Source of the DNA: an uncultured Ignavibacteria bacterium | Lineage (GTDB): Bacteria; Bacteroidota; Ignavibacteria; Tepidaquicellales; OLB5 | Reading direction: 5' to 3' | DNA length: 64,000 nt | Assembly: GCA_937873695.1 (NCBI GenBank) | Contig: CALMYL010000017.1 | Coordinates: forward strand, 62,001-126,000 | Shown: one piece after another, positions 1 through 64,000 of the stretch | Numbering within the stretch: the stretch's first letter is position 1 | Layout: each line of letters starts with the position of its first letter | The notes under the pieces: generated by a model | Databases searched by the model: none | Seen by the model: only the letters and a program-made list of their open reading frames with translations | What the model was told of the DNA's origin: nothing | Translations under genes and position numbers: made by a program

Positions 1-177
1 ATAGGTTATCCTCCTAGATCATTCAATACATTTGCTGAAGTTGCTGAAGAAGCTGCCTTTTCAAGGCTGTACGGTGGTATTCATTATGAGTTTGATTCTA
101 TCAACGGACTTCAGGCAGGTCATATGCTCGGAAGATATATTCTGAATAAGATTCAGCTTACCACAATTCCTAACTAA
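1..177 (+). CDS. C-terminal end of a vanadium haloperoxidase/PAP2-like phosphoesterase (partial)
   Basis: An open frame runs from base 1 to a TAA at 175-177 and encodes 58 residues with no start in the window. It contains EEAAFSRLYGGIHYEFD followed by GLQAG. This matches the last conserved block of vanadium-dependent haloperoxidases and related PAP2 acid phosphatases, where the His of the SR-x(5)-H-x(3)-D segment (here in GGIHYEFD) binds the metal/phosphate oxyanion. In this lineage such proteins are usually exported and about 400-450 residues long. Whether it acts as a peroxidase or a phosphatase cannot be told from the tail. A terminator-like hairpin follows at 213-237. Confidence 0.7.
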   Translation: MGYPPRSFNTFAEVAEEAAFSRLYGGIHYEFDSINGLQAGHMLGRYILNKIQLTTIPN

Positions 178-212
178 AGAGCATATTAAAGTCATCATTT
201 TTAATTTCATGG

Positions 213-245
213 AACCCTGTCTTTCAAAGGCAGGGTTCTTATTTT
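213..245. terminator. Hairpin terminator between convergent genes
   Basis: AACCCTG (213-219) pairs with CAGGGTT (231-237), and T-rich sequence follows on the plus side. It lies between the plus-strand haloperoxidase tail and the minus-strand gene ending at 239. It probably ends the plus-strand transcript. Confidence 0.6.
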
Positions 246-1102
246 TCAATTTTTGATAACGATGAAGTTGATATACTGAAAAGAGAAAAGAGATTACTCA
301 ATTGAATTTTCGAGGATATGAACCACAACCCCAGGATTGCAGCATAGCTTCCGCCGCGTTCAATCCATTCCCAATAACCAAAAGCAGGATAGAACAGTTC
401 GCTGAACATTTTCCAGACCAGAATAGGTATCAATAATTGTCTTATTGGTTTTATGAGGATTGCAAATGCCGCAATGATTTCAAATATTCCTATAAATTGT
501 GCTGCTGAAGCCGGGTTTGAAATTCCTATTGATGCGTATTGATTCAATAGTCCTTGTTTTTGAATCACATTCAGCCATCCATGTCCGGCCAGCAAAAGAA
601 AAACAGTTAATCTTAAGCAAATTGCAGCGCGGTTTATTGTTTTTTCGTCAGTTGTTATATCAGGTTTCATCTTGGTGAACCATCCTTTCAGATCATTACT
701 GACTCCATATAAAAATAACATAGCCAGCGGTACACCATAATTCCCCGCACGCTCAATGAATTCGGCAAATGGTTCATGTGATAGCGGCCGCAGCAGCGCG
801 GTAAAGACTCCCCAAAAAACCAGCCAGGCAGGTACAATCCTCATCGGATAAACCAGCATAGTGGTCCCCATAATAATATCGAAAGTGCCAACAACAGGCA
901 TTAGTTTATATGCCATTTCCTGACCAATTCCAAAGACGCCAAAATAATTACACCATATTTGTTTGGTGATAATTCCAAAAGCGCCATGGCCTATGAAGCA
1001 CATAGCTATTGCAATCCTGAAAGTGAAGTGCAGTTTCTTTTCGGTAGAAAGATGGTCTGTCAAATTGATAAGATCAATTATTAGTAAGCCACTTCCACGC
1101 AA
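239..1102 (-). CDS. DoxX-like integral membrane protein with two homologous halves
   Basis: A 287-residue, strongly hydrophobic protein with about eight predicted membrane segments. Residues 28-133 and 163-262 align by eye. Both halves start with a helix ending in GHG (38-40 and 173-175), have a Pro-x-Arg or Pro-Ile-Arg turn in the middle, and end with an ER[AG]G-x-Y motif before the last helix (117-122 and 248-253). Each half has the four-helix layout of DoxX/DoxD-like proteins, so this looks like a fused tandem duplication. The function is unknown; DoxX-like proteins are often linked to redox chemistry or quinone/thiosulfate metabolism, but nothing here proves that. The ATG at 1102 overlaps the end of the upstream M20 gene by 29 bases, and the next ATG would remove part of helix 1. 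It is the last gene of the minus-strand block. Confidence 0.6.
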   Translation of the reverse strand: MRGSGLLIIDLINLTDHLSTEKKLHFTFRIAIAMCFIGHGAFGIITKQIWCNYFGVFGIGQEMAYKLMPVVGTFDIIMGTTMLVYPMRIVPAWLVFWGVFTALLRPLSHEPFAEFIERAGNYGVPLAMLFLYGVSNDLKGWFTKMKPDITTDEKTINRAAICLRLTVFLLLAGHGWLNVIQKQGLLNQYASIGISNPASAAQFIGIFEIIAAFAILIKPIRQLLIPILVWKMFSELFYPAFGYWEWIERGGSYAAILGLWFISSKIQLSNLFSLFSISTSSLSKIEK

Positions 1103-2255
1103 GGTATGCCATAAACGCTGCGCCTTGGGGAATTAATTTTTCATCAAGGTTTAATGTAGAAGTATGAAGTCCGGAAGTATTTCCGGCCCCGATCCAGTAA
1201 AAGGAGCCGGGGCACTTTTTTAAATAGTATGCAAAATCTTCGGCGAACATAAATCGCTCACCTTTAAAGATATTCTCTTTTCCTAAAAACTCACGGGCTG
1301 CATTTTGCGCAAAAGCAGTTTCCGCTATGGAATTATCAAGCTCAGGATATCCGGGTGATACTCTGAATTCGTAACCTGCTCCCGCAGCCTGAGTAATACC
1401 TTTAATTGTACGCTCTATCAGTATTAAAGTCTTTTTTCTAAGCTTTTCGTTCAGTGTTCTTACTGTACCTGAAAGTTCTGCGGTATCGGGAATTACATTA
1501 TTAATTGTACCTCCCGCAAACCTCCCGATTGTGATCACAATAGGTTCATATGGATCGGTATTTCTTGATACAATGGTCTGCAGCGCCAACACAACCTGTG
1601 AAGCGATAACAATAGGATCTATTGCCGATTGCGGTTTAGCGCCATGTCCGGCTTTGCCCTTAATTGTAATATATATTTCATCCTGAGATGCCATCATAAC
1701 ACCGGGGTAGAATCCAGCTTTGCCGGCCGGTTTGCCGGGCAGTATGTGCTGCCCGAAAATAGCGTCAACTTTAGGGTTTCTGAGAATTCCGTTCTTTATA
1801 AACACTGATGCTCCGCCCGGATTCTTCTCTTCAGCGGGCTGGAAAATAAACTTTACTGAACCATTGAGTTCCTTTTTCAGATCTTTCAGTATCAATGCGG
1901 CTCCATAAACCATAGCGGAGTGTGCATCATGTCCGCAGGCGTGCATAACTCCCGGATTTTTTGAGGCGAATTTCAATCCTGTATTTTCTGTGATAGGGAG
2001 AGCATCAATATCGGCTCTCAAAGCAACACACTTGCCTTTTTTGCCGTTTAGCAGGGCGTAAAGCCCTGTTTCAGTAATGCGGTTTACTTTGGCGAAACCT
2101 TTTTTCCTGAGTTTGTCATAAAGCAGTTTTGTAGTCTCAAATTCATTGAAAGCAGTTTCAGGATTAATGTGAATTTTTCTTCTGAGCTCTATCATCTCTT
2201 TGCTGTATTCAGCAGAGAGCTTAAGTATTCTATTTTTTATTTCAGCTTTTGACAT
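1074..2255 (-). CDS. M20 family amidohydrolase (N-acyl amino acid / hippurate hydrolase type)
   Basis: A 393-residue cytosolic metal-dependent amidohydrolase that removes acyl groups from N-acyl amino acids or related amides. Visible M20D features are the metal-binding HACGHDAH at residues 105-112, QPAEE at 139-143 with the catalytic and metal Glu pair, GQHILPG near 168, and a final His close to the C-terminus in SGLHTS. Length is normal for the AmhX/HipO/ILR1-like group. There is no signal peptide. It follows the Wzi-like gene with only two bases between stop and start, so it is probably cotranscribed with the polysaccharide genes, although a role there is not obvious. The substrate cannot be assigned from sequence. 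Confidence 0.85.
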   Translation of the reverse strand: MSKAEIKNRILKLSAEYSKEMIELRRKIHINPETAFNEFETTKLLYDKLRKKGFAKVNRITETGLYALLNGKKGKCVALRADIDALPITENTGLKFASKNPGVMHACGHDAHSAMVYGAALILKDLKKELNGSVKFIFQPAEEKNPGGASVFIKNGILRNPKVDAIFGQHILPGKPAGKAGFYPGVMMASQDEIYITIKGKAGHGAKPQSAIDPIVIASQVVLALQTIVSRNTDPYEPIVITIGRFAGGTINNVIPDTAELSGTVRTLNEKLRKKTLILIERTIKGITQAAGAGYEFRVSPGYPELDNSIAETAFAQNAAREFLGKENIFKGERFMFAEDFAYYLKKCPGSFYWIGAGNTSGLHTSTLNLDEKLIPQGAAFMAYLAWKWLTNN

Positions 2256-2257
2256 TC

Positions 2258-3952
2258 TTAATAATCTATTCTGAATGAGCCCCAGAAAATATTTTCGCCA
2301 TATGAAATATTCCTGTCAACATAATCATAATTTCTGCGCTGGTATCTTATGGTAAAAAAATATTGTTTTATGGGTTCAAATTCCAATTCCGCAATTATAA
2401 CATTTCTGTTAATCCTGATACCGTTTAAGAACTCATTTTTCCTGGCAAAATCCTCGCTGCCATTAAGGATATTTGAGCCTACATTTATAAAATTACCCAG
2501 GCTGTCGGTGTAATTTTCGCCGGTACGCTGCATTTTATAAGTTACGGCAAACTTAACCCGGCTCCCGAAATTGTACGCCAGGCGGAAGGCATGTTCATCT
2601 GAATTAGGGTTGAGTGAGTGACCCATTGGGAGGTTCCAGTTGGCATATGAATTATTAATTTCTCTGTGCGCGTATACAAACGGTTCTACTTTGGTGTATT
2701 CATACGCAAGAGCAAGATTAGGCAGAGTGAATGCATTCTGCCAGTTAATACCGCCCTGAACTGCGAATTTATTGTCATTTCCTTTTGCTGAATCATTGCT
2801 GATAGTTTCAAAATTCAGATCATCTATCAATAAACTTCCCTGGATAGAGATATTTTTTGCCGGGTATACCTGCATATCAAGTCCCAGCAGTGTGTTATTG
2901 GAATTTTTGCCCGGAAGTTCTGTATTCATATCCGCTGAGGTAAGAAAACTTATTGGATTTATGAAAGCGAAATTCATTGGCACATTGCTGTATACAACCA
3001 TTTCATTGAATGCCAGTTTGAATGAGTTATTGAAGAACGGACCAAGCTCGAGTCTGTGGAAGACAAGGTATTTTGATGACAGCTGCGCTCCGGCTGAATC
3101 ATTGCCAACAATACTTGAATGAAAGAATGAATACCTTATCTTCTTGTAATGAAGATCAAGTTTCAGGAAATCAAATGGTGCTGAATTCTTGTTTGAAAGA
3201 AATAGTTTATCAATATAGCCAGTTCCAAAACTCAGCGCTTCTCTTCCAACAGTAAGTCCAAGCCAGTCCTTAGCCGGCGCGTATCTTAAATAACCCTCAT
3301 AGCTGTCAAAGGTCTTGTTGCCTTCGCTTCGGTATTTTCTTATCGAAGAAAGCAGCGGGTCAACAAAAGCAGTACGCTGCGCATCTTCAGAAGTTCCGCC
3401 CAGTCTGACACCATTGGATAACCTAAGGTAATAACCAACTGAATTGAACAATGTACCGCGTATTCTTGTGCCCAGCTCACCAAGCAATACATGGGGCTTA
3501 CCGGCAGAATCGCCATCTAAACCGATATATCTTACATTAGCCAGTCCATCCCAGAAAAATGTTACATTTGAATCAACAGAAGTTAACAGGTATTTTTGTT
3601 TTTTATTTGAAAACAACACTCCAACACCCTTTTTAGAAAAGAAGTTTGAAGAACCTTTCAGAGTGCCGTACATATCATATTCAAACTCGGTGGTATAATA
3701 GTCAAGCAGTTCTTTATCTGTTTTGGAAAGTTTGTTCCTTTTTGCCGTAATTTCCTTTAAGCAGTTAGCAGCTTCTCTGCGTGAAACGGGTCCCATTGAG
3801 GATGAATAGCTATCTATAACCTTATTGGTGAACATCCTGTCCAGAAAATCATAAACAGGGTTTGAAAGAGGTACCAATTCAACCTGTGAGTAAGATACTT
3901 TAACGACACTCAGCAGTATCATTAAAGCCAAGAAGCAACCGAGCTTTTTCAT
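2258..3952 (-). CDS. Wzi-like capsule assembly outer-membrane beta-barrel protein
   Basis: A 564-residue exported protein. Residues 1-22 form a signal peptide ending in SYSQ. A short N-terminal alpha-helical part (about 27-80) has the VPLSNPVYDFLDRM segment seen in many exported proteins of this lineage, followed by long runs of alternating hydrophobic/polar strands and a C-terminal aromatic-rich strand ending in FRIDY. This is the layout of the Wzi/Caps_assemb family, 18-stranded outer-membrane barrels that anchor capsule or exopolysaccharide at the cell surface. Its place directly after gmhA and the sugar-modifying genes supports a role in holding or exporting the glycan. No single catalytic motif is expected. 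The family call rests on overall pattern and context. Confidence 0.6.
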   Translation of the reverse strand: MKKLGCFLALMILLSVVKVSYSQVELVPLSNPVYDFLDRMFTNKVIDSYSSSMGPVSRREAANCLKEITAKRNKLSKTDKELLDYYTTEFEYDMYGTLKGSSNFFSKKGVGVLFSNKKQKYLLTSVDSNVTFFWDGLANVRYIGLDGDSAGKPHVLLGELGTRIRGTLFNSVGYYLRLSNGVRLGGTSEDAQRTAFVDPLLSSIRKYRSEGNKTFDSYEGYLRYAPAKDWLGLTVGREALSFGTGYIDKLFLSNKNSAPFDFLKLDLHYKKIRYSFFHSSIVGNDSAGAQLSSKYLVFHRLELGPFFNNSFKLAFNEMVVYSNVPMNFAFINPISFLTSADMNTELPGKNSNNTLLGLDMQVYPAKNISIQGSLLIDDLNFETISNDSAKGNDNKFAVQGGINWQNAFTLPNLALAYEYTKVEPFVYAHREINNSYANWNLPMGHSLNPNSDEHAFRLAYNFGSRVKFAVTYKMQRTGENYTDSLGNFINVGSNILNGSEDFARKNEFLNGIRINRNVIIAELEFEPIKQYFFTIRYQRRNYDYVDRNISYGENIFWGSFRIDY

Positions 3953-3974
3953 AATATAGTTTAAAGTAGATTAA

Positions 3975-4544
3975 TTAATTTAGCTGTTTGAATTTTTCTC
4001 TGAGTTCAAGAATAACATAATGAAAGACTATAGAATGAATGCTTTCAGCGGTGCACATTTCATTCAGCGGCACGTGCAGTGTATGCTGCGCCATTTTGAA
4101 CAATTTCCCGCCATCGTATGCAGTAACCCCTATAGTTATCATTCCATTATTATTTGCCCATTCAATAGCTTTGGTAATATTAGGGCTGTTGCCTGAACCG
4201 CTGATTGCAATAACCAGGTCGCCGGGTTTTGCATAAGTAACAAGCTGCTGCTCAAAAATTGTTTCGTAGCCCTCATCGTTTGCCTGGGCGGTCAAAAAAG
4301 GCGTATTATCGGTCAGGCTTAATGCTTTAAGCCTGACTTCATGTACAGGATGAATTTTTGTACCTTTTGCCAGGTCCTGGGCCAAATGCGATGCATTTGC
4401 TGAACTGCCGCCATTACCAATGACAAAAACAAATTTGTCATTCTTGTATGCATCAACAAGCAGTTCAATAAAATTATCAATTTCAGCCTGTTCAACTGAA
4501 TCCATTGTATCAGTTACTAGTTGCTTGTAGCTTTTAAAATCCAT
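3975..4544 (-). CDS. gmhA: Sedoheptulose-7-phosphate isomerase (SIS domain)
   Basis: A 189-residue single SIS-domain protein that converts sedoheptulose 7-phosphate to D-glycero-D-manno-heptose 7-phosphate, the first step of heptose nucleotide synthesis. The phosphate-binding loop GNGGSSANASH is at about residues 43-53. A second loop has SGSGNSPN near 115-122, and a C-terminal TAESIHSIVFH helix carries the catalytic Glu/His pair of the GmhA family. Length is typical. Two genes upstream is a GHMP kinase of the HddA type, which would phosphorylate the product, so both act in the GDP-heptose type pathway. The remaining steps (GmhB phosphatase, HddC guanylyltransferase) are not in the window. A 106-bp gap separates it from the upstream epimerase gene. 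Confidence 0.85.
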   Translation of the reverse strand: MDFKSYKQLVTDTMDSVEQAEIDNFIELLVDAYKNDKFVFVIGNGGSSANASHLAQDLAKGTKIHPVHEVRLKALSLTDNTPFLTAQANDEGYETIFEQQLVTYAKPGDLVIAISGSGNSPNITKAIEWANNNGMITIGVTAYDGGKLFKMAQHTLHVPLNEMCTAESIHSIVFHYVILELREKFKQLN

Positions 4545-4650
4545 AAATGTATATTTTTAGTTATTTTTATGATTAATTACAAAAATCTGCATAAAAAGAT
4601 ATTATCACAATGAAAATAGTTCATAAAGGTAAAATAATGTAAAATAACAA

Positions 4651-5766
4651 TTAAATCCCTGCTTTTCTCACTACATTCAGATTTTTCATGGTACTTTCGG
4701 CATACGCCAGAATGTCTTCGATATCTGTTTGTGCCCTCAAATACTCAACATATTCCTTAACACTGTCTTCGGCGGTTCTTAATGGTGACCAGCCAAGTGA
4801 TTTGAGTTTGGTAATATCTGAGCATGCGTTCCTGGTGTCACCAAAACGGTATTCCCCTGAAATGTTTGCTTTAATATTTTCCTTACCAAATTCCCGGGCT
4901 ACAATTTCAGAAAAACCCTTTACGGTATATGCTTTACCGCCGCCAACATTAAAAGCATTATAATTTGCCCTTTCATCCTGCATAACAAGTATATTGGCAT
5001 CTACTACATCATGAACATTCACGAAATCACGCATCATTAAGCCATCTTCATAAACGGTAGGAGCTTTATCAAAAAAGTAACTCAATGAAAATATCCTGCA
5101 TGCTCCGCTGTACATATTATAAAATGACTGTCTTGAGCCTTGTACTATTGAGTATCGCATAGCAACGCTGGGAATGTTATAACGCTCTCCAAAATTCAGA
5201 GCCATCAGTTCCTGTGAATATTTTGAAATTGCGTATTGATTCGGGGGACATGCATAAGTTTCAGGTGTCCATACATATTCAAGAGGGTTACTATCTTTAT
5301 CTGTGAAATTCCACTGTCCTTTTTCAAGCTGTTCGTTTGACCTCCGTTTGGGATATACAAAATTTCCTTCTTTATCCCTGTATATGCCTTCGCCATTAAC
5401 AAATTGAGATGAGGCAACAACTATTTTTTTGATTGGCAGGTTCTTTGCAACAGCAATCTCATATATCAGGGCTGTACTGACAGAATTTACATGGAAAAAA
5501 GTGGAAAAATCAGGCAGGTAATCCTGGTATGCAGCAAGATGAAAAACGTAATCCACACCCTCAAGGGCTTTTTCAATAGTATCTCGGTCCCTTACATCAC
5601 CAAGGATAAATTCTGCATCCACTGGAATATAGGAAGGTTTGCCTTTTAGATGAACGGGTTTTTGAAGGTTATCTAGAATTCTGACAGAATAGCCGATTTT
5701 AAGCAGCCTATCAACTGTATGAGAGCCAATAAATCCTGCGCCGCCTGTTACTAATACTTTTTCCAT
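4651..5766 (-). CDS. NAD-dependent nucleotide-sugar epimerase/dehydratase (extended SDR)
   Basis: A 371-residue extended short-chain dehydrogenase. The NAD-binding GGAGFIG is at residues 8-14, GDVRD marks the adenine-binding Asp region near 56-60, FHLAAYQD follows, and the catalytic YAISK (Tyr-x3-Lys) lies near residues 177-181. The N-terminal region with its DNL...HLKGKPSYIP spacing resembles dTDP-L-rhamnose 4-epimerases and related bacterial sugar epimerases. It sits between gmhA and the heptose kinase gene, so its substrate may be a nucleotide-activated heptose or another sugar of the same glycan. The exact substrate is not decidable from sequence. Confidence 0.8.
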   Translation of the reverse strand: MEKVLVTGGAGFIGSHTVDRLLKIGYSVRILDNLQKPVHLKGKPSYIPVDAEFILGDVRDRDTIEKALEGVDYVFHLAAYQDYLPDFSTFFHVNSVSTALIYEIAVAKNLPIKKIVVASSQFVNGEGIYRDKEGNFVYPKRRSNEQLEKGQWNFTDKDSNPLEYVWTPETYACPPNQYAISKYSQELMALNFGERYNIPSVAMRYSIVQGSRQSFYNMYSGACRIFSLSYFFDKAPTVYEDGLMMRDFVNVHDVVDANILVMQDERANYNAFNVGGGKAYTVKGFSEIVAREFGKENIKANISGEYRFGDTRNACSDITKLKSLGWSPLRTAEDSVKEYVEYLRAQTDIEDILAYAESTMKNLNVVRKAGI

Positions 5767-5784
5767 TTATTACAAATAATGCAT

Positions 5785-6774
5785 TTATTTTATATCATAT
5801 CTTGTCTGATCGAAAATGATCTTGCTGCCGTACTTTTCAAGGAAGAATGGCAGTTCCCTATACATCCTCATACTTCTCCTGAGTGTATCCTGTTTATCCC
5901 TTTCGCAATACACCAAAAGAAATCCGCCTCCCCCGGCTCCGGAGATCTTAGCACCCAAAGCACCGCCATCCATAGCCAGCTGATGCATTTTATCAATTTC
6001 ACTATTAGAAACATTAGATGCCAATTGCTTCTTCATTTCCCAGTTGATCTTAAGGTTTTCGCCGACTCTGTTTATATCAAGTGAATTGAGTCCATCCAGA
6101 GTATCAAAAGCCAGTTCTTTGATCTTATGGTGAAACTCAATTTTGCTCAGTACGTTTTTGCTTTGTTCTTCAAGAATTGAGGCAGCTTTGCGCGTTGTAT
6201 CTGTAAAAAACAATAGAAGATTAGAGCCTAATTTTCGTTTTGCTTCACTTACAATTTCAATAGGTGTAACCTCGACAGTTTCATCTTTGCAAAATCTGAA
6301 AGATTTAAGTCCACCATAGGCTGCAATATACTGATCCTGCTTTCCTATGGGTCGTTTCAGAATGTCAATCTCAATTTTGCAGGCTTCAACAGCAAGCTGT
6401 TCCGCGGTAACCAGTTTGCCTAAATACTGGTAAAACGCATGAAGCAATCCTACCGTCAGGCTGCTTGAAGATCCGAGTCCCGAGCCTTCAGAGGGAATAT
6501 CGGCAAACATCATTACCTCAAAACCTTTAGTCATGCCTGTTAGCAGTGCTGCCTCTCTTACAAGGTCATGTTTAATCTCATTTATTGATTCAATTATTTC
6601 TTTACTGGAATAATCGACATAAATGAGATTATCAAATCGTTCCTTTACAATAACATAAATATACTTATCAATGGCTGTACTAACAACAAATCCTTCATAT
6701 GGAAGGTAGTAATTTGAAAGATCAGTGCCGCCTCCTGATAAACTTATCCTTAACGGTGTTTGCGAGATAATCAA
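5785..6774 (-). CDS. hddA: GHMP kinase, probable D-glycero-alpha-D-manno-heptose 7-phosphate kinase
   Basis: A 329-residue GHMP-superfamily sugar kinase. The N-terminus TPLRISLSGGGTDLSNYY (residues 5-22) is the hallmark of the HddA/fucokinase-like branch. The ATP-binding loop EGSGLGSSSSLTVGLLHA follows near residues 96-113, and the C-terminal GGALGAKISGAGGGGFL loop is near 270-286. With gmhA two genes downstream it most likely phosphorylates D-glycero-D-manno-heptose 7-phosphate at C1, on the route to GDP-heptose used in surface glycans. It starts three bases after the acetyltransferase stop, so the pair is translationally close. An alternative would be a kinase for another 6-deoxy or seven-carbon sugar. 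Confidence 0.8.
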   Translation of the reverse strand: MIISQTPLRISLSGGGTDLSNYYLPYEGFVVSTAIDKYIYVIVKERFDNLIYVDYSSKEIIESINEIKHDLVREAALLTGMTKGFEVMMFADIPSEGSGLGSSSSLTVGLLHAFYQYLGKLVTAEQLAVEACKIEIDILKRPIGKQDQYIAAYGGLKSFRFCKDETVEVTPIEIVSEAKRKLGSNLLLFFTDTTRKAASILEEQSKNVLSKIEFHHKIKELAFDTLDGLNSLDINRVGENLKINWEMKKQLASNVSNSEIDKMHQLAMDGGALGAKISGAGGGGFLLVYCERDKQDTLRRSMRMYRELPFFLEKYGSKIIFDQTRYDIK

Positions 6775-6777
6775 TGT

Positions 6778-7359
6778 TTATATTTCCTTTACTATACCAA
6801 TTTTATCGTCAGGGGTATAAGTGTATTTATTACCATCAGAATCTGATGCTGAATTGTTTGAATCAAAGATCAGTTTGTCTCCTGTTTTGCCGACCCAGTA
6901 TCTGAATTTAGCGGGATTTCCTGTAACCAGGGCAAAATCAGGCACTGATCTGGTAACTACAGAACCTGCCCCAATCAGACAATATCTTCCTAATGTAATT
7001 CCGCACAAAATGGTTGCGTTAGCCCCAACACTCGCTCCCTTTTTTAACAATGTAGATAAAAATTGTCCTGAATGTCTCTTACTTCTTGGGAACATATCAT
7101 TTGTGAAAACGGCGTTGGGACCCAAAAAAACATCATCTTCAACTACAAGTCCCTCCCACAGAGAAATTCCATTTTTAATTGTAACTCTGTTGCCTATGGT
7201 AACACCGCTTTCAACAAATACATAATCGCAGAGATTACAGTCTTCGCCTATTTTAACATCTTTAAGCACATGTGCGAATGCCCATATCCTGGTTTTCGCG
7301 CCAATATCGTCAGATTCGACAAGAGCATTGGGATGAACGAAATATTTTTTTTTCATCAA
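6778..7359 (-). CDS. Left-handed beta-helix N-acetyltransferase, WbpD-like
   Basis: A 193-residue hexapeptide-repeat acyltransferase. Rows of the [LIV]-G-x(4) type run from about residue 14 to 150 (DIGAKTRIWAFAHV, KIGEDCNLCDYVFV, TIGNRVTIKNGI, and later ASVGANATILCGI and TLGRYCLIGAGSVV). The FTNDMFPRS segment is characteristic of WbpD/WlbB enzymes, which acetylate the 3-amino group of UDP-2-acetamido-3-amino-2,3-dideoxyglucuronate. The flanking Gfo/Idh/MocA and DegT genes supply the WbpB-like oxidation and WbpE-like transamination of the same pathway, which strengthens this reading. Its start abuts the stop of the upstream dehydrogenase gene. Confidence 0.8.
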   Translation of the reverse strand: MMKKKYFVHPNALVESDDIGAKTRIWAFAHVLKDVKIGEDCNLCDYVFVESGVTIGNRVTIKNGISLWEGLVVEDDVFLGPNAVFTNDMFPRSKRHSGQFLSTLLKKGASVGANATILCGITLGRYCLIGAGSVVTRSVPDFALVTGNPAKFRYWVGKTGDKLIFDSNNSASDSDGNKYTYTPDDKIGIVKEI

Positions 7360-8385
7360 CTATTGTTTAATAAAAGATTCACTGGAAGTTTCAAGAAGTT
7401 TCACGACTTCAAGACCTATTTTGCCATCATTGACAAGTGGTTTTTTAAAAATTATTGAATTTATGAATTCCTGACACTCAAGTCTTAAAGGTTCATGCTG
7501 CTCGAGGGGAATCATTGTTATTTCGCCTGATTGATATCCAAGTACACCGGAATCAACTGCTTTGCTTTTTATCCTGTTATCTATTCCCAGCCCGTATAAT
7601 TTCAGTTTGCCATCAAGCGCCAGCATTTCATCATAAATCAGGGTTCCTTCAGTTCCGAATACCTGCATCAGTCTGACCTTATTCGACGAGATCCACCCCA
7701 AATGGATGTGTGCAGTCGCTCCGCTTTTGAAATTAAGATCAATATGTGCATTATTAGTAAGCCTGAACTTATTTTTTGCACCCGGTGCATTAAACGCGCC
7801 AAAAGGATACTCATTCCTGAAAGATGTAACCTTCCAAGGCGCTTCATTAAGGAGATATAAAATTATTGAAAAATCATGCGGACCCAGGTCCCAGATAACA
7901 TCTACTTCTGATTCAGGGGGACCAAGATTGATCCTTGTGGAAGTAATATGCAGAACTTTTCCGATAACCTTTTTCTTCAGAAGTTCTTTAATTTTTCTTA
8001 CTGCGGGGGCAAACTGGAACACATGGCCAACTGCAAGTTTTTTCCCCAGCTTTTCTGCAGTATATACCATAGATTCAGCTTCTTCGGTACTATATGCCAT
8101 GGGTTTTTCAACGAAGACATGTTTTCCCAAAATCATGGCTTCTTCTGCCAGTGCCATATGAGTTGTTACAGGAGTTGAAATAACAACAGCTCCAATAGAT
8201 TTATCTCTTAATATTTCACGGTAATCCTTTGTAACTTCGACAGTGGGGAATTCCTTCTTTATAAATTCAAGCCTGCCGGCTTTCAAGTCGCTTACTTTTT
8301 TAACCCTGCAGTTGGGTAGACCCATGAAATTCCTGATCAGCTTAGGTCCCCAATACCCGGCACCAATGACGCCGATATTAATGAT
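7360..8385 (-). CDS. Gfo/Idh/MocA NAD-dependent sugar dehydrogenase, start codon non-canonical
   Basis: The first ATG in frame (8323-8325) gives 321 residues but would cut off the Rossmann fold. The codons just upstream on the minus strand read K-I-I-N-I-G-V-I-G-A-G-Y-W-G-P-K-L-I-R-N-F, a perfect family N-terminus. The in-frame stretch back to a stop at 8446-8448 has no ATG, GTG or TTG. The start must therefore be an ATT/ATC (for example 8383-8385 or 8380-8382), or a mutation or sequence error has removed it. Other family marks are EKPMAYSTEEAE, AVGHVFQFAPAVR and the GPHDFSI catalytic His. With the neighbouring aminotransferase and acetyltransferase it probably acts like WbpB, oxidising the C3 of a UDP-N-acetylaminouronate. 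The start coordinate given is a best guess. Confidence 0.75.
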   Translation of the reverse strand: MINIGVIGAGYWGPKLIRNFMGLPNCRVKKVSDLKAGRLEFIKKEFPTVEVTKDYREILRDKSIGAVVISTPVTTHMALAEEAMILGKHVFVEKPMAYSTEEAESMVYTAEKLGKKLAVGHVFQFAPAVRKIKELLKKKVIGKVLHITSTRINLGPPESEVDVIWDLGPHDFSIILYLLNEAPWKVTSFRNEYPFGAFNAPGAKNKFRLTNNAHIDLNFKSGATAHIHLGWISSNKVRLMQVFGTEGTLIYDEMLALDGKLKLYGLGIDNRIKSKAVDSGVLGYQSGEITMIPLEQHEPLRLECQEFINSIIFKKPLVNDGKIGLEVVKLLETSSESFIKQ

Positions 8386-8405
8386 TTTCTCTGTGGATTT
8401 GATAA

Positions 8406-9866
8406 CTAAACACCGCCTTTTCCGAATACCATTACAGGTATAGTTTTAAAAAGAATTTTAAGGTCAAGCCATAAGGATTGATTATCTGCATAATACAGAT
8501 CAAGCAGCACGGAATCACTGAAAGTTACATCTTCGCGGTTACGTGCAATTATTTGAGCAAGCCCGGTAATTCCGGGAATTACTTTGTATTTCAATTTGTG
8601 CCAATCTTTGAAGTGTTCATATTCATATGGCAGACATGGCCTTGGGCCAACAAGGCTCATATTTCCGGTAAAAACATTCCATAACTGAGGCAACTCATCA
8701 AGACTGAATTTCCTGAGAAATTTTCCGGCACTTGTTATCCTGGGATCATTAACCAGTTTCTTATATCCTTTGTTGGAAGTGATAAGACTTTCCAGATGCA
8801 TTTCATGAACGCTTGTATCATTGTTCACATACATTGTTCTGAACTTATACCATTTAAATATTTTTCCGTTTTTGCCGATAACATTTGTCCTGAAAAACAC
8901 CGGTCCGGCAGATGTAAACTTGATAGATAATGCAACTAACAATAATACCGGAGATAGAAGAATGATCAATAAACCTGATGCGGTTATATCAAAAATTCTC
9001 TTGAATTTTTCTGAATATAGCGGAGAAAGTTTAGGTGAAACAGAAATAACTTTAAGATCATGATATTCTCCTTCATCCAGTTTGGCAGAAATAATATCAA
9101 AATGATTTGATACAAGATTTACATGACAGTTTGTCAGCTTACATTTTTCAATAAGATCAAGCAGCTTTTTGTTTTCAATATTCTGGATCGTTATAAAGAT
9201 CTCATCAATTTCCTGTTCTTCGGTAATCTCCAGGATATCATCGACAGTTCCAATTACAGGAACCCTGTTAACGATCGTTCCATTTTTTGCGGGATTTTCA
9301 TCAATAAATCCAATTAATTCAATATGATAATGAGGCTTTACAGTCAGAATTTCAGAAAAGAAAATTCCTAAATTTCCTGCTCCAACTGCTATTGCACGCC
9401 TAGTTATGAATTCTTTGATGTTCCCGCCGACATAATTAGCTCTGAGAATTCTCCTTAATAGCAGGACACGGGTAGTGAACAATAGGGCAAATGAAACAGT
9501 AAAGTATATAATGACCTGTGTTCTTGAATCGTGAAGAGCTTCCTGTGTTTTAATTATAAAAATACCGATAATTATAATGATACTGTTTATCAGTAATCCT
9601 TTCAGGATAAGCAGGGTCTGTTCGCCAACACGCAGAAAATACTTGTGTTTATACAGCTGGTAATATCTGAAAATAGGAATAATAAGGAGTGCTCCAAACA
9701 TGAATATCAGAAGCTTCTCTATAAAGGTAAGCTCGGTAAAATATACATCAAAACCAGGGGCAGTAAAATACAGCGAAAGAATGAAAGCGATAAAAGTACA
9801 AAGGATATCATTAACTGATAGTATCAGCTTTTTTGCACCCCACTTTTTTATGAATTCATCCAGCAT
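8406..9866 (-). CDS. Undecaprenyl-phosphate sugar phosphotransferase (WbaP/WcaJ-type initiating transferase)
   Basis: A 486-residue membrane enzyme that transfers a sugar-1-phosphate from a nucleotide sugar to undecaprenyl phosphate, starting assembly of a polysaccharide repeat unit. The N-terminal third has four or five membrane helices. Next is a CoA-binding-like cytosolic domain with GAGNLGIFFSEIL near residue 160. The C-terminal bacterial sugar transferase domain starts with a membrane re-entrant helix after KRIFDI and carries WYKFRTM, DELPQLWNVFTGNMSLVGPRP and a closing GITGLAQI block. Length matches full-size WcaJ-like proteins. It lies second in the operon after the DegT gene, and its stop is just upstream of the Gfo reading frame. 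Which sugar it loads cannot be told. Confidence 0.9.
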   Translation of the reverse strand: MLDEFIKKWGAKKLILSVNDILCTFIAFILSLYFTAPGFDVYFTELTFIEKLLIFMFGALLIIPIFRYYQLYKHKYFLRVGEQTLLILKGLLINSIIIIIGIFIIKTQEALHDSRTQVIIYFTVSFALLFTTRVLLLRRILRANYVGGNIKEFITRRAIAVGAGNLGIFFSEILTVKPHYHIELIGFIDENPAKNGTIVNRVPVIGTVDDILEITEEQEIDEIFITIQNIENKKLLDLIEKCKLTNCHVNLVSNHFDIISAKLDEGEYHDLKVISVSPKLSPLYSEKFKRIFDITASGLLIILLSPVLLLVALSIKFTSAGPVFFRTNVIGKNGKIFKWYKFRTMYVNNDTSVHEMHLESLITSNKGYKKLVNDPRITSAGKFLRKFSLDELPQLWNVFTGNMSLVGPRPCLPYEYEHFKDWHKLKYKVIPGITGLAQIIARNREDVTFSDSVLLDLYYADNQSLWLDLKILFKTIPVMVFGKGGV

Positions 9867-9895
9867 ATTTTAAATAAAAAGTTTGTTAGCTGCAG

Positions 9896-11008
9896 TTATC
9901 TGGTGTAAAATTGCTTAATTGTGCTGCAAACATAATCTATCATGTCTTCCGTCATTTCAGGGTACATAGGTATCGAAAGAATTTCTTCTGCGAATTTCCT
10001 GGCAACAGGAAAATCTTCCGGTCTGTATCCCAAATGCGAATAAGCCTTCTGCATATGAAGCGGAAGGGGATAGTGTAAACCGTTTTGAACGCCATTCTTA
10101 TTCAGGTGTTCTATAAGTTTCTCCCGGTTCTTAACTCTAATGATATACAAATGGTAGACGGGATCCACGTAATCAGGATGCCATGGAGTGATAACTTCTT
10201 CAATGCCCAGAGAAGCAAATTTTTCTGTGTACATTTGTGCATTTTTTCGGCGCATATCTGTCCACTTTTGTATATATTTCATCTTAACATTAAGAACTCC
10301 GGACTGTATTTCTTCCATCCGGTAATTGTGACCTTCTATATCATGAATATACTTTTCAATTGATCCATGCTGGCGGTACCTGAGCATAAAATTATACAGC
10401 TTTTCATCATTTGTGGTAACGCCACCGCCTTCTCCATATGCACCAAGATTCTTACCCGGATAAAAACTGAAAGTACCGATTACACCTAATCCGCCAATTT
10501 TTTTACCTTTGTAGGTTGCCAGGTGTGCCTGTGAACAATCTTCAACTACATGAAGATTATGTTTTTTCGCAATTTCAAGAATTGCATCCATTTCAGCGGG
10601 CTGACCATATAAGTGAACAGGAATAATTGCTTTCGTATTAGGGGTTATTGCGGCTTCTATTTTATTTACATCAATATTATAAGTTTTTTCATCGTTATCA
10701 ACAAAAACAGGTTTTGCATAACATAATGATACACCTTCAGCAGTAGCGATATACGTATTTACTGGAACTATAACTTCATCACCATGTTTGATGCCGAGCG
10801 CATGCATTGCTACATGCAGGGCATCTGTGCCGGTACTTAACCCAATGGCGTGTTTTACATTATGAATTCCGGCAAAATCCTCTTCAAATTTTTTGGCCTT
10901 TTTACCGCAAATGTAGGCGGTATTATCCAAAACATCATTTATCTCTTTTAAAACTTCTTCTTTGATACCCTGATATTGGGTCTTAAGATCAACAAATGGA
11001 ACGTTCAT
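9896..11008 (-). CDS. DegT/DnrJ/EryC1/StrS PLP-dependent sugar aminotransferase (WbpE-like)
   Basis: A 370-residue fold-type I PLP enzyme that aminates a keto nucleotide sugar using glutamate. The internal-aldimine lysine is Lys186 in the family motif SFYPGKNLGAYGEGG. Asp157 in VEDCSQAH contacts the PLP ring nitrogen, and GTDALHVAM near residues 60-68 contacts the phosphate. The nearby WbpB-like and WbpD-like genes make a UDP-3-oxo-GlcNAc-uronate aminotransferase role likely. It is the first gene of the polysaccharide block. The 135 bp before it (11009-11143) is AT-rich and should hold the promoter, but I found no clear box there. Confidence 0.88.
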   Translation of the reverse strand: MNVPFVDLKTQYQGIKEEVLKEINDVLDNTAYICGKKAKKFEEDFAGIHNVKHAIGLSTGTDALHVAMHALGIKHGDEVIVPVNTYIATAEGVSLCYAKPVFVDNDEKTYNIDVNKIEAAITPNTKAIIPVHLYGQPAEMDAILEIAKKHNLHVVEDCSQAHLATYKGKKIGGLGVIGTFSFYPGKNLGAYGEGGGVTTNDEKLYNFMLRYRQHGSIEKYIHDIEGHNYRMEEIQSGVLNVKMKYIQKWTDMRRKNAQMYTEKFASLGIEEVITPWHPDYVDPVYHLYIIRVKNREKLIEHLNKNGVQNGLHYPLPLHMQKAYSHLGYRPEDFPVARKFAEEILSIPMYPEMTEDMIDYVCSTIKQFYTR

Positions 11009-11143
11009 TAATCACTTAACTTTCTATTATAATCCTATTTAGTTGCAGAAATTTATCGAAATTACGTAGAAATTACCATTTTAGAAACCCAAAATTTGTA
11101 ATCTTATTACGGGATCATCGGAAGAGAAGTAACGTATTAAGGG

Positions 11144-11977
11144 CTATTTATGCGCTTTTTTGTTCAGTATAACAGATATCAGGACTGATAACGAAAGGAC
11201 GCCAAGTATCACTATTAAAGACACATAAACCGGTATATGCCATTCGGGTTTTACCAATGGCAGCAGCATTTTGACGCCCACGTAACATAATATTATTCCT
11301 ACACCCTTCTTAACAAACTCAAACTTATCTGCAACTGCTGAAAGCAGAAAATACATAGAGCGAAGTCCAAGTACTGCAAGTATGTTTGATGAAAATACTA
11401 TGAAAGGATCGGTAGTAATAGCGAAAATAGCAGGAATTGAATCTATTGCAAAAACAAGGTCGGTTGATTCTAAAACCAGCAAACAAACAAAAAGGGGAGT
11501 AGCGTACTTCATGCCGTCTTTTTTTACAAAGAACTTCTCACCATGATAGTCTGTAGTGGTCTTATAAAATCTTTTGAATAACCTGAGCACCTTGTTATTT
11601 TCCGGGTGGATTTCTTTATCCTTGCCAAATGCCATCTTGTAACCAGAATAGATCAAAATTGCGCCGAAGAAAAAGAGTACAAACCCAAAGCTGGATATAA
11701 GCGCAGATCCGAGCAGGATAAAAACTCCGCGCAGGATTATAACGCCAATAATACCCCAGTTCAAAACCCGCCTTTGTGCGTGGAATGGTATTTTGAAATA
11801 TTTGAACAGCACAAGGAATACAAAAAGATTATCAACACTTAATGATTCTTCAATTATATACCCGGTAAGGAATTCAATTGCTTTTTGCTGACCTAAAAAA
11901 TAATATACTCCGGCATTGAAGGCCAATGCAATACTGATCCAGAATATAACCCACTTGAGAGCTTTTTTAGGTTCCAT
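11144..11977 (-). CDS. TerC/Alx family integral membrane protein
   Basis: A 277-residue protein with about seven to nine membrane helices. It carries the two acidic helix motifs of the family: EESLSVDNLFVFLVLF near residues 43-58 and LESTDLVFAIDSIPAIFAIT near 169-188, both with Asp/Asn inside the membrane. TerC/Alx proteins are linked to manganese or calcium export, metallation of secreted proteins and tellurite resistance. It starts 20 bases after a lipoprotein gene in the same direction, so the two may share a transcript. There is no room for a yybP-ykoY-type leader directly before it. Confidence 0.88.
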   Translation of the reverse strand: MEPKKALKWVIFWISIALAFNAGVYYFLGQQKAIEFLTGYIIEESLSVDNLFVFLVLFKYFKIPFHAQRRVLNWGIIGVIILRGVFILLGSALISSFGFVLFFFGAILIYSGYKMAFGKDKEIHPENNKVLRLFKRFYKTTTDYHGEKFFVKKDGMKYATPLFVCLLVLESTDLVFAIDSIPAIFAITTDPFIVFSSNILAVLGLRSMYFLLSAVADKFEFVKKGVGIILCYVGVKMLLPLVKPEWHIPVYVSLIVILGVLSLSVLISVILNKKAHK

Positions 11978-11997
11978 TAAAAAAATAGTGCGGTTTC

Positions 11998-12513
11998 TTA
12001 TTGAGGGATTTCGCTATTTGGGGTGGTAAATTCAAAATTACTTATTTTATCATTCCACTTTATCTCAGCTTCATCACTTTCTGATTTACCGTACTCATTT
12101 GCCATAACTATATTTATTACAAGCGGTTTTTTTGTTGAATCAAACCTTATTATATAGCCGTTCTTTGCATCGATCTGTTCAACAAGATTTCCTTTTGAAT
12201 TAGATATCTTATCTTCCATTTTTAATAAAACTTTCCATCCGTCAGATTCCTTCTGCATAAAGCTTCCGCGTTTAATCCAGTAGCTGTTTTCTGTCTGCTT
12301 CATTACTATAGCGGCAATTGCTGACTGCTTTCCATTACCAAGCAGATCTCCTTTAGCTATGACCTTCACTTCATCACCATACAAAGTCAGGGCGAATTTC
12401 TTTTCGTCTTCTATATTGGTTAGGCTTGATTGCGTTTGTTTTGTTTCTTTTCCGCAAGCATTCAAGAAGAAAATTATGGCTAAAAATGAGGCAAAATTGA
12501 GGAAAATCTTCAT
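11998..12513 (-). CDS. Small lipoprotein of unknown function
   Basis: A 171-residue protein with a lipoprotein signal: residues 1-19 are hydrophobic and end in the lipobox LNAC, with Gly after the Cys. The mature part is a single mixed alpha/beta domain containing a GDLLGNGKQSAIAAIV segment that resembles an FG-GAP/VCBS-like strand-turn found in proteins reporting stored values. I do not recognise a family. A TATATTTG box lies about 29 bases upstream on the minus strand. It probably forms a two-gene unit with the downstream TerC gene. Confidence 0.6.
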   Translation of the reverse strand: MKIFLNFASFLAIIFFLNACGKETKQTQSSLTNIEDEKKFALTLYGDEVKVIAKGDLLGNGKQSAIAAIVMKQTENSYWIKRGSFMQKESDGWKVLLKMEDKISNSKGNLVEQIDAKNGYIIRFDSTKKPLVINIVMANEYGKSESDEAEIKWNDKISNFEFTTPNSEIPQ

Positions 12514-12541
12514 TTTGATGGATTTTAATTTTAGTATAATA

Positions 12542-12549
12542 CAAATATA
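12542..12549 (-). promoter_or_regulatory. Candidate Bacteroidota-type -7 box for the lipoprotein/terC unit
   Basis: On the minus strand the bases read TATATTTG, matching the TAnnTTTG -7 element of the Bacteroidota primary sigma factor, about 29 bases before the start at 12513. I found no good -33 TTG at the expected distance, so this is tentative. Confidence 0.35.
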
Positions 12550-12659
12550 ACCAGAGTAAAATTCAGGTTAAAGGGAAAATAACTGTCAATTGTTTTCATG
12601 GTTTTAAATTTGAAATTGTTCACATTTCTATTTCACTTTTTATATTCGCCCTTATTAAG

Positions 12660-12667
12660 TAACTTTG
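12660..12667 (+). promoter_or_regulatory. Candidate Bacteroidota-type -7 box for ftsY
   Basis: TAACTTTG matches TAnnTTTG and ends 19 bases before the ftsY ATG at 12687. It lies in the divergent region between the lipoprotein gene and ftsY. A -33 TTG is not clear. Confidence 0.4.
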
Positions 12668-12686
12668 CACTTAATCAATACAAAAT

Positions 12687-13610
12687 ATGGGACTTTTTGA
12701 TAAATTAAAGCAGGGTTTGAAAAAAACCCATGAAAATATATTCAATAAAATTGATAAGCTTGTTAATGCCAAAAGCGATATTGATGACGATTTCCTTGAT
12801 AACCTCGAAGAGATCCTTCTGAGCTCTGATGTAGGCGTAAATACTACCGAAAAAATAATCAAGAATCTTAAAGAACGCGTCAAGGAAGAAAAATACGAGC
12901 GTACAGACCAGCTTCAGGCGATTTTAAGGGATGAACTGAAAAAAGCTTTCGTAAGCGGTAACGGTGAAGTTAAGGAACCATTCAAAGTAGATAAGAAACC
13001 GTACGTAATAATAGTAATTGGAGTAAACGGTGTAGGAAAAACTACTTCAATAGGCAAACTAGCTTACAATTATAAAAATGCAGGATACTCCGTGCTTATC
13101 GGGGCAGCGGATACTTTCCGCGCGGCTGCAAACGAACAACTTGAAACATGGGCAAAACGCTCAGGCACTGAAATAATTCAGCTTTCACAGGGCAGCGACC
13201 CCAGCGCAGTGGTATACAATACAATTCAATCAGGCATAGCCAAGGGTTATGATGTTGTTATCATTGATACCGCCGGCAGGCTCCATACAAAAGTTAACCT
13301 GATGGAAGAGCTCAGCAAAATTAACCGCGTGATACAAAAACAACTGCCCGACGCACCGCACGAAGTTCTGCTTGTACTTGATGCGACTACTGGTCAGAAT
13401 GGTATGACACAGGCAAGGGAGTTCAGTAACTCAATACCGCTTACCGGACTTGTACTTACCAAGCTTGATGGTACCGCAAAAGGCGGAATTGTATTGAAGA
13501 TCAGCAGTGAAATGAAAATTCCCGTTAAATACATAGGTGTTGGTGAGCAAATAGACGACCTGCAGGTTTTTGATAAGGAAAGTTTTGTTCACGCATTATT
13601 GGAAGATTGA
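12687..13610 (+). CDS. ftsY: Signal recognition particle receptor FtsY
   Basis: A 307-residue SRP GTPase that docks ribosome-SRP complexes at the inner membrane. The N domain is a four-helix bundle (about 1-95). The G domain has G1 IGVNGVGKTT (111-120), the DTFRAAA insertion-box segment, DTAGRLH (G3) and TKLDGTAKGG (G4). The N-terminus MGLFDKLKQGLKKT is the short amphipathic membrane-targeting helix of FtsY proteins that lack the long acidic A domain. Length is normal for this short form. mutL follows after a 90-bp spacer that holds an inverted repeat element. Confidence 0.95.
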   Translation: MGLFDKLKQGLKKTHENIFNKIDKLVNAKSDIDDDFLDNLEEILLSSDVGVNTTEKIIKNLKERVKEEKYERTDQLQAILRDELKKAFVSGNGEVKEPFKVDKKPYVIIVIGVNGVGKTTSIGKLAYNYKNAGYSVLIGAADTFRAAANEQLETWAKRSGTEIIQLSQGSDPSAVVYNTIQSGIAKGYDVVIIDTAGRLHTKVNLMEELSKINRVIQKQLPDAPHEVLLVLDATTGQNGMTQAREFSNSIPLTGLVLTKLDGTAKGGIVLKISSEMKIPVKYIGVGEQIDDLQVFDKESFVHALLED

Positions 13611-13699
13611 AAAATCCTGAACGAAGTGAAGGATCCCATCAGAAAAGCAAAAAATTATCCTATGCGAGTGAGACCCTTCGCTCCGCTCAGGGATTGAAA
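13605..13699. repeat. MITE/REP-like inverted repeat between ftsY and mutL
   Basis: The left arm TCCTGAACGAAGTGAAGGAT (13615-13634) is an imperfect inverse of the right arm CCCTTCGCTCCGCTCAGGGA (13674-13693), a GC-richer palindromic pair in an AT-rich setting. The octamer GATTGAAA occurs at 13605-13612, overlapping the ftsY stop, and again at 13692-13699 just before the mutL ATG. Deleting one copy plus the element would leave TGA-AAT-ATG, a tight gene junction, so this could be a mobile element insertion with an 8-bp target duplication. The right copy overlaps the arm, so exact ends are ambiguous. Confidence 0.6.
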
Positions 13700-13700
13700 T

Positions 13701-15560
13701 ATGTCCAGCCAGATAAAAATATTACCCCAGTTCATTGCTAACCGAATAGCGGCCGGGGAAGTTGTTGGCAGACCCGAAGCTGTTGTAAAGGAGCTCATCG
13801 AAAATTCAATTGATGCCGGCGCTTCCGCTATTCAGCTGATTATCCGTGATGCGGGTAAAGCGTTGATACAGGTTATTGATAACGGCAGCGGAATGAATGA
13901 AGATGATGCAATACTTAGTTTTCAACGGCATGCAACAAGCAAAATATCTGTTGCGGATGACCTTGAGCATATCACAACACTTGGTTTCAGGGGCGAAGCA
14001 TTGGCTTCAATTGCTGCTGTGGCGCAGGTTGAGCTTAAAACCCGAACGGCAGATGATGAGCTTGGCACGCTGATCAAAAATCACGGAAATGAAATTGTTG
14101 AGCATACAAAGGTACAGACCGAAAAGGGCACTTCGATTGCCGTAAGGAATTTATTCTACAACACACCTGCCCGAAGGAATTTCTTAAAAACCAATCAGAC
14201 CGAATTCAGGCACATTTACGATACATTTACCAGGCTTGCAATTGCAAACCCGCATTGTGCATTTTCATTTATCAATGAAGATGAAGAGATATTCGACATG
14301 CCGTCTCAATCTTTATCAGACAGGCTGACAGCAATTTTTGGTAAAGAAGCAGGTGAAAACCTGCTTGAAGTTGAGCATTCAAATGAATTACTTTCACTGA
14401 AAGGGTACATTTCAAAACCCAGTTTCACCAAAAAAAGCAAACAGGATCAGAATCTGTATTTAAACAACCGCTATGTTGTAAGCAAGGCTTTATCATTTGC
14501 AGTACATTCAGCATATGAAGACCTTGTTGATAAAGGCGACTATCCTAATTTTTTCCTCTTCTTAACACTTGACCCGGAAAAATTCGATATCAATGTTCAC
14601 CCTTCAAAACTTGAAGTGAAGTTTGAAGAAGAGCGCTCATTGTTCAGTTTTGTACGCAGAGGTGTATGGAGTACACTTGAGAAGAATGACCTTATAGTAA
14701 AAGTTAAGATTCCTGAAACAACCGGATTTGATGCGGGTCAGAATAAACCTGTATATAACGCCAATATTTTCAAATCTTCAAATTTTACGGGCAAAACGCC
14801 GCAAAGCGGCGGATTTACTTTCAAAAAACATGAAAGCTCTGAAAGTGAATCAACAGTAATACATGAGATGTTCGGGAAAAATCAAAAATCTGCTTTTGAA
14901 TTTACAGATGAAGGTTCGGTTGAGCCGGTAAAGACCGCACTTGATGAAAAGATGTATAAAGAGCCTGATACCGACAGCCTTGTTAATAAAAATGAGATAT
15001 GGCAGTTCCAGAGAAAATATATCATGTACCAGCTTGAAAGTACTTTGATGATAATTGATCAACATGCCGCGCATGAAAGGATTTTGTACGAGCAGGCAAT
15101 AGACAGGCTGAACTCCAATGCCAATTTAACACAGCAGCTGCTTATTCCTATTTACGTTGAGCTAAACCCGGTTGATTATGAAGTGGTGAAATCGATTGTT
15201 ACGGAGCTTGGTTCATTAGGGTTTGATCTTGAAGTGCAAAGTAAACGGAAAGTCAAAATTAAAGGAATTCCTTCAGATGTGAGAATAGGTGATGAAGGTA
15301 AAATACTGCAGGAACTGATAGATCAGTTTAAGGAATACGATATAAAACTGAATCTTGAAAAGCGTGATAACCTCGCAAAATCATATGCATGCAAGCATGC
15401 AATAAAAGCGGGTGATCATCTTACTGAAGGTGAAATGCTGAACCTGATTGACAAATTGTTTTCCGTCAAGATGCCTTATGTTTGTCCCCACGGCAGACCC
15501 ACAATAGTAAAGCTCTCGATGGATGAGCTTGATAAAATGTTTTACAGAACGGGGATTTAA
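13701..15560 (+). CDS. mutL: DNA mismatch repair protein MutL
   Basis: A 619-residue GHKL ATPase that couples mismatch recognition to strand excision. N-terminal motifs are ENSIDAGA, DNGSGMN, TLGFRGEALASI and GTSIAVRNLFYNTPAR. The middle linker (about 340-430) is low in conserved residues. The C-terminal dimerisation domain carries DQHAAHERILYE, which fits the DQHA-x2-E-x4-E endonuclease motif, and also ACKHAIKAGD and CPHGRPT, the other metal-site motifs. This is therefore the nicking-competent MutL type found in bacteria without MutH. It follows ftsY in the same direction. Confidence 0.95.
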   Translation: MSSQIKILPQFIANRIAAGEVVGRPEAVVKELIENSIDAGASAIQLIIRDAGKALIQVIDNGSGMNEDDAILSFQRHATSKISVADDLEHITTLGFRGEALASIAAVAQVELKTRTADDELGTLIKNHGNEIVEHTKVQTEKGTSIAVRNLFYNTPARRNFLKTNQTEFRHIYDTFTRLAIANPHCAFSFINEDEEIFDMPSQSLSDRLTAIFGKEAGENLLEVEHSNELLSLKGYISKPSFTKKSKQDQNLYLNNRYVVSKALSFAVHSAYEDLVDKGDYPNFFLFLTLDPEKFDINVHPSKLEVKFEEERSLFSFVRRGVWSTLEKNDLIVKVKIPETTGFDAGQNKPVYNANIFKSSNFTGKTPQSGGFTFKKHESSESESTVIHEMFGKNQKSAFEFTDEGSVEPVKTALDEKMYKEPDTDSLVNKNEIWQFQRKYIMYQLESTLMIIDQHAAHERILYEQAIDRLNSNANLTQQLLIPIYVELNPVDYEVVKSIVTELGSLGFDLEVQSKRKVKIKGIPSDVRIGDEGKILQELIDQFKEYDIKLNLEKRDNLAKSYACKHAIKAGDHLTEGEMLNLIDKLFSVKMPYVCPHGRPTIVKLSMDELDKMFYRTGI

Positions 15561-15567
15561 ATCATAA

Positions 15568-15596
15568 AACTTCAAAAGTAAAAAACTTTTGAAGTT
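15568..15596. terminator. Bidirectional terminator hairpin between mutL and HAD gene
   Basis: AACTTCAAAAG (15568-15578) pairs perfectly with CTTTTGAAGTT (15586-15596) around a TAAAAAA loop. It fills the gap between two convergent genes (stops at 15560 and 15599). The flanks are A/T-rich on both sides, fitting termination in both directions. Confidence 0.7.
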
Positions 15597-15598
15597 AA

Positions 15599-16528
15599 TT
15601 ACTTCAGTAAAATTCCCGGCAGTTCGTCTATTGTATCAACCATAAACGCAATCCCTTTAAACTCATCTTTTCCTAAATAATCTTTAACCCAGCCCGGTGT
15701 ATGTTTATGGACTTTCTGAATTACTTTCAGTTTTGAAAATCTTTCATCATTCATACGTAAATAAAGCGGTAAGGCAAGATCAAGCGAAAACACATCTCCA
15801 ATTACATAATCGGGTTTTTCGCTGAGCAGCACTTTAAAATAATTTTTTCTTCTCAGGTTCACTCTGAAGCGTTTGGAGATTTCCAGTGATTCAGGAAGAT
15901 CCCTGAAAGAGCTATCGACTACAAATTTTTTGGCGTCTCCTATTGCGTGTAGTCTTCCTCTAACTATGGCATTTTCATTTGTTACCGTCTGACCCGCCTT
16001 GCGGAACAGGTGCTCTATTTTTTCAGTCTTTGAGTTTGATACAACAACAATTTCTACACCTGCGGAATTCAATTTCTTCACAATTGCACCCGCAGTTTCA
16101 ACAGGTTTCAATTTACCTTCAAGTTTAAACTGTGTTGTTGACTTCATGAAGCAGTCATTGGAATACTCAGCCAATGTCATATTCCCTTTCTTCAGAATTG
16201 CATCTTTAATTCTTGCCAGCTCCTGTTTAAAATGAGAGTATGATCTTTTGCTTGCAGCCCTGTTAATATAATCAAATATGGCATTGTTATCGCCAAACGG
16301 GTCCTCCTGGTAATAACATGAAACACTTCCTTCCCAGAACCAGCCATATTCATAAGGAGTGTTATCCATGTCTTTTCTGGCTTCCTGAAGAAGATTATCA
16401 ATATCACGCGGGGTGTCACCTGTGAGCGCGGCGGTTGTTGCTGTTATGTAATTCCAAACATAACCGGCTTCTATATCCTGGTTAGTCCACACTCCGTCAA
16501 AATCTGAGATTAATTTTACAATAGCCAT
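15599..16528 (-). CDS. HAD-superfamily hydrolase-like protein
   Basis: A 309-residue cytosolic protein with HAD motifs: motif I DFDGVWTN at residues 9-16, motif II VVVSNSKTEKI in the middle, and motif IV IGDVFSLDLALPL towards the C-terminus. The cap region between motifs I and II is large (about residues 20-150) and rich in aromatic residues. The second Asp position of motif I (DxDG) is present, so phosphatase-type chemistry is possible. I cannot assign a substrate. A TAAATTTG box lies upstream on the minus strand, and the gene is divergent from the MFS transporter. Confidence 0.7.
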   Translation of the reverse strand: MAIVKLISDFDGVWTNQDIEAGYVWNYITATTAALTGDTPRDIDNLLQEARKDMDNTPYEYGWFWEGSVSCYYQEDPFGDNNAIFDYINRAASKRSYSHFKQELARIKDAILKKGNMTLAEYSNDCFMKSTTQFKLEGKLKPVETAGAIVKKLNSAGVEIVVVSNSKTEKIEHLFRKAGQTVTNENAIVRGRLHAIGDAKKFVVDSSFRDLPESLEISKRFRVNLRRKNYFKVLLSEKPDYVIGDVFSLDLALPLYLRMNDERFSKLKVIQKVHKHTPGWVKDYLGKDEFKGIAFMVDTIDELPGILLK

Positions 16529-16578
16529 AATATGCTTTTTAAATTACTGTAAATGTATTATTTTCGGGGATTAATTTT

Positions 16579-16586
16579 CAAATTTA
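16579..16586 (-). promoter_or_regulatory. Candidate -7 box for the HAD gene
   Basis: The minus strand reads TAAATTTG here, about 50 bases before the start at 16528, in the 80-bp divergent region. It matches TAnnTTTG, but no -33 element was identified. Confidence 0.3.
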
Positions 16587-16608
16587 ATATTAATCTTCAA
16601 TAAAATTA

Positions 16609-17871
16609 ATGCAAGAATCCGGTTCAAAAAATACTTCCGGCAGATCTGTGAATTCAGAAGTTCACAAAAAAAATGTCTCTGCAATAGTAATTGTTGCAGC
16701 ATTGGGATATTTTGTAGATATTTATGACCTGATTCTCTTTAGTATCGTAAGAATATCATCCCTGAAATCACTTGGCGTAACCGGTGACGCGTTACTTTCA
16801 GATGGTGTAATGCTGCTTAATATGCAGATGGCGGGAATGCTGATTGGCGGAATTTTGTGGGGAATACTTGGCGATAAACGCGGAAGAATATCAGTTTTGT
16901 TTGGCTCTATAATAATGTATTCTGTAGCAAATATCTTAAACGGATTTGTGATGGACGTGCAGCAGTATGCAATACTGAGAGTAATTGCGGGAATCGGGTT
17001 AGCAGGGGAGCTTGGCGCGGGAATTACTCTGGTGAGTGAAGTGATGAGCAAGGAGTCACGCGGCTATGGGACTACAATTGTTGCATCAGTTGGAATACTT
17101 GGAGCAGTTGTTGCAGCTTTTGTTGCTGATATATTTGACTGGCGAACTGCTTATTTTGTTGGCGGCGGATTAGGTCTATTGCTTCTGTTCTTAAGGATTG
17201 GTGTATATGAATCAGGTATGTTCAGAAATATTAAGAAAGATGAAATTGGCAGGGGACAGTTTCAGCATTTGTTTACAAACTGGGCAAGATTTAAAAAATA
17301 TGTAAAATGTATACTAATAGGTGCCCCGCTTTGGTTTGTGGTTGGAGTGCTTATCACTTTCAGTGATGCTTTTGCTAAAGCACTTGGGGTTGAAGGCATT
17401 GCCCCGGCGAAATCCGTAATGTTTACATACATAGGGCTTGCATTTGGTGACCTCTTAAGCGGATATTTGAGCCAGTATTTTAAATCCAGAAAAAAGATAA
17501 TATTTGCATTCATTCTTGCAACAAATATTCTGATTGTAATTTATCTTTTCTTCAATAGTTTCGGTTCATTTTACTTTTACTCAATTTGCCTGCTGCTAGG
17601 GGTGAGCTGCGGATACTGGGCAGTGTTTGTTACTAATGCATCAGAACAATTTGGTACGAATCTAAGGGCAACAGTAACAACAACTGTTCCCAATTTCGTA
17701 AGGGGGGCGATTGTTCCGTTAACACTATTGTTTCAGTACTTAAAGGGTCCAACAGGAATAATTTACTCCGCGGCAATTGTAGCAGGTATCGCACTATTAT
17801 TGGCGTACATATCAGCTTCAAAACTTGAGGAAACTTATGGTAAAGATCTTGATTACATCGAGATGATCTAA
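16609..17871 (+). CDS. Major facilitator superfamily transporter
   Basis: A 420-residue protein with about twelve membrane helices, starting with a polar 25-residue tail. The MFS loop 2-3 signature appears as GILWGILGDKRGR (about residues 80-92), and the helix 4-5 region has RVIAGIGLAGELGAGITLVSE, like the sugar/acid-proton symporter (SHS/ACS) branch. A second loop motif is weaker (LSQYFKSRKK). The substrate is unknown. Its closest general resemblance is to metabolite:H+ symporters that move carboxylates or aromatic acids. It stands alone, divergent from the HAD gene. Confidence 0.85.
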   Translation: MQESGSKNTSGRSVNSEVHKKNVSAIVIVAALGYFVDIYDLILFSIVRISSLKSLGVTGDALLSDGVMLLNMQMAGMLIGGILWGILGDKRGRISVLFGSIIMYSVANILNGFVMDVQQYAILRVIAGIGLAGELGAGITLVSEVMSKESRGYGTTIVASVGILGAVVAAFVADIFDWRTAYFVGGGLGLLLLFLRIGVYESGMFRNIKKDEIGRGQFQHLFTNWARFKKYVKCILIGAPLWFVVGVLITFSDAFAKALGVEGIAPAKSVMFTYIGLAFGDLLSGYLSQYFKSRKKIIFAFILATNILIVIYLFFNSFGSFYFYSICLLLGVSCGYWAVFVTNASEQFGTNLRATVTTTVPNFVRGAIVPLTLLFQYLKGPTGIIYSAAIVAGIALLLAYISASKLEETYGKDLDYIEMI

Positions 17872-17988
17872 CTTCCTTTAAATTCTTAAGTTATACTCGC
17901 TTAAAACGACTCAAAAAATAGCATTTCAGTTTAAATTCTTATATAATAATTTGTACCTTACATTATAAATCACACTGCTAATATTCCA

Positions 17989-19497
17989 ATGAAAAAAGTT
18001 TTAGTGTTACTTGTTTTTACGCTCCCTTTGTTATCATGCATTAATATCTTCGCAGACTATACTACACCAGGAACATCTGTAAGCTGGAATTTGAATGACC
18101 TGGTCACTAATTCAGGCGGAACGGTTACATTTTCAGGGGGAAATTATTTAATAAACTCTAATCTGACCGTTGCTTCATCTGATACGATTAAAATATTAAC
18201 AAATGCGACAGTAAAGCTTGCGCTTAATGTTGTCTTCAAAATAAGGGGGGTAATTATTGCATCGCCCCCGGACTCAATCAAAATAACATCTATTGATACT
18301 GCGCAGAAGTTTTCTGAAATGAGAATTGATACAAGCTCATCAAGTATTCTTCAGAAAGTGATATATGAATATAGTTTTAACGGTCTCAGAATATCCGATT
18401 GCAGTCCTTTGATAAATTTATGCATCATAAGAAACAATTGTTTCGGTAATTCTGCAACCACTGCTCCAGCAATAAATCTATTCCGTTCAGATGCTGTAAT
18501 CTCAAACAGTCTTCTATTCCACAATTATAAAGTTGCAATCGGTGGCGGCGCAAATATTCCCAATGCCCCGCAAATACTTAATAATTTAATAATTGAAAAT
18601 AATTATGCCAATGCCAACGCATCGCAGATCAACCTTGGACAATCAGGACCTGGAACGACTGTCATAAGGGGGAATACGATAAGGGGTCTTTATATAAATT
18701 CCGGCGGCATAGCAGTTTTGCCGGTTGGTACTTTTAATGTAATAATTGAAAACAATAACATCCGGAAAAATCGCTACGGCATTGCATTAAACGGAAGTGT
18801 GAATGCGATCATACGCGGAAACATTATTGACAGCAATAACATCCAGGGTTCCCCAAATCTGGGCGGAAGCGGATTGAATTTTGTGGGTTCTGGTATTACT
18901 GCAAAAGTATCAAAGAACATCATCCGGTGGAATTTGTGGGGTGTAACTTTGCAGAGCAATGCAGCACCGGTTTTTGGTGATCTCAGTATTTCTGATACAA
19001 ATTTTGTTGGTATGAACCAGATACACAGTAATTCAAACAGCGGTATTTTTTATGATTTTTATAATAATACTCCTAATCCAATTAAAGCAGAAAATAATTT
19101 CTGGGGTACAATGAACCAGGATAGTGTTGAAGCGCATATTTTTCATCAGCCTGATAGCTCCGCCTTCGGGATGGTTGATTACTTACCGCTTTGGGCTCCG
19201 GTTGGAGTGACAGCATTGAACACAGGGATTCCGGAAGAATTCATGTTGTACGATGCATATCCAAATCCTTTTAATCCGGTTACTACAATCAAGTTTGATA
19301 TTTCAAGTAATTCGGATGTGAAGATTTTTGTTTATGATATTACAGGCAGGCAAACGGCAATTTTGATTGATCAGAATCTGAATCCCGGAAAATATTCAGT
19401 TAATTTTAACGCCTCAAATCTAGCAAGCGGGATCTATTTTTATAAACTTCAAACCGAAGGCTTCATTTCGGCAAAAAAGCTGGTTTTAATAAAGTAA
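17989..19497 (+). CDS. Secreted right-handed beta-helix protein with T9SS sorting domain
   Basis: A 502-residue exported protein. The signal peptide covers residues 1-22. From about 100 to 370 there are repeated short strands of the NosD/pectin-lyase-like type (for example RGNTIRGLYI, IIENNNIRKNRYGIAL, IIRGNIIDSNNI). A NNFWG motif near 365 is typical of the end of such helices. The last 78 residues begin with PNPFNP (from residue 425) and end KKLVLIK, the T9SS type A C-terminal domain that targets cargo through the outer membrane. The helix may bind or cleave polysaccharide, but no catalytic residues can be named. It is the first of four T9SS cargo genes in a row. Confidence 0.82.
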   Translation: MKKVLVLLVFTLPLLSCINIFADYTTPGTSVSWNLNDLVTNSGGTVTFSGGNYLINSNLTVASSDTIKILTNATVKLALNVVFKIRGVIIASPPDSIKITSIDTAQKFSEMRIDTSSSSILQKVIYEYSFNGLRISDCSPLINLCIIRNNCFGNSATTAPAINLFRSDAVISNSLLFHNYKVAIGGGANIPNAPQILNNLIIENNYANANASQINLGQSGPGTTVIRGNTIRGLYINSGGIAVLPVGTFNVIIENNNIRKNRYGIALNGSVNAIIRGNIIDSNNIQGSPNLGGSGLNFVGSGITAKVSKNIIRWNLWGVTLQSNAAPVFGDLSISDTNFVGMNQIHSNSNSGIFYDFYNNTPNPIKAENNFWGTMNQDSVEAHIFHQPDSSAFGMVDYLPLWAPVGVTALNTGIPEEFMLYDAYPNPFNPVTTIKFDISSNSDVKIFVYDITGRQTAILIDQNLNPGKYSVNFNASNLASGIYFYKLQTEGFISAKKLVLIK

Positions 19498-19573
19498 CCT
19501 GTTACTGCCGGTAATATTGAAAGATTGTACTTATTTAGCTATTTTGAATCATTCATCTAATAAAAACCAGATT

Positions 19574-21979
19574 ATGAAATTAAACAGAACGGTCTTTTTA
19601 GTCCTTGCTGCATTTATTATCGGCGGGATATCACTTTTAGGTTATAAATTCGCTGAAAACGGGACAGGATCTCACCAAACTGAGATTCAGGAAAAGTATT
19701 CTCAGGTGAAAATATTCGCATCAAATGAATCTGATTTTCACGCGATAGAACATGCTGGTCTTGATCTTGATCATGTTGAATCAATTGATAATTATGTTGT
19801 AGCGTGGTTATCTGAATCAGAAATTGAGATGCTGAGGAAATCAGGTATAGCCTATCAGGTCACAGTTGATGACTGGATGCAGTATTATAACAGCAGACCT
19901 GTTATGAGCGAACCTGAAAGACGTCTTGCGATTCAGCAATCAACCAGCGATTTTAATGTGACCCATTCAGTTTATGGCTCAATGGGCGGATATATGACAT
20001 ATTCCCAGGTAGTTAATAAACTTGATTCTATGAGATTGGAGTACCCCGGACTTATTTCTTCTAAATTTTCAATCGGCAGTACACATCTAGGAAATCAGAT
20101 GTGGACTGTTAGGGTTTCAAATAGTCCGGATGCACCAACGGGCAGACCTGAAGTCTGGTTTCACTCGTTAATTCACGCCAGAGAGCCGATGAGTATGACG
20201 CAGAATATGTATTTTATTTACTGGCTGCTTGAAAACTATAATATAGACCCGTATGCAACATATATTCTCAGATACAGGGAGCTTTATTTTACGCCGGTAT
20301 TTAATGCAGATGGATACTTACATAATGAGTCAACAAATCCAAACGGCGGAGGCATGTGGCGTATCAGCCGTAAGCCATGTACCGGAGGAACAGGTGCAGA
20401 CCTGAACAGGAATTACGGACCATATGCTTTCTGGAATTTTGCAGGCGGCGGTTCATCGACCACTTGTGGCAGTGAGACATTCAGGGGCGATTTGCCCTTT
20501 GACCAGGTTGAAACACAGAACGCTATGAATTTTGTAAACTCAAGGAATTTTAAAGGAGCTTTAAGTTATCACACTTACGGTAACTATTTCATCAGGCCAT
20601 GGGGATATTCCGGGGCTGTTTCACCGGATGAAAATATATTCCAGAATTTTTCGGCTGATATGATATTACAGAATCAATATACAGTAGGAAGAAGCCTGCA
20701 AACAGTGGGTTACACAGTGAGGGGAACAACAGACGACTGGTATTACAACGATTCAGGCCATGCGAAAATTATCGCTATGACACCAGAAGTAGGAACATCA
20801 ACTGATGGTTTCTGGCCTGCTCAAAACAGGATACTTCCTTTGGCGCAGTCAACAGTATGGTCGAATATTTATTTCTCACTTGCTTGCGGCGGTTACACTG
20901 TACCTGAAAGGACTTCACTCAATAAATTATCTTATTTGCCCGGTGAATCAGGAAGCCTAAAGGTTAATTTCAAAAACAAAGGATTGAATCCTGCTCAGAA
21001 TGTTAAAATTGAATTAACTTCACAGAGTCCGTATATCAACATTTCTGGAGTAACGTTCAGTTATAATTCTATTGCTTCTTATTACCAGGATAGCGTTTCG
21101 CTTAATTTTAATGTACTTGCCGGGGCTCCGCTTAACAAAGGTTTGCCTATTGTTCTGAAAATTAAGCAGAACGACACCAGTATAGTTCACCAGCAGAAAA
21201 TTTATGTGTGTGTTGGCGGCGGAACCACGACACTTGCTGATAGCGCCGAGAACGGCACGGGTAACTGGACATTTACAGGGGGTTGGGGTACTACTACTTC
21301 GCAGTCATATTCACCGCCAACATCGTTTACCGAGAGTCCGACGGGGAATTATGGAAATACACAGACAAGAACAATGACTCTTGCTGTGCCAATAAATGTA
21401 TCATCATTTCCGGTAACGGTTTTATCTTATTACTTCAGGCATGATATTGAACCATTGGATAATGCATATATCCAGGTTTCCAGCAATAACGGCACTAACT
21501 GGGTATCGGTGAAATATTACTACGGACAGCAGCTAAGCTGGAAGCAGGAAATATTGGATATTTCTGAACTTGCAAACAGTTCTGCTCAAATGAAGATCAG
21601 ATTTATTCTTGTGACAAACAGAAGTGTAGCAGCTGACGGATTCTATGTTGATAACATCAAAATCCAGAATTACCAGGATGTTTTAACAGGCGTTAGCAGC
21701 AGCGGAGAAGTTCCCGATAGATTTTTGCTGGAGCAGAATTATCCGAATCCGTTTAACCCTGTTACTAAAATAAGATACCAGCTTCCGAAGGCAGGATTTG
21801 TGAAGTTAACAGTTTTTGACGCTTTGGGAAAGGTAGTGCAGATACTGGTGAATGAAAATAAGCACGCCGGAGTATTTGAAGACAGCTTCGACGCTTCGAA
21901 TCTTGCGACCGGAGTTTATTTTTACAAACTCGAAAGCACAGAATTCACAGATATCAAAAAAATGGTGCTAGTAAAATAG
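19574..21979 (+). CDS. Secreted M14 zinc carboxypeptidase with T9SS sorting domain (paralogue 1)
   Basis: I chose the ATG at 19574 because it starts the signal/membrane segment (MKLNRTVFLVLAAFIIGG); an upstream ATG at 19517 would add 19 polar residues. The 801-residue protein has a propeptide (about 30-125), an M14 domain (about 130-440) with the zinc pair HAREP (His201, Glu204), the substrate-site DLNRNYG, the third ligand in YHTYGNY and the catalytic Glu in MTPEVG. A CARDB-like beta domain follows, then a jelly-roll domain with GFYVDNIKI, as in immune-inhibitor-A-type proteases. The C-terminal 78 residues begin with PNPFNP. It should act outside the cell, removing C-terminal residues from peptides. 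The next gene is a close paralogue. Confidence 0.88.
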   Translation: MKLNRTVFLVLAAFIIGGISLLGYKFAENGTGSHQTEIQEKYSQVKIFASNESDFHAIEHAGLDLDHVESIDNYVVAWLSESEIEMLRKSGIAYQVTVDDWMQYYNSRPVMSEPERRLAIQQSTSDFNVTHSVYGSMGGYMTYSQVVNKLDSMRLEYPGLISSKFSIGSTHLGNQMWTVRVSNSPDAPTGRPEVWFHSLIHAREPMSMTQNMYFIYWLLENYNIDPYATYILRYRELYFTPVFNADGYLHNESTNPNGGGMWRISRKPCTGGTGADLNRNYGPYAFWNFAGGGSSTTCGSETFRGDLPFDQVETQNAMNFVNSRNFKGALSYHTYGNYFIRPWGYSGAVSPDENIFQNFSADMILQNQYTVGRSLQTVGYTVRGTTDDWYYNDSGHAKIIAMTPEVGTSTDGFWPAQNRILPLAQSTVWSNIYFSLACGGYTVPERTSLNKLSYLPGESGSLKVNFKNKGLNPAQNVKIELTSQSPYINISGVTFSYNSIASYYQDSVSLNFNVLAGAPLNKGLPIVLKIKQNDTSIVHQQKIYVCVGGGTTTLADSAENGTGNWTFTGGWGTTTSQSYSPPTSFTESPTGNYGNTQTRTMTLAVPINVSSFPVTVLSYYFRHDIEPLDNAYIQVSSNNGTNWVSVKYYYGQQLSWKQEILDISELANSSAQMKIRFILVTNRSVAADGFYVDNIKIQNYQDVLTGVSSSGEVPDRFLLEQNYPNPFNPVTKIRYQLPKAGFVKLTVFDALGKVVQILVNENKHAGVFEDSFDASNLATGVYFYKLESTEFTDIKKMVLVK

Positions 21980-22023
21980 CGGAACTGATGGGAAAGTTTA
22001 AAATTTTTCAAAATTAAGGAAAA

Positions 22024-22047
22024 GGGCGGTGAAACCGCTCTTTTTTT
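22024..22047 (+). terminator. Rho-independent terminator after the first M14 gene
   Basis: GGGCGGT (22024-22030) pairs with ACCGCTC (22034-22040) around a GAA loop, with one G-T pair. Seven T follow at 22041-22047. It lies 45 bases after the stop at 21979 and separates the two M14 paralogues into different transcripts. The rest of the gap to 22183 is AT-rich with nothing recognisable. Confidence 0.85.
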
Positions 22048-22183
22048 ATTATTTTTTGTAGGAATAGAAGCTAAAATAACTAACTAAAACCCCTAATAAA
22101 CACAAAATTAAAAAGATTGATTTAAGCCTCTAAATACATTAAATTATGATATTATTCCAAATTTATTACTATTTATACACATA

Positions 22184-24604
22184 ATGAAAAGCTATAAGAA
22201 CACTTTATATACATTTATGGGTTTGGCTTTGATAGGGATTATCTCCTATTTTTCTTTTAATGCATTTAATTTTGAATCATCAAATGGAGTTGAAAGGCAG
22301 CCAAAACATTCACAGGTACGTATCTTCACAAAGACTGAAGCAGATTTCAGAAAGATAGAAGATGTTGGATTGCATATAGATCATGCGATCACCAAAATGG
22401 GTCATTATTCAGAAACATGGCTTTCTGAATATGAAATGAATTTGTTGAGTCTATCGGGAGTTCCCTTTGAAGTGCTGGTTGATGACTGGCAGGCATACTA
22501 TGATAACCTGCCCAAAATGACACCGGGCGAAATTGATGCCCAGATGCAGCAGGTTTATGAAAGAGACGCCATTACTCATTCAATTTACGGAACAATGGGC
22601 GGTTATATGAAATACGATGAGGTTGTAGCCAAGCTTGATTCCATGAGGATGTGGTACCCTCAGTTCATTTCAGCAAAATATTCTGTTGGTACAACATACG
22701 AAGGCAGAACAATGTGGGCAGTCAGAGTAACCAATGGTCCTGATGCACCTACCGGCAGACCGGAAGTGTTAATGCACGCTTTGATCCACGCACGTGAACC
22801 TGAAAGCATGGAAACACAATTTTATTATATGTTCTGGCTGTTTGAAAATTATAACACAGACCCAACTGCCAGATATATACTTAACAACAGAGAAATTTAC
22901 TGGATTCCCGTGCTGAACGCAGATGGATATGTACATAACCAGACCACAAATCCGAACGGCGGCGGAATGTGGAGAGCAAACAAACATCTTAACAGCCCGC
23001 CAAGTTTAACCTGCGGACCCGTAGATCCAAACAGGAATTTTGGTACTTACCAGTTCTGGAATTCAAGTAATAACGGTTCAAGCACCGATCCTTGCAGCGG
23101 GGGACAGGGAACGTACCGCGGCACCCTTCCCTTTTCTGAACTTGAAACACAGCATATAAAGACGTTTGTAAATTCACGAAATTTTAAAACAGCTTTCAGC
23201 GCACATACTTACGGAAATTACTTAATAAAACCCTGGTGCTGGCAGGATCCTATTGGCACACCGGATGACGCGATGTATACACAATTCCTTGCTGATATGC
23301 AGGTTTCCAACGGGTATACAACCGGATTTCCATCACAGACTGTTGGATACAAAGTAAGAGGCGGAACGGATGATTGGTACTACAATGATTCAGGTCACGC
23401 AAAGATATTTTCATTCACACCTGAAACAGGTAATAGTTTTTGGCCCTCGCAGTCAGAAATTATTCCGCTGGCACAGGGAATGTTATTTTCAAATCAATAT
23501 ATTTCATTAATTGCGGGACCGTATGTAAACCCGCTTACAAAAGGATTCAATCAGCCTACATATACTCCCGGGCAGGCGGGGACTTTCAAGATCAAGTTCC
23601 GTAATAAGGGCGTTATGACTGCGAACAATGTAAGAGTCACTTTGACACCTCTGAATGGTAATGTTACTATTCCGACTCAGCAATATACATATCCAAATCT
23701 GGCAACATTTGCTACAGATAGTTCGACTTTTAATTTTACAATTTCAGGAGCTGCTCCAAACAACTGCGGAATTCCGCTCAGTTTAACAATAAAGCTTGAT
23801 ACTACAACCATCTATTCTTCAGCAGAATATATTCTGGTTGGAACCGGAACAGTAACTCTGAATGATAATGCTTCAAGTTTCAGCGGGTGGACTACGAATG
23901 CAGCATGGAATATCACTACTGCGCAGTTTAATTCCTCTCCGTCTTCATTCACCGATAGCCCGACGGGTAATTATGGAAACAACATAAATACAAACATGAC
24001 ACTGGCAACAGCAATTAATGTTTCAGCAACCCCTGTGGTATATTTATCTTTCTGGCACCGCTACGCTACTGAAGCCGGTTATGATTTCTGCTACGTAGAA
24101 GTTTCAAGTGATAACGGCGCTAACTGGCAGCAGGTTACATCATATAACGGAAATATGACAACATGGACTCAACAGACATTTGATATTACTTCATATGCCG
24201 GCGGTTCAACACAGCTTAAGATCAGATTCAGGCTTACATCAGATGCGGGTTTAACAGGTGACGGATGGTATATTGATGATGTTAAGCTTACCAATTACTG
24301 CGGTTCACTGGTTGGTGTAACGGGCAATAATAATATACCGCTGGTTTACTCACTGGAACAGAATTATCCTAATCCGTTCAATCCGGCTACTGTGATCAAA
24401 TACCAGATTCCTAAAGCTTCAAACGTAAAAATTAGCATTTTTGATATACTTGGGAAAGAAGTTGCTTCATTGATAAACGGCAGAGTAGAAGCCGGTTACC
24501 ATCAGGTTGAATTTGACGGCAGCAATTTTGCAAGCGGTTTGTACCTGTACAAGATAGAGGCAGAAGGCTTTACTGACGTAAAAAAGATGATATTAGTTAA
24601 GTAA
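22184..24604 (+). CDS. Secreted M14 zinc carboxypeptidase with T9SS sorting domain (paralogue 2)
   Basis: An 806-residue protein with the same architecture as the preceding gene: N-terminal membrane/signal segment, propeptide with a conserved VDDW-x-x-YY block, M14 domain, CARDB-like domain, jelly-roll with GWYIDDVKL, and a 78-residue T9SS domain starting at PNPFNP. Zinc ligands HAREP and AHTYGNY and the catalytic FTPETG are kept. The Arg-binding motif reads DPNRNFG instead of DLNRNYG, and an extra Cys-containing loop lies around CGPVDPNRN and PCSGGQG. Identity to its neighbour is high by eye, so the pair is a tandem duplication with some divergence, perhaps of substrate preference. Confidence 0.88.
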   Translation: MKSYKNTLYTFMGLALIGIISYFSFNAFNFESSNGVERQPKHSQVRIFTKTEADFRKIEDVGLHIDHAITKMGHYSETWLSEYEMNLLSLSGVPFEVLVDDWQAYYDNLPKMTPGEIDAQMQQVYERDAITHSIYGTMGGYMKYDEVVAKLDSMRMWYPQFISAKYSVGTTYEGRTMWAVRVTNGPDAPTGRPEVLMHALIHAREPESMETQFYYMFWLFENYNTDPTARYILNNREIYWIPVLNADGYVHNQTTNPNGGGMWRANKHLNSPPSLTCGPVDPNRNFGTYQFWNSSNNGSSTDPCSGGQGTYRGTLPFSELETQHIKTFVNSRNFKTAFSAHTYGNYLIKPWCWQDPIGTPDDAMYTQFLADMQVSNGYTTGFPSQTVGYKVRGGTDDWYYNDSGHAKIFSFTPETGNSFWPSQSEIIPLAQGMLFSNQYISLIAGPYVNPLTKGFNQPTYTPGQAGTFKIKFRNKGVMTANNVRVTLTPLNGNVTIPTQQYTYPNLATFATDSSTFNFTISGAAPNNCGIPLSLTIKLDTTTIYSSAEYILVGTGTVTLNDNASSFSGWTTNAAWNITTAQFNSSPSSFTDSPTGNYGNNINTNMTLATAINVSATPVVYLSFWHRYATEAGYDFCYVEVSSDNGANWQQVTSYNGNMTTWTQQTFDITSYAGGSTQLKIRFRLTSDAGLTGDGWYIDDVKLTNYCGSLVGVTGNNNIPLVYSLEQNYPNPFNPATVIKYQIPKASNVKISIFDILGKEVASLINGRVEAGYHQVEFDGSNFASGLYLYKIEAEGFTDVKKMILVK

Positions 24605-24630
24605 AAAAATCATTAAATTGCATTTAATTA

Positions 24631-24664
24631 AAAGCCTGCTTTATTAAAGCAGGCTTTGTTTTAT
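24631..24664 (+). terminator. Rho-independent terminator after the second M14 gene
   Basis: AAAGCCTGCTTT (24631-24642) pairs perfectly with AAAGCAGGCTTT (24646-24657) around an ATT loop. GTTTTAT follows. It lies 26 bases after the stop at 24604 and 19 bases before the next start. Confidence 0.88.
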
Positions 24665-24682
24665 CAATAATTCTTTAATATC

Positions 24683-26638
24683 ATGATCAAAAAAATAGTT
24701 ATTACTGTTTCAGTATTTGCCCTGATTCTGTTGACTGCAGTCGTATTCCGAAGCAATGAAAATTCTGTCTATTCCGGGATTGACTTGCAGAATGTGAATG
24801 TGCTTAAAAGGACTTGCGGTACTATGGCTGACCTTGAAATGCAGTATAAGATGGATCCAACATACAGGCAGCGTATGGCTGATATGGAAAAGTATGTTGA
24901 AAAATTCACAAAGGAATACAGCCGCAAAGAAGGCGACCTGACGGTAATTACTATTCCGGTTGTCGTTCATGTTGTCTGGAATACACCGGTGCAGAATATT
25001 TCAGATGAACAGATACTCTCTCAGATAGAAGTTCTGAATAAAGATTTCAGACGATTAAATGCTGATACAACAAATACACCTGCACCATGGAAATCACTTG
25101 GAGCCGATTGCCAGATAGAGTTCAAAATGGCAAGACGTGACCCGAACGGAATACCAACTCTTGGAATAACCAGAACACAGACTAGTATAACCGAATTTGG
25201 ACAAAGCTCTGCGCTTAAGTTCACATCTTCCGGAGGTCATGACGCCTGGGATAGAGACAGGTATTTGAATCTGTGGGTCGCAAATCTTGGAAGCCAGCTG
25301 CTTGGTTACGCCACGTTTCCGGGCGGCAATGCGGCTTTGGATGGTGTAGCAATAGGATACAATTATTTCGGAACGGTTGGAACACTTTCTCCACCGTACA
25401 ACAAAGGCAGAACGGCAACGCATGAAGTAGGTCACTGGCTTTGGCTGTACCATATTTGGGGTGATGATAACGGTTCATGCGGCGGCTCTGATCTTGTTGG
25501 CGACACTCCGAACCAGGCTGCTGAATTTTACGGATGCCCGGGCTACCCGACTGTAGACGCATGTTCACCATCAGCGCCCGGTGTGATGTTCATGAATTAT
25601 ATGGATTATACCGATGATGCATGTATGAACTTATTCACAAACGGTCAGTTAGTCAGGATAAATTCTGCCATGAATGGCCCCAGACTTCCCCTGCAATCTT
25701 CCAACGGACATATTGACATCAGCGGTATGCCAATATGCCTGTTCAAAGCTGATAGTGTTTCTATACAGTACAATAATCCGGTACATTTTTCTGATCTCTC
25801 TGCGGGAATACCGACTGGATGGCAGTGGACATTCACAGGCGGGTCGCCTTCAACATCAACATCCCAGAATCCAACAGTCACTTATACAACACCGGGTTTG
25901 TACACTGTTAAGCTGAGAGTTTCAAACAGTTTTGGCTCTGATTCGCTTACAAAAACCTCGTATATAAGGGTTCGCGGGGCTTCAATGTCAAACTTCAACG
26001 TATTGGATCCTCCTACATTCACCAGGCTTGGTGTAAACTCAGGTGATACTTCGAAAGCTGTATTTAAATGGCAGAAAAGCTCCACAAATAATTCTGTAAA
26101 CTACAAGTTTAAATTAAGGAAGATCGGCGGAACTACAGATTATCTCTTTACTGCAAACTCCGGCGGATTGGATACAATTGCCGGAGTGAGAAGAAGCCAG
26201 TTGGATTCTATTGCCGTTCAGATGGGCGTAACAGGTGATTCAGTTAGGTGTACCTGGCGTGCATGGGCTTACAACGGGATCGATTCTCTGCAGTCACTTA
26301 ACTCATTTATCATTACACTGGTCCGTTCACCAATTGGTATTCAGGTTATATCCTCAGAGATTCCCCAAAAATTTGCATTATATAATAACTATCCGAACCC
26401 GTTTAACCCTGTTACACGAATAAATTTTGATATACCCAAATTAAGCGGGGATAAGAATGTGCAGATTGAAGTATATGATGTACAGGGCAGCCTTGTAGAG
26501 TTGTTAGCCAATCAGAATATGGATGCCGGCAGGTATTCCATAGACTGGAATGCTGTGAATTTTTCAAGCGGAATTTATTTTTACAGAATAACTGCAGGCA
26601 GCTTTACCGATACAAAAAAAATGGTGCTTGTAAAATAG
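24683..26638 (+). CDS. Secreted M43-type metalloprotease with PKD and T9SS sorting domains
   Basis: A 651-residue exported protease. Residues 1-22 are a signal peptide. A pappalysin/cytophagalysin-type domain has HEVGHWLWLYHIWGDD near residue 250 (zinc ligands HExxH plus a later His) and the Met-turn MFMNYMDYTDD. A PKD domain (about 345-435) has the typical GWQWTFTGG and YTVKLRVSNSFG strands. A further fibronectin-like beta domain precedes a sorting domain starting with PNPFNP, 81 residues from the end, finishing KKMVLVK. It should cleave proteins outside the cell after T9SS export. It follows two M14 exopeptidases, suggesting joint breakdown of extracellular protein. Confidence 0.88.
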   Translation: MIKKIVITVSVFALILLTAVVFRSNENSVYSGIDLQNVNVLKRTCGTMADLEMQYKMDPTYRQRMADMEKYVEKFTKEYSRKEGDLTVITIPVVVHVVWNTPVQNISDEQILSQIEVLNKDFRRLNADTTNTPAPWKSLGADCQIEFKMARRDPNGIPTLGITRTQTSITEFGQSSALKFTSSGGHDAWDRDRYLNLWVANLGSQLLGYATFPGGNAALDGVAIGYNYFGTVGTLSPPYNKGRTATHEVGHWLWLYHIWGDDNGSCGGSDLVGDTPNQAAEFYGCPGYPTVDACSPSAPGVMFMNYMDYTDDACMNLFTNGQLVRINSAMNGPRLPLQSSNGHIDISGMPICLFKADSVSIQYNNPVHFSDLSAGIPTGWQWTFTGGSPSTSTSQNPTVTYTTPGLYTVKLRVSNSFGSDSLTKTSYIRVRGASMSNFNVLDPPTFTRLGVNSGDTSKAVFKWQKSSTNNSVNYKFKLRKIGGTTDYLFTANSGGLDTIAGVRRSQLDSIAVQMGVTGDSVRCTWRAWAYNGIDSLQSLNSFIITLVRSPIGIQVISSEIPQKFALYNNYPNPFNPVTRINFDIPKLSGDKNVQIEVYDVQGSLVELLANQNMDAGRYSIDWNAVNFSSGIYFYRITAGSFTDTKKMVLVK

Positions 26639-26648
26639 GCTTTCACTT

Positions 26649-26682
26649 ATGCCCCGCAGGTTTATTTGCGGGGCATGTTTTA
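26649..26682 (+). terminator. Rho-independent terminator after the M43 protease gene
   Basis: ATGCCCCGCA (26649-26658) pairs with TGCGGGGCAT (26667-26676) around an 8-base loop. GTTTTA follows. It sits 11 bases after the stop. Confidence 0.82.
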
Positions 26683-26756
26683 CTTAACTGCAAATGCCCT
26701 TCATTGGCAGTTGAATAATGTATTTTATTATTCAGTTGTTATAACTAAATTAAATC

Positions 26757-27908
26757 ATGAAGTATATTATTGCCGCGGTATTTACTTTCGTTTTGTTGTA
26801 TATTTCCGGTTGTTCGGGCATTACAGTAGATAAGATCATCAAAGTGGATCAGGATGACTGGACTATGTCCGGAGGGTCGCCTCAGCAGCAGCATGCATCA
26901 AAATATGTGCTTGCTCCGCCGCTGAACCTGATGTGGGATTACAATATAGAAGGCGGGGTAGGTCCTTCAGGCATTACAGCAAGTGATGCGGTAGTATTTG
27001 TAAACGCGCTTCAGGGTGAGCTTTTTACATTTGATATAAATTCAGGTGGCAAGATCGGAAATCTTAAATTCCTTGGTAAGGATTGCAGTACCGCACCTCT
27101 TATCCTAGGCAAAGATGTTGTATTTACCTATGCAGGAGATAAAAAGTACTCTGTAGCTTCTTATGATCTGACTGCCGGCAAGATCAACTGGAGGAAAAAT
27201 TATGGTGACATACAGACCTCACCTGTTTTGTATGAGGGATATATATATTTTGGGAGTCTGAACGGTAATTTTTATAAAATTGATCTTAATTCGGGCAGAA
27301 TGATTTGGAAGTTCAATTCTAAGGGGCAGATCCACTCCACTTGCGCATTGAAAGGCTCTGTTGCGGTTTTTGGAAACGATAAAGGGTTTGTTTACGGGAT
27401 TGATCTGAATTCAGGCGCTGAGCTATGGAAAGTTGATCTGAAACTGCCTGTGATGTCAACTCCACTGGTAAATGAGAAGAATGTGTTTATTGGCTGCAAT
27501 GATTCCAATTTCTACTCAATTTCGCTTGATAGCGGGAGAGTTAACTGGAAATTGAATCTGCATTCAAAACTAATAGGCGGTTCCGCCCTGGATGCCGGAG
27601 GCAATTTGATAACCGGGGCTGTTGACGGAAGCATTTATTCAATTAGCAGCGCAGGAGAAGTAAACTGGAAAACCGGTACCGGCGGGGCAGTAATTTCAAG
27701 TCCTGTCGTTTCAGGAAATTACATATACGTATCTTCATATGACAGCTATATTTATTCAATAGATGCCTCTGATGGCAGGGTACTTTGGAGCAGTTTGCTG
27801 GAAAATAAAGTTAAAACTACGCCTGTTATATGGAAAGAATATCTTTTTGTTGCGGCGGATGAAATAGTATATTGTTTTACAAGCAGAAATGTTGAAAAGA
27901 AATATTAA
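26757..27908 (+). CDS. PQQ-like beta-propeller lipoprotein
   Basis: A 383-residue lipoprotein with lipobox ISGC at about residues 16-19. The rest is about seven PQQ-type propeller blades with W near each blade end (GKINWRKNYG, GRMIWKFNSKG, GAELWKVDLK, GRVNWKLNLHS, GEVNWKTGTG, GRVLWSSLLE). It resembles BamB and other outer-membrane assembly or sensor propellers, but blade similarity alone does not prove BamB function. Its last 20 bases overlap the start of the next gene, which encodes a PEGA protein, so the two are translationally coupled and may work together at the envelope. Confidence 0.75.
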   Translation: MKYIIAAVFTFVLLYISGCSGITVDKIIKVDQDDWTMSGGSPQQQHASKYVLAPPLNLMWDYNIEGGVGPSGITASDAVVFVNALQGELFTFDINSGGKIGNLKFLGKDCSTAPLILGKDVVFTYAGDKKYSVASYDLTAGKINWRKNYGDIQTSPVLYEGYIYFGSLNGNFYKIDLNSGRMIWKFNSKGQIHSTCALKGSVAVFGNDKGFVYGIDLNSGAELWKVDLKLPVMSTPLVNEKNVFIGCNDSNFYSISLDSGRVNWKLNLHSKLIGGSALDAGGNLITGAVDGSIYSISSAGEVNWKTGTGGAVISSPVVSGNYIYVSSYDSYIYSIDASDGRVLWSSLLENKVKTTPVIWKEYLFVAADEIVYCFTSRNVEKKY

Positions 27909-28485
27909 AATACTTGTTTACCTGATCTTATCAGTTCCCGTAATAAGTTTCGGGCAGGATAGTAGTCTCTCGGTATATGCAGATTCAGTGGAGATAGAAT
28001 ATAATTTCATAGATTCATCGCCGCAGAACGCTTCTGTATTCATTAATGAAGAGCATATTGGGAGCACACCGCTGTTTTTTGTATGGAAAGACAGCATTTT
28101 TCCAAAGCAGTTAAAGATCAGTTTAAAAGGATTTCCTGAAATTACAGAGACCATACAAAGCAGCAAACTGCTTAAGATGAAATACGGCCTCAATCCGGTT
28201 GGAGGTAATTTATTAAGTGAGATAGTAAAAGAAGATAAGGAGCCCTATTTTAAGACCAAAAGAAAAGTAATTCCGATTATCTTTTCTTCGATACTCACTG
28301 CCGGAAGCGGCATTGCCGCGTTTTATTTCAAGTCGCAGGCATCAGAAAACCAGAAGAACTATGATATATACGGAGACCCGGCAGAGCTGGATAAGAAAAG
28401 AGATAATAATCTGCTCGGCGGCATATCAATTGCACTGCTGCAGGTTGGATTCGGCGCGTTAATGTATTTTCTGTTCCTTGATTAG
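27889..28485 (+). CDS. PEGA-domain envelope protein
   Basis: A 198-residue protein with signal peptide 1-22 (ending SFGQ). A PEGA-like segment follows (ASVFINEEHIGSTPL with downstream KQLKISLKGF), a small beta domain often found on surface proteins. The C-terminal part has two hydrophobic stretches (about 125-145 and 175-197) separated by a charged loop with ENQKNYDIYGDP. The start overlaps the end of the propeller lipoprotein gene. No enzyme function is visible; a structural or anchoring role is a guess. Confidence 0.65.
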   Translation: MLKRNIKILVYLILSVPVISFGQDSSLSVYADSVEIEYNFIDSSPQNASVFINEEHIGSTPLFFVWKDSIFPKQLKISLKGFPEITETIQSSKLLKMKYGLNPVGGNLLSEIVKEDKEPYFKTKRKVIPIIFSSILTAGSGIAAFYFKSQASENQKNYDIYGDPAELDKKRDNNLLGGISIALLQVGFGALMYFLFLD

Positions 28486-28498
28486 GCGTAATGTTTCA

Positions 28499-29515
28499 TC
28501 ATTTGTAAGAGAAGTGTTTTGATACTTCCGCAAAGCTGGTATCATACCTGTATTGTACATTAAAATGCCCGCCGTTAAACTCCCGGTGAATATACCTGAT
28601 ACCGTTTTTCTTAAGTTTATCACAATAAATTCTGGCCCCGGCCTGCAGTTTGAATTCATCTTTTACCCCGCAATCAACGTAAATAAGCTTTAGTTTCTTC
28701 AGGTTAGCTTTGTATTTTGATACTTGTCTAACAGGATCAAAGTTCATCCAATTCTTCCATATTTGCGGGATCAATTCTCCGGTATAGACATCAAAAGGCA
28801 AGTCAAAGTTATATTCTTTCCGGCGCGGATTTGGAGAGTAGCAAGCCGACATTCCGATTGTATTAATGATATTATGGAAATCACCGCTTTTGGGCTGCCT
28901 GTTATTAATTTCTGTTTTAATAAAGTTTTCGACCGCTTTATGACCTTTGCCATATTTCTGAATAAGCACAATAAACTCTGCAAAGTGTTCCATGTAACAA
29001 TACTCAAACGCTGAATCCCCGGAATGAGTTGCCATCAAACCAAATGTACCCGGATTCCGCATTGCAAGCCACATTGCACCGTATCCGCCTGATGATTTTC
29101 CTATTATGCACCTGGATGCTGCCTTCGGCAAAGTCCTGAAATTGCTGTCAATGAACGGGACAATTTCTTTTACCATGTAATCTTCATACCTGCCTGTGGC
29201 TGTTGAGTTTACATACTGCGAACCGCCGTACTTTGTAAAACAATCTGGCATTACAACTATCATTTCTTTGATAGCTTTCGTTTTTATGAGCCTGTCCAGC
29301 CGCTGCTGAATGTTCTCTGAAAAGGGTGCCAGGTTCATATTCAGCGCGCCATAGCCGGTGAAACCGGCTATGAGGTACATCACAGGATACTTCTTATTTC
29401 CGGTATTGTATGATGGCGGCAGGTAAACAAGAACTTTCCTTTTAAAAGGATCATTCAAAGGATTACCCTTTAATACTTTGCTTGTGTGATCCAGTACTCT
29501 AACTTGGCTTGTCAT
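28499..29515 (-). CDS. Enterochelin esterase-like alpha/beta hydrolase
   Basis: A 338-residue protein of the putative esterase (esterase D/YieL/enterochelin esterase) fold. Early features are KVLVYLPPSYNTG and PVMYLIAGFTGYG. The nucleophile elbow is GKSSGG, with the Ser near residue 151. The acid is probably the Asp in VDCGVKDEF, and the catalytic His is in FNGGHFN near 321. There is no signal peptide. The natural substrate is unknown. It is 4 bases downstream of surE and ends a long minus-strand series. Confidence 0.8.
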   Translation of the reverse strand: MTSQVRVLDHTSKVLKGNPLNDPFKRKVLVYLPPSYNTGNKKYPVMYLIAGFTGYGALNMNLAPFSENIQQRLDRLIKTKAIKEMIVVMPDCFTKYGGSQYVNSTATGRYEDYMVKEIVPFIDSNFRTLPKAASRCIIGKSSGGYGAMWLAMRNPGTFGLMATHSGDSAFEYCYMEHFAEFIVLIQKYGKGHKAVENFIKTEINNRQPKSGDFHNIINTIGMSACYSPNPRRKEYNFDLPFDVYTGELIPQIWKNWMNFDPVRQVSKYKANLKKLKLIYVDCGVKDEFKLQAGARIYCDKLKKNGIRYIHREFNGGHFNVQYRYDTSFAEVSKHFSYK

Positions 29516-29519
29516 AAAA

Positions 29520-30302
29520 TTACAGGTTTATTTTCCAGTCTTTAATTTCTTCAAAAGTGCGGTAATCGGTAAGATCAAAGTGAAGGGGTGTGATGGAAAT
29601 ATAGTTATCCTTAACTGCTGCAACATCAAATTCAGTTGAATCATCCCGGTAAACCATTCTGCCGGTCAGCCAGTAATATTCTTTTCCGTGCGGGTCTTTA
29701 CGGACCTCAAATCCATCTTCCCAGTATGATTTGCCCTGCTTGGTGATCTTCACACCTTTGATATCATTTGCGGGAATGTTGGGAATATTCATATTAAGCA
29801 GGGTACCTTCATGCAGGTTTATCTTATCATCTTCCCACATTTGTTTGATTATCCCTGAAGCGAGCTTTGCCGGTTCAATAAAATCAACTTTATCAAATGT
29901 TGTTAAGGATACCGCTATTGACGGGATCTTGAGTATGGTCCCTTCAGTGGCCGCGGATACCGTACCTGAATATATAATATTGATCGCGGTATTTGCACCA
30001 TGATTAATGCCTGATATAACGAGATCGAACTTCACCTCTTTGAAGAAATAAAGCACACCTATCTTAACAGCATCAGCAGGAGTGCCTTCAACGGCAATTC
30101 CGTAAAATTCGCCGTCCTTCATATGCTCATATGTTCTTAACGGGTAAAATATTGTAATTGAGTGTCCTACAGCGCTTTGCTGCGTGTAAGGAGCTGATAC
30201 ATAAACATTCGCGAATTTCTTAAGCTCTTCAACCAGCCGCTGAAGCCCCGGAGCTTCAATGCCGTCATCGTTTGAAACTAATATATTCGGTTTTCTGATC
30301 AT
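29520..30302 (-). CDS. surE: 5'/3'-nucleotidase SurE
   Basis: A 260-residue metal-dependent nucleotidase that removes phosphate from nucleoside monophosphates and short polyphosphates. The N-terminal ILVSNDDGIEAPGL supplies the two metal-binding Asp residues (about 12-13). Further family motifs are APYTQQSAVGHSIT and the Asn/His site in SGINHGANT near residue 98. Length is standard. It lies 57 bases downstream of obg on the same strand. Confidence 0.93.
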   Translation of the reverse strand: MIRKPNILVSNDDGIEAPGLQRLVEELKKFANVYVSAPYTQQSAVGHSITIFYPLRTYEHMKDGEFYGIAVEGTPADAVKIGVLYFFKEVKFDLVISGINHGANTAINIIYSGTVSAATEGTILKIPSIAVSLTTFDKVDFIEPAKLASGIIKQMWEDDKINLHEGTLLNMNIPNIPANDIKGVKITKQGKSYWEDGFEVRKDPHGKEYYWLTGRMVYRDDSTEFDVAAVKDNYISITPLHFDLTDYRTFEEIKDWKINL

Positions 30303-30359
30303 TATACGGATTTTCTATGATGTTGTATTTGTTAATGCCGGTAAATTAAAACATACGCA

Positions 30360-31370
<1,011 letters not shown>

Positions 31371-32621
31371 TTAAACTGCCCTGTTCTTTCCGTTTGGTAC
31401 ATCATTTCCGGTAAAGTAATTCTGGAAAATATCAACAAATTTTACCGCAGCATCTGAATAGAAATTCACTTTTCTATCCCTGTAAAGTGTATCGATAAAT
31501 AATACAGCATCATCCCAATTGTTCTTATCCAGAATATGATTAACATTTTCCCTGAATCTCTCTTCATCCTTATCAAATATTTTTTTTATGATCTTCTTCC
31601 TGTATGAACTCTCACAAAACAGGTCTTCGATGAGTCTTTTCCTTTTTTCCTCATCAGTTACCTGCTGGGGTGGAGCTATCTCATTGAACTGTGAAGCAAA
31701 TAGCAGGTCATCGGAGTAAATTTCATCATCAATTATCAGCCTGCTTTTTTCAACCTCCGGAAGCTTTGCTTCCTGCTCTCTGATAAGCCTTATGTTTATA
31801 ACCGGAATATCTTCATTGAGCGGCTCATCGGCTTTAAGTATCCTCTCAATTTCTCTGTCGGCGTTTTCTTTGTTTATGAACTCTGTTTTTGCTTTGGAAA
31901 TTATCTGCCTTATCTGCTCTTCGGTTATCTCATCTTCGGCGGGTTCTTTTGGCAGTTTTTTGTTTTCAGGGTCAATAAGCTCAATTACTTCCTGTATAAA
32001 TATTTCATCACTGAAAAACCCGTCTATTTTCTTTTTGATCTCATGGAACCCTTTATCTGAAAAATATGCCGAGAGTATTTTCCGGGGAAGCTTGATGTTG
32101 ATAGGATTATTTTCACCAAGATCGTGGAAAAAGTAATAAAGCAGCTTAACAAGGCTCATCCTGTGAGCCTGGCTGTGCCTGCCGGAAATCTCTTCGTAAA
32201 TATTCCGGTTAACTTCATTCAGCAGGTGTTCTATCTGGTTGTATGAAACAACTTCAAGCGCGTTTACAGCGATGAAGTCTTCTATGTTGGTAATGTAATA
32301 ACCGTAAAACTGGAAATATTTAAGCCTGTCAAGGATGTAAGCTGCCGGCCGGGTTTCGCGTTCACCGAATAAAAATTTAAGCAGAGTATTTTTCGGCTTT
32401 ATGATATAATTAATATTGAAAACAATAGCTTTATTAAGCAGGTCTTCAAAATCTTTTTTATCCAGCGGCAGGTTGTGTTTGGGTATGTAATTTTCGAGGA
32501 AACTGGTTATAAAAGGGGGTAATGCAGAGCCCCAAATCCGCTCAAAAGTAATTCTGCCCGCGGGAAATTCAAGCATTGACATATAATCACGGAATTTCCT
32601 GTTTGCAAAATCCTGGAACAT
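31371..32621 (-). CDS. Unknown 416-residue mainly alpha-helical cytosolic protein
   Basis: No signal peptide, membrane segment or known motif is visible. The sequence is rich in Lys, Glu, Ile and Phe and looks almost entirely helical. Residues 1-200 form one region with many aromatic residues (KYFQFYGYYITNIEDF). A highly charged, probably coiled or disordered stretch (about 215-310, with KLPKEPAEDEITEEQ) links it to a C-terminal helical part. The stop touches the obg start codon, so obg expression may depend on it. It lies between sdhB and obg. The function is unknown. Confidence 0.55.
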   Translation of the reverse strand: MFQDFANRKFRDYMSMLEFPAGRITFERIWGSALPPFITSFLENYIPKHNLPLDKKDFEDLLNKAIVFNINYIIKPKNTLLKFLFGERETRPAAYILDRLKYFQFYGYYITNIEDFIAVNALEVVSYNQIEHLLNEVNRNIYEEISGRHSQAHRMSLVKLLYYFFHDLGENNPINIKLPRKILSAYFSDKGFHEIKKKIDGFFSDEIFIQEVIELIDPENKKLPKEPAEDEITEEQIRQIISKAKTEFINKENADREIERILKADEPLNEDIPVINIRLIREQEAKLPEVEKSRLIIDDEIYSDDLLFASQFNEIAPPQQVTDEEKRKRLIEDLFCESSYRKKIIKKIFDKDEERFRENVNHILDKNNWDDAVLFIDTLYRDRKVNFYSDAAVKFVDIFQNYFTGNDVPNGKNRAV

Positions 32622-32672
32622 TGAATACTAAATCCTCCTCACGGAATATTGTGAACTAATACTGATGATGCT

Positions 32673-33380
32673 TTATAATTCTCTTGTCGAAAGTTCTTTT
32701 TTAAGCTGCGAAATATGCCATGTGATATTAATTTCTTTCGGGCATGACTCAATACAATTGAAGATCGTGTGGCATCTCCATATGCCGTCAGGTGTATCAA
32801 TGATATCAAGTCTTTCATCGGCAGCTTCATCCCTTGTATCAAACACAAACCTGTATGCTTTTAACAGCGCAGCGGGTCCGATGTAATTATTGTTTGACCA
32901 GGTGCTGGGGCAGCTTGTTGTGCAGCATGCGCAAAGTATACATTTTGCTGACTCAAACAGCTTTTCAGCGTCTTCGTTGGACTGCAGCCTTTCGCTGTCT
33001 TCTGTAACCGGTGAATTATTGATAAGATACGGCTTAACAGCCTTGTACTTTTCGTAAAAGTCGGTCATATCCAGAATAAGATCTTTTATGATCGGCAATG
33101 CCGGAAGAGGCTCTATAACAACCGGCTTTTTGGTGTTAATATCCTTAAGCAGGGTAGAGCATGCCAAATGATTTCTTCCGTTTATCCTCATACCGTCACT
33201 GCCGCATACTCCGTGTGCACATGATCTCCTGAAAGCAAGGCTTCCGTCGTGCTCCCATTTTATCTTATGCAAACAGTCAAGTACGGTCATGTTTTCATGT
33301 CCTTCAAAACGGTATTCCTCAAAATGAGGTTCCTTATCAACTTCCGGGTTAAATCTGAGTATTCTGAATGTAACTTGCAT
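32673..33380 (-). CDS. sdhB: Succinate dehydrogenase/fumarate reductase iron-sulfur subunit
   Basis: A 235-residue electron-transfer subunit of respiratory complex II or fumarate reductase. The [2Fe-2S] ligands are in RRSCAHGVCGSDG, with the fourth Cys in NHLAC. The [4Fe-4S] ligands are in CILCACCTTSCPSTW. The [3Fe-4S] site is in CHTIFNCIESCPKEI. All cluster positions are kept. It is 92 bp downstream of sdhA. No gene for the membrane cytochrome b anchor is next to the pair. Confidence 0.93.
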   Translation of the reverse strand: MQVTFRILRFNPEVDKEPHFEEYRFEGHENMTVLDCLHKIKWEHDGSLAFRRSCAHGVCGSDGMRINGRNHLACSTLLKDINTKKPVVIEPLPALPIIKDLILDMTDFYEKYKAVKPYLINNSPVTEDSERLQSNEDAEKLFESAKCILCACCTTSCPSTWSNNNYIGPAALLKAYRFVFDTRDEAADERLDIIDTPDGIWRCHTIFNCIESCPKEINITWHISQLKKELSTREL

Positions 33381-33472
33381 ATCGCTTAAAATTTAAAATT
33401 TTTTTGCTTTTTACTTTCTTAGCAGTTTGTTCCTGTTGCTTTCAATTTTTGCTTTTTTACTTTTGCCTGCTT

Positions 33473-35230
33473 CTAATACTTTCTTTCCATAGGTTCAAAC
33501 TGTGTTTTTACCACAGCTTTGTAAGCTATCTTCGGGTCACCTGAATCATTCTTCGTGATAAAGGAATGTTTCATCCAGTTCGCGTCATCACGTTTAGGAA
33601 AGTCCTCCCGTGTATGCGCGCCTCGTGACTCCTGCCTGTTGAGCGCGCTTTCATTCACGCTTTCGGCAATATCAAGTAAGTTGCCAAGTTCAATAGCTTC
33701 AATGAGATCTGTATTAAATACTTTGCTCTTATCCTGCAGTCCGATATTCTTATATCTTTCTTTGAACTGCTTTATAAGTTCTTTATTTTCTGCGAGGTCT
33801 TTTTCATTCCTGAAAATTCCGCATTTATCCATCATGCTCTGCTGAAGTTCTTTCCTGATCTGTGATATTTTTTCACTTCCGTTCCTTGAAAGCAGATCAC
33901 TCATCATAGCTCGGGTTTTTTCGGCCGGATCGGCAGTGAAATTATGGTACTCAGCGTTCTGCAGGAACTGTGATATCTTTTTGCCGCCTCTTCTGCCGAA
34001 TACAACTATATCAAGAAGTGAGTTTGTGCCAAGCCTGTTTGCTCCGTGAACGGATACGCAGGCGCACTCGCCTGCTGCATAAAAGCCCTGTACTATCTTT
34101 CCGCTGTTATCGGCAAAAACTTCTGTATCATAGTTTGTGGGAATGCCCCCCATTGCATAATGTGCTGTTGGCTGTATAGGAACCGATTCCTTTGTGGGCT
34201 CAACGCCTAAATATGTTCTGGCAAATCCTGTTATCTCCGGGATCTTTTCATCAATTACTTTTTTGCCAAGATGGGTAAGATCAAGATTGATATAATGTGT
34301 GCCGTCACTGCCCAGTATTCCGCGTCCGGCTCTAATTTCCGAAATAATGGCGCGTGAAACCATATCTCTTGGCGCTAGATCTTTTACGGTAGGGGCGTAT
34401 ACTTCCATAAAGCGCTCGCCCGCGTTATTCCTCAAAATTCCGCCTTCTCCTCTGGCGGCTTCTGATACCAGTATACCCAGCCTCCACAATCCTGTTGGGT
34501 GGAACTGGTAGAACTCCATATCCTCAAGCGGCAGCCCCGCTTTGTAAACAAGAGCGCAGCCATCACCGGTACCAACATGAGCGTTTGATGTTATCCTGAA
34601 AGCCCTGCCGTATCCGCCTGTAGCGAACATGATAGCCTTGGCCTGGAATGTATGTATTTCTGAGGTTGCCATATCAATGGCAGTTAATCCTTTACAGATA
34701 CCATCTTCGATAATAAGATCGGTGAGAAAATACTCTGAGTAAAACTTAACGTTATTTTTTATACAGTTCTCATACAGGGTTTGCAGCATCACGTGACCGG
34801 TTCTATCGGCAGAGTAACATGAACGCATAACAGGAACGCGTTTTGAATTGGGATCGTTCGGGTTTTCGGGTTTTGTGTGACCGCCGAATTTGCGCTGAGC
34901 GATCTTACCTTCTTTTGTCCTGGAAAAAGGCATGCCCATGTGTTCAAGCTCTATTATAGCTCTCGGGGCATCCTGGCACATGATTTCTATGGCATCCTGG
35001 TCTCCCAGGTAATCAGATCCCTTTACGGTATCAAACGCATGGTTTAACCATGAATCTTCTTCTTCGTTGGATAAAGCCGCGCAAACACCTCCCTGTGCCG
35101 TACCGGTATGTGAACGGGTGGGGAATACTTTGGAAATCACAGCGCATGAGCTTCCTTTTGGAATTTCTACGGCAGCGCGGAGCCCCGCTCCGCCTGCGCC
35201 AACAATTACAACATCAAATTTGTGTATCAT
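33473..35230 (-). CDS. sdhA: Succinate dehydrogenase/fumarate reductase flavoprotein subunit
   Basis: A 585-residue FAD-binding catalytic subunit. The dinucleotide fold VGAGGAGLRAA is at residues 9-19. The covalent-FAD region is RSHTGTAQGGVCAAL with its His near residue 41. Active-site elements are FHPTGLW, ARGEGGIL and HYAMGGIPTN, and the C-terminal RQESRGAHTREDFPKRDD block is present. Length is normal. It forms a unit with the downstream sdhB; the upstream gene encodes a trypsin-TPR protein rather than a cytochrome b subunit. Confidence 0.95.
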   Translation of the reverse strand: MIHKFDVVIVGAGGAGLRAAVEIPKGSSCAVISKVFPTRSHTGTAQGGVCAALSNEEEDSWLNHAFDTVKGSDYLGDQDAIEIMCQDAPRAIIELEHMGMPFSRTKEGKIAQRKFGGHTKPENPNDPNSKRVPVMRSCYSADRTGHVMLQTLYENCIKNNVKFYSEYFLTDLIIEDGICKGLTAIDMATSEIHTFQAKAIMFATGGYGRAFRITSNAHVGTGDGCALVYKAGLPLEDMEFYQFHPTGLWRLGILVSEAARGEGGILRNNAGERFMEVYAPTVKDLAPRDMVSRAIISEIRAGRGILGSDGTHYINLDLTHLGKKVIDEKIPEITGFARTYLGVEPTKESVPIQPTAHYAMGGIPTNYDTEVFADNSGKIVQGFYAAGECACVSVHGANRLGTNSLLDIVVFGRRGGKKISQFLQNAEYHNFTADPAEKTRAMMSDLLSRNGSEKISQIRKELQQSMMDKCGIFRNEKDLAENKELIKQFKERYKNIGLQDKSKVFNTDLIEAIELGNLLDIAESVNESALNRQESRGAHTREDFPKRDDANWMKHSFITKNDSGDPKIAYKAVVKTQFEPMERKY

Positions 35231-35242
35231 TTATTTGAAATA

Positions 35243-36901
35243 TTAATTTAAGCCTCTGATTGCCTTAAGCAGATCAGATTTCTTTTTGTTCTCTTCCGGA
35301 GTATATGTGTATATACTTTTCAGGTCCATGTAATAAAGCATTGCATCGGTCTTCTTGCGCTGCTTGCATGCTATCATGCCGAGCAGGTAGGGGATATCCA
35401 CATAATAAGTTGAGCCGTAAGCGACCATTTCAAGGTCATATGCTTTTTCAACGTATTTTTTTGCTTCAGAGTAATCAATCAGTTTGTTAAAATATATTGA
35501 GCCAAGCTGGACGTAAGCCTGCGTATAAGAAGGATCTTTTTTAATCAGTTTTTTATACTCTTTAATGGCTTTTTTATACTTGCCCATGTTTTCATAAATG
35601 CTGCCTATCTGGTACCTCAAATAATGATCGGCGGTATCTTTGGCGGACATTTTTTCGTAGAACTCCAGAGCTTTTTTGTATTCCTTAGAGCTTGTGTATG
35701 CGCTGGCAAGGCTTGATGAGAGCAGATTCAGCAGACTATCGCTCTGGAAGCGCGCTTTGATGGTATCATACAATCCTTCGGCCTTCTGGAAATTTTCGCA
35801 GTAAACATAAAGGTCCATCATATCCCTGTATACATTAAATGAATCAGGGGCTATATCAAGACACTTATAATAAAATGTTTCCGCTTTGTTGAAGTTGATC
35901 CTCGCAATAGAATCCTGCTTAACTATAAAAGTATCAAGGGTCTTCATGGTATCTTTTTGTTTTACGTAAAGCCAGTTGTATGTGGCTTCCTGTTTGTAGT
36001 TGCCGGCAAGCCTTAAGTTGGAATAATACAGGCTTTCTTCGCGTTTCTTTTTTGCTTCGGGGTTATTATCAATATTGGCAATATCAACTGAGTTCATAAA
36101 ATACACAAAACTGTTGATAGCTATCGCGAAGTTCAGGTTGCCGTAGCCCGTGTAAGTATATGTTGTAATGCCAACAACTTCACCCTTGCGGTTAAACAGC
36201 GCGCCGCCGGAATTGCCCGGTGATATAGCCGCGGTTATCTGCAGCACTTTTTCAAAACTCTTTTCGATGGGTGAGTATGTTACGGGGTCTGTGAATGATA
36301 CTTTTTCATTTTCCCTTATACCCGCAATAATGCCCTGTGATATTGTGTACTCATATCCTAATGGGCTGCCGATAGCAAAAACTTCCTGGCCCACTTTCAT
36401 AGCATCAGAGTTTCCGAATTTTATAGTGGGAAACTTGGTGCCGTTTGCGTTCTTAATGCGGATAATTGCCATATCATTTTTTTCATCAATGATAAGAAGC
36501 TCCGCATCATAATATGTGCCATCGGCGGTTTTGACAATGAGGCTATCTATGCCATCAACAACGTGGTAGTTGGTACCAATTAAGCCATCTTCGCTGAAGA
36601 TAAAGCCTGAACCATTAAGAAGTGTGGTATCAATTGTTGTGAATGAATAATATGAATAATAATTATCCGTGTGATACCAAATGGATATCAGCGCGGATTT
36701 ATTTCTTTCGATTATCTGCTCAGCGTTGAAATTGGATGAATCAGTGAGCGACTGCCTGTTAAGCGGTTCATTGCTTTTTTCCTGCGCGTAAACACCAGTT
36801 GAGTTAAACGCGGTAAAGGTTAACAAAAATGCAGCAAGAAGCCAAATGTATTTTCTCAAATTGTTATATATTATTTTTTTTCTTTTATTTAAATTGCTCA
36901 T
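35243..36901 (-). CDS. Exported trypsin-like (HtrA-type) serine protease fused to TPR repeats
   Basis: A 552-residue protein. Residues 18-40 form a signal peptide or membrane anchor ending in YAQ. The chymotrypsin-fold protease domain (about 60-270) has His113 in GTNYHVVDG, Asp143 in KNDMAIIRI and Ser231 in ISPGNSGGALF, a complete catalytic triad of HtrA type. No PDZ domain follows. Instead, residues about 340-530 hold several TPR-like helical pairs (for example EYKKALEFYEKM, GKYKKAIKEYKKLIKKDPSYTQAY). TPRs probably select partners or substrates in the periplasm. It lies 12 bp upstream of sdhA on the same strand. Confidence 0.82.
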   Translation of the reverse strand: MSNLNKRKKIIYNNLRKYIWLLAAFLLTFTAFNSTGVYAQEKSNEPLNRQSLTDSSNFNAEQIIERNKSALISIWYHTDNYYSYYSFTTIDTTLLNGSGFIFSEDGLIGTNYHVVDGIDSLIVKTADGTYYDAELLIIDEKNDMAIIRIKNANGTKFPTIKFGNSDAMKVGQEVFAIGSPLGYEYTISQGIIAGIRENEKVSFTDPVTYSPIEKSFEKVLQITAAISPGNSGGALFNRKGEVVGITTYTYTGYGNLNFAIAINSFVYFMNSVDIANIDNNPEAKKKREESLYYSNLRLAGNYKQEATYNWLYVKQKDTMKTLDTFIVKQDSIARINFNKAETFYYKCLDIAPDSFNVYRDMMDLYVYCENFQKAEGLYDTIKARFQSDSLLNLLSSSLASAYTSSKEYKKALEFYEKMSAKDTADHYLRYQIGSIYENMGKYKKAIKEYKKLIKKDPSYTQAYVQLGSIYFNKLIDYSEAKKYVEKAYDLEMVAYGSTYYVDIPYLLGMIACKQRKKTDAMLYYMDLKSIYTYTPEENKKKSDLLKAIRGLN

Positions 36902-36924
36902 TGCACATTGTCAGTTACACATTG

Positions 36925-37713
36925 TCACTTGTGTTTCCACTCAGGTTTACGTTTTTCAACGAAGGCATTCATGCCTTCTTTCATATCATCGCTTGCAAAT
37001 AGCAGGTAAAATGCTTTGCGCTCGTACTCCAAGCCGCTTTCAACCGTGGTATCAAATGATTTCAGAATAGAATCCTTCGCCATCTGCAGGGCCATTTGCG
37101 GCATTGAGGCAATTTCCATAGCAAGCGCCTGGGCTTCCTCTAGGAATACTTCATCATCAGCAAGTCTTGTAACAAGCCCTGCTTCGAACATTTCGCGGGC
37201 AGTGTACATTCTGCCTGTTAATATCATTTCCATTGCGCGGGCTTTGCCGATTGCGCGCGTTAAGCGCTGCGTGCCGCCGGCACCCGGTATGATGCCAAGC
37301 TTAATTTCCGGCTGGCCGAATTTAGTGCATTCCGCGGCGACTATCATATCGCATGCCATGGTAAGCTCGCACCCGCCGCCGAGTACGAATCCGGAGGTTG
37401 CGGCGATAATTGGTTTTTTTATCTTGCGAATCTTATCCCACACAGAAAACTGGTCGCGGATATGCATATCGATGGCTGATTGTGTTGCCATTTCCTTAAT
37501 ATCGGCTCCCGCGGCAAATGCCTTTGCGCTGCCGGTGATTATTATGCAGCCAATTTCAGCATCCTTATCAAATGCTTCGAGTGTGCTGACAAGCTCACCC
37601 ATTAGCTCGATATTTAATGCATTTAATACATCGGGGCGGTTTAGCTGAATCTGCCCGACCTTTAATCCTTTAGGATTATCTAATTTTGTGACTAATATGT
37701 TTTTGTAATCCAT
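36925..37713 (-). CDS. Enoyl-CoA hydratase/isomerase (crotonase family)
   Basis: A 262-residue crotonase-fold enzyme hydrating trans-2-enoyl-CoA in fatty acid or amino acid breakdown. The CoA/oxyanion segment AFAAGADIKEM is at about 64-74, and a second oxyanion segment GGGCELTMACDMI is near 110. The catalytic Glu lies in GQPEIKLGIIPGAGGTQRL. Both Glu positions of true hydratases appear to be present. It begins a run of minus-strand genes leading through the trypsin-TPR gene to sdhAB; a metabolic link to succinate dehydrogenase is possible but not shown. Confidence 0.92.
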   Translation of the reverse strand: MDYKNILVTKLDNPKGLKVGQIQLNRPDVLNALNIELMGELVSTLEAFDKDAEIGCIIITGSAKAFAAGADIKEMATQSAIDMHIRDQFSVWDKIRKIKKPIIAATSGFVLGGGCELTMACDMIVAAECTKFGQPEIKLGIIPGAGGTQRLTRAIGKARAMEMILTGRMYTAREMFEAGLVTRLADDEVFLEEAQALAMEIASMPQMALQMAKDSILKSFDTTVESGLEYERKAFYLLFASDDMKEGMNAFVEKRKPEWKHK

Positions 37714-37727
37714 TTTATAATGATTTG

Positions 37728-37745
37728 TCCCCGCGAAGGCGGGGA
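37728..37745. repeat. Short GC-rich palindrome in the gap upstream of the crotonase gene
   Basis: TCCCCGC (37728-37734) pairs with GCGGGGA (37739-37745) around GAAG. It stands out in a 198-bp AT-rich gap (37714-37911). It resembles short dispersed palindromes of related genomes. A role as a terminator for the minus-strand zinc-ribbon gene is less likely because no T run follows. Confidence 0.5.
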
Positions 37746-37911
37746 ACTCCGGTTCTAAGCGATGCGATAAATTTGAGTCATTTAATGAATCTCATTTATC
37801 TGATAAAATTAGCGGAAAATATCTGAATTTTGCTTATTTAAAGCACAAATTTAAGGAAAATAGGTGATAGTTACAATATAATAAGGATATTAGGGCAGTA
37901 TCAGTAATTTC

Positions 37912-38223
37912 TTAAGAGTTTTTCATCTTATAAAACTCTGAATTTTTGATCTTTTCCTCGTCGCCAATTTCAAGAATATCAAGCTTGCCAAGGAACTGAA
38001 CATTTGCGCCTTCCTTTATCTCAACTCCGCCCTTTATCGTGACGTTTGAGGTTTTGCCAAACACAACATTTGCGCCCTTGCCGATAATTACTTTCGGTTT
38101 CGCAGATTCCGGTTCGCTTACATGGTATGTAGTTGAGCAGTAATTACACTTAATTTTGCTCTCGCCAAGCTCAGTAAAATCATGTGAGCCGCATTGCGTG
38201 CATTGGTATTTTTGCAGGTTCAT
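37912..38223 (-). CDS. Small zinc-ribbon protein
   Basis: A 103-residue cytosolic protein. Residues 8-33 hold a zinc ribbon with CTQCGS and CNYCST (two CxxC knuckles about 16 residues apart). After a linker, residues 44-80 form a short repeated beta pattern (IGKGANVVFGKTSNVTIKGG and later EIKEGANVQFLGKLDI), possibly a small beta-solenoid. The function is unknown; binding nucleic acid or another protein is possible. It stands alone between the crotonase and the DMT transporter genes. Confidence 0.6.
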   Translation of the reverse strand: MNLQKYQCTQCGSHDFTELGESKIKCNYCSTTYHVSEPESAKPKVIIGKGANVVFGKTSNVTIKGGVEIKEGANVQFLGKLDILEIGDEEKIKNSEFYKMKNS

Positions 38224-38314
38224 TTGATAGTTTACAATTTATAGTTGACAGTTGATAAATATATAACTTTATTTGCTCATTGTTAATTGTTCAATGATAT
38301 TTGTTAATTGTAAT

Positions 38315-39199
38315 TTACTCTATAATCAAACTTTTTTCTTTCTTACTAAAGTTGCGCCATATGATCGCAGCAAAGATTATGAGTCCGCCGAATATTGAGT
38401 AAATTGAAGGCATCTCACCGATTCCTACAAATACCCATATCGGGTTAAATATCGCTTCGAGTGTTGCTATGATCATTGATTCCGTTGCGGATACATATTT
38501 AATGCCTTCATTAAAAATAATATAACTAACGCCTATCTGAATTGCGCCCATGTAAAGCAGTATTAATGATTGGGTAAGGTCAAGTTTAAAATCAGGGAAC
38601 ACCACAAAGAACGCAATTACCGCAACCAGCACATTACCCATTATCACGTTGTTGAGAGTGTTATCGTTTTTATGTTTAACTTTTTTGTATTTAAGCAGGA
38701 GACTGAACATCGCAAAACACATTCCCGAGGCAATTGCAAGCAGGTTGCCGTAAATGTTGCCAAGCTCCAGCTTGCCGAAGAAAAAAAGCATCATCCCGAA
38801 AATACAAATGATAATTGTAACTACATTTCTGGAATTGAATTTGGTTTTAAGGAAAAGCGGCTCAAGTACCACGAGATACATAGGAGCTGTGAACTGCAGG
38901 AAAATAGCGTTTGCCGCAGTAGTCATTTTAGTGGCAAGCACAAAAAGTATAAGTATCCCCGCGTAGAAAATTGCGGCGAAGTTAGAGACTTTATCGAATT
39001 CAAACTTCAGCTTTTTTTTGCGCGCCATGGTTATGAAAAAAACCGTAAGCGCCGCAATTAGAGACCGGAAGAAAGATATCTGGTATGCGTTAATGGTAAG
39101 GTATTTGATGAAGAATCCGCTTGTGCTCCACAGGAATGCCGTGAAGGAAATGTAAAGCAATCCTTTTCGATGGGCAGGTATATTCATACTCTTGAGCAT
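38315..39199 (-). CDS. EamA/DMT family transporter
   Basis: A 294-residue protein with ten membrane helices in two EamA repeats (about 13-145 and 155-285). The first repeat has WSTSGFFIKYL and the SFFRSLIAALTVFFI helix. The second has the paired SYIIFNEGIKYVSATESMIIATLEAIFNPIWVF pattern, where the last helix pair carries the conserved E-x-P/N region. Such proteins export amino acids, metabolites or drugs. The substrate is unknown. The 5' end at 39199 is followed upstream by the inverted repeat at 39240-39343. Confidence 0.85.
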   Translation of the reverse strand: MLKSMNIPAHRKGLLYISFTAFLWSTSGFFIKYLTINAYQISFFRSLIAALTVFFITMARKKKLKFEFDKVSNFAAIFYAGILILFVLATKMTTAANAIFLQFTAPMYLVVLEPLFLKTKFNSRNVVTIIICIFGMMLFFFGKLELGNIYGNLLAIASGMCFAMFSLLLKYKKVKHKNDNTLNNVIMGNVLVAVIAFFVVFPDFKLDLTQSLILLYMGAIQIGVSYIIFNEGIKYVSATESMIIATLEAIFNPIWVFVGIGEMPSIYSIFGGLIIFAAIIWRNFSKKEKSLIIE

Positions 39200-39239
39200 G
39201 ATGCAATATCCTTGAAAAAATAAAGTTATGCAATGAAAG

Positions 39240-39343
39240 CCCTCACCCCCAGTCCCCTCTCCCGGAGGGAGAGGGGAGCAATGTACGAAAAATTTTGAAT
39301 GATCTCCCCCCTCTCCTTTCAGGAGAGGGGTAGGGGGTGAGGT
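39240..39343. repeat. Composite inverted repeat, CCCCTCTC/GAGAGGGG family
   Basis: CCCTCACCCCC (39240-39250) at the left and GGGGGTGAGG (39333-39342) at the right form inverted ends. The inner part holds a near-perfect palindrome, CCCCTCTCCC against GGGAGAGGGG (39254-39276), and a second CCTCTCCTTTCAGGAGAGG stem (39310-39328). It is GC-rich in an AT-rich gap between divergent genes. It shares the CCCCTCTC core with the element inside the M14 gene at 41412-41453, so both may be copies of one dispersed family. Confidence 0.65.
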
Positions 39344-39353
39344 TTAAAATTAT

Positions 39354-39361
39354 TATATTTG
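39354..39361 (+). promoter_or_regulatory. Candidate -7 box for the DUF3667-like gene
   Basis: TATATTTG matches TAnnTTTG and ends only four bases before the ATG at 39366. If real, the transcript would be leaderless or nearly so. Confidence 0.3.
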
Positions 39362-39365
39362 CATC

Positions 39366-40139
39366 ATGGAAACATGTTCGAATTGCGGAGTTGAGATTTC
39401 CGGCAAATACTGCCCGGAATGCGGGCAAGGGAAAGTCAAACGCCTGGAGGTAAAGACCATCCTGCATGATGTAACACACGGCATACTGCATTGGGAAAAC
39501 TCAATACTTAAGACCTTTAAGAGCCTGTTGCTTAAACCCGGCTTAACGGCAAAAGATTACATTGAAGGCAGAAGGAAACATTTTGTGAAACCCTTTTCAT
39601 ATTTCATTTTCATGCAGACCCTGTTTGTAGTAGTATTCCACCGCATGAGTGAAAAGTATTTTGCATTCCTTAACTATACGATAAAAAGCGACAGCGATAA
39701 AGTGCAGGAAAGGGTAATTGAAATTCAGCATGTTGTATCGCAATACGTCAATTACCTGAATTACTTTATGCCCGTTTTTTTCGCGTTCTTTTTATACCTG
39801 TTTTTCAGAAAGAAAAAGGGAATTAACTATGCCGAAGCACTTGCGGCATCATTCTACTGGGTGGCAACTACTCTGGTATTTTCAATAGTGCTGATGCTTC
39901 TTTCAATGATAGATATCAGGTTCTGGAATGCGCGCTTTTTTGTTAATATGACGTATTACGTTATTGCTGTAAAAACCTTTTCAGATCTATCATGGGGAAG
40001 AGGTATTCTTAAAGGATTCTCGGTGGCAATGCTCAGCTACATTGCGTTTGTTCTGTTTGTATCCATACTTGCCTTGTGTTACCTGCAATTTGTAATGGGT
40101 ATAAATGTGCTGCAGATATTTGGATATTATTCGCAATAA
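39366..40139 (+). CDS. DUF3667-type zinc-ribbon membrane protein
   Basis: A 257-residue protein. An N-terminal zinc ribbon has CSNCG and CPECG (residues 4-8 and 17-21). Next is a short helical region with the family-like LLKPGLTAKDYIEGRRKHFVKPFSYFIF segment (about 56-83), and then about five membrane helices. This layout is that of the DUF3667 family, common in Bacteroidota and of unknown function. The gene is monocistronic, bounded upstream by an inverted repeat and downstream by a terminator shared with the convergent lipoprotein gene. Confidence 0.75.
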   Translation: METCSNCGVEISGKYCPECGQGKVKRLEVKTILHDVTHGILHWENSILKTFKSLLLKPGLTAKDYIEGRRKHFVKPFSYFIFMQTLFVVVFHRMSEKYFAFLNYTIKSDSDKVQERVIEIQHVVSQYVNYLNYFMPVFFAFFLYLFFRKKKGINYAEALAASFYWVATTLVFSIVLMLLSMIDIRFWNARFFVNMTYYVIAVKTFSDLSWGRGILKGFSVAMLSYIAFVLFVSILALCYLQFVMGINVLQIFGYYSQ

Positions 40140-40152
40140 AAAGCAACAGAGA

Positions 40153-40175
40153 AAAGGCGGTTATATACCGCCTTT
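40153..40175. terminator. Bidirectional terminator between convergent genes
   Basis: AAAGGCGGT (40153-40161) pairs with ACCGCCTTT (40167-40175) around TATAT. It sits between the plus-strand stop at 40139 and the minus-strand stop at 40199. A/T-rich flanks on both sides fit use in either direction. Confidence 0.78.
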
Positions 40176-40198
40176 ATAGAATCCTGATACTTGAAAAT

Positions 40199-41200
40199 TC
40201 ACCGGTAATCAGTAAAAAGAGTTATAGGGTTTGAAGCAACTTTTACATTTTCTTTTATCGTCAATGCTTTTGTATCAATCACAGTAACTGATCCATTACC
40301 CTGGTTGCAGACAAGTAAATAATTACCATCACCGGTAAAAACAACATCAACAGGCATAGAAAGCCCGAAAATTGTTTTTGTGACTTTATCTGATGCAGGA
40401 TCTATGATTGTAATTGAATTATCCCTTACATTTGTAACAGCCAGAATTGTATTATCAGGTGAGAACCTGATACCTCTGGGCGAGGGAATATCTTTTATTT
40501 TCAGAATTATCCGATCGCTTGCCAGGTCAATTTTTGCAATTTCAGTTGAGTCATAATTTGCAAGGTAAGCGTATTTTTCATCATTGGTAACTGCAAGGGC
40601 CATCGGTCTTCCGCCCGTTTCGATCTGCTTAACGATGTGCATTGTTTCAGGATCTATTACTTGTATAAAAGGGGTGAAGATCTGCGGCATATAAATTTTA
40701 TCCTGATTTTTCACATAATACATAATTCCCGTACTTATCTCTTTCAATTCTAAAATACTGTTATCGGTGGTATTAATGACACTTATTCCGTTTGAAGACT
40801 GGTGAGAAACCAATACTTTGTTTTTAGCAGGCAGCTCAAAGATTGTATGAGGATGTTCTGTGGTTTTGAGATAAGTGATCTTTTTGTTAGTTTTGGCATC
40901 AAATACTGTAATATCATTTGAGTTAAAATTAGCTATGTAACCTTTGCTTCCGTCTTTTAGGATGAGCATCGCGCAGGGTCCCTTGCCTGCCGGAATTTTC
41001 CCGATCAGTTTCATACCCGAAGGATTAAGCACTGTAACAAAATCACCGGCTATATGAGGAATATAAATTAATCCGGGTTCTCCCAGATTCTCATACTGGT
41101 CCGGCAGAATGTAATTTTTCTGTTCTGTTGTGAATTTATCGTTACTGCATGAACAGAGAATGAACGAAACAATCATGAACAACAAGGTCAAGTGTTTCAT
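40199..41200 (-). CDS. YncE/YVTN-type beta-propeller lipoprotein
   Basis: A 333-residue lipoprotein with signal peptide MKHLTLLFMIVSFILCSC and an acylated Cys near residue 17-19. Seven propeller blades of about 42 residues follow, carrying the YVTN-like pattern GYIANFNSNDITVFDAKT, AYLANYDSTEIAKIDLAS and LVCNQGNGSVTVIDTKA. Such proteins are common surface or periplasmic propellers; some bind DNA or metals, and the function here is not known. It lies 27 bp downstream of an M14 T9SS carboxypeptidase on the same strand and may be cotranscribed. Confidence 0.8.
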   Translation of the reverse strand: MKHLTLLFMIVSFILCSCSNDKFTTEQKNYILPDQYENLGEPGLIYIPHIAGDFVTVLNPSGMKLIGKIPAGKGPCAMLILKDGSKGYIANFNSNDITVFDAKTNKKITYLKTTEHPHTIFELPAKNKVLVSHQSSNGISVINTTDNSILELKEISTGIMYYVKNQDKIYMPQIFTPFIQVIDPETMHIVKQIETGGRPMALAVTNDEKYAYLANYDSTEIAKIDLASDRIILKIKDIPSPRGIRFSPDNTILAVTNVRDNSITIIDPASDKVTKTIFGLSMPVDVVFTGDGNYLLVCNQGNGSVTVIDTKALTIKENVKVASNPITLFTDYR

Positions 41201-41227
41201 GGATATATGTATTAAGTTTACGAATTA

Positions 41228-42985
41228 TTACTTAAGCAAAATCATTTTATTTACTGCTGTGAATTCACCCGCGGTTAATTTGTAAAAATATATACCGCTG
41301 GGGTAGTTTGATGCATCCCATTGATACTCATAAGTTCCGGGTTTTAGTTTGCTGTTTACCAGTAAGGCAATTTCATTGCCGAGGACGTCATAAATTTTCA
41401 GAGATGTAAACACACCCCGTCCGGCTTCGCCGGACACCCCTCTCGAGAGGGGAATATTAAAATTAATTGTAGTAACCGGATTGAAGGGATTTGGGTAGTT
41501 CTGATATAGCCTGTATTCTTGCGGAATTTCACTATTTCCGCTGTTCCCGGTGGTTATAGGTCTTAGCGGTACGTTCAATACAGTCGCCTGGTCATTAATT
41601 GCGGCAACATTCTGTACAGTTTTGCTGTAATAGCCGGGAGCGGAAAAAGTGAGATTGTATGTGCCGGCAATTATCATCCTGTAATACATGCCGAATAAAC
41701 TATCTGAATATACTTCAGAGCTGTCCATATCAAATCCCGTGATTGTAACTTTTGCTTTTAAGGGAGCGTTTGTAAGTGAATCGGTTACTTTGCCATTAAT
41801 ACCATATTGAACCTGTTCCAAGTAAGCAATAAGTGATCTGTAAAGATAATCCCAATGCGCAGGAAGCTGTGCCGGAGGAAGTAGCTTTGTATCTGAAATT
41901 TCGATAGTGCATTCCCTGCCGTGTCTGTAATATATCTGGTAATCCTGCCTTGAACTGTGTACATAATACCATGCATAACCGTTGGTTATGCCGTTCACGT
42001 ATTCATTCATATAATTTGAAGGCGCATATGTGTGAACAGTATCTGCAAATTTGCGTGATACTCTCACCCACCATGCGTCATCGGCCGCAAGTCTTGCCCA
42101 GCAATCCCACGGGTAATTTACAACTTCAGTGCCCCCGTGAAAATTGGCCGAAAGCCGCCAGTAATTCTGCCCTGAAGCATTCATAAAATTAATAATTTCC
42201 GGCTGAAGGTTTGGATTGCCGTAGTAATCAGTTCCGGGATAGTTTCTGTTGAGATCGATATTATTTGCATTCCCCCGAATTGCCCCGTTGACCGTGCTGT
42301 TACCGCTGCGATAAGTGCCATCGGGATTGCCCAGCGGATTTATCCAGATCTCTGTACTATTGATAAGATTGGTATACTGTGAGACAGATCCGTAACCTGT
42401 TAAAAGAGTATTGATGAGCCTTAGCATAAGTACATAACCTGTAGTTTCATCTCCGTGCATTGAGGAAGTGTACATTACTTTGGGTTCCGGTTCAGGCGTA
42501 TTCACATTATCTGATAAAACTGCAAACATGATTTGTCTGCCCTGCACAGTTGTTCCGATGTTTACTATTCTGCACAGGTTGGGATAACTTGCCGCAAACT
42601 GATTCATCATAGCGACATAAGCCTCGTATGTAGGGTACGAGTCCCATTCCATTAACTCAGCCGGTGAATCTTTCATATTAAGATCGAAATTCACATCACC
42701 CGGATGAGGAAGCACGGTGAACGGGATACACAGTTTTAAGAATTCTTCGAATTCACGTCTGTTTGCATAAGCGAAAACTGTTTCTCCTTTTACATTATCA
42801 ACAGAAATGATCTTCGATATTTCATTTATCCTTGCTTTATCAAAAACTTCAAAGGAAAAATAAACTTCCCCTTTTGAATCAAGATATTCATATGCCTTCT
42901 GCTTTTCAGAAGAATTATTTTGAGTGAATGAATTGCAGGGTAAGAGAACTGACAAAATAAATATAACTATTAGAGTATTTTTCAT
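41228..42985 (-). CDS. Secreted M14 carboxypeptidase with regulatory-like and T9SS sorting domains
   Basis: A 585-residue exported protease. Signal peptide 1-21 (CNSFTQ). A short propeptide precedes the M14 domain (about 115-390) with zinc ligands in MHGDETTGY, DLNRNYPG, the third ligand in FHGGTEVVNYPWD and the catalytic Glu in TIEISDTKL. This is closer to the metazoan-like M14B/CPD type than the two M14 genes at 19574-24604. A CarboxypepD_reg-like beta domain (NGKVTDSLTNAPLKAKVTITGF) follows. The T9SS domain starts with PNPFNP 88 residues from the end, about ten more than in sibling proteins, because of an in-frame repeat at 41412-41453. Confidence 0.88.
   Translation of the reverse strand: MKNTLIVIFILSVLLPCNSFTQNNSSEKQKAYEYLDSKGEVYFSFEVFDKARINEISKIISVDNVKGETVFAYANRREFEEFLKLCIPFTVLPHPGDVNFDLNMKDSPAELMEWDSYPTYEAYVAMMNQFAASYPNLCRIVNIGTTVQGRQIMFAVLSDNVNTPEPEPKVMYTSSMHGDETTGYVLMLRLINTLLTGYGSVSQYTNLINSTEIWINPLGNPDGTYRSGNSTVNGAIRGNANNIDLNRNYPGTDYYGNPNLQPEIINFMNASGQNYWRLSANFHGGTEVVNYPWDCWARLAADDAWWVRVSRKFADTVHTYAPSNYMNEYVNGITNGYAWYYVHSSRQDYQIYYRHGRECTIEISDTKLLPPAQLPAHWDYLYRSLIAYLEQVQYGINGKVTDSLTNAPLKAKVTITGFDMDSSEVYSDSLFGMYYRMIIAGTYNLTFSAPGYYSKTVQNVAAINDQATVLNVPLRPITTGNSGNSEIPQEYRLYQNYPNPFNPVTTINFNIPLSRGVSGEAGRGVFTSLKIYDVLGNEIALLVNSKLKPGTYEYQWDASNYPSGIYFYKLTAGEFTAVNKMILLK
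41412..41453. repeat. Palindromic dispersed element inserted in frame inside a coding sequence
   Basis: Two perfect palindromes stand side by side: GTCCGGC/GCCGGAC with a TTC loop (41419-41435) and the 16-bp CCCCTCTCGAGAGGGG (41437-41452). On the minus strand it encodes PLSRGVSGEAGRGVF within the sorting domain of the M14 gene, between two strands. The reading frame is kept. Its base composition differs strongly from the flanks. Confidence 0.7.
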
Positions 42986-43118
42986 TGGTGTATTAACTTA
43001 GAAATCATAATAATTCAATATAAAATACAGCTTAAATATAGATTAATCCTATGACTTTATACAATTTAAAGTATGATAATTATATATAAGGAAATGCTGA
43101 ATTATTGCAAAAATCAAT

Positions 43119-43149
43119 AAAAAAAGGCCGTTTTTAAACCAGCCTTTGA
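43119..43149 (-). terminator. Terminator after the TonB-dependent receptor gene
   Basis: On the minus strand AAAGGC pairs with GCCTTT (43142-43147 and 43123-43128), with an inner GTTT/AAAC pairing. A run of T follows (the A run at 43119-43125 on plus). It lies about 20 bases beyond the stop at 43169, so the receptor and the M14 gene downstream are probably separate transcripts. Confidence 0.78.
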
Positions 43150-43168
43150 AGTAAATGAAAACTGTAAG

Positions 43169-45454
43169 TTAAAATTCTGCGCTTATACCGATTGTTGGAA
43201 GGATTCCAAGATTTTTATTGGTTTCAATTTCACGCTTAAACGGATTCCATTCGTATTGGTAAACATTCTGTTTATTGTAAATATTCTGTATATCAACATA
43301 TGTTGTGAGAGTCCACGCTTTAAAAATGAATTTCTTCTCAGCTCTCACATCAAGCCTGTGATAAACAGGAAGTGTTTCAGTATTATACAGGTCATAATTT
43401 ATGCTGCCGTCTGAGGGGTTAATCGGTGTGTAGGGTCTTCCTCCTGCAATACGGAACTTTGCGCTGAATTCCCATGAAGTACCCAGTTTATATCCTCCGT
43501 TTATGTTTGCAACAAATCGGTTATCCCAGTCAGATCTTCTTTCAATGCCGTCGTATGCTTTATATTTAACATCGCTGCATGAAAAGCTGAGAGTTCCGTA
43601 GAAATTGTTAGTCAGGGCTTTCTGCAGGAATATTTCAAACCCTTTTGCGTTGCCTGTGCCTTCGCTTCTGAGCTCTTCGAGTCCAAAAGAATTCTGAGTT
43701 TCAAATCCGCTGTTGTTAGCAAGTATAAGGTATGGCCTGCTTACACTCACCGGGTAATACCTGTAATCTTTGTAATATCCTTCAATTGTTAATCGTGTGC
43801 TTTCATCCAGCAGGTATTCGATGCCTGCAATGTAATGGTCAGCCCTGATATCCCTGAGATCTTTGTTTTTTTCTGAGCCAACTATCCATATATTGGAGGG
43901 TGACTGGTGAAAAATACCATAAGCAAGGTTGACTGAAAATACAGGAGTAATTGTTATTGCAAGACTTGTTCTTGGAGAGATATAACTTTTTTTGTTTATA
44001 AGATCGAAGTAATCATATCTTATTCCTGCGGTGAGCTTCAATCTCTTCATAAAGCTCTGTACAACTTCCGCGTACGCAAAAGCTTTGTAAGTGTTTATGT
44101 TTTCAAGTATAGTAACTGCCGGAACTATGATATTATTGCCTGTATTGGGATCGATATAGTAAAGCGTATCAGCTTTTTTATCGATATCGTAATTCAGCTT
44201 CAATCTTTTACCGGCTCCGCCAAGCGAGATGAATGTGCTGCTGCCAAGGCGGCTGCTGTAGTCAAGCTTCAGCTGAACATCACTTTCTTTGGAATCATTT
44301 CGGAACACTTCTGTGAAATTACTATCTCTTTGAGAAAAATTATAATTGGAAAAATTCCTTGCGACTGATGTTATTAAAAATGAATTCTTGTTCAAAAGAG
44401 TTTTCCATAATATTCCCGCTGAATAACTGTTCTGATTGTTCTTAAGAATATCAAGATTGTTTTGTTTCTTTTCTTCGGTATCATTGTTGAACCTTACTTT
44501 ATCAAGCGCGCCAAATGAGTTAAATTCAACAAAATTTTTGTCATTAAGTTTAAAGTCGGCCTTCGCCTGGAAATCGGTATATTCCGGAACGAATGAAAAT
44601 CCCGCTGCGTTAAAGATAAGATCAAGGTAACTTCTCCTTGCTGAAATTAACCAGCTTGAACGGTTCTTTTTTGAGATCGGACCTTCAAAATTCGCCCCGA
44701 AACCCGTACCGCTTAAATTTATTTTACCGAAGAATTTTTCGTAACTGCCTGCGCGCTGTTCAATTTCCACAACAGATGAGAGTTTATCTCCATATTTTGC
44801 GCTGAAACCGCCGGTGAGGAAGTTCACATTCCTTACAAAATCAAGGTTGAGTACACTTACGGGTCCGCCTGTTGCACCCTGAGAGCCGAAATGATTAATA
44901 TTATTCACTTCGAAGCCGTCAACTACAAACAGGTTTTCAGCGGGTGAGCCGCCGCGAACCAGCAAGTCATTTCTGCCGTCTGATGTGAGTGAGATTCCCG
45001 GGAGCGACTGGATAACTCTGCCAATATCTTCAAGTCCGCCCGGGAAGCGGCGGATCTCTTCAAAAGTAAGCGATTTATAAGATGTTGTGACATCACCTGG
45101 TTTTTGGAATCTTGAATCTTCAATGACCACTTCTTCCGTTGATATCCCCTGAAGCTCAATGATCAATTCTCTTTCAATTCCCGTTGAAATTACAACATCG
45201 GTTTGAATATATTTTTGATATGATGCGGAACTGAACTCAACCTCGTATGTGCCGACAGGAATTCCTGTTAATCGAAAACTGCCATCTTCCTTTGACCTGG
45301 TTTTAAGGTCTGTCCCCAGGATCTGAATATTAATATCTTTTAAGAATGACTGGGTGTATTTATCAATGATAATACCGTTTAAAACGCCCGTTTGCTGTGA
45401 GAAAAGTGGATATATTGAAAAAACCAGTATAAAAACAGTAGTTAATCTTTTCAT
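43169..45454 (-). CDS. TonB-dependent outer-membrane receptor with CarboxypepD-like domain
   Basis: A 761-residue exported protein. Signal peptide 1-19 (YPLFSQ). A carboxypeptidase-regulatory-like domain at 22-105 starts TGVLNGIIIDKYTQ. The plug domain (about 115-220) contains DIGRVIQSLPGISLTSDGRNDLLVRGGSPAENLFVVDG. A 22-stranded barrel follows and ends in Phe (IGISAEF). It should import a ligand such as a siderophore, cobalamin or oligomer using TonB energy. It lacks a SusD partner in the neighbourhood, so it is not a PUL-type SusC pair. The upstream neighbour on the same strand is an unknown helical protein. Confidence 0.9.
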   Translation of the reverse strand: MKRLTTVFILVFSIYPLFSQQTGVLNGIIIDKYTQSFLKDINIQILGTDLKTRSKEDGSFRLTGIPVGTYEVEFSSASYQKYIQTDVVISTGIERELIIELQGISTEEVVIEDSRFQKPGDVTTSYKSLTFEEIRRFPGGLEDIGRVIQSLPGISLTSDGRNDLLVRGGSPAENLFVVDGFEVNNINHFGSQGATGGPVSVLNLDFVRNVNFLTGGFSAKYGDKLSSVVEIEQRAGSYEKFFGKINLSGTGFGANFEGPISKKNRSSWLISARRSYLDLIFNAAGFSFVPEYTDFQAKADFKLNDKNFVEFNSFGALDKVRFNNDTEEKKQNNLDILKNNQNSYSAGILWKTLLNKNSFLITSVARNFSNYNFSQRDSNFTEVFRNDSKESDVQLKLDYSSRLGSSTFISLGGAGKRLKLNYDIDKKADTLYYIDPNTGNNIIVPAVTILENINTYKAFAYAEVVQSFMKRLKLTAGIRYDYFDLINKKSYISPRTSLAITITPVFSVNLAYGIFHQSPSNIWIVGSEKNKDLRDIRADHYIAGIEYLLDESTRLTIEGYYKDYRYYPVSVSRPYLILANNSGFETQNSFGLEELRSEGTGNAKGFEIFLQKALTNNFYGTLSFSCSDVKYKAYDGIERRSDWDNRFVANINGGYKLGTSWEFSAKFRIAGGRPYTPINPSDGSINYDLYNTETLPVYHRLDVRAEKKFIFKAWTLTTYVDIQNIYNKQNVYQYEWNPFKREIETNKNLGILPTIGISAEF

Positions 45455-45534
45455 TTATGTATTTAATTGGGAAAATCGGGATTGTTACACACTAATAAAC
45501 GATAGGTTTTCCGCTAAAAGTTCCTGTAAGTTCA

Positions 45535-46980
45535 TCAATTTTTTAGAAGCAGCATAAGTTTATTGTAAATCCATTTTCTCCTTGGAGATAAATTTGTTTT
45601 GCAAAGCTGACTGTATAGTATCTCAGCATTTTCTATTTTGTTTTTAAGTACGGCATTAAGCAGAATGGAGTATTCTTTGATAAATACTTTGTATGGTTTT
45701 ATGAATGAATCAGGTATTTCCTTATGTGCCCTCAGATAATGTTTGTAACTGTCAATCTCCATCAATGCTTCTTCAAATTTCTCGGTTTCATAAAATATTC
45801 TCATCCTGTAGTATTTGGAATCCATGTAATGAATATAATTTTCGCCGGCAACTTTGTTTAGGAAAATTACCGCTTCGCTGTACTTTGATTCATTGTAATG
45901 TACTATGCCGTATGAAAGATTTATTTCATCGTTTCTTATATTTGTTGGTAAATATGATGAATAATTTTCTATGAACCATTTTATCCAGTCAAACTTACCA
46001 AGCTGAATAGCTACAAAAATGTAATCCCTGAAATTATTGATGGGGAAATTTCCAACCTTGAGATCATTTATGAATCCTTCGTCAAGTTTTCTGTTGTACA
46101 GCCTGAATAACTCTTTATAGTATTCAGGTTCATTGTTATTTGTGCGCAGTATGCAGTAATTTATAAGTAATTGATAGAACATTGACCTGTATGCATCGTC
46201 AGCTGTATCTGTGAGCTGCTCAAAGTACTGAAGCGCCCTTTTGTAATAAAGCTCATCGGTTTTCAGAAGAAAGGCCTTGTAAATATTGTAATGAAATGAA
46301 ACCTGGCAGTATAGCTCGTTATAATTTTCTTTTAAAGTGCTTATAAAAGTTTCAGTGTTGCTATCTGTCAGGAAGTTTAGTCCTTTTTCTGAAAGTTCTT
46401 TTGCTGTCAGGTTTCCCTGCTGAAGCAGTTCTGTCAGATGCAGGTAATGATTGTTGATATAGCTTGCGTTGTGATAGATAACCTGTTCTTTAAGGTTAGT
46501 GAGGAACGGTTCATTCTTATTCTGAAATATATAATAGTTACCTAATTGCTGAAGAAACTGGTAATAATAATAATTTGAATCCTGCCCCTTTTTTGTTTTT
46601 CCGAATTTCTTACTTGTGTGGTTCACTTTTTGAATGAACAGATCATATTCAAAATTATTTATCAGGTATAAACTAACAAGATTGTTAAATAGAAGTTCAT
46701 TTCGGTATGTTTCCTTGAACACTATATACTGCTCTGCCATTGTCATTAACTCGGATAGCCTGTTCCATACACTGCGGCTTGTATATGAAAGTTCTTCAGT
46801 AAGAGACTTTATCATTTCAGCAGAATTTGCGGCTAACGATGTTTTCTTTTCAATTGCACCCAGGAAAACAGAAAAATCTCTCCCCTTATTTACAAAACCC
46901 GAAGATATAAATTTTTTAAATTCCCTCTTATCCCGTTTATTGAGTTTTGTATAAAATTGTATGAACTTTATTTTAATCAT
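45535..46980 (-). CDS. Unknown 481-residue alpha-helical repeat-like protein
   Basis: A cytosolic-looking protein with no signal peptide or transmembrane segment. It is composed of helices rich in Tyr, Asn, Leu, Lys and Phe. From residue 250 onwards paired helices such as KRALQYFEQLTDTADDAYRSMFYQLLINY, SKYSEAVIFLNKVAG and EKFEEALMEIDSYKHYLRA look like degenerate TPRs. I do not recognise a family. Its start faces the YCF48/BNR T9SS gene across a 167-bp AT-rich divergent region, and it lies upstream of the TonB-dependent receptor. A role as a scaffold or regulator is only a guess. Confidence 0.55.
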   Translation of the reverse strand: MIKIKFIQFYTKLNKRDKREFKKFISSGFVNKGRDFSVFLGAIEKKTSLAANSAEMIKSLTEELSYTSRSVWNRLSELMTMAEQYIVFKETYRNELLFNNLVSLYLINNFEYDLFIQKVNHTSKKFGKTKKGQDSNYYYYQFLQQLGNYYIFQNKNEPFLTNLKEQVIYHNASYINNHYLHLTELLQQGNLTAKELSEKGLNFLTDSNTETFISTLKENYNELYCQVSFHYNIYKAFLLKTDELYYKRALQYFEQLTDTADDAYRSMFYQLLINYCILRTNNNEPEYYKELFRLYNRKLDEGFINDLKVGNFPINNFRDYIFVAIQLGKFDWIKWFIENYSSYLPTNIRNDEINLSYGIVHYNESKYSEAVIFLNKVAGENYIHYMDSKYYRMRIFYETEKFEEALMEIDSYKHYLRAHKEIPDSFIKPYKVFIKEYSILLNAVLKNKIENAEILYSQLCKTNLSPRRKWIYNKLMLLLKN

Positions 46981-47147
46981 TTTTCTGGGTAATAAAATAG
47001 CTCAAAAATTGAAAAAAAGATATGAAATTACTGATATATATCAGGTCATATTGGGTAATATTGTGAATATTTTTCTTTGGAAACAGATAATTGTTAAGAT
47101 ATTTTTAGATAATATAATTTTTAAATTCAATAGAGGGAGCAATAGAA

Positions 47148-49358
47148 ATGAAGAAAATTACATTTCTCTTAATAATATTTTTCACAGCGCTAAATATATA
47201 TTCACAATCAGGCGGCTGGCAGTGGTCTAATCCCAAACCCCAGGGAGGTACGGTCCAGAATATGAAAATGATTGATGCCAATAACTGGTATGCTATGTGT
47301 GATTATGGTGTTATGATGAAAACCACCAATGCCGGGGTTAACTGGAATACTTTTTCAATCGGTTATCAAAGTACATTGTATCCCGGTTCAGGGGTACTGC
47401 AGTCGCTTTACAGCGGCTGGTTTTTTGATGTGAATAATTTTCTGCTTGGCAGTCAGAGCTGCAGGGGTATTGTCAGGTCAACAAACGGTGGTCTGAGCTA
47501 TGATACGGTCCAGGTTCTTGCAACAGGTTCGGGTTCAATTTATGATTTCCATTTCATAAACGCACAGACAGGATATTTCTGCGGTACAAGTACTTACAAG
47601 ATACAAAAAACCACTAACGGCGGATTGAACTGGAGCGCAGTTCCATTTACTGCAACTTCAACTTTGTATTCAATCAACGCACCTGATACAAATAATATTA
47701 TTGTAACATCAACTTCCGGTAATACTTATTTTACTACTAACGCAGGCATTAACTGGATAACTTCTAACGTAGGAACAACAAATACACTATATGATTCAAA
47801 ATGGATAAATGCCACTACCGGTTATTTATGCGGATCAAGCGGATGTTTTAGGTATACCACCAATGGCGGTGTAAACTGGCAGGGTACTAACCCCCCAACA
47901 ACAAGTACTATGCAAAGAATTCTGGTATCCGGTACGACTGTTTATGTTGGTGGATTTAACCAGACAAATATATACAGCACAACTGATAACGGTACTACAT
48001 GGAATACAATACCATATGCCGCATCAGGTCAATATTCAACATTCAATATTTACTCAATGGATATTGTTGGTTCAACAATCTTTGTTGCGGGTACTTACGG
48101 ACTCATGAATAAATCAACAGATGCCGGTGCAAACTGGGTTACAGCCTCAACTCACGTAACTGTTGCGAACATGGTTGATATTTACGCCGCATCCGGTAGT
48201 GGCAGGGTAATTGCGATGGGTACAAATTTAGGCGGTAACGATTGTATAGTGTATTCATCCAACGGCGGAAGCACGTGGCAAAATTCAGGAATGATATCTA
48301 ATACAAACATGAGCGACTTAAGCATGCGTAATGCGAATACTGGTTATGTGGTTGGAAGATTTGGATTGTTCTGGAAAACAAGCAATGGAGGCGCTAACTG
48401 GGATACTACAAGATCCAATAACACGGCACTGACTTCATATTTCTGCAATGGCGTAGATTTTATTGATGATAATACAGGCTGGATAACGGGTGGCGTTGCA
48501 GGTGTTGGAGGAAGTACTAAGATATGGAAAACTACCGATGGCGGAGTTAACTGGACAGAACAGATACAGAATTATACGGGTCCTGTTGGCGTTAGAATCG
48601 AATTCCTGGATGCAAATACCGGGTTTGAGTGCGGAGTTAACCAGGTACAGAAAACAACCAACGGCGGCACAAACTGGGTTATGATCACAAACGGATTAAA
48701 TACATCATCCACTTACAATGGTCTTTCGGTTATCGATGCAAATAATGTGATAGCATCTAATTCAAGCGCACAGATCTTCGGTACATCTGACGGCGGCGCA
48801 AACTGGGTAAACCTGAATTTTCCGCTGACAAATATCGGAACATTATTCTGCACAGATTGGATAAATGCAAACACAGGAATGGTTGCGGGGGTTTTTGGAA
48901 CTGTCGGAAAAACCACTAACCGAGGTGCAACGTGGGAGTTATCACAAACCGGCGGGTATACAACAATGGGTATTGATATGGTTCACCCCGATACTGCCTT
49001 TGCTGTATGCGGTAATACATTCGGGGGTGAGATATACAAGTATATTAAAGCTTTAACAGGTACAATAACCTGGAATAATGAAATTCCATCGGAATATTCA
49101 TTATCACAAAATTACCCAAATCCGTTCAATCCTGTTACGAAAATAAAATTTACATTGCAAAAAGAAGGTAATGTTACTTTGAAGGTATTTGATATCACAG
49201 GTCAGGAAGTTGAAACGCTTATTGATGGTTTGGAATTCCGTAGCGGAACAATTACATATGACTTTAACGGTTCCGAACTTTCATCAGGCGTGTATTTCTA
49301 TTCATTGTTTGTAGATAACAACAGGATAGATACAAAAAAGATGGTTCTGGTAAAATAA
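47148..49358 (+). CDS. Secreted YCF48/BNR-type propeller protein with T9SS sorting domain
   Basis: A 736-residue exported protein. Signal peptide 1-19 (NIYSQ). More than ten repeats contain the NGGxNW motif (for example TTNAGVNWNT, TTNGGLNWSA, STDAGANWVT, TTDGGVNWTE, TSDGGANWVN), typical of photosystem-stability (YCF48)/BNR sialidase-like beta-propellers. Sialidase catalytic residues are not evident. The C-terminal 80 residues start at PNPFNP and end KKMVLVK. A GGGAG ribosome binding site lies about 10 bases before the ATG. The propeller likely binds proteins or glycans at the surface; the partner is unknown. Confidence 0.85.
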   Translation: MKKITFLLIIFFTALNIYSQSGGWQWSNPKPQGGTVQNMKMIDANNWYAMCDYGVMMKTTNAGVNWNTFSIGYQSTLYPGSGVLQSLYSGWFFDVNNFLLGSQSCRGIVRSTNGGLSYDTVQVLATGSGSIYDFHFINAQTGYFCGTSTYKIQKTTNGGLNWSAVPFTATSTLYSINAPDTNNIIVTSTSGNTYFTTNAGINWITSNVGTTNTLYDSKWINATTGYLCGSSGCFRYTTNGGVNWQGTNPPTTSTMQRILVSGTTVYVGGFNQTNIYSTTDNGTTWNTIPYAASGQYSTFNIYSMDIVGSTIFVAGTYGLMNKSTDAGANWVTASTHVTVANMVDIYAASGSGRVIAMGTNLGGNDCIVYSSNGGSTWQNSGMISNTNMSDLSMRNANTGYVVGRFGLFWKTSNGGANWDTTRSNNTALTSYFCNGVDFIDDNTGWITGGVAGVGGSTKIWKTTDGGVNWTEQIQNYTGPVGVRIEFLDANTGFECGVNQVQKTTNGGTNWVMITNGLNTSSTYNGLSVIDANNVIASNSSAQIFGTSDGGANWVNLNFPLTNIGTLFCTDWINANTGMVAGVFGTVGKTTNRGATWELSQTGGYTTMGIDMVHPDTAFAVCGNTFGGEIYKYIKALTGTITWNNEIPSEYSLSQNYPNPFNPVTKIKFTLQKEGNVTLKVFDITGQEVETLIDGLEFRSGTITYDFNGSELSSGVYFYSLFVDNNRIDTKKMVLVK

Positions 49359-49369
49359 ATTAAATTTAC

Positions 49370-49447
49370 AAACCGGTATCAGTTCTACAGGGGTAATTTC
49401 GATAAGGGGGCATCCTATGGAATACGGAAAGGTACCGGTTTTTTTAT
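49370..49447 (+). terminator. Long-loop hairpin with T run downstream of the YCF48/BNR gene
   Basis: AAACCGGTA (49370-49378) pairs with TACCGGTTT (49433-49441) and T continues to 49445. The loop is 54 bases, far longer than in the other terminators here. It begins 11 bases after the stop at 49358. It may be a terminator with a structured loop or a small structured RNA. Confidence 0.55.
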
Positions 49448-49458
49448 TACATTATTTG

Positions 49459-49531
49459 TGCCGGTAAGCTGCATCAGGTTATCTGAACTTCATATCTGAA
49501 GCTCTCTCTAAGAATACCTGAATTACCGGCA
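49459..49531. other. Second long hairpin in the same intergenic gap
   Basis: TGCCGGTAA (49459-49467) pairs with TTACCGGCA (49523-49531). Inner helices CAGGT/ACCTG (49475-49479, 49516-49520) and CTTCA/TGAAG (49488-49492, 49497-49501) can stack inside it. It sits just before the stop of the minus-strand SBBP gene at 49536 and may end that transcript. Its outer stem shares the CCGGTA core with the first hairpin. Confidence 0.5.
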
Positions 49532-49535
49532 TTTT

Positions 49536-51161
49536 CTATTTGATAATGATCATTTTTCTGGTTTCAGAAAAGTTTCCAAAAACCACTCTGTAAAAATAAA
49601 CACCGCTTGAATAAGCTAACGAGTTAAATGTAATTTCGTATACCCCGGCATTCAAATAGCTGTTTATCAGGTCTTCTTTATGCTTTCCTGTAACATCAAA
49701 TATTGAGATCATTACAGGGTTTGAAGATGAAATGCTGAAACGGATCTTTGTTGCAGGATTAAACGGATTCGGATAATTTTGTTCAAGTGAAAATTTATTC
49801 GGTATTTCCGTTGATATTGGCTGAATACCAATAGTTGAGGAATATTTTATAGTAACAAAATCAGTATTGCCCAAATTATCGCTGCCACCGGTTACGTAAA
49901 CGTTACCTTGGTTATCTACAGTCAGCGCATTTCCGCTGTCAAATTCATTGCCAATACCGTTATATGTCTGTACCCACTGCTGAACGCCGGCGGTATTATA
50001 CCCGACTGTAACTATATTCTGCGGGCTGCCGGCACCATCGCCAACAATACCGGTAACATACACATTACCATTTGCATCAGGGGCAACCCAGTTGCAGTAA
50101 TCATTGCTTGAATCCGGTCCGGTATAACGCGCTATCCATTGCTGCACACCTGAATTGTTATACTTAATTGTGCAGTAATCATCCCCGGTACCGATCCCCG
50201 CGCTGTTGCCGGTAATGTAAACATTGCCTGCCGGATCTAAAATGACATTCCATGATTCATCCCATCCATCGGGGCCGTCATATCTCTGTACCCACTGCTG
50301 AGCGCCTGAATTGTTGTACTTTATTGTACAGTAATCCGGACCCGAGGTGCTTCCGTAACTGTAGCCGGTTACGAAAATGTTCCCATTTGCGTCAATTGCA
50401 TTTGATGAAGGAAAATCCTCGCCATTACCGGGGCCGTTATAAAACACAGCCCAAATCTGAACGCCGCTTGTGTTATATTTTAAAGTAATGTAATCCAGGT
50501 CAGAGCCTGTCCTGGTGACTGCGCCTGTAACATATGAATTACCTGCATTATCAATTGAAATTGAATTGCCGTAATCATCATTATTTGCTGAGCCATTGTA
50601 TCTTACCATCCACTGTTGTGCACCCGATGAATTATATTTTATTGTACAGATATCATCGCCTGTTGAGCCGCCGTTACTGTAACCGGTTATATATACATTA
50701 CCGGAATTATCAAATTGCAGAGAGTAAACTTCGTCGGTTGCGTTACCCGGTCCGTTGTATCTTGATGCCCATTGCTGCACTCCTGCGGAATTATACTTCA
50801 CTACGCAGTAATCTAGTCCTGTACCGCTTCCTGTGCTTGCACCGCTTACGTAAACATTGCCCGCATTATCAACCTTTACCAGGTATGCATCATCATCAGC
50901 ATTACCGGGTCCATTGTACCTGCCAACCCATTGCGTGAGTCCATCGCTGTTATATTTAACCACAGTGAAATCCTTGCCGGAACCTGACCCTGTACTTGCA
51001 CCCGCAACGTATATATTGCCTGCGGCATCCACATAAATTGATGTTGCTTCATCATAGTCATTGCCTGTTCCGTTATATCTTTTTTCCCAAACGGTTGAAA
51101 CCTGAGAGTATATCTGAGTTGAAAAAACAAAAATTAAACTTAATAGTATTATTTTTTTCAT
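49536..51161 (-). CDS. Secreted SBBP-repeat beta-propeller protein with T9SS sorting domain
   Basis: A 541-residue exported protein. Signal peptide 1-19 (QIYSQ). Eight repeats of about 52 residues each have the pattern D-x-x-G-N-x-Y-V-T-G followed by IKYNxxGxQQWxxRYNGP, matching the SBBP beta-propeller repeat. The repeats are very similar to one another, indicating recent internal duplication. The final 78 residues start with PNPFNP and end with MIIIK, the T9SS signal. There are no catalytic motifs. It is probably a surface binding or adhesion protein. Confidence 0.85.
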   Translation of the reverse strand: MKKIILLSLIFVFSTQIYSQVSTVWEKRYNGTGNDYDEATSIYVDAAGNIYVAGASTGSGSGKDFTVVKYNSDGLTQWVGRYNGPGNADDDAYLVKVDNAGNVYVSGASTGSGTGLDYCVVKYNSAGVQQWASRYNGPGNATDEVYSLQFDNSGNVYITGYSNGGSTGDDICTIKYNSSGAQQWMVRYNGSANNDDYGNSISIDNAGNSYVTGAVTRTGSDLDYITLKYNTSGVQIWAVFYNGPGNGEDFPSSNAIDANGNIFVTGYSYGSTSGPDYCTIKYNNSGAQQWVQRYDGPDGWDESWNVILDPAGNVYITGNSAGIGTGDDYCTIKYNNSGVQQWIARYTGPDSSNDYCNWVAPDANGNVYVTGIVGDGAGSPQNIVTVGYNTAGVQQWVQTYNGIGNEFDSGNALTVDNQGNVYVTGGSDNLGNTDFVTIKYSSTIGIQPISTEIPNKFSLEQNYPNPFNPATKIRFSISSSNPVMISIFDVTGKHKEDLINSYLNAGVYEITFNSLAYSSGVYFYRVVFGNFSETRKMIIIK

Positions 51162-51266
51162 AAAGTTACTTCCGGAAAATAATATTTAATTGTAATTATT
51201 CAAACTTATTATACGGTAAATATAACCAAAAATGTTGTTTATTGGATAAATGCTAATAGGGTAGAT

Positions 51267-54200
51267 CTACAAAACTGCCAATTTTTGTACAAAATTGTGA
51301 ATTTCTGTGAGTTTTTCTGCAGGCGTTTCCTGCTTTGGAATACGGAAAAGTACTGAAAGAGAGCTCTTTGATTGTTTGACCCGTGAGGTGTTCTTGAAGT
51401 GTTCATTTATAAACCCCAATACTTTTTCAAAGTACCCGCTCGTGTATATATTTTCATTGTTCAGGTCAAAGAATAATTCAAGCTGCTCTCCCGAAATTAC
51501 GATCTTTTCAAATCCGATCGCTGATAGTATCAACTTAATTTCAATGTGATGCAGCAGCGAAGTTACTTCATCAGTCAGTTTGCCAAAGCGGTCTTCAAGT
51601 TCTAGCTTAATTTCATTAAGCTCATCCTGTGATGTAACTTTGGATAATCTCTGGTAAATTTCAAGCCTTGTGTTTTCATCATCAATATATGTTTCCGGCA
51701 GGTACATGCTGATATCCGATTCAACCAGCACATCTCTAAATTTATGTTTGCTGCTTTTCTGCGTTAGCTGCTGCATTGTTTCTGCGGGAAGCGACTCTGC
51801 CGGGATAGTCTCTTTTAGCTCCTCAACAGCTTCATCCAGCAGCTGCATATACATATCGAATCCGATTTCACCAATAAATCCGCTTTGCTCTTTGCCCAGC
51901 AGGTTTCCTGCGCCGCGTATTTCAAGATCTTTCAATGCAAGATTCATTCCGCTGCCCAGTTCTGAGAATTCTTCTATCGCATGCAGTCTGCGAACAGCCT
52001 GCTTTGTAAGTGAGCTTTGCGGGGGAGTAACAAGGTACGCATATGATTTGATATTCGATCTGCCGACCCTGCCGCGCAGCTGGTAAAGCTCGGCAAGCCC
52101 GAAATTATCCGCGCGGTTGATTATTATTGTATTTACACTCGGTATATCAAGCCCAGATTCGATGATCTTTGTGCATAACAAAACATTTGATTTTTTCTCA
52201 AGAAAGCGCATCATCACATTTTCAAGCTGTGCAGGTGACATTTGACCGTGTGCAACAGCAACTTTTGCGTAAGGTACAATCTCTTCAATAATCTCAGCAA
52301 GTTCATCAAGCTTGGCAATTTTATCATTTACAAAATAAACCTGCCCGCCGCGCTGCAGCTCTCTTGAAATCGCGTTGCCCAGAACCTTCTTATCAAAATT
52401 CACGATTTCAGTGTGTATTGGCTGCCGGTTTTTTGGCGGTGTGTTGATAATGGAAAGATCCCTCGCCCCAAGAAGCGAAAAGTTCAGTGTCCTGGGGATC
52501 GGGGTGGCTGTTAAGGTAAGTACATCAACGTTCTCTCTCAGGAATTTCAGTTTTTCTTTTGCCTTAACGCCAAAGCGCTGCTCTTCATCTATTATCAACA
52601 AACCAAGATCCTTAAAATGCACATCCTTTGAAAGCAGCCGGTGCGTTCCGATAATAATATTTATCTTCCCGTCTTCAAGCTTTTCAAGGATCTCTTTCTG
52701 TTCCTTTTTGGATTTGAATCTTGAAAGGTGGTCAACTTCAGTTGCCCAGGCGGTGAGCCTGTCTTTAAAAGTATTATAATGCTGCTCTGCAAGAATGGTT
52801 GTTGGTACCAGGACCGCCACCTGCTTATTATCAACTACCGCTTTGAATGCAGCGCGAACGGCAACTTCTGTTTTGCCGAAACCAACATCACCGCAGACAA
52901 GCCTGTCCATCGGTACTTCCGATTCCATATCGCGCTTTACTGCCTCAGTTGCGCTTGCCTGGTCAATGGTATCTTCGTATATAAAGCTCGCTTCAAGTTC
53001 CTTCTGCCATATAGAATCACCCGAAAACATGTATCCTTTTTCTGATTTACGTTTTGAGTATAACATTATAAGGTCACGGGCAATTTCCTGTATCTTTTTC
53101 TTGGTTTTCTGCTTGATGCGTTCCCACTCACTGCCGCCAAGCTTATTTAGTTTTGGAGTAACGCCTTCCTGCGCTGAGAACTTTTTAATGAGGTTTAGCG
53201 AGTTAAGATTAACGAATACCATATCATTATCTTTGTATAGCAGTTTTACGGCTTCCTGCTCAACTCCTCCGGTAACAATTTTTTTCAATCCCGCATATTT
53301 ACCTATGCCAAAATTCTGGTGAACCATGAAGTCACCGTAATTTACAGTGCTCAGCTCTTTAAAAGTAATTCCGCCAAACTTCCTCTTTCTTCTGGCGGGC
53401 CTGAAATACCTTCCGAAAACCTGGTGTTCAGTATAAACTGCTATATTCGCCGAAGGCAGTATAAATCCTTCATGGAATGAACCGTTCAGGAATTTTATAC
53501 CGGGAAGGTTCTCAGTGTTCAGCAGGTCTTCAACAAGCTCACGGGTGCGGTTTAGCTGGTAATCATCTGTGCAGCTGATAAAAACATCATAACCTGCGGA
53601 TGAAAGTTCTTTTAGATTTTCTGCGAATAATTTAGAATTAGAATTGAACGCGGGCTGAGATTTAGCGTCAAAAAACAGCTCCTGTATTTTTTCTTTTTCT
53701 TCATTGTTAAATGACGCGCTCTTCAGCAGCGGAAATCCGGAAAAGTAACTTCGCCTGAAATTAATGCTCTTGAAAAAGACATTCGGCATGTCTTCTTTTA
53801 TCAGGTCAGGTTCATCAAGCAGAAACAGGGTATCGCTCTTTAAGTAATCAATAAGTTTTTCGGTTGAATCCTCGTCATTGTTAAGTGTTTCGGCTGATGG
53901 CAGTATCTCAACTGATTCCAATTGCGCAATTGAACGCTGTGTAACAGGGTCAAATTCCCTTATTGATTCAACTATATCTCCAAAAAACTCTATTCTTACC
54001 GGCTGGTTAAGGTTTTCTGTGTATATATCAATTATACCGCCGCGTACTGCATAATCGTTTTCTTCTTCAACAATTTTCTTTTTTGTGAAATTGAATTCCC
54101 TTAGCTTTGAGATCAGTTCCTCAAAACTGAATTCAGTATTTTTTTTCAGGGATATGATATTTTTCCTGAATGATTCTTCTGTAATGATGTTTTTATCTAG

Positions 54201-54545
54201 AGCAGCAGGAGAAGTTACAAGAACAAAACTCTCATCACCTGTTAGTTTTTTTAAAGTGCCCGAAAGAGGAGTCACATCAGATTCAAATTCCTCGTCAAAC
54301 TCACCCAGGTACAGCGAAGTTTTGTCTTCGCCAAGCAGCAGGTTCAGGTCATCTTTCAATTTAAAAAGCTTAGCTGAATCATTTGAACAGAAAACAATTT
54401 TTCTGTTTGTTCGGAAAAACATTGAAATTACGAACGATGTAAGCGAACCGCGAATGCCCGTGAAAAATAATTCTTTTTCACCGGATGCTAATATTTTCCG
54501 GAATTCAGGTGACTGACGGACTTTTTCCTGTAATTGCTTTAACAA
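51267..54545 (-). CDS. mfd: Transcription-repair coupling factor Mfd
   Basis: A 1092-residue DNA translocase that removes stalled RNA polymerase and recruits nucleotide excision repair. The N-terminal part is a UvrB-like damage-recruiting module. A CarD-like RNA polymerase interaction domain (about 390-460) includes FGIGKYAGLKKI. The helicase motor has Walker A VCGDVGFGKTEVA, LLIIDEEQRFG as motif II, TATPIPRTL, and RGRVGRSN as motif VI. The C-terminal TRCF domain (about 960-1060) carries LPETYIDDENTRLEIYQRL. Length is near the family norm. Its first codons overlap the end of rsmA by 7 bases. Confidence 0.96.
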   Translation of the reverse strand: MLKQLQEKVRQSPEFRKILASGEKELFFTGIRGSLTSFVISMFFRTNRKIVFCSNDSAKLFKLKDDLNLLLGEDKTSLYLGEFDEEFESDVTPLSGTLKKLTGDESFVLVTSPAALDKNIITEESFRKNIISLKKNTEFSFEELISKLREFNFTKKKIVEEENDYAVRGGIIDIYTENLNQPVRIEFFGDIVESIREFDPVTQRSIAQLESVEILPSAETLNNDEDSTEKLIDYLKSDTLFLLDEPDLIKEDMPNVFFKSINFRRSYFSGFPLLKSASFNNEEKEKIQELFFDAKSQPAFNSNSKLFAENLKELSSAGYDVFISCTDDYQLNRTRELVEDLLNTENLPGIKFLNGSFHEGFILPSANIAVYTEHQVFGRYFRPARRKRKFGGITFKELSTVNYGDFMVHQNFGIGKYAGLKKIVTGGVEQEAVKLLYKDNDMVFVNLNSLNLIKKFSAQEGVTPKLNKLGGSEWERIKQKTKKKIQEIARDLIMLYSKRKSEKGYMFSGDSIWQKELEASFIYEDTIDQASATEAVKRDMESEVPMDRLVCGDVGFGKTEVAVRAAFKAVVDNKQVAVLVPTTILAEQHYNTFKDRLTAWATEVDHLSRFKSKKEQKEILEKLEDGKINIIIGTHRLLSKDVHFKDLGLLIIDEEQRFGVKAKEKLKFLRENVDVLTLTATPIPRTLNFSLLGARDLSIINTPPKNRQPIHTEIVNFDKKVLGNAISRELQRGGQVYFVNDKIAKLDELAEIIEEIVPYAKVAVAHGQMSPAQLENVMMRFLEKKSNVLLCTKIIESGLDIPSVNTIIINRADNFGLAELYQLRGRVGRSNIKSYAYLVTPPQSSLTKQAVRRLHAIEEFSELGSGMNLALKDLEIRGAGNLLGKEQSGFIGEIGFDMYMQLLDEAVEELKETIPAESLPAETMQQLTQKSSKHKFRDVLVESDISMYLPETYIDDENTRLEIYQRLSKVTSQDELNEIKLELEDRFGKLTDEVTSLLHHIEIKLILSAIGFEKIVISGEQLELFFDLNNENIYTSGYFEKVLGFINEHFKNTSRVKQSKSSLSVLFRIPKQETPAEKLTEIHNFVQKLAVL

Positions 54546-55321
54546 AGCCTGTTGCTTAATTCAATAAATTCGTTGATTGTCAAATTCTCTGCTCTTCTTC
54601 CCAGATCGATCTCTGCTTTGGAAAGGTCTGCATCTAGGTTCTTAAGCGCGTTTTTCAGGGTTTTTCTTCTTGTTCCAAATGCAGCTTTTACCAGTTTCCT
54701 GAAGAATATCTTATCAGTTATATTATCTTCCAGTGAAACAGAAAAATCGAAATATATAATTCTGGAATCAACTTTTGGTTTGGGATAAAAACAATTGCGT
54801 GATACTTTGAACATGAGTTTTGATGACCCGAAAACATTCAGTAAAATAGTGGGAATACCGTACTCCTTATTATTCGGTTCAGCGGTAATTCGGCGTGCAA
54901 CTTCTTCCTGTATCATTAACTGGGCGTCTTTTACGATGCTTCTGTTATCCATTAATTTAAAAATTATAGGGGAAGTGATATTGTAAGGAATGTTTCCGAT
55001 CACTCGCAGCTTTTCAACCTTGTTTCTGCGAAGATTATTCATATCCAGTTTAAGGAAATCTGTGTTAATGATATCAAGCCCCGTGAATAATTCCTTCAGC
55101 AAAGCGCAGTTGTTTCTGTCAAGCTCTATGACTGTAAGATTTGAAGTTTTCTGAAGAATATATCTGGTTAACGCACCTCTTCCCGGACCTATTTCAATAA
55201 TATGTTCGCCCTGCTCAATTTCAAACGCATCTACTATGTTCCTGCAGATATTTTCATCAGTCAGGTAATTCTGTCCAAGCGATTTTTTAGGGCGTGTGCT
55301 GTATGTATGTTTATCGTTCAA
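54539..55321 (-). CDS. rsmA: 16S rRNA (adenine1518/1519-N6) dimethyltransferase RsmA/KsgA
   Basis: A 260-residue S-adenosylmethionine-dependent methyltransferase that dimethylates two adenines in the 3' hairpin of 16S rRNA. The N-terminal KKSLGQNYLTDENI is the RNA-binding entry. The SAM motif is EIGPGRGALTRYIL near residues 42-55. The catalytic NIPYNITSPI lies near 112, and a C-terminal helical domain has FGTRRKTLKNALK. Length is normal. It lies between the penicillin acylase gene (7 bp upstream) and mfd on the same strand. Confidence 0.95.
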   Translation of the reverse strand: MNDKHTYSTRPKKSLGQNYLTDENICRNIVDAFEIEQGEHIIEIGPGRGALTRYILQKTSNLTVIELDRNNCALLKELFTGLDIINTDFLKLDMNNLRRNKVEKLRVIGNIPYNITSPIIFKLMDNRSIVKDAQLMIQEEVARRITAEPNNKEYGIPTILLNVFGSSKLMFKVSRNCFYPKPKVDSRIIYFDFSVSLEDNITDKIFFRKLVKAAFGTRRKTLKNALKNLDADLSKAEIDLGRRAENLTINEFIELSNRLC

Positions 55322-55328
55322 TCTATAC

Positions 55329-57899
55329 TCATGGATTCAAAATCAGGAGATCGAATTTCTTATCTATCATTTCAGGCTCACCTGAAACGTTCTTTTTGTA
55401 GTCACCGTAACTCCACATTCTGGACTGATCACTGTAATGGGTGCTTACAGGCTGCCCTGATTGTCCGGTTGAGTTAATTGTTAAGGGATGATCTGTATCT
55501 GCCATATTGATCAGCATCCTCATGGATGCGCCGACTACAACATCAAAACTGCCTTTTTCTATAACATCGCTGAACCTGTATTCTGTATTGTTAATACTGG
55601 TCTGGTCACCCCCAACATCAAACGGTCCGATATTAAATGTTTTATCCAGCGCTTCAACAAATCCAAGCGGATGCCTGAATTTTATTGTATGTACTGAACC
55701 CCATTGCCATGTGTTCTTATCTCTGCCGGGGAATCTGTTTTTTAAAAATTCCACAGTCTGCGAAATGCTTTTTCTTACAATATCCCTTCGGCTTTCGGTG
55801 TTATCAGTAACTACATTATCAAACCAAACATTATCCGGCTGCTTCATCAGTATTTCCAGCGAGCGGTAAGGTATATTCTGAATAGCGATAAAATCATTGA
55901 AAACGTTTGGTCCCAATTCATCTTCAAAAATATTTTTCACAAGAAATACAAGATAAGTATTATATATAAGCCCTGCAGCGTCGTTCTTGTTAAGATCACC
56001 GTTCCAGCTTTTAAGTTTATCAACTGCCCAAAGTGCATCCTCATCGTTAAAATTGTGGTCATCCTGCGTATCAGATCCAAGATCCTTCAGTATATCCAGG
56101 GCATAAGGTGATTGGTAACTGTTTTGAAGTATCTTAAAATCCTCTATATCAAAAATTGTTTTGCCTTCTATGAACTTTTTTATGCTGTTATATCTTGAAG
56201 ATGGTTCCCACAGGTAAGAAATATAAAATTCCTCATTTGAGTCTTTGATCCAGTCAGACGGATTTGTATTTGCTGTGATCAGATAACCTTCCGGTGGATT
56301 GTATACCTCGGGCATTTTTTCGAACTCAACATAACCTGTCCAGTTTATTTCACCTTCACCGGGGAAAATGTAACTGTAATCAATATTGGAATTGGTTTTT
56401 CTTACGGGAATTTTGCCGCCCGCTCTGTAACCGATATTTCCATTTATATCCGCATAAATAAAATTTTGTGCGGGCGCGCAATAATCTTTCAGTGAATTTT
56501 TGAATTCATCCCAATTTTTTGCTGTGTTTATACCGTAGAAACATTTTACCTCATCGCTGTATTCAAAACCCGTCCAGCGGAAAGTCATAAGTTTATCTTT
56601 GTACGGATCTTCCGGGTTCTCCTGCATATCAGCGAATCCCCTGAATTTCAGTTCAGAAATGACCGGACCTATTTTTGTGGTCCTTACAATGAACTCGGTT
56701 TCCATGGAATCTTTAATGTAGATCTTTTCAACAATTGAATCTATTGCAACTGATTGATTGTTATATCTGTATTTACCGTTGTCAGCGGAATCGCGATCCA
56801 GAATAATGAAATCATTGTCATCATTCATTAAATTTGTTAAGCCCCAGCTTATAAATTTATTATTTCCTATCACTATACCGGGGATACCCGGGAATGACAT
56901 ACCGCGAACATCCAGCGGGCCGCCTTTAAGATACAGCTCATACCATCTGGAAGGAGCCTGCAGTGCAAGGTGCGGGTCATTAGCAAGTAGCGGTTTTCCG
57001 GACATCGATCTGCTGCCCGATACCACCCATGAATTACTTCCTGTATGTGAAACGTTTATGTTAAAGAATTCACGGTAGTCACGGTTCATTTCAAAAAAAT
57101 CTTTTCCCAAAAATGAAACCTGTCTCAGGTATTTCGCATTGTCATTTTCAAGCATCCCTGTTTCTAACTTCTTCTTTCGTTTCTTCGGCGTTTCTGTTTC
57201 TTCATTAATGGAAGTGGAATCAGTTTCTACCGGTTCGGGTTTTTTGTATATGGTAATATTTGTATCAGGAAATATAAGAGCAGTTTTTTCTATGCCGGTT
57301 TTTTTGAGTACTTCACCCATGATATAGTCGGTATACCATGCAATATTCAGGTCCCAGCCCATCATTCTTGCAAGCATTAGTGAGTGTTCAGGCTTCCATG
57401 GCTCTGGTCTGTAATTCATCGCGTCAAATTCTACAGGCATATTATCATAATGCGTTTCAATGAATTTGTTTACACCCGCAGTATAAGAAGTGAGTATTTG
57501 TTTTGATTCTGGGCTGATATTTTCGTACCAGGTGTAGGCAAACCTGTGTATACCTATAGTTCTGAACAGCTTATCAAATTCGATAACCTCTGAGCCAAAA
57601 ATTTCAGAAAGTCTGCCCTGTGCAACTCTTCGGGTCAGGTCCATTTGCCACAATCTATCCTGAGCATGCAGATAACCTTCTGTAAAATAGGCATCTTCCT
57701 GATTTTGAGCAAAAATTGCAGGCACACCGAATTCATCAAAATACACCTTAACCTGCGATTTTAAGCCGGAAACGGCAATTTCACCGGATGTTGGATAGAA
57801 TGATTTTTTGGAAAGATTATTAAAAAGTAATCCCAGGATAAGAATTGCGGGAATAAATATAATAATTGCACCAAGAAACGTTTTAACGTATTTATTCAT
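55329..57899 (-). CDS. Penicillin acylase family (Ntn-hydrolase) protein
   Basis: An 856-residue protein with an N-terminal membrane/signal segment (about 8-28). The family's alpha chain and spacer are followed by the autocleavage site before Ser in TGSNSWVVSGSRS (near residue 290); that Ser becomes the N-terminal nucleophile. Downstream are PLLANDPHLALQAPSRWYE and, late in the chain, the DVGGDQTSINNT region typical of the family. It cleaves acyl amides such as acyl-homoserine lactones, beta-lactam side chains or N-acyl amino acids; the true substrate is unknown. It is divergent from the thioredoxin-like gene. Confidence 0.9.
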   Translation of the reverse strand: MNKYVKTFLGAIIIFIPAILILGLLFNNLSKKSFYPTSGEIAVSGLKSQVKVYFDEFGVPAIFAQNQEDAYFTEGYLHAQDRLWQMDLTRRVAQGRLSEIFGSEVIEFDKLFRTIGIHRFAYTWYENISPESKQILTSYTAGVNKFIETHYDNMPVEFDAMNYRPEPWKPEHSLMLARMMGWDLNIAWYTDYIMGEVLKKTGIEKTALIFPDTNITIYKKPEPVETDSTSINEETETPKKRKKKLETGMLENDNAKYLRQVSFLGKDFFEMNRDYREFFNINVSHTGSNSWVVSGSRSMSGKPLLANDPHLALQAPSRWYELYLKGGPLDVRGMSFPGIPGIVIGNNKFISWGLTNLMNDDNDFIILDRDSADNGKYRYNNQSVAIDSIVEKIYIKDSMETEFIVRTTKIGPVISELKFRGFADMQENPEDPYKDKLMTFRWTGFEYSDEVKCFYGINTAKNWDEFKNSLKDYCAPAQNFIYADINGNIGYRAGGKIPVRKTNSNIDYSYIFPGEGEINWTGYVEFEKMPEVYNPPEGYLITANTNPSDWIKDSNEEFYISYLWEPSSRYNSIKKFIEGKTIFDIEDFKILQNSYQSPYALDILKDLGSDTQDDHNFNDEDALWAVDKLKSWNGDLNKNDAAGLIYNTYLVFLVKNIFEDELGPNVFNDFIAIQNIPYRSLEILMKQPDNVWFDNVVTDNTESRRDIVRKSISQTVEFLKNRFPGRDKNTWQWGSVHTIKFRHPLGFVEALDKTFNIGPFDVGGDQTSINNTEYRFSDVIEKGSFDVVVGASMRMLINMADTDHPLTINSTGQSGQPVSTHYSDQSRMWSYGDYKKNVSGEPEMIDKKFDLLILNP

Positions 57900-57910
57900 T
57901 TAAATATATA

Positions 57911-57918
57911 CAAATATA
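57911..57918 (-). promoter_or_regulatory. Candidate -7 box for the penicillin acylase gene
   Basis: The minus strand reads TATATTTG, ending about 12 bases before the start codon at 57899. A very short leader would result. Tentative. Confidence 0.3.
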
Positions 57919-57925
57919 ACCATAT

Positions 57926-57933
57926 TACATTTG
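57926..57933 (+). promoter_or_regulatory. Candidate -7 box for the thioredoxin-TPR gene
   Basis: TACATTTG matches TAnnTTTG, about 58 bases before the ATG at 57992. A GGAG ribosome binding site lies at about 57979-57982. Confidence 0.35.
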
Positions 57934-57991
57934 AACTTAAATTCTTATTTTCGCCTTATAATACCAAAGGAAAATACCGGAGAATAAAACA

Positions 57992-59104
57992 ATGAAAAAA
58001 GCAGCATTTTTGATTGCCCTCTTTTTAATCAGCAGTACAGTATTTTCACAGATCGAATTTCAGAAGGGTTCTGTAGCGGAAGTTCTTGCGATGGCAAAGG
58101 CACAGAATAAACTTGTAATGGTTGATGTTATGACCGATTGGTGCAAATGGTGCATAGAACTTGACAATAAGGTTTATGCAAAAAAGGAAGTATCTGATTA
58201 TGCGAACGCCTACCAGATAAATTACAAGATTGACGCTGAAAAAGGAGAAGGCATTGATTTCGCGAAGAAATATAAAATACAGGGATTTCCTTCTATTTTA
58301 TTCCTTGATGGTGACGGAAATGAAGTTGACAGGGTTTATGGTTACGTTCCCGCCAAAGATTTCATGGAAATGATGCAGGACTATAACAAAGGCATCAATA
58401 CATTTTCATACTTAAAGACTGAAGTCGAAAAGAATCCTTCGAATATTGAAGCTTCATTAAAACTTGCCGATAAGTATTCAATGTACAGTGAAATGGATAA
58501 GGCAAAGGAGTTATTGAATAAAATTGTTGAAATGGACGGTTCTAATGCAGGCGGAAAAACCGATGATGCAAGATTCAGATTGGTTTTATTTACAGAAAAA
58601 GATGAAAAAGCCAAATTGCTTGAGGCTTTTATTGCCGATAATCCAAACAGTGATCAGCTGAAAGACGCATATGTTGCACTTTCAGAAACATACTATTATG
58701 ATTTAAACGATTTGCCTTCATCAGAAAAATGGTTCAAAGAAACTTTGGGCAAATTCCCGAATGATGAGTTTGTGGGTTCAAGCTATGGGCAGTACATGAA
58801 TCAGAGAGCAATTGCTCTGGCTGATAAAAAGTATACCAAAGAAGATTCATTGAAAGGTTTATTGAACATTGAAGGTTTTGTGAACGATAATAAAACAGGA
58901 TTAAGCTATATTGAAACCGCACTTCAGTATGTTGCGGGTTCAGTTAATGAAGCAAGTTCCTATTATATTCAATCAAGATTGTACTTTAACCTTCAGGAAT
59001 ATGCTAAGGCAAAGGAATCAATTGATAAAGCAATAAAGATATTTGATAGAAAGCTGTACAGGGATGCCAGGGATAAAATAGAAAAGCAGTTAAGCCAGAA
59101 ATAA
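57992..59104 (+). CDS. Exported thioredoxin-like protein with C-terminal TPR-like region
   Basis: A 370-residue protein. Signal peptide 1-20 (VFSQ). The thioredoxin fold (about 25-130) has the active-site DWCKWC near residues 48-53 and the cis-Pro region GFPSILFLDGDG. The rest (about 150-368) is helical with paired repeats such as ASLKLADKYSMYSEMDKAKELLNKI and YAKAKESIDKAIKIFD. It resembles DUF255/thioredoxin_7-like periplasmic disulfide reductases. The two-Cys CxxC site suggests redox activity in the envelope. It starts a plus-strand run leading to purS, purQ, tatA and gatA. Confidence 0.82.
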   Translation: MKKAAFLIALFLISSTVFSQIEFQKGSVAEVLAMAKAQNKLVMVDVMTDWCKWCIELDNKVYAKKEVSDYANAYQINYKIDAEKGEGIDFAKKYKIQGFPSILFLDGDGNEVDRVYGYVPAKDFMEMMQDYNKGINTFSYLKTEVEKNPSNIEASLKLADKYSMYSEMDKAKELLNKIVEMDGSNAGGKTDDARFRLVLFTEKDEKAKLLEAFIADNPNSDQLKDAYVALSETYYYDLNDLPSSEKWFKETLGKFPNDEFVGSSYGQYMNQRAIALADKKYTKEDSLKGLLNIEGFVNDNKTGLSYIETALQYVAGSVNEASSYYIQSRLYFNLQEYAKAKESIDKAIKIFDRKLYRDARDKIEKQLSQK

Positions 59105-59105
59105 A

Positions 59106-59525
59106 ATGAAAAGGATTGCGCTTTTAGTTATAAAAGCCCTCTTTTTTGTTATACTGTTTTCTTTGATATACCAGATGGTTAACAGCTCGCTGGATATATA
59201 TAACAATTTTGCATATGATAAAGCTGTTTTAAGATATACCCCCTATGGATATGTGCCGCTGCTGGATAACCCGAATGATTACCGAAGCAGCAATGCTGAT
59301 GTAAAGGGCGGTGATTTTGTATATGTGGAAAACTGGGAATCAGCCGATAACGGAAGTATAGTTTTTGCAAAAGTAAGATCAAAGCTCAGCACGGGTTATG
59401 TGAACAGAAGGATGCTGGTTGAAGCAAATATCAATGTAATGCCAATCATCTCTGTGCTGATTTTGAGTTTTTTGATTGTATTTGCTGTAAGGAAAATTTA
59501 CTTGAGAATTCATAATGCGTATTAA
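59106..59525 (+). CDS. Small membrane protein of unknown function
   Basis: A 139-residue protein with two membrane helices, one at 5-25 and one at 111-130. The central part (about 40-105) is a soluble beta-rich domain with VKGGDFVYVENWESADNG and VRSKLSTGYVNRRMLVEA, which looks like an SH3-type fold. It starts one base after the thioredoxin-TPR stop and ends 12 bases before purS, so all are likely cotranscribed. I do not recognise a family. Confidence 0.6.
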   Translation: MKRIALLVIKALFFVILFSLIYQMVNSSLDIYNNFAYDKAVLRYTPYGYVPLLDNPNDYRSSNADVKGGDFVYVENWESADNGSIVFAKVRSKLSTGYVNRRMLVEANINVMPIISVLILSFLIVFAVRKIYLRIHNAY

Positions 59526-59537
59526 GGAAAGAAGAAA

Positions 59538-59792
59538 TTGTATTCAGCCAAGATAAAAGTAACACTTCGTAAGTCTATTCTGGATCCCCAGGGGAAAGCA
59601 GTTGAACACTCAATTCAGAGCCTTGGATTCAATAACATACTTGATACCAGAATTGGGAAGTACATTGAACTGAAAATTGATACGGAATCTGATGAAGAGG
59701 CTCGGCTAATAACAGATGAAGTATGCAGAAAACTTCTGGCGAACCAGGTGATGGAAGATTATGAATTTGAAATTGTCAGCGTAAATAAATAA
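59538..59792 (+). CDS. purS: Phosphoribosylformylglycinamidine synthase subunit PurS
   Basis: An 84-residue small subunit of the three-part FGAM synthase in purine synthesis. It starts at a TTG (59538-59540) with AAGGAAAGAAGAAA just upstream as ribosome binding site. Typical features are [25 protein letters not shown] and [18 protein letters not shown]. Its partner purQ follows 19 bases later; purL is not in the window. Confidence 0.93.
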
Positions 59793-59811
59793 CAGGGCAC
59801 AGGGCAGGTAT

Positions 59812-60498
59812 ATGAGTAAGGCAAAGTTTGGAGTAGTGGTTTTCCCCGGTTCCAATTGTGACCATGACGCATATAATACACTAAAGCACATTTTGAATCA
59901 GGATACAGAGTTTTTATGGCACAAAGAGAGCTCAATTGGTGACAGGAATGTTATAATAGTCCCCGGCGGTTTTTCCTACGGTGACTATTTGCGCTGCGGC
60001 GCCATAGCGCGATTTTCGCCGATCATGAAAGATATTGTAAGGCATGCTTCAAATGGGGGAGTAGTTATAGGGATTTGCAACGGATTTCAGATACTTTGCG
60101 AATCCGGTTTATTGCCCGGCGCACTTTTGAGAAATGCAAGTTTGAAGTTTGTATGCAAAAATGTTACATTGAATATAGTTAACAAAAACACCATTTTTAC
60201 AGGCGCTTATAATAGCAGCCAAAGCGGCGGACCGGAAAAGATGATTATCCCGGTTGCCCACGGTGATGGCAACTATATTTGCGATAAAGATACACTGAAA
60301 TCACTTAATGATAACGCTCAGGTGGTATTCAGGTACGAAAATAATCCTAACGGGGCGATTGATGATATTGCCGGGATAATGAATAAGAACGGCAATGTAC
60401 TTGGAATGATGCCTCACCCCGAAAGAGCCAGTGAAGACGCTGTAGGCTCAAGCGACGGAAGAAAATTATTCGAGAGTGTGATAAATTCCGTAAACTAG
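59812..60498 (+). CDS. purQ: Phosphoribosylformylglycinamidine synthase subunit PurQ
   Basis: A 228-residue class I glutamine amidotransferase that supplies ammonia to PurL. The N-terminal [12 protein letters not shown] is at 8-19. The nucleophile Cys lies in [14 protein letters not shown] near residue 88. The triad His and Glu are in [11 protein letters not shown] near 200. PVAHGDGNY is the signature loop of PurQ. It pairs with the upstream purS. Confidence 0.95.
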
Positions 60499-60510
60499 AC
60501 GTTATATAAA

Positions 60511-60603
60511 ATGTATACATCACTGGATGTTGCAGTAATAATGTTTGTAGCTGTTGTAACAATTTATTGCGCAGTAAAAATACTATTGAAAGTTTTTCAT
60601 TAA
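60511..60603 (+). CDS. Possible 30-residue single-pass membrane peptide
   Basis: An ATG at 60511 opens a 30-codon frame ending with TAA at 60601-60603. The peptide starts MYTSLDVAV, continues with about 18 hydrophobic residues and ends KILLKVFH. One membrane helix and a basic tail are visible. There is no strong ribosome binding site (GTTATATAAA precedes), and no homologue can be judged here. It sits between purQ and tatA, where cotranscription is likely. It could be a real small protein or chance. Confidence 0.35.
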   Translation: MYTSLDVAVIMFVAVVTIYCAVKILLKVFH

Positions 60604-60609
60604 TAAATG

Positions 60610-60626
60610 TTCCGCGCAAAGCGGAA
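60610..60626. repeat. Short palindrome upstream of tatA
   Basis: TTCCGC (60610-60615) pairs with GCGGAA (60621-60626) around GCAAA. It sits just before the tatA ribosome binding site (GGAG at 60631-60634). It could shield the site, or be chance. Confidence 0.35.
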
Positions 60627-60642
60627 TAATGGAGCAAAAAAA

Positions 60643-60828
60643 ATGTTTGGATTAGGTCCGCAGGAAATTATTTTGATATGTATCGTAATACTTGTGCTCT
60701 TTGGTGCCAAAAAGATACCTGATCTTATGTCAGGTCTAGGAAAAGGCATGAGAGAATTCAAGAAGGCGTCGAGAGATATCGAATCAGAGATTAATAACGC
60801 CGCCGGCGATGAAAAGAAGCAAAGCTGA
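60643..60828 (+). CDS. tatA: Twin-arginine translocase subunit TatA/TatE
   Basis: A 61-residue protein. I chose ATG 60643 because it has GGAG 9 bases upstream and gives the standard TatA N-terminus; an upstream ATG at 60607 would add 12 polar residues before the membrane helix. Residues 1-20 form the helix with [17 protein letters not shown] is the hinge (20-28), then comes an amphipathic helix ([17 protein letters not shown]) and a short charged tail. TatA forms the size-adjustable pore of the Tat export system for folded proteins. No tatC lies nearby. Confidence 0.93.
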
Positions 60829-60887
60829 GAAGAGTACTAGTATTAAGACCAATTAACCTGTAAGCTGGATATAATTTTTTGATAAAT

Positions 60888-62309
60888 ATGTATAATGATT
60901 ACGCCGCTCTGCGGGCCGGACTTGATACCGGCAGGGTCTCCTGCAGGGATATTGTTGGGTTTTATCTGAATAATATAAACAAGGGGAAGCATATTAATGC
61001 TTTCCTTTTGGTTTTTAGTGAAGAAGCATTGAAAAGGGCTGATGAAGTTGATCAGAAACTAAAAGCCGGAACTGCCGGAAAACTGGCGGGAATGGTTATA
61101 GCTGTTAAGGATGTACTTTCATTGAAAGGATATACTCTAACATGTTCTTCCAGGATCCTGAAAAATTTAGAGGCATTATATACTGCGACAGCTATTCAGC
61201 GGCTTCTGGATGAAGATGCAATAATTATAGGTAAAACAAATTGCGATGAATTTGCAATGGGCTCATCCAACGAGAATTCCGCATACGGCAATGTTCTTAA
61301 TCCTTTGGATAATTCAAGGGTACCCGGCGGGTCATCAGGCGGCAGTGCTGCCGCTGTTGCAGCTGATATGTGTATGGTTTCGCTGGGCACAGATACGGGA
61401 GGCTCAATCCGCCAGCCTGCGGCTTTTTGCGGAATTTCAGGATTGAAGCCGACATACGGCAGAATTTCCAGATTTGGTTTGACTGCTTTTGCATCTTCAT
61501 TTGATTCTATAGGGCCATTTGCCAAAAACATCCATGATGCCGCATTAGTTCTTGAAGTGATGGCGGGAAAAGATAAGAACGATTCAACTTCAGTTGACCA
61601 CCGGGTTGAAAGTTATTCCATCGGACTTAATGACTTCAATCTGAAGGGAGCAAAGATCGGTGTTATTTCTGATCTTGATGAATCGGCTCTGCAGGTTGAG
61701 ATAAAGGATACGCTTAACAGAACAATCGAAATGTTAAGATCAAAAGGCGCGCAGATAGTTGCAGTTGAACTTCCGAATCTCAAGTATTCAATTCAGGCAT
61801 ATTATATATTAACTACCGCGGAAGCATCAAGCAATCTTGCCAGATTTGACGGGGCAAGATACGGCCTCAGAGCTAAGGACTCAGCTGTTCTGGAAGATAT
61901 GTATGTGAATTCAAGAACTGAAGGATTTGGAGCTGAAGTTAAACGCCGTATAATGCTTGGGACATATGTGCTTTCACACGGTTATTATGACGCATATTAC
62001 AGAAAAGCCCAGAAGGTGAGAAGATTAATTAAAGAAGATTTTCAGAGAGTGTTTAAGGAAACTGATTTTATACTGGCGCCAACTACACCAACAACAGCTT
62101 TCAAACTAGGCGAAAAAACAAACGACCCTTTGGCAATGTATCTGAACGATATTTATACCACTTCTTCCAATTTATCAGGTAATCCCGCCATCAGTATTCC
62201 GGCCGGTGAAGATAGTTCAGGACTGCCCATTGGTTTACAGATAATTGGCAAAGATTTCGATGAAACAGGGATACTGAAGTTAGGGAACTGCATAATTTCG
62301 AACTCTTAA
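60888..62309 (+). CDS. gatA: Aspartyl/glutamyl-tRNA(Asn/Gln) amidotransferase subunit A
   Basis: An amidase-signature enzyme of about 473 residues that releases ammonia from glutamine and, with GatB/GatC, converts misacylated Glu-tRNA(Gln) or Asp-tRNA(Asn). I used the ATG at 60888; a TTG at 60879 gives three more residues. The Ser-cisSer-Lys triad lies in VIAVKDVLS, GGSSGGSAAAVAA and TDTGGSIRQPAAF. The usual CDEFAMGSSNENSAYG segment is present. The C-terminus is close to family length. gatB and gatC are not in the window, and a convergent small gene follows within two bases. Confidence 0.93.
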   Translation: MYNDYAALRAGLDTGRVSCRDIVGFYLNNINKGKHINAFLLVFSEEALKRADEVDQKLKAGTAGKLAGMVIAVKDVLSLKGYTLTCSSRILKNLEALYTATAIQRLLDEDAIIIGKTNCDEFAMGSSNENSAYGNVLNPLDNSRVPGGSSGGSAAAVAADMCMVSLGTDTGGSIRQPAAFCGISGLKPTYGRISRFGLTAFASSFDSIGPFAKNIHDAALVLEVMAGKDKNDSTSVDHRVESYSIGLNDFNLKGAKIGVISDLDESALQVEIKDTLNRTIEMLRSKGAQIVAVELPNLKYSIQAYYILTTAEASSNLARFDGARYGLRAKDSAVLEDMYVNSRTEGFGAEVKRRIMLGTYVLSHGYYDAYYRKAQKVRRLIKEDFQRVFKETDFILAPTTPTTAFKLGEKTNDPLAMYLNDIYTTSSNLSGNPAISIPAGEDSSGLPIGLQIIGKDFDETGILKLGNCIISNS

Positions 62310-62310
62310 A

Positions 62311-62619
62311 TTACGCGTAATTGTTTACGTGGAATGACTCATATTCTTCAATACTTATAACTATCTTCTTTTTGAGCTGAAGATATGTCACTTCTACCGG
62401 ATCACCCAAATACCATTCTTTGCTTTTTTTGATCTTAAAATTTTTCAGAATATCAGCATCAAGTATACTCTTTACCTTGCTGAGATCTTCAGGATTATGA
62501 ATAATAATTCCTCTTACTTCGCATTTGCCTGAGAACAGGAAATAATCAATTTTGAAATTGATAGAAATATTTTGCAAGGCAACGATAGCCTTTTTTAATT
62601 GTTCATTTGTCATAATCAC
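62311..62619 (-). CDS. Unknown 102-residue protein
   Basis: A small protein without signal peptide, membrane helix or cysteine cluster. It seems alpha/beta with basic character (VEVTYLQLKKKIVISIEEYESF). It is convergent with gatA, with one base between stops, and divergent from the FMN reductase. The reading frame uses codons like its neighbours and has an ATG start, so it is likely real. No function can be named. Confidence 0.5.
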   Translation of the reverse strand: MIMTNEQLKKAIVALQNISINFKIDYFLFSGKCEVRGIIIHNPEDLSKVKSILDADILKNFKIKKSKEWYLGDPVEVTYLQLKKKIVISIEEYESFHVNNYA

Positions 62620-62734
62620 AAAAATACCTATTAAAATCCATATTTTAAAGAGAAAATTACGGTAAAGAGAGTCTAAAAAAAATGTTCGATTGACTAATTT
62701 CTTAATTTTTCATTCATTATTATTGAAAATTCTG

Positions 62735-63304
62735 ATGAAAAAAATTAAAATAGTATGTATAGGCGGAAGTATGGAAATGAGGTCTTCCACTCTGGGCATA
62801 CTGAAGTTTACAGCTGAAAAACTAAAAGAACTTGGCGCAGAAGTTTATGTTTCAGATATCCGGTCATTGAAGCTTCCTGTATTCAGTTATAAAACAATGA
62901 AAGCATTGAATAACCCCGGGTTTGCAGGACTGGTGAAAAAAATCAGAACTGCTGACGGTCTGGTATTTGCTTCACCTGAGTACCATGGCTCAGTCAGCTC
63001 AGCTTTTAAAAATGTAATAGATTACCTTGAGGTGCTATCTGCTGAGAAGCCTCCATATCTAAGTCTTAAGCCTGTTGGATGTATAGCTCTTGGAGGAGCG
63101 GAAAACGCCGGATATGCTACTTTGAACAGTATGATAAGTATTGTGCATAACCTAAGAGGAATTGCGGCTTCAAACAGTCTGGCTATTGGTTACGGCAGTT
63201 CGATTTTTGACAGCAAAGGCAGACTTAAGAACGAAGCAATAATAAAAAGGCTTAACAGGCTGGCAGAAGAAGTATACGTACTTTCGGAAAGACTCAGAGA
63301 TTAA
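62735..63304 (+). CDS. NADPH-dependent FMN reductase (flavodoxin-like)
   Basis: A 189-residue protein from the ATG at 62735 (MKKIKIVCIGGS); an ATG at 62690 would add 15 residues that do not fit the fold. It has the FMN-phosphate loop GGSMEMRSST at 9-18, the ring-binding SPEYHGSVSSAFKNVIDYL near 86-104, and a GGAENAGYATLNSM segment. Such enzymes reduce FMN, quinones, chromate or azo compounds using NAD(P)H. The substrate is unknown. Confidence 0.85.
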   Translation: MKKIKIVCIGGSMEMRSSTLGILKFTAEKLKELGAEVYVSDIRSLKLPVFSYKTMKALNNPGFAGLVKKIRTADGLVFASPEYHGSVSSAFKNVIDYLEVLSAEKPPYLSLKPVGCIALGGAENAGYATLNSMISIVHNLRGIAASNSLAIGYGSSIFDSKGRLKNEAIIKRLNRLAEEVYVLSERLRD

Positions 63305-63331
63305 GATTTTTCTAAACTACTATATTGCTTA

Positions 63332-64000
63332 ATGAAGAAATTGTATTCACGAAAGAGGATCTACATCAGTCTTATACCGCTTGCGGCATTTTTTGTGTTA
63401 GCAGCCGGTGCACTTTGGCAGAACAAAACGGAAAATGTTCAGAGGAAGGATTCGGCTGTTTTTAACGGAAGTTCTTTAAAGGAAGTTAAGAAAGATAGTC
63501 CGGAAAGTGAGATGACTGATGAGGATGAAAACAGTACAGTACCTGATACAGTGAAGATAGGGGCATATTTGTTTTCATTGTATGATATGGACTTTCCGGG
63601 CAACAAACTGAATGTTGATTTTTATCTGTGGTATAATACAAAAAAAGACAGCATGTCTTTGCTGGAAAATCTTGAGATCATAAATTCAACTGAGATCAAT
63701 AAATCTTATGAAATGAATGAAAAACGCGGTGATATCTATTTTCATTCAGTAAGGATAAGTACACAGATAAAGGAACAATGGGAAGTGAATAATTTTCCAT
63801 TCGATAAACAGCTGATCGAGATCAAGATTGAAGATTTTGATAAAGATAATACCAAAATGGTTTTTGTTGCAGATACGGCCGCCAGCAAAATAGATAAAGA
63901 TGTTCATCTGGACGGCTGGAAGATAAAAGACTTTGATATAAAAATAGATGATCATACATACGAAACAAACTACGGCGATCCGGATATACCGCTGGATGAA
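63332..64000 (+). CDS. N-terminal part of a protein with a pentameric ligand-gated channel-like ectodomain (partial)
   Basis: The frame starts with ATG 63332 and is cut by the window edge after 223 residues. Residues 1-28 form a signal or membrane segment. After an acidic linker, residues from about 77 contain VKIGAYLFSLYDMDFPGNKLNVDFYLWYN, which has the strand order of bacterial pLGIC extracellular domains. The central block EQWEVNNFPFDKQLIEIKIED (about 151-171) fits the Cys-loop FPFDxQ signature without cysteines, as in GLIC and ELIC relatives. Four membrane helices would be expected past the edge. It could instead be a soluble ectodomain-only relative. Confidence 0.6.
   Translation, partial: MKKLYSRKRIYISLIPLAAFFVLAAGALWQNKTENVQRKDSAVFNGSSLKEVKKDSPESEMTDEDENSTVPDTVKIGAYLFSLYDMDFPGNKLNVDFYLWYNTKKDSMSLLENLEIINSTEINKSYEMNEKRGDIYFHSVRISTQIKEQWEVNNFPFDKQLIEIKIEDFDKDNTKMVFVADTAASKIDKDVHLDGWKIKDFDIKIDDHTYETNYGDPDIPLDE

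Follow-up and report, generated by a model that had tools for sequence, protein, structure and literature searches.

Where does translation of a gene begin when no ATG, GTG or TTG codon stands ahead of the first conserved motif of its product? This question is raised by a Gfo/Idh/MocA oxidoreductase gene in the DNA analysed here, a stretch of 64,000 nucleotides (hereafter the window) from OLB5, a lineage placed in Ignavibacteria. A sequence-only reading of the window had claimed that the gene has no canonical start codon before its Rossmann motif. Reading and translating the frame anew bears this out, with the coordinates right: on the minus strand no stop interrupts the frame between TAA 8448-8446 and the one at 7362-7360, and no in-frame ATG, GTG or TTG lies between that TAA and the motif. 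The earliest such codon is ATG 8325-8323, which is 26 codons past an ATC at 8403-8401 and behind the motif GVIGAGYWG. A gap of 2 nt separates this ATC from TAG 8408-8406, the stop of the preceding sugar transferase gene (Table 1).

The encoded protein belongs to the Gfo/Idh/MocA family, with a PF01408 match of 89.2 bits (cut-off 24) across residues 8-127 and a Rossmann motif at the N-terminus. The best of nine NCBIfam models, the UDP-GlcNAc 3-dehydrogenase equivalog NF040723, scores 159.9 bits, below its cut-off of 450, and the solved relatives of the protein are general oxidoreductases. A DegT aminotransferase, a hexapeptide acetyltransferase and a lipid-linked sugar transferase are encoded alongside, and the predicted role of the enzyme is thus likely to lie in making an aminosugar for a surface glycan. 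Presumably this role resembles that of WlbA/WbpB.

Table 1. Features of the window at and around the Gfo/Idh/MocA gene
Feature	Position	Strand	Evidence or remark
NAD-dependent epimerase/dehydratase, same cluster	4651..5766	-	profile matches
GHMP kinase, heptose-7-phosphate-kinase-like, same cluster	5785..6774	-	profile matches
Hexapeptide acetyltransferase, downstream gene	6778..7356	-	PF00132
Gfo/Idh/MocA oxidoreductase, 347 aa counted from ATC	7360..8403	-	PF01408; aligned with 11 orthologues from residue 1
Earliest in-frame ATG, rejected as the start	8323..8325	-	behind Rossmann motif; ATG in 5/12 orthologues
ATC, inferred start of the Gfo/Idh/MocA gene	8401..8403	-	ATC/ATT in 12/12 aligned orthologues
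TAG stop of sugar transferase	8406..8408	-	2 nt before ATC
Shine-Dalgarno-like stretch AAGGCGGTG, inside transferase gene	8411..8419	-	ends 7 nt before ATC; duplex energy -9.5 with 16S tail
Polyprenyl-phosphate sugar transferase (EPS_sugtrans), upstream gene, C-terminus GKGGV	8406..9866	-	TIGR03025 376 bits, cut-off 295.55
DegT/DnrJ/EryC1/StrS aminotransferase, same cluster	9896..11008	-	PF01041 407.8 bits

Conservation of an ATC or ATT codon among relatives

We searched for homologues in 99 genomes, the window's own included; public contigs yielded 80 loci, Ignavibacteria MAGs among them. The family of the window's genome comprises 15 genomes (G000-G014), 14 of which gave a strong match, while G007 (64% complete) gave only weak ones. 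Comparison with these close relatives, a check that the sequence-only reading had proposed, revealed ATC (seven) or ATT (five) at codon 1 in 12 of the 14 genomes with an orthologue, and never ATA, ATG, GTG or TTG in these 12 (own, G011, G005, G009, G001, G008, G002, G003, G010, G013, G004 and G012). The 11 orthologous proteins are 74-92% identical to that of the window and 342-348 residues long. The two remaining family members, G006 and G014, have TTG and ATG, respectively, as starts, each closer to the Rossmann motif than the ATC/ATT site, and their proteins share only 61% identity with that of the window. More distant homologues in the class, inspected by eye, start with ATG, TTG or GTG.

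As a control, we examined 109 homologue loci (L006-L114), a set that includes some genomes fetched twice and counts G008 and G013 as canonical. A canonical codon lies at most 25 codons upstream of the Rossmann motif in 98 of these loci, and every one of the other 11 (nine distinct sequences, two fetched twice) comes from the window's own genus. The gene shows two features of genes with a conserved non-canonical start: ten of the 12 genomes, the window's included, have no ATG, GTG or TTG at the conserved N-terminus or anywhere back to the in-frame stop, and all 12 keep the rare codon across species. In G008 and G013 an in-frame TTG precedes the ATC/ATT, by 7 and 8 codons, respectively; it falls within the transferase gene, just before the Shine-Dalgarno-like stretch.

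Codon 1 stands out from its surroundings. Among the 12 orthologues, variation is seen in the preceding codon and in codons 3-5; codon 2 encodes lysine in 11 of them. Mean pairwise identity is 0.81 for the proteins and 0.36 at four-fold sites; silent sites are thus saturated, and a codon free of selection would have drifted. Isoleucine occupies 13 columns in all 12 proteins, and ATA, a common codon in these genes (ATT 155, ATA 125, ATC 78), is seen one to seven times in 12 of the columns and is absent only at column 1. This absence is one column in 13, and since the 12 sequences are related such conservation counts are not independent trials.

A midpoint-rooted tree of 29 of the 30 rows (L111, which has no match to the motif used, was left out) places the 12 ATC/ATT sequences in one clade (support 100/98), with G006 and G014 as the sister pair. 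By hand count, the third base of codon 1 requires at least three C/T changes on this tree and none to G or A. The ATC/ATT codon is fixed across most of the family. That a rare codon is kept in twelve related genomes makes sequencing error unlikely and suggests that the start is probably maintained for a reason.

Other non-canonical starts in the genus

The same kind of start occurs in infC, the gene for initiation factor IF3. The infC of the window's genome (C4, L203:15190-15816, minus strand) starts with ATT and has no canonical codon before residue 40. An ATT/ATC-AAR start with AAGGAG upstream is present in all 12 genus genomes read, of 13 (the G001 row, L127, was dropped). In the neighbouring family, infC was read by eye in seven of eight genomes and begins with ATT (five), ATC (one) or ATA (one). 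No infC locus was found in G018.

We searched 1.664 Mb of the window's genome (44%, 1327 gene calls) for signs of coding that precede the first canonical start of a gene; the approach needs a signal of several codons and misses genes in which an ATG closely follows the true start. A first pass that required a Shine-Dalgarno sequence returned three candidates in 990 gene calls, the third of which (L194) has a plausible ATG. A second pass returned 14 rows with a laxer Shine-Dalgarno requirement (list A) and 27 with none (list B). The view that infC and the Gfo/Idh/MocA gene are the only such genes was given up, as this pass and comparison with relatives support two more; the other rows have ordinary starts just downstream, judged by eye.

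A methyltransferase-like gene (C23, L193:2644-3450, minus strand) has an ATC-AAA start. Its start is ATC, ATT or ATA in the window's genome, G002, G008 and G009, and also in G001 in the stretch read, and ATG or TTG in G004, G005, G006 and G010-G014; such starts can thus drift in the genus. A membrane protein gene (C8, L181:14704-15948, plus strand) is a candidate for a non-canonical start, with no canonical codon from the in-frame stop to the conserved N-terminus in any of the eight genomes in which the gene was found (15 searched). A VanZ-like gene (C4, L204, minus strand, ORF offset 595) may start with CTG, also in G009, and is a candidate only, since the two genomes share a TTG inside the first hydrophobic stretch.

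We also compared 249 gene pairs, the window's Gfo/Idh/MocA gene left out, between its genome and G009. The two genomes have a canonical start at the same column in 208 pairs and at different columns in 12; four pairs are canonical in G009 only, four in the window's genome only and 21 in neither. Of these 21, 19 were judged by eye to have an ATG or TTG no more than about 30 codons further downstream, and the remaining two are infC and the VanZ-like gene. Starts of the AUC/AUU type are rare in this genome, a handful in 1327 gene calls, but more than one.

Shine-Dalgarno-like pairing and the initiation machinery

Each of the 12 orthologues has a Shine-Dalgarno-like stretch whose pairing energy with the 16S tail lies between -7.0 and -11.5 kcal/mol (median -10.35) and which ends 7-11 nt ahead of the start. 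The median pairing energy at the 208 conserved canonical starts is -1.8, and only 5.8% of them reach -9.5, which points to a generally weak use of Shine-Dalgarno sequences in the window's genome. When the GKGG end of the transferase is randomly recoded with synonymous codons, stretches nearly as strong arise (mean quantile 0.42, with six of 12 in the strongest third and G005 near the weakest at 0.96). Strength is thus largely forced by the GKGG codons and gives no clear sign of selection.

Two side observations concern pairing more generally. The transferase C-terminal GKGG (window 8406-8421) tends by itself to encode a Shine-Dalgarno-like sequence just before the next gene, and wherever a genome has this gene order, the gene that follows may benefit from the stretch. 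Separately, pairing at the 208 conserved canonical starts of the window's genome falls short of that at 400 random positions inside genes (median -3.1), and this weakness occurs despite a normal 16S tail.

A pattern search recovered this tail, GGATCACCTCCTT, in the window's genome, one of four genomes of 15 in which the 16S 3' tail was found by pattern; a covariance model gave no 16S match in the window's genome. Bacteroidia hide the anti-Shine-Dalgarno sequence (PMC8710568), and if ribosomes of the Ignavibacteria class do likewise the stretch may matter less. A tRNA-Met with a CAU anticodon and an initiator-type stem is encoded at C14:1034 (anticodon-stem pattern and ARAGORN), and a second CAU pattern match, C6:53755, lies in no tRNA. 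We also considered a special initiator tRNA with a GAU anticodon; none of the 26 anticodon-stem matches in the genome reads GGGYTGATRACCC, with a pattern that would miss unusual stems.

A probable weak start coupled to the transferase gene

The transferase and acetyltransferase genes flank the Gfo/Idh/MocA gene at all 12 orthologue loci. Between the transferase stop and the ATC/ATT lie 2 nt in six genomes; the gap is 1 nt for three others, 3 nt for two more and 4 nt for G013, whose transferase gene has two in-frame stops in direct succession. All 12 pairs thus lie at the very short distance that, like overlap, marks coupled genes. In the outgroup, L099, L103 and L106 combine the two neighbours with a canonical start, so the neighbours alone do not require ATC/ATT.

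We consider it probable that the gene has a conserved, weak AUC/AUU start, coupled to the transferase and of low output, perhaps sensitive to IF3, in the manner of infC, ccpN, cvfC1 and sigR. Judging from the sequence, the ordinary initiator tRNA (CAU) would initiate at ATC 8403-8401 with fMet and at low efficiency, through near-cognate pairing with AUC. The purine-rich Shine-Dalgarno-like stretch at the end of the transferase gene and ribosomes terminating on the transferase 1-4 nt upstream would both assist. Since AUC/AUU starts are weak, synthesis of the dehydrogenase would be slower than that of the proteins encoded beside it in the operon. More tentatively, the level of IF3 may tune this start. 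Counting against a weak, coupled start are the sister sequences, which do without ATC/ATT (TTG in G006, ATG in G014), though a search of both loci found neither the transferase nor the acetyltransferase neighbour.

The sequence-only reading had left three options, and coupled re-initiation at a rare codon is the one that fits; a lost start and an assembly error do not. ATC is indeed one base away from ATG, yet ATC or ATT stands at the same column of a closely similar gene in eleven other genomes, which leaves a sequencing error or a recent pseudogene with a negligible probability. It is improbable, too, that the protein starts elsewhere, be it at a TTG inside the transferase gene, at an isoleucine or leucine codon further on in strand beta-1, or at ATG 8325. 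The upstream TTG is a possible start in G008 and G013 but is missing from the other ten, and a longer protein is impossible in G010 and G004, where the transferase stop is in frame one codon upstream of the ATC. Near the motif, codon 8 is the next candidate that recurs as isoleucine; some orthologues have ATT, ATC or ATA there, but others have GTA, CTG or TTA. ATG 8325, whose use by relatives would have told against the sequence-only reading, is ATG in just five of the 12 orthologues; the next canonical codon of the other seven falls at residue 37-90, and a start at ATG 8325 would also remove the Rossmann motif. A programmed -1 frameshift near the transferase stop, yielding a transferase-dehydrogenase fusion, is suggested by the window, where the dehydrogenase frame is -1 to the transferase and open back to 8448 across the A-rich GGAAAAGGC. 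Residues before codon 1 are moreover alike among genomes with the same offset, but the DNA there also encodes the transferase end, and across offsets these residues differ. With gaps of 1, 2, 3 or 4 nt, all three frame relations occur among the 12 orthologues, the transferase stop being in frame with the dehydrogenase in two; no constant frame exists, which excludes a shared fusion and makes a frameshift very improbable. The sequence comparison places the start boundary at the ATC/ATT codon.

A more serious contender, though still rather unlikely, accepts AUC/AUU as the true start and denies it regulatory meaning: start choice would be relaxed in the lineage and the codon merely retained. Other genes of the genus lack canonical starts as well (the methyltransferase, the membrane protein and possibly the VanZ-like CTG gene), and the methyltransferase start does drift. 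Against mere retention, a single-base change would turn ATC/ATT into ATG, and it is fixed in none of the 12 genomes despite saturated silent sites; the repeated third-base changes on the tree likewise went between C and T alone. Beyond a coupled weak start at this one gene, AUC/AUU starts could amount to a shared control in the Ignavibacteria family, with IF3 setting both its own level and the output of the nucleotide-sugar dehydrogenase. We regard this extension as doubtful. If true, the supply of surface-glycan precursors would follow the state of the translation machinery, and the other genes with AUH or CUG starts (methyltransferase, membrane protein and VanZ-like) would belong to the same group.

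Comparison with known non-canonical starts

The pcnB gene of E. coli, which is unrelated to Gfo/Idh/MocA and not known to belong to a sugar operon, reportedly has an AUU start that limits its translation. The rare start of Streptomyces sigR sits, we assume, on the first gene of a pair. PMC5472188 reports that the infC start is ATT in E. coli and ATC in Streptomyces, with feedback autoregulation by IF3, and that IF3 represses the GTC start of sigR. The Gfo/Idh/MocA gene resembles infC in its conserved AUC/AUU start followed by a lysine codon, and the infC of its own genus has such a start; it differs in that its product is a metabolic enzyme and in its place within an operon, 1-4 nt behind the stop of the preceding gene. 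The likeness to sigR, as described there, is that one of two co-transcribed genes has a rare start, by which its product is (sigR) or would be (Gfo/Idh/MocA) reduced relative to that of the other. Unlike the Gfo/Idh/MocA gene, sigR encodes a sigma factor and uses GTC rather than ATC/ATT.

The S. aureus genes cvfC1 (AUU) and ccpN (AUA) provide another comparison, with reporters at about 10% of AUG output in poor medium (PMC13009471). They share with the Gfo/Idh/MocA gene a conserved non-canonical start. They belong to another phylum and gene class, and initiation was measured in S. aureus but is inferred here; their Shine-Dalgarno sequence is strong, and the Shine-Dalgarno-like stretch of the Gfo/Idh/MocA gene, similar in strength of pairing, is mostly explained by the codons of the upstream protein.

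Only a small number of non-canonical start codons have been characterised in bacteria, and gene finders rely on ATG, GTG and TTG (PMC5472188). For Gfo/Idh/MocA genes, and for Ignavibacteria, titles and abstract openings of the open-licence literature named no non-AUG start. The locus adds a rare start in a biosynthetic gene, alongside infC, in a lineage where Shine-Dalgarno sequences are seldom found at conserved canonical starts. With it one can test directly whether selection for enzyme dosage or for IF3 control preserves weak starts, and it warns that genes of this Ignavibacteria group may be annotated without their cofactor-binding motif.

Termination-reinitiation coupling needs overlaps or very short distances, according to PMC10666635. 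The 1-4 nt gap falls in this range, although the pairs described there mostly have -4 and -1 nt overlaps, compared with a small positive gap and a non-AUG start here. The cost of such a start varies: in one context described in PMC9680021, AUU, AUA, CUG and AUC give 0.1-0.3% of AUG output in E. coli and 5-20% in two clostridia, and the start-codon penalty is thus species-dependent.

Follow-up and report, generated by a model that had tools for sequence, protein, structure and literature searches.

A predicted Cys-less pentameric ligand-gated ion channel encoded beside a putative exported amine oxidase in an Ignavibacteria bacterium

The stretch of DNA analyzed here (the window, 64,000 nucleotides, C17:62001-126000, from a 3.78 Mb assembly of an uncultured Ignavibacteria bacterium) ends inside a gene. 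An open reading frame on the plus strand starts with ATG at 63332 and stays open for 223 codons up to the window edge at 64000, and the complete gene, located at C17:125332-126423, comprises 363 codons without an internal stop. Most of the membrane part of the encoded protein falls beyond the window, where the gene continues with REGKGLFFKLFIGLFISVLISLLTFFV (M1), RFGLSVGAIFAAIASQYVITSTLP (M2) and then M3 and M4. The full protein begins with a signal or anchor segment and an acidic linker, followed by a beta-sandwich ectodomain that carries the FPFDKQ motif, a pre-M1 arginine and four membrane helices (Table 1). The ectodomain, this motif, the arginine and the helices are also conserved among its relatives. 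The first-pass annotation had described the hydrophobic start, the acidic stretch, the strand pattern and FPFDKQ in the part lying within the window, all of which are present, and had proposed to look for four membrane helices past 64000; these are indeed found 3' of the ectodomain.

Table 1. Features of the channel gene and of its neighbors (window positions unless a contig or locus is named)
Feature	Position	Strand	Remark
Upstream neighbor, putative NAD(P)H-dependent FMN reductase-like flavoprotein	62735..63304	+	assigned by reading the sequence; 27 bp 5' of the channel gene
Basic stretch, then hydrophobic segment (residues 1-30); either a signal peptide or a membrane anchor that is not cleaved	63332..63421	+	Kyte-Doolittle mean 2.4 over 15 residues
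Linker (residues 31-70), first half basic, end acidic	63422..63541	+	length and sequence variable among orthologs
pLGIC ectodomain	63542..64000	+	153 of 168 residues inside the window; ends at Arg238, outside the window
Pro-loop FPFDKQ (residues 155-160)	63794..63811	+	no flanking cysteines
P0003, Tat-signal FAD amine oxidase gene, 453 aa	L003:2430-3791 = C17:126430-127791, beyond the window	same strand as the channel	twin-arginine signal and Amino_oxidase domain

The earlier proposal that this protein is a pentameric ligand-gated ion channel (pLGIC) is supported by the helices, by the match of a family profile to GLIC and by the predicted fold. As a single sequence the protein reaches 17.6 bits with the Pfam ligand-binding-domain (LBD) model, below the cut-off of 26, E 1.1e-20 with NCBIfam LGIC_1 (74.3 bits vs a cut-off of 500) and E 6e-13 with NCBIfam LIC, also below the curated cut-off; all of these cut-offs are curation thresholds and not defining features. 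The Pfam LBD is detected at E<=0.01 in 15 of the 18 family members, and a paralog, P0002, clears the Pfam cut-off at 27.1 bits while the window protein stays below it. The marginal match obtained when the PDB was searched with the single sequence (E 0.004) was settled by the profile of the 18-sequence family, since this matched GLIC chains with E 2.3e-17, aligned from before the Pro-loop through M4. In the profile search that had been suggested, LGIC_1, LIC and the family profile against GLIC are significant and the Pfam LBD alone is sub-threshold. The channel belongs to a Bacteroidota/Ignavibacteria subfamily of pLGICs which is mostly missed by the Pfam and NCBIfam models at their cut-offs.

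A structure model was built from L005, an ortholog 84% identical to the window protein, with an alignment of eight sequences. It is a low-confidence model (mean pLDDT 58) in which some ten strands precede four helices (241-264, 271-293, 299-329 and 333-362). A Foldseek search with it returned GLIC on top (E 1.1e-16), then the rho1 GABA-A receptor, the glycine receptor and sTeLIC, all in the range from 1e-16 to 1e-15 and with TM-scores of only about 0.4. Because of these low values the model supports the fold class and not its details; at this confidence, the beta-sandwich of a ligand-binding domain is predicted for the channel protein. No relatives of the channel were found in the viral contigs searched.

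The signature of the superfamily is [F/Y]PxD in the beta6-beta7 loop, with an absolutely conserved proline (PMC4795631). F155-P156-F157-D158 agrees with this pattern, and P156, F157 and D158 are invariant in the 18 members, as are, among others, W100, W150, Q160, the beta9 tryptophan W196, Y210, the pre-M1 arginine R238 (aligned with GLIC R192) and the M2-M3 proline P295; the M2 0' arginine is R272. All signature residues listed in PMC4795631 are present except the M1 kink proline, which is replaced by Gly250, invariant in the 18 subfamily members aligned. This proline occurs in 77% of pLGICs and glycine in 5% (PMC4795631); as it is absent in 23% of them, it is common but not defining. The ectodomain of the window protein lacks cysteine altogether and hence has no disulfide flanking the Pro-loop, by which metazoan-type Cys-loop receptors are recognized. 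Since the flanking cysteines are absent, the motif is a Pro-loop and the label "Cys-loop" given to it earlier was wrong. On the basis of sequence and model we consider the gene to encode, with a probability of about 0.9, a Cys-less (Pro-loop) pLGIC of the inner membrane.

The ectodomain is preceded by the acidic cluster ESEMTDEDEN, and the linker of the window protein holds 10 acidic and 6 basic residues after the hydrophobic segment. The acidic linker, which had been called unusual, is real, but it is variable, poorly conserved (identity between orthologs is 21-36% vs 64-94% in the ectodomain) and limited to part of one bacterial family: it is present in most of this family, in the genus of the window and in G296 from a second genus, and short ordinary N termini are found in G297 from a third genus and in G368, the genome with the closest ortholog outside this family (62% identity). 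Compared with other members, the hydrophobic segment has a higher average hydrophobicity, and no conserved signal-peptidase motif was found among the orthologs; possible cleavage sites ending in AGA or SGA occur in some of them and are absent in L009 and L010. High hydrophobicity together with the lack of a conserved cleavage motif makes it possible that the N-terminal segment stays uncleaved as an anchor and continues into a flexible tether.

Orthologs of the channel are present in 14 of the 15 genomes of its own family, and the lone genome without one is 64% complete. Purifying selection acts on both the ectodomain and the membrane part (dN/dS 0.02-0.06 where dS is unsaturated), which, together with this distribution, indicates that the reading frame is more than a product of chance. 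Some channel match was found in 33 of 245 genomes of the class Ignavibacteria and in 21 of the 296 genomes of the phylum sample. Considering these 33 class genomes and the 61 further bacterial genera reported in a 2016 survey (PMC4795631), the earlier statement that prokaryotic members are few is dated. With the search terms used, no publication naming a pLGIC in Ignavibacteria was found. In a phylogenetic tree the 29 subfamily rows form one clade (support 100/100), separate from six further bacterial pLGICs that were included, some of them on very long branches; P0002 sits on another branch of the subfamily than the window protein.

P0002 (L004:7967-8911, i.e. G000:C7:167967-168911, minus strand) is a second pLGIC of the same genome, 314 aa long and 34% identical, and is surrounded by glycosyltransferase-type genes. 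A partial second copy of the channel in another genome (L063, G306:C86:8148-8792, a 219-codon frame 61% identical over residues 4-228) possibly comes from a contaminating contig, the G306 genome having 6% contamination. Distant pLGICs of the phylum (L030, L031, L032, L035 and L077) lie in long frames of about 740 aa or more. Judged by eye, L077 has a periplasmic-binding-protein-type domain before the channel and the other four have a Cache-like sensor between helices, both of which match the pattern described in PMC549065.

P0003 starts 6 bp 3' of the channel stop codon. Its Amino_oxidase domain is matched with E 1e-63, and the nearest structure is 7eme (E 3e-50), for which no paper was found in the literature search, followed by monoamine oxidases and L-amino acid oxidases. 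In the alignment with monoamine oxidase the lysine and one cage tyrosine are kept and the covalent-FAD cysteine is not, residues whose roles there we take to be those of the flavin lysine, the aromatic-cage tyrosine and the covalent attachment of FAD. An oxidase gene lies 3' of the channel on the same strand, with a gap of 6 bp to about 35 bp, in all 14 channel-bearing genomes of the family. Wherever flanks were read in the family, the genes follow one another as channel - oxidase - peptidase-like - phosphatase-like, and a block of about 12 genes, including those further out, is syntenic across it; the adjacency of channel and oxidase therefore represents one event and not 14. Outside the family the pairing was absent: there is no oxidase-type gene beside the G368 ortholog, no channel in the 1.5 kb flanks of oxidase orthologs from other families, and no oxidase homolog closer than about 5 kb to P0002 or to the more distant channels retrieved. 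For these reasons the linkage was rejected as independent evidence. In one assembly (L008:7057-8417, G298:C16) the oxidase gene is split into two frames and the channel is intact, which is due to either decay or assembly error.

Positions in the pore of the window protein follow the GLIC numbering (2', 6', 9', 16') and were counted backwards, starting at the M2-M3 proline. The pore-facing residues are D-2', P-1', R0', G2', G6', F9', A13', Y16' and S20'; five of these, R0', G2', G6', F9' and Y16', do not vary among the 18 members. Position -2' is Asp or Glu in most members, and in P0002 and its closest relatives an Asp stands at -1'. The acidic -2' moderately suggests that the channel is cation-selective; D-2'/P-1'/R0' mixes a GLIC-like acid with a glycine-receptor-like RxGL start, which makes this selectivity uncertain.

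The pore sequence raises the question of whether the protein conducts at all, as a glycine-rich M2 with Phe9' and Tyr16' could belong to a mere sensor or scaffold that does not use the fold as a channel. Positions 2', 6', 9' and 16' differ from those of GLIC (T2', S6', I9' and I16') and, being invariant, probably serve some specific purpose. However, glycine receptors, with Gly 2', and ELIC, with an aromatic 16', both conduct. Phe at 9' is moreover found in 13% of pLGICs and Arg or Lys at 0' in 79% (PMC4795631), and we regard a non-conducting protein as very improbable. As in GLIC and DeCLIC, gating may be by protons or divalent ions; an Asp/Glu-rich ectodomain would then sense pH or calcium and not some organic ligand. 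This tentative possibility is in accordance with the acidic ectodomain loops (EDFDKDN; D181 is invariant, D172 and D188 nearly so), with the calcium control known in bacterial pLGICs (PMC9897478), and with proton-gated GLIC being the closest solved relative by sequence, although GLIC tops the match list partly because the database holds very many GLIC mutants.

The neighboring gene offers another ligand. A periplasmic amine could open the channel and the Tat-exported oxidase, encoded 6 bp further on one transcript, could destroy this amine and end the signal. The close, same-strand oxidase gene in every channel-bearing genome of the family, the twin-arginine signal and strong domain match of P0003, its conserved lysine and cage tyrosine, and the opening of the bacterial pLGIC ELIC by primary amines (PMC3119659) all point in this direction. 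However, the synteny of the whole block reduces the family-wide pairing to a single event, and neither the G368 ortholog, nor the oxidase orthologs of other families, nor P0002 and the distant channels show it. With the pairing conserved in the family and found nowhere else tested, the case for an amine ligand amounts to no more than a hint and such a sensing pair is unlikely. The most elaborate version, in which a pLGIC tethered by its N terminus, gated by an amine and unusual in its pore shares one transcript with a Tat-exported oxidase that clears its ligand in the periplasm, we consider quite improbable.

The best-supported reading is a receptor channel which faces the periplasm, responds to an ion or a small solute by opening, and would most likely pass cations. 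The fold and the coupling residues can be recognized in the predicted protein, while its assembly, gating and ligand we infer from the pLGIC family. Five subunits would form the pore with the ectodomain facing the periplasm, and a small solute would bind between subunits at the loop C aromatics, Tyr210, which is invariant, and Tyr/Phe214, conserved in type. A salt bridge between Asp158 of the Pro-loop and Arg238 would then transmit the motion to the M2 helices, and the pore would open and pass mainly cations, in keeping with the acid that most of the subfamily carries at -2'. The hydrophobic gates would be Phe9' and Tyr16', with the glycines 2' and 6' below them. That the ligand is an amine removed by the adjoining exported oxidase is a guess held with low confidence.

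Ligands and physiological roles are unknown for most prokaryotic pLGICs. Here strong selection maintains a subfamily throughout one bacterial family, its invariant pore is unlike that of GLIC, and the neighboring oxidase suggests a ligand class; should amines gate the channel, it would join the small number of bacterial pLGICs for which a natural ligand and a role can plausibly be named. A receptor whose ligand is cleared by an oxidase would distantly resemble the pairing of a receptor with monoamine oxidase.

P0002 and the Bacteroidota homologs L014-L020 are of the same subfamily (31-36% identity) and share the M2 motif R[FL]GLxVGxxFA, but they have an ordinary short signal peptide, no linker and no amine oxidase gene nearby. 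Amine-gated ELIC of Erwinia/Dickeya belongs to the same superfamily and, like the window channel, has an aromatic residue at 16'. Bacterial pLGICs described by Tasneem et al. (PMC549065) are fused to or in operons with periplasmic binding, Cache or MCP-N domains and were proposed to be chemoreceptors of small solutes; the window channel shares their core receptor module, but has only a linker in place of an extra folded domain and no binding-protein neighbor. GLIC, 14-16% identical to the L005 model in the structural alignment, shares the ectodomain with four helices, the Cys-less Pro-loop, the beta9 tryptophan, the pre-M1 arginine, the acidic residue at M2 -2' and the proline in the M2-M3 loop. 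It differs by Pro204 in M1 in place of Gly250, and by T/S/I/I instead of G/G/F/Y at 2'/6'/9'/16'; the long N-terminal segment and acidic linker of the window channel are a further difference. As the receptor domain and the four helices are as expected, the channel is an ordinary but genuine addition to the known family, with an unusual pore sequence.
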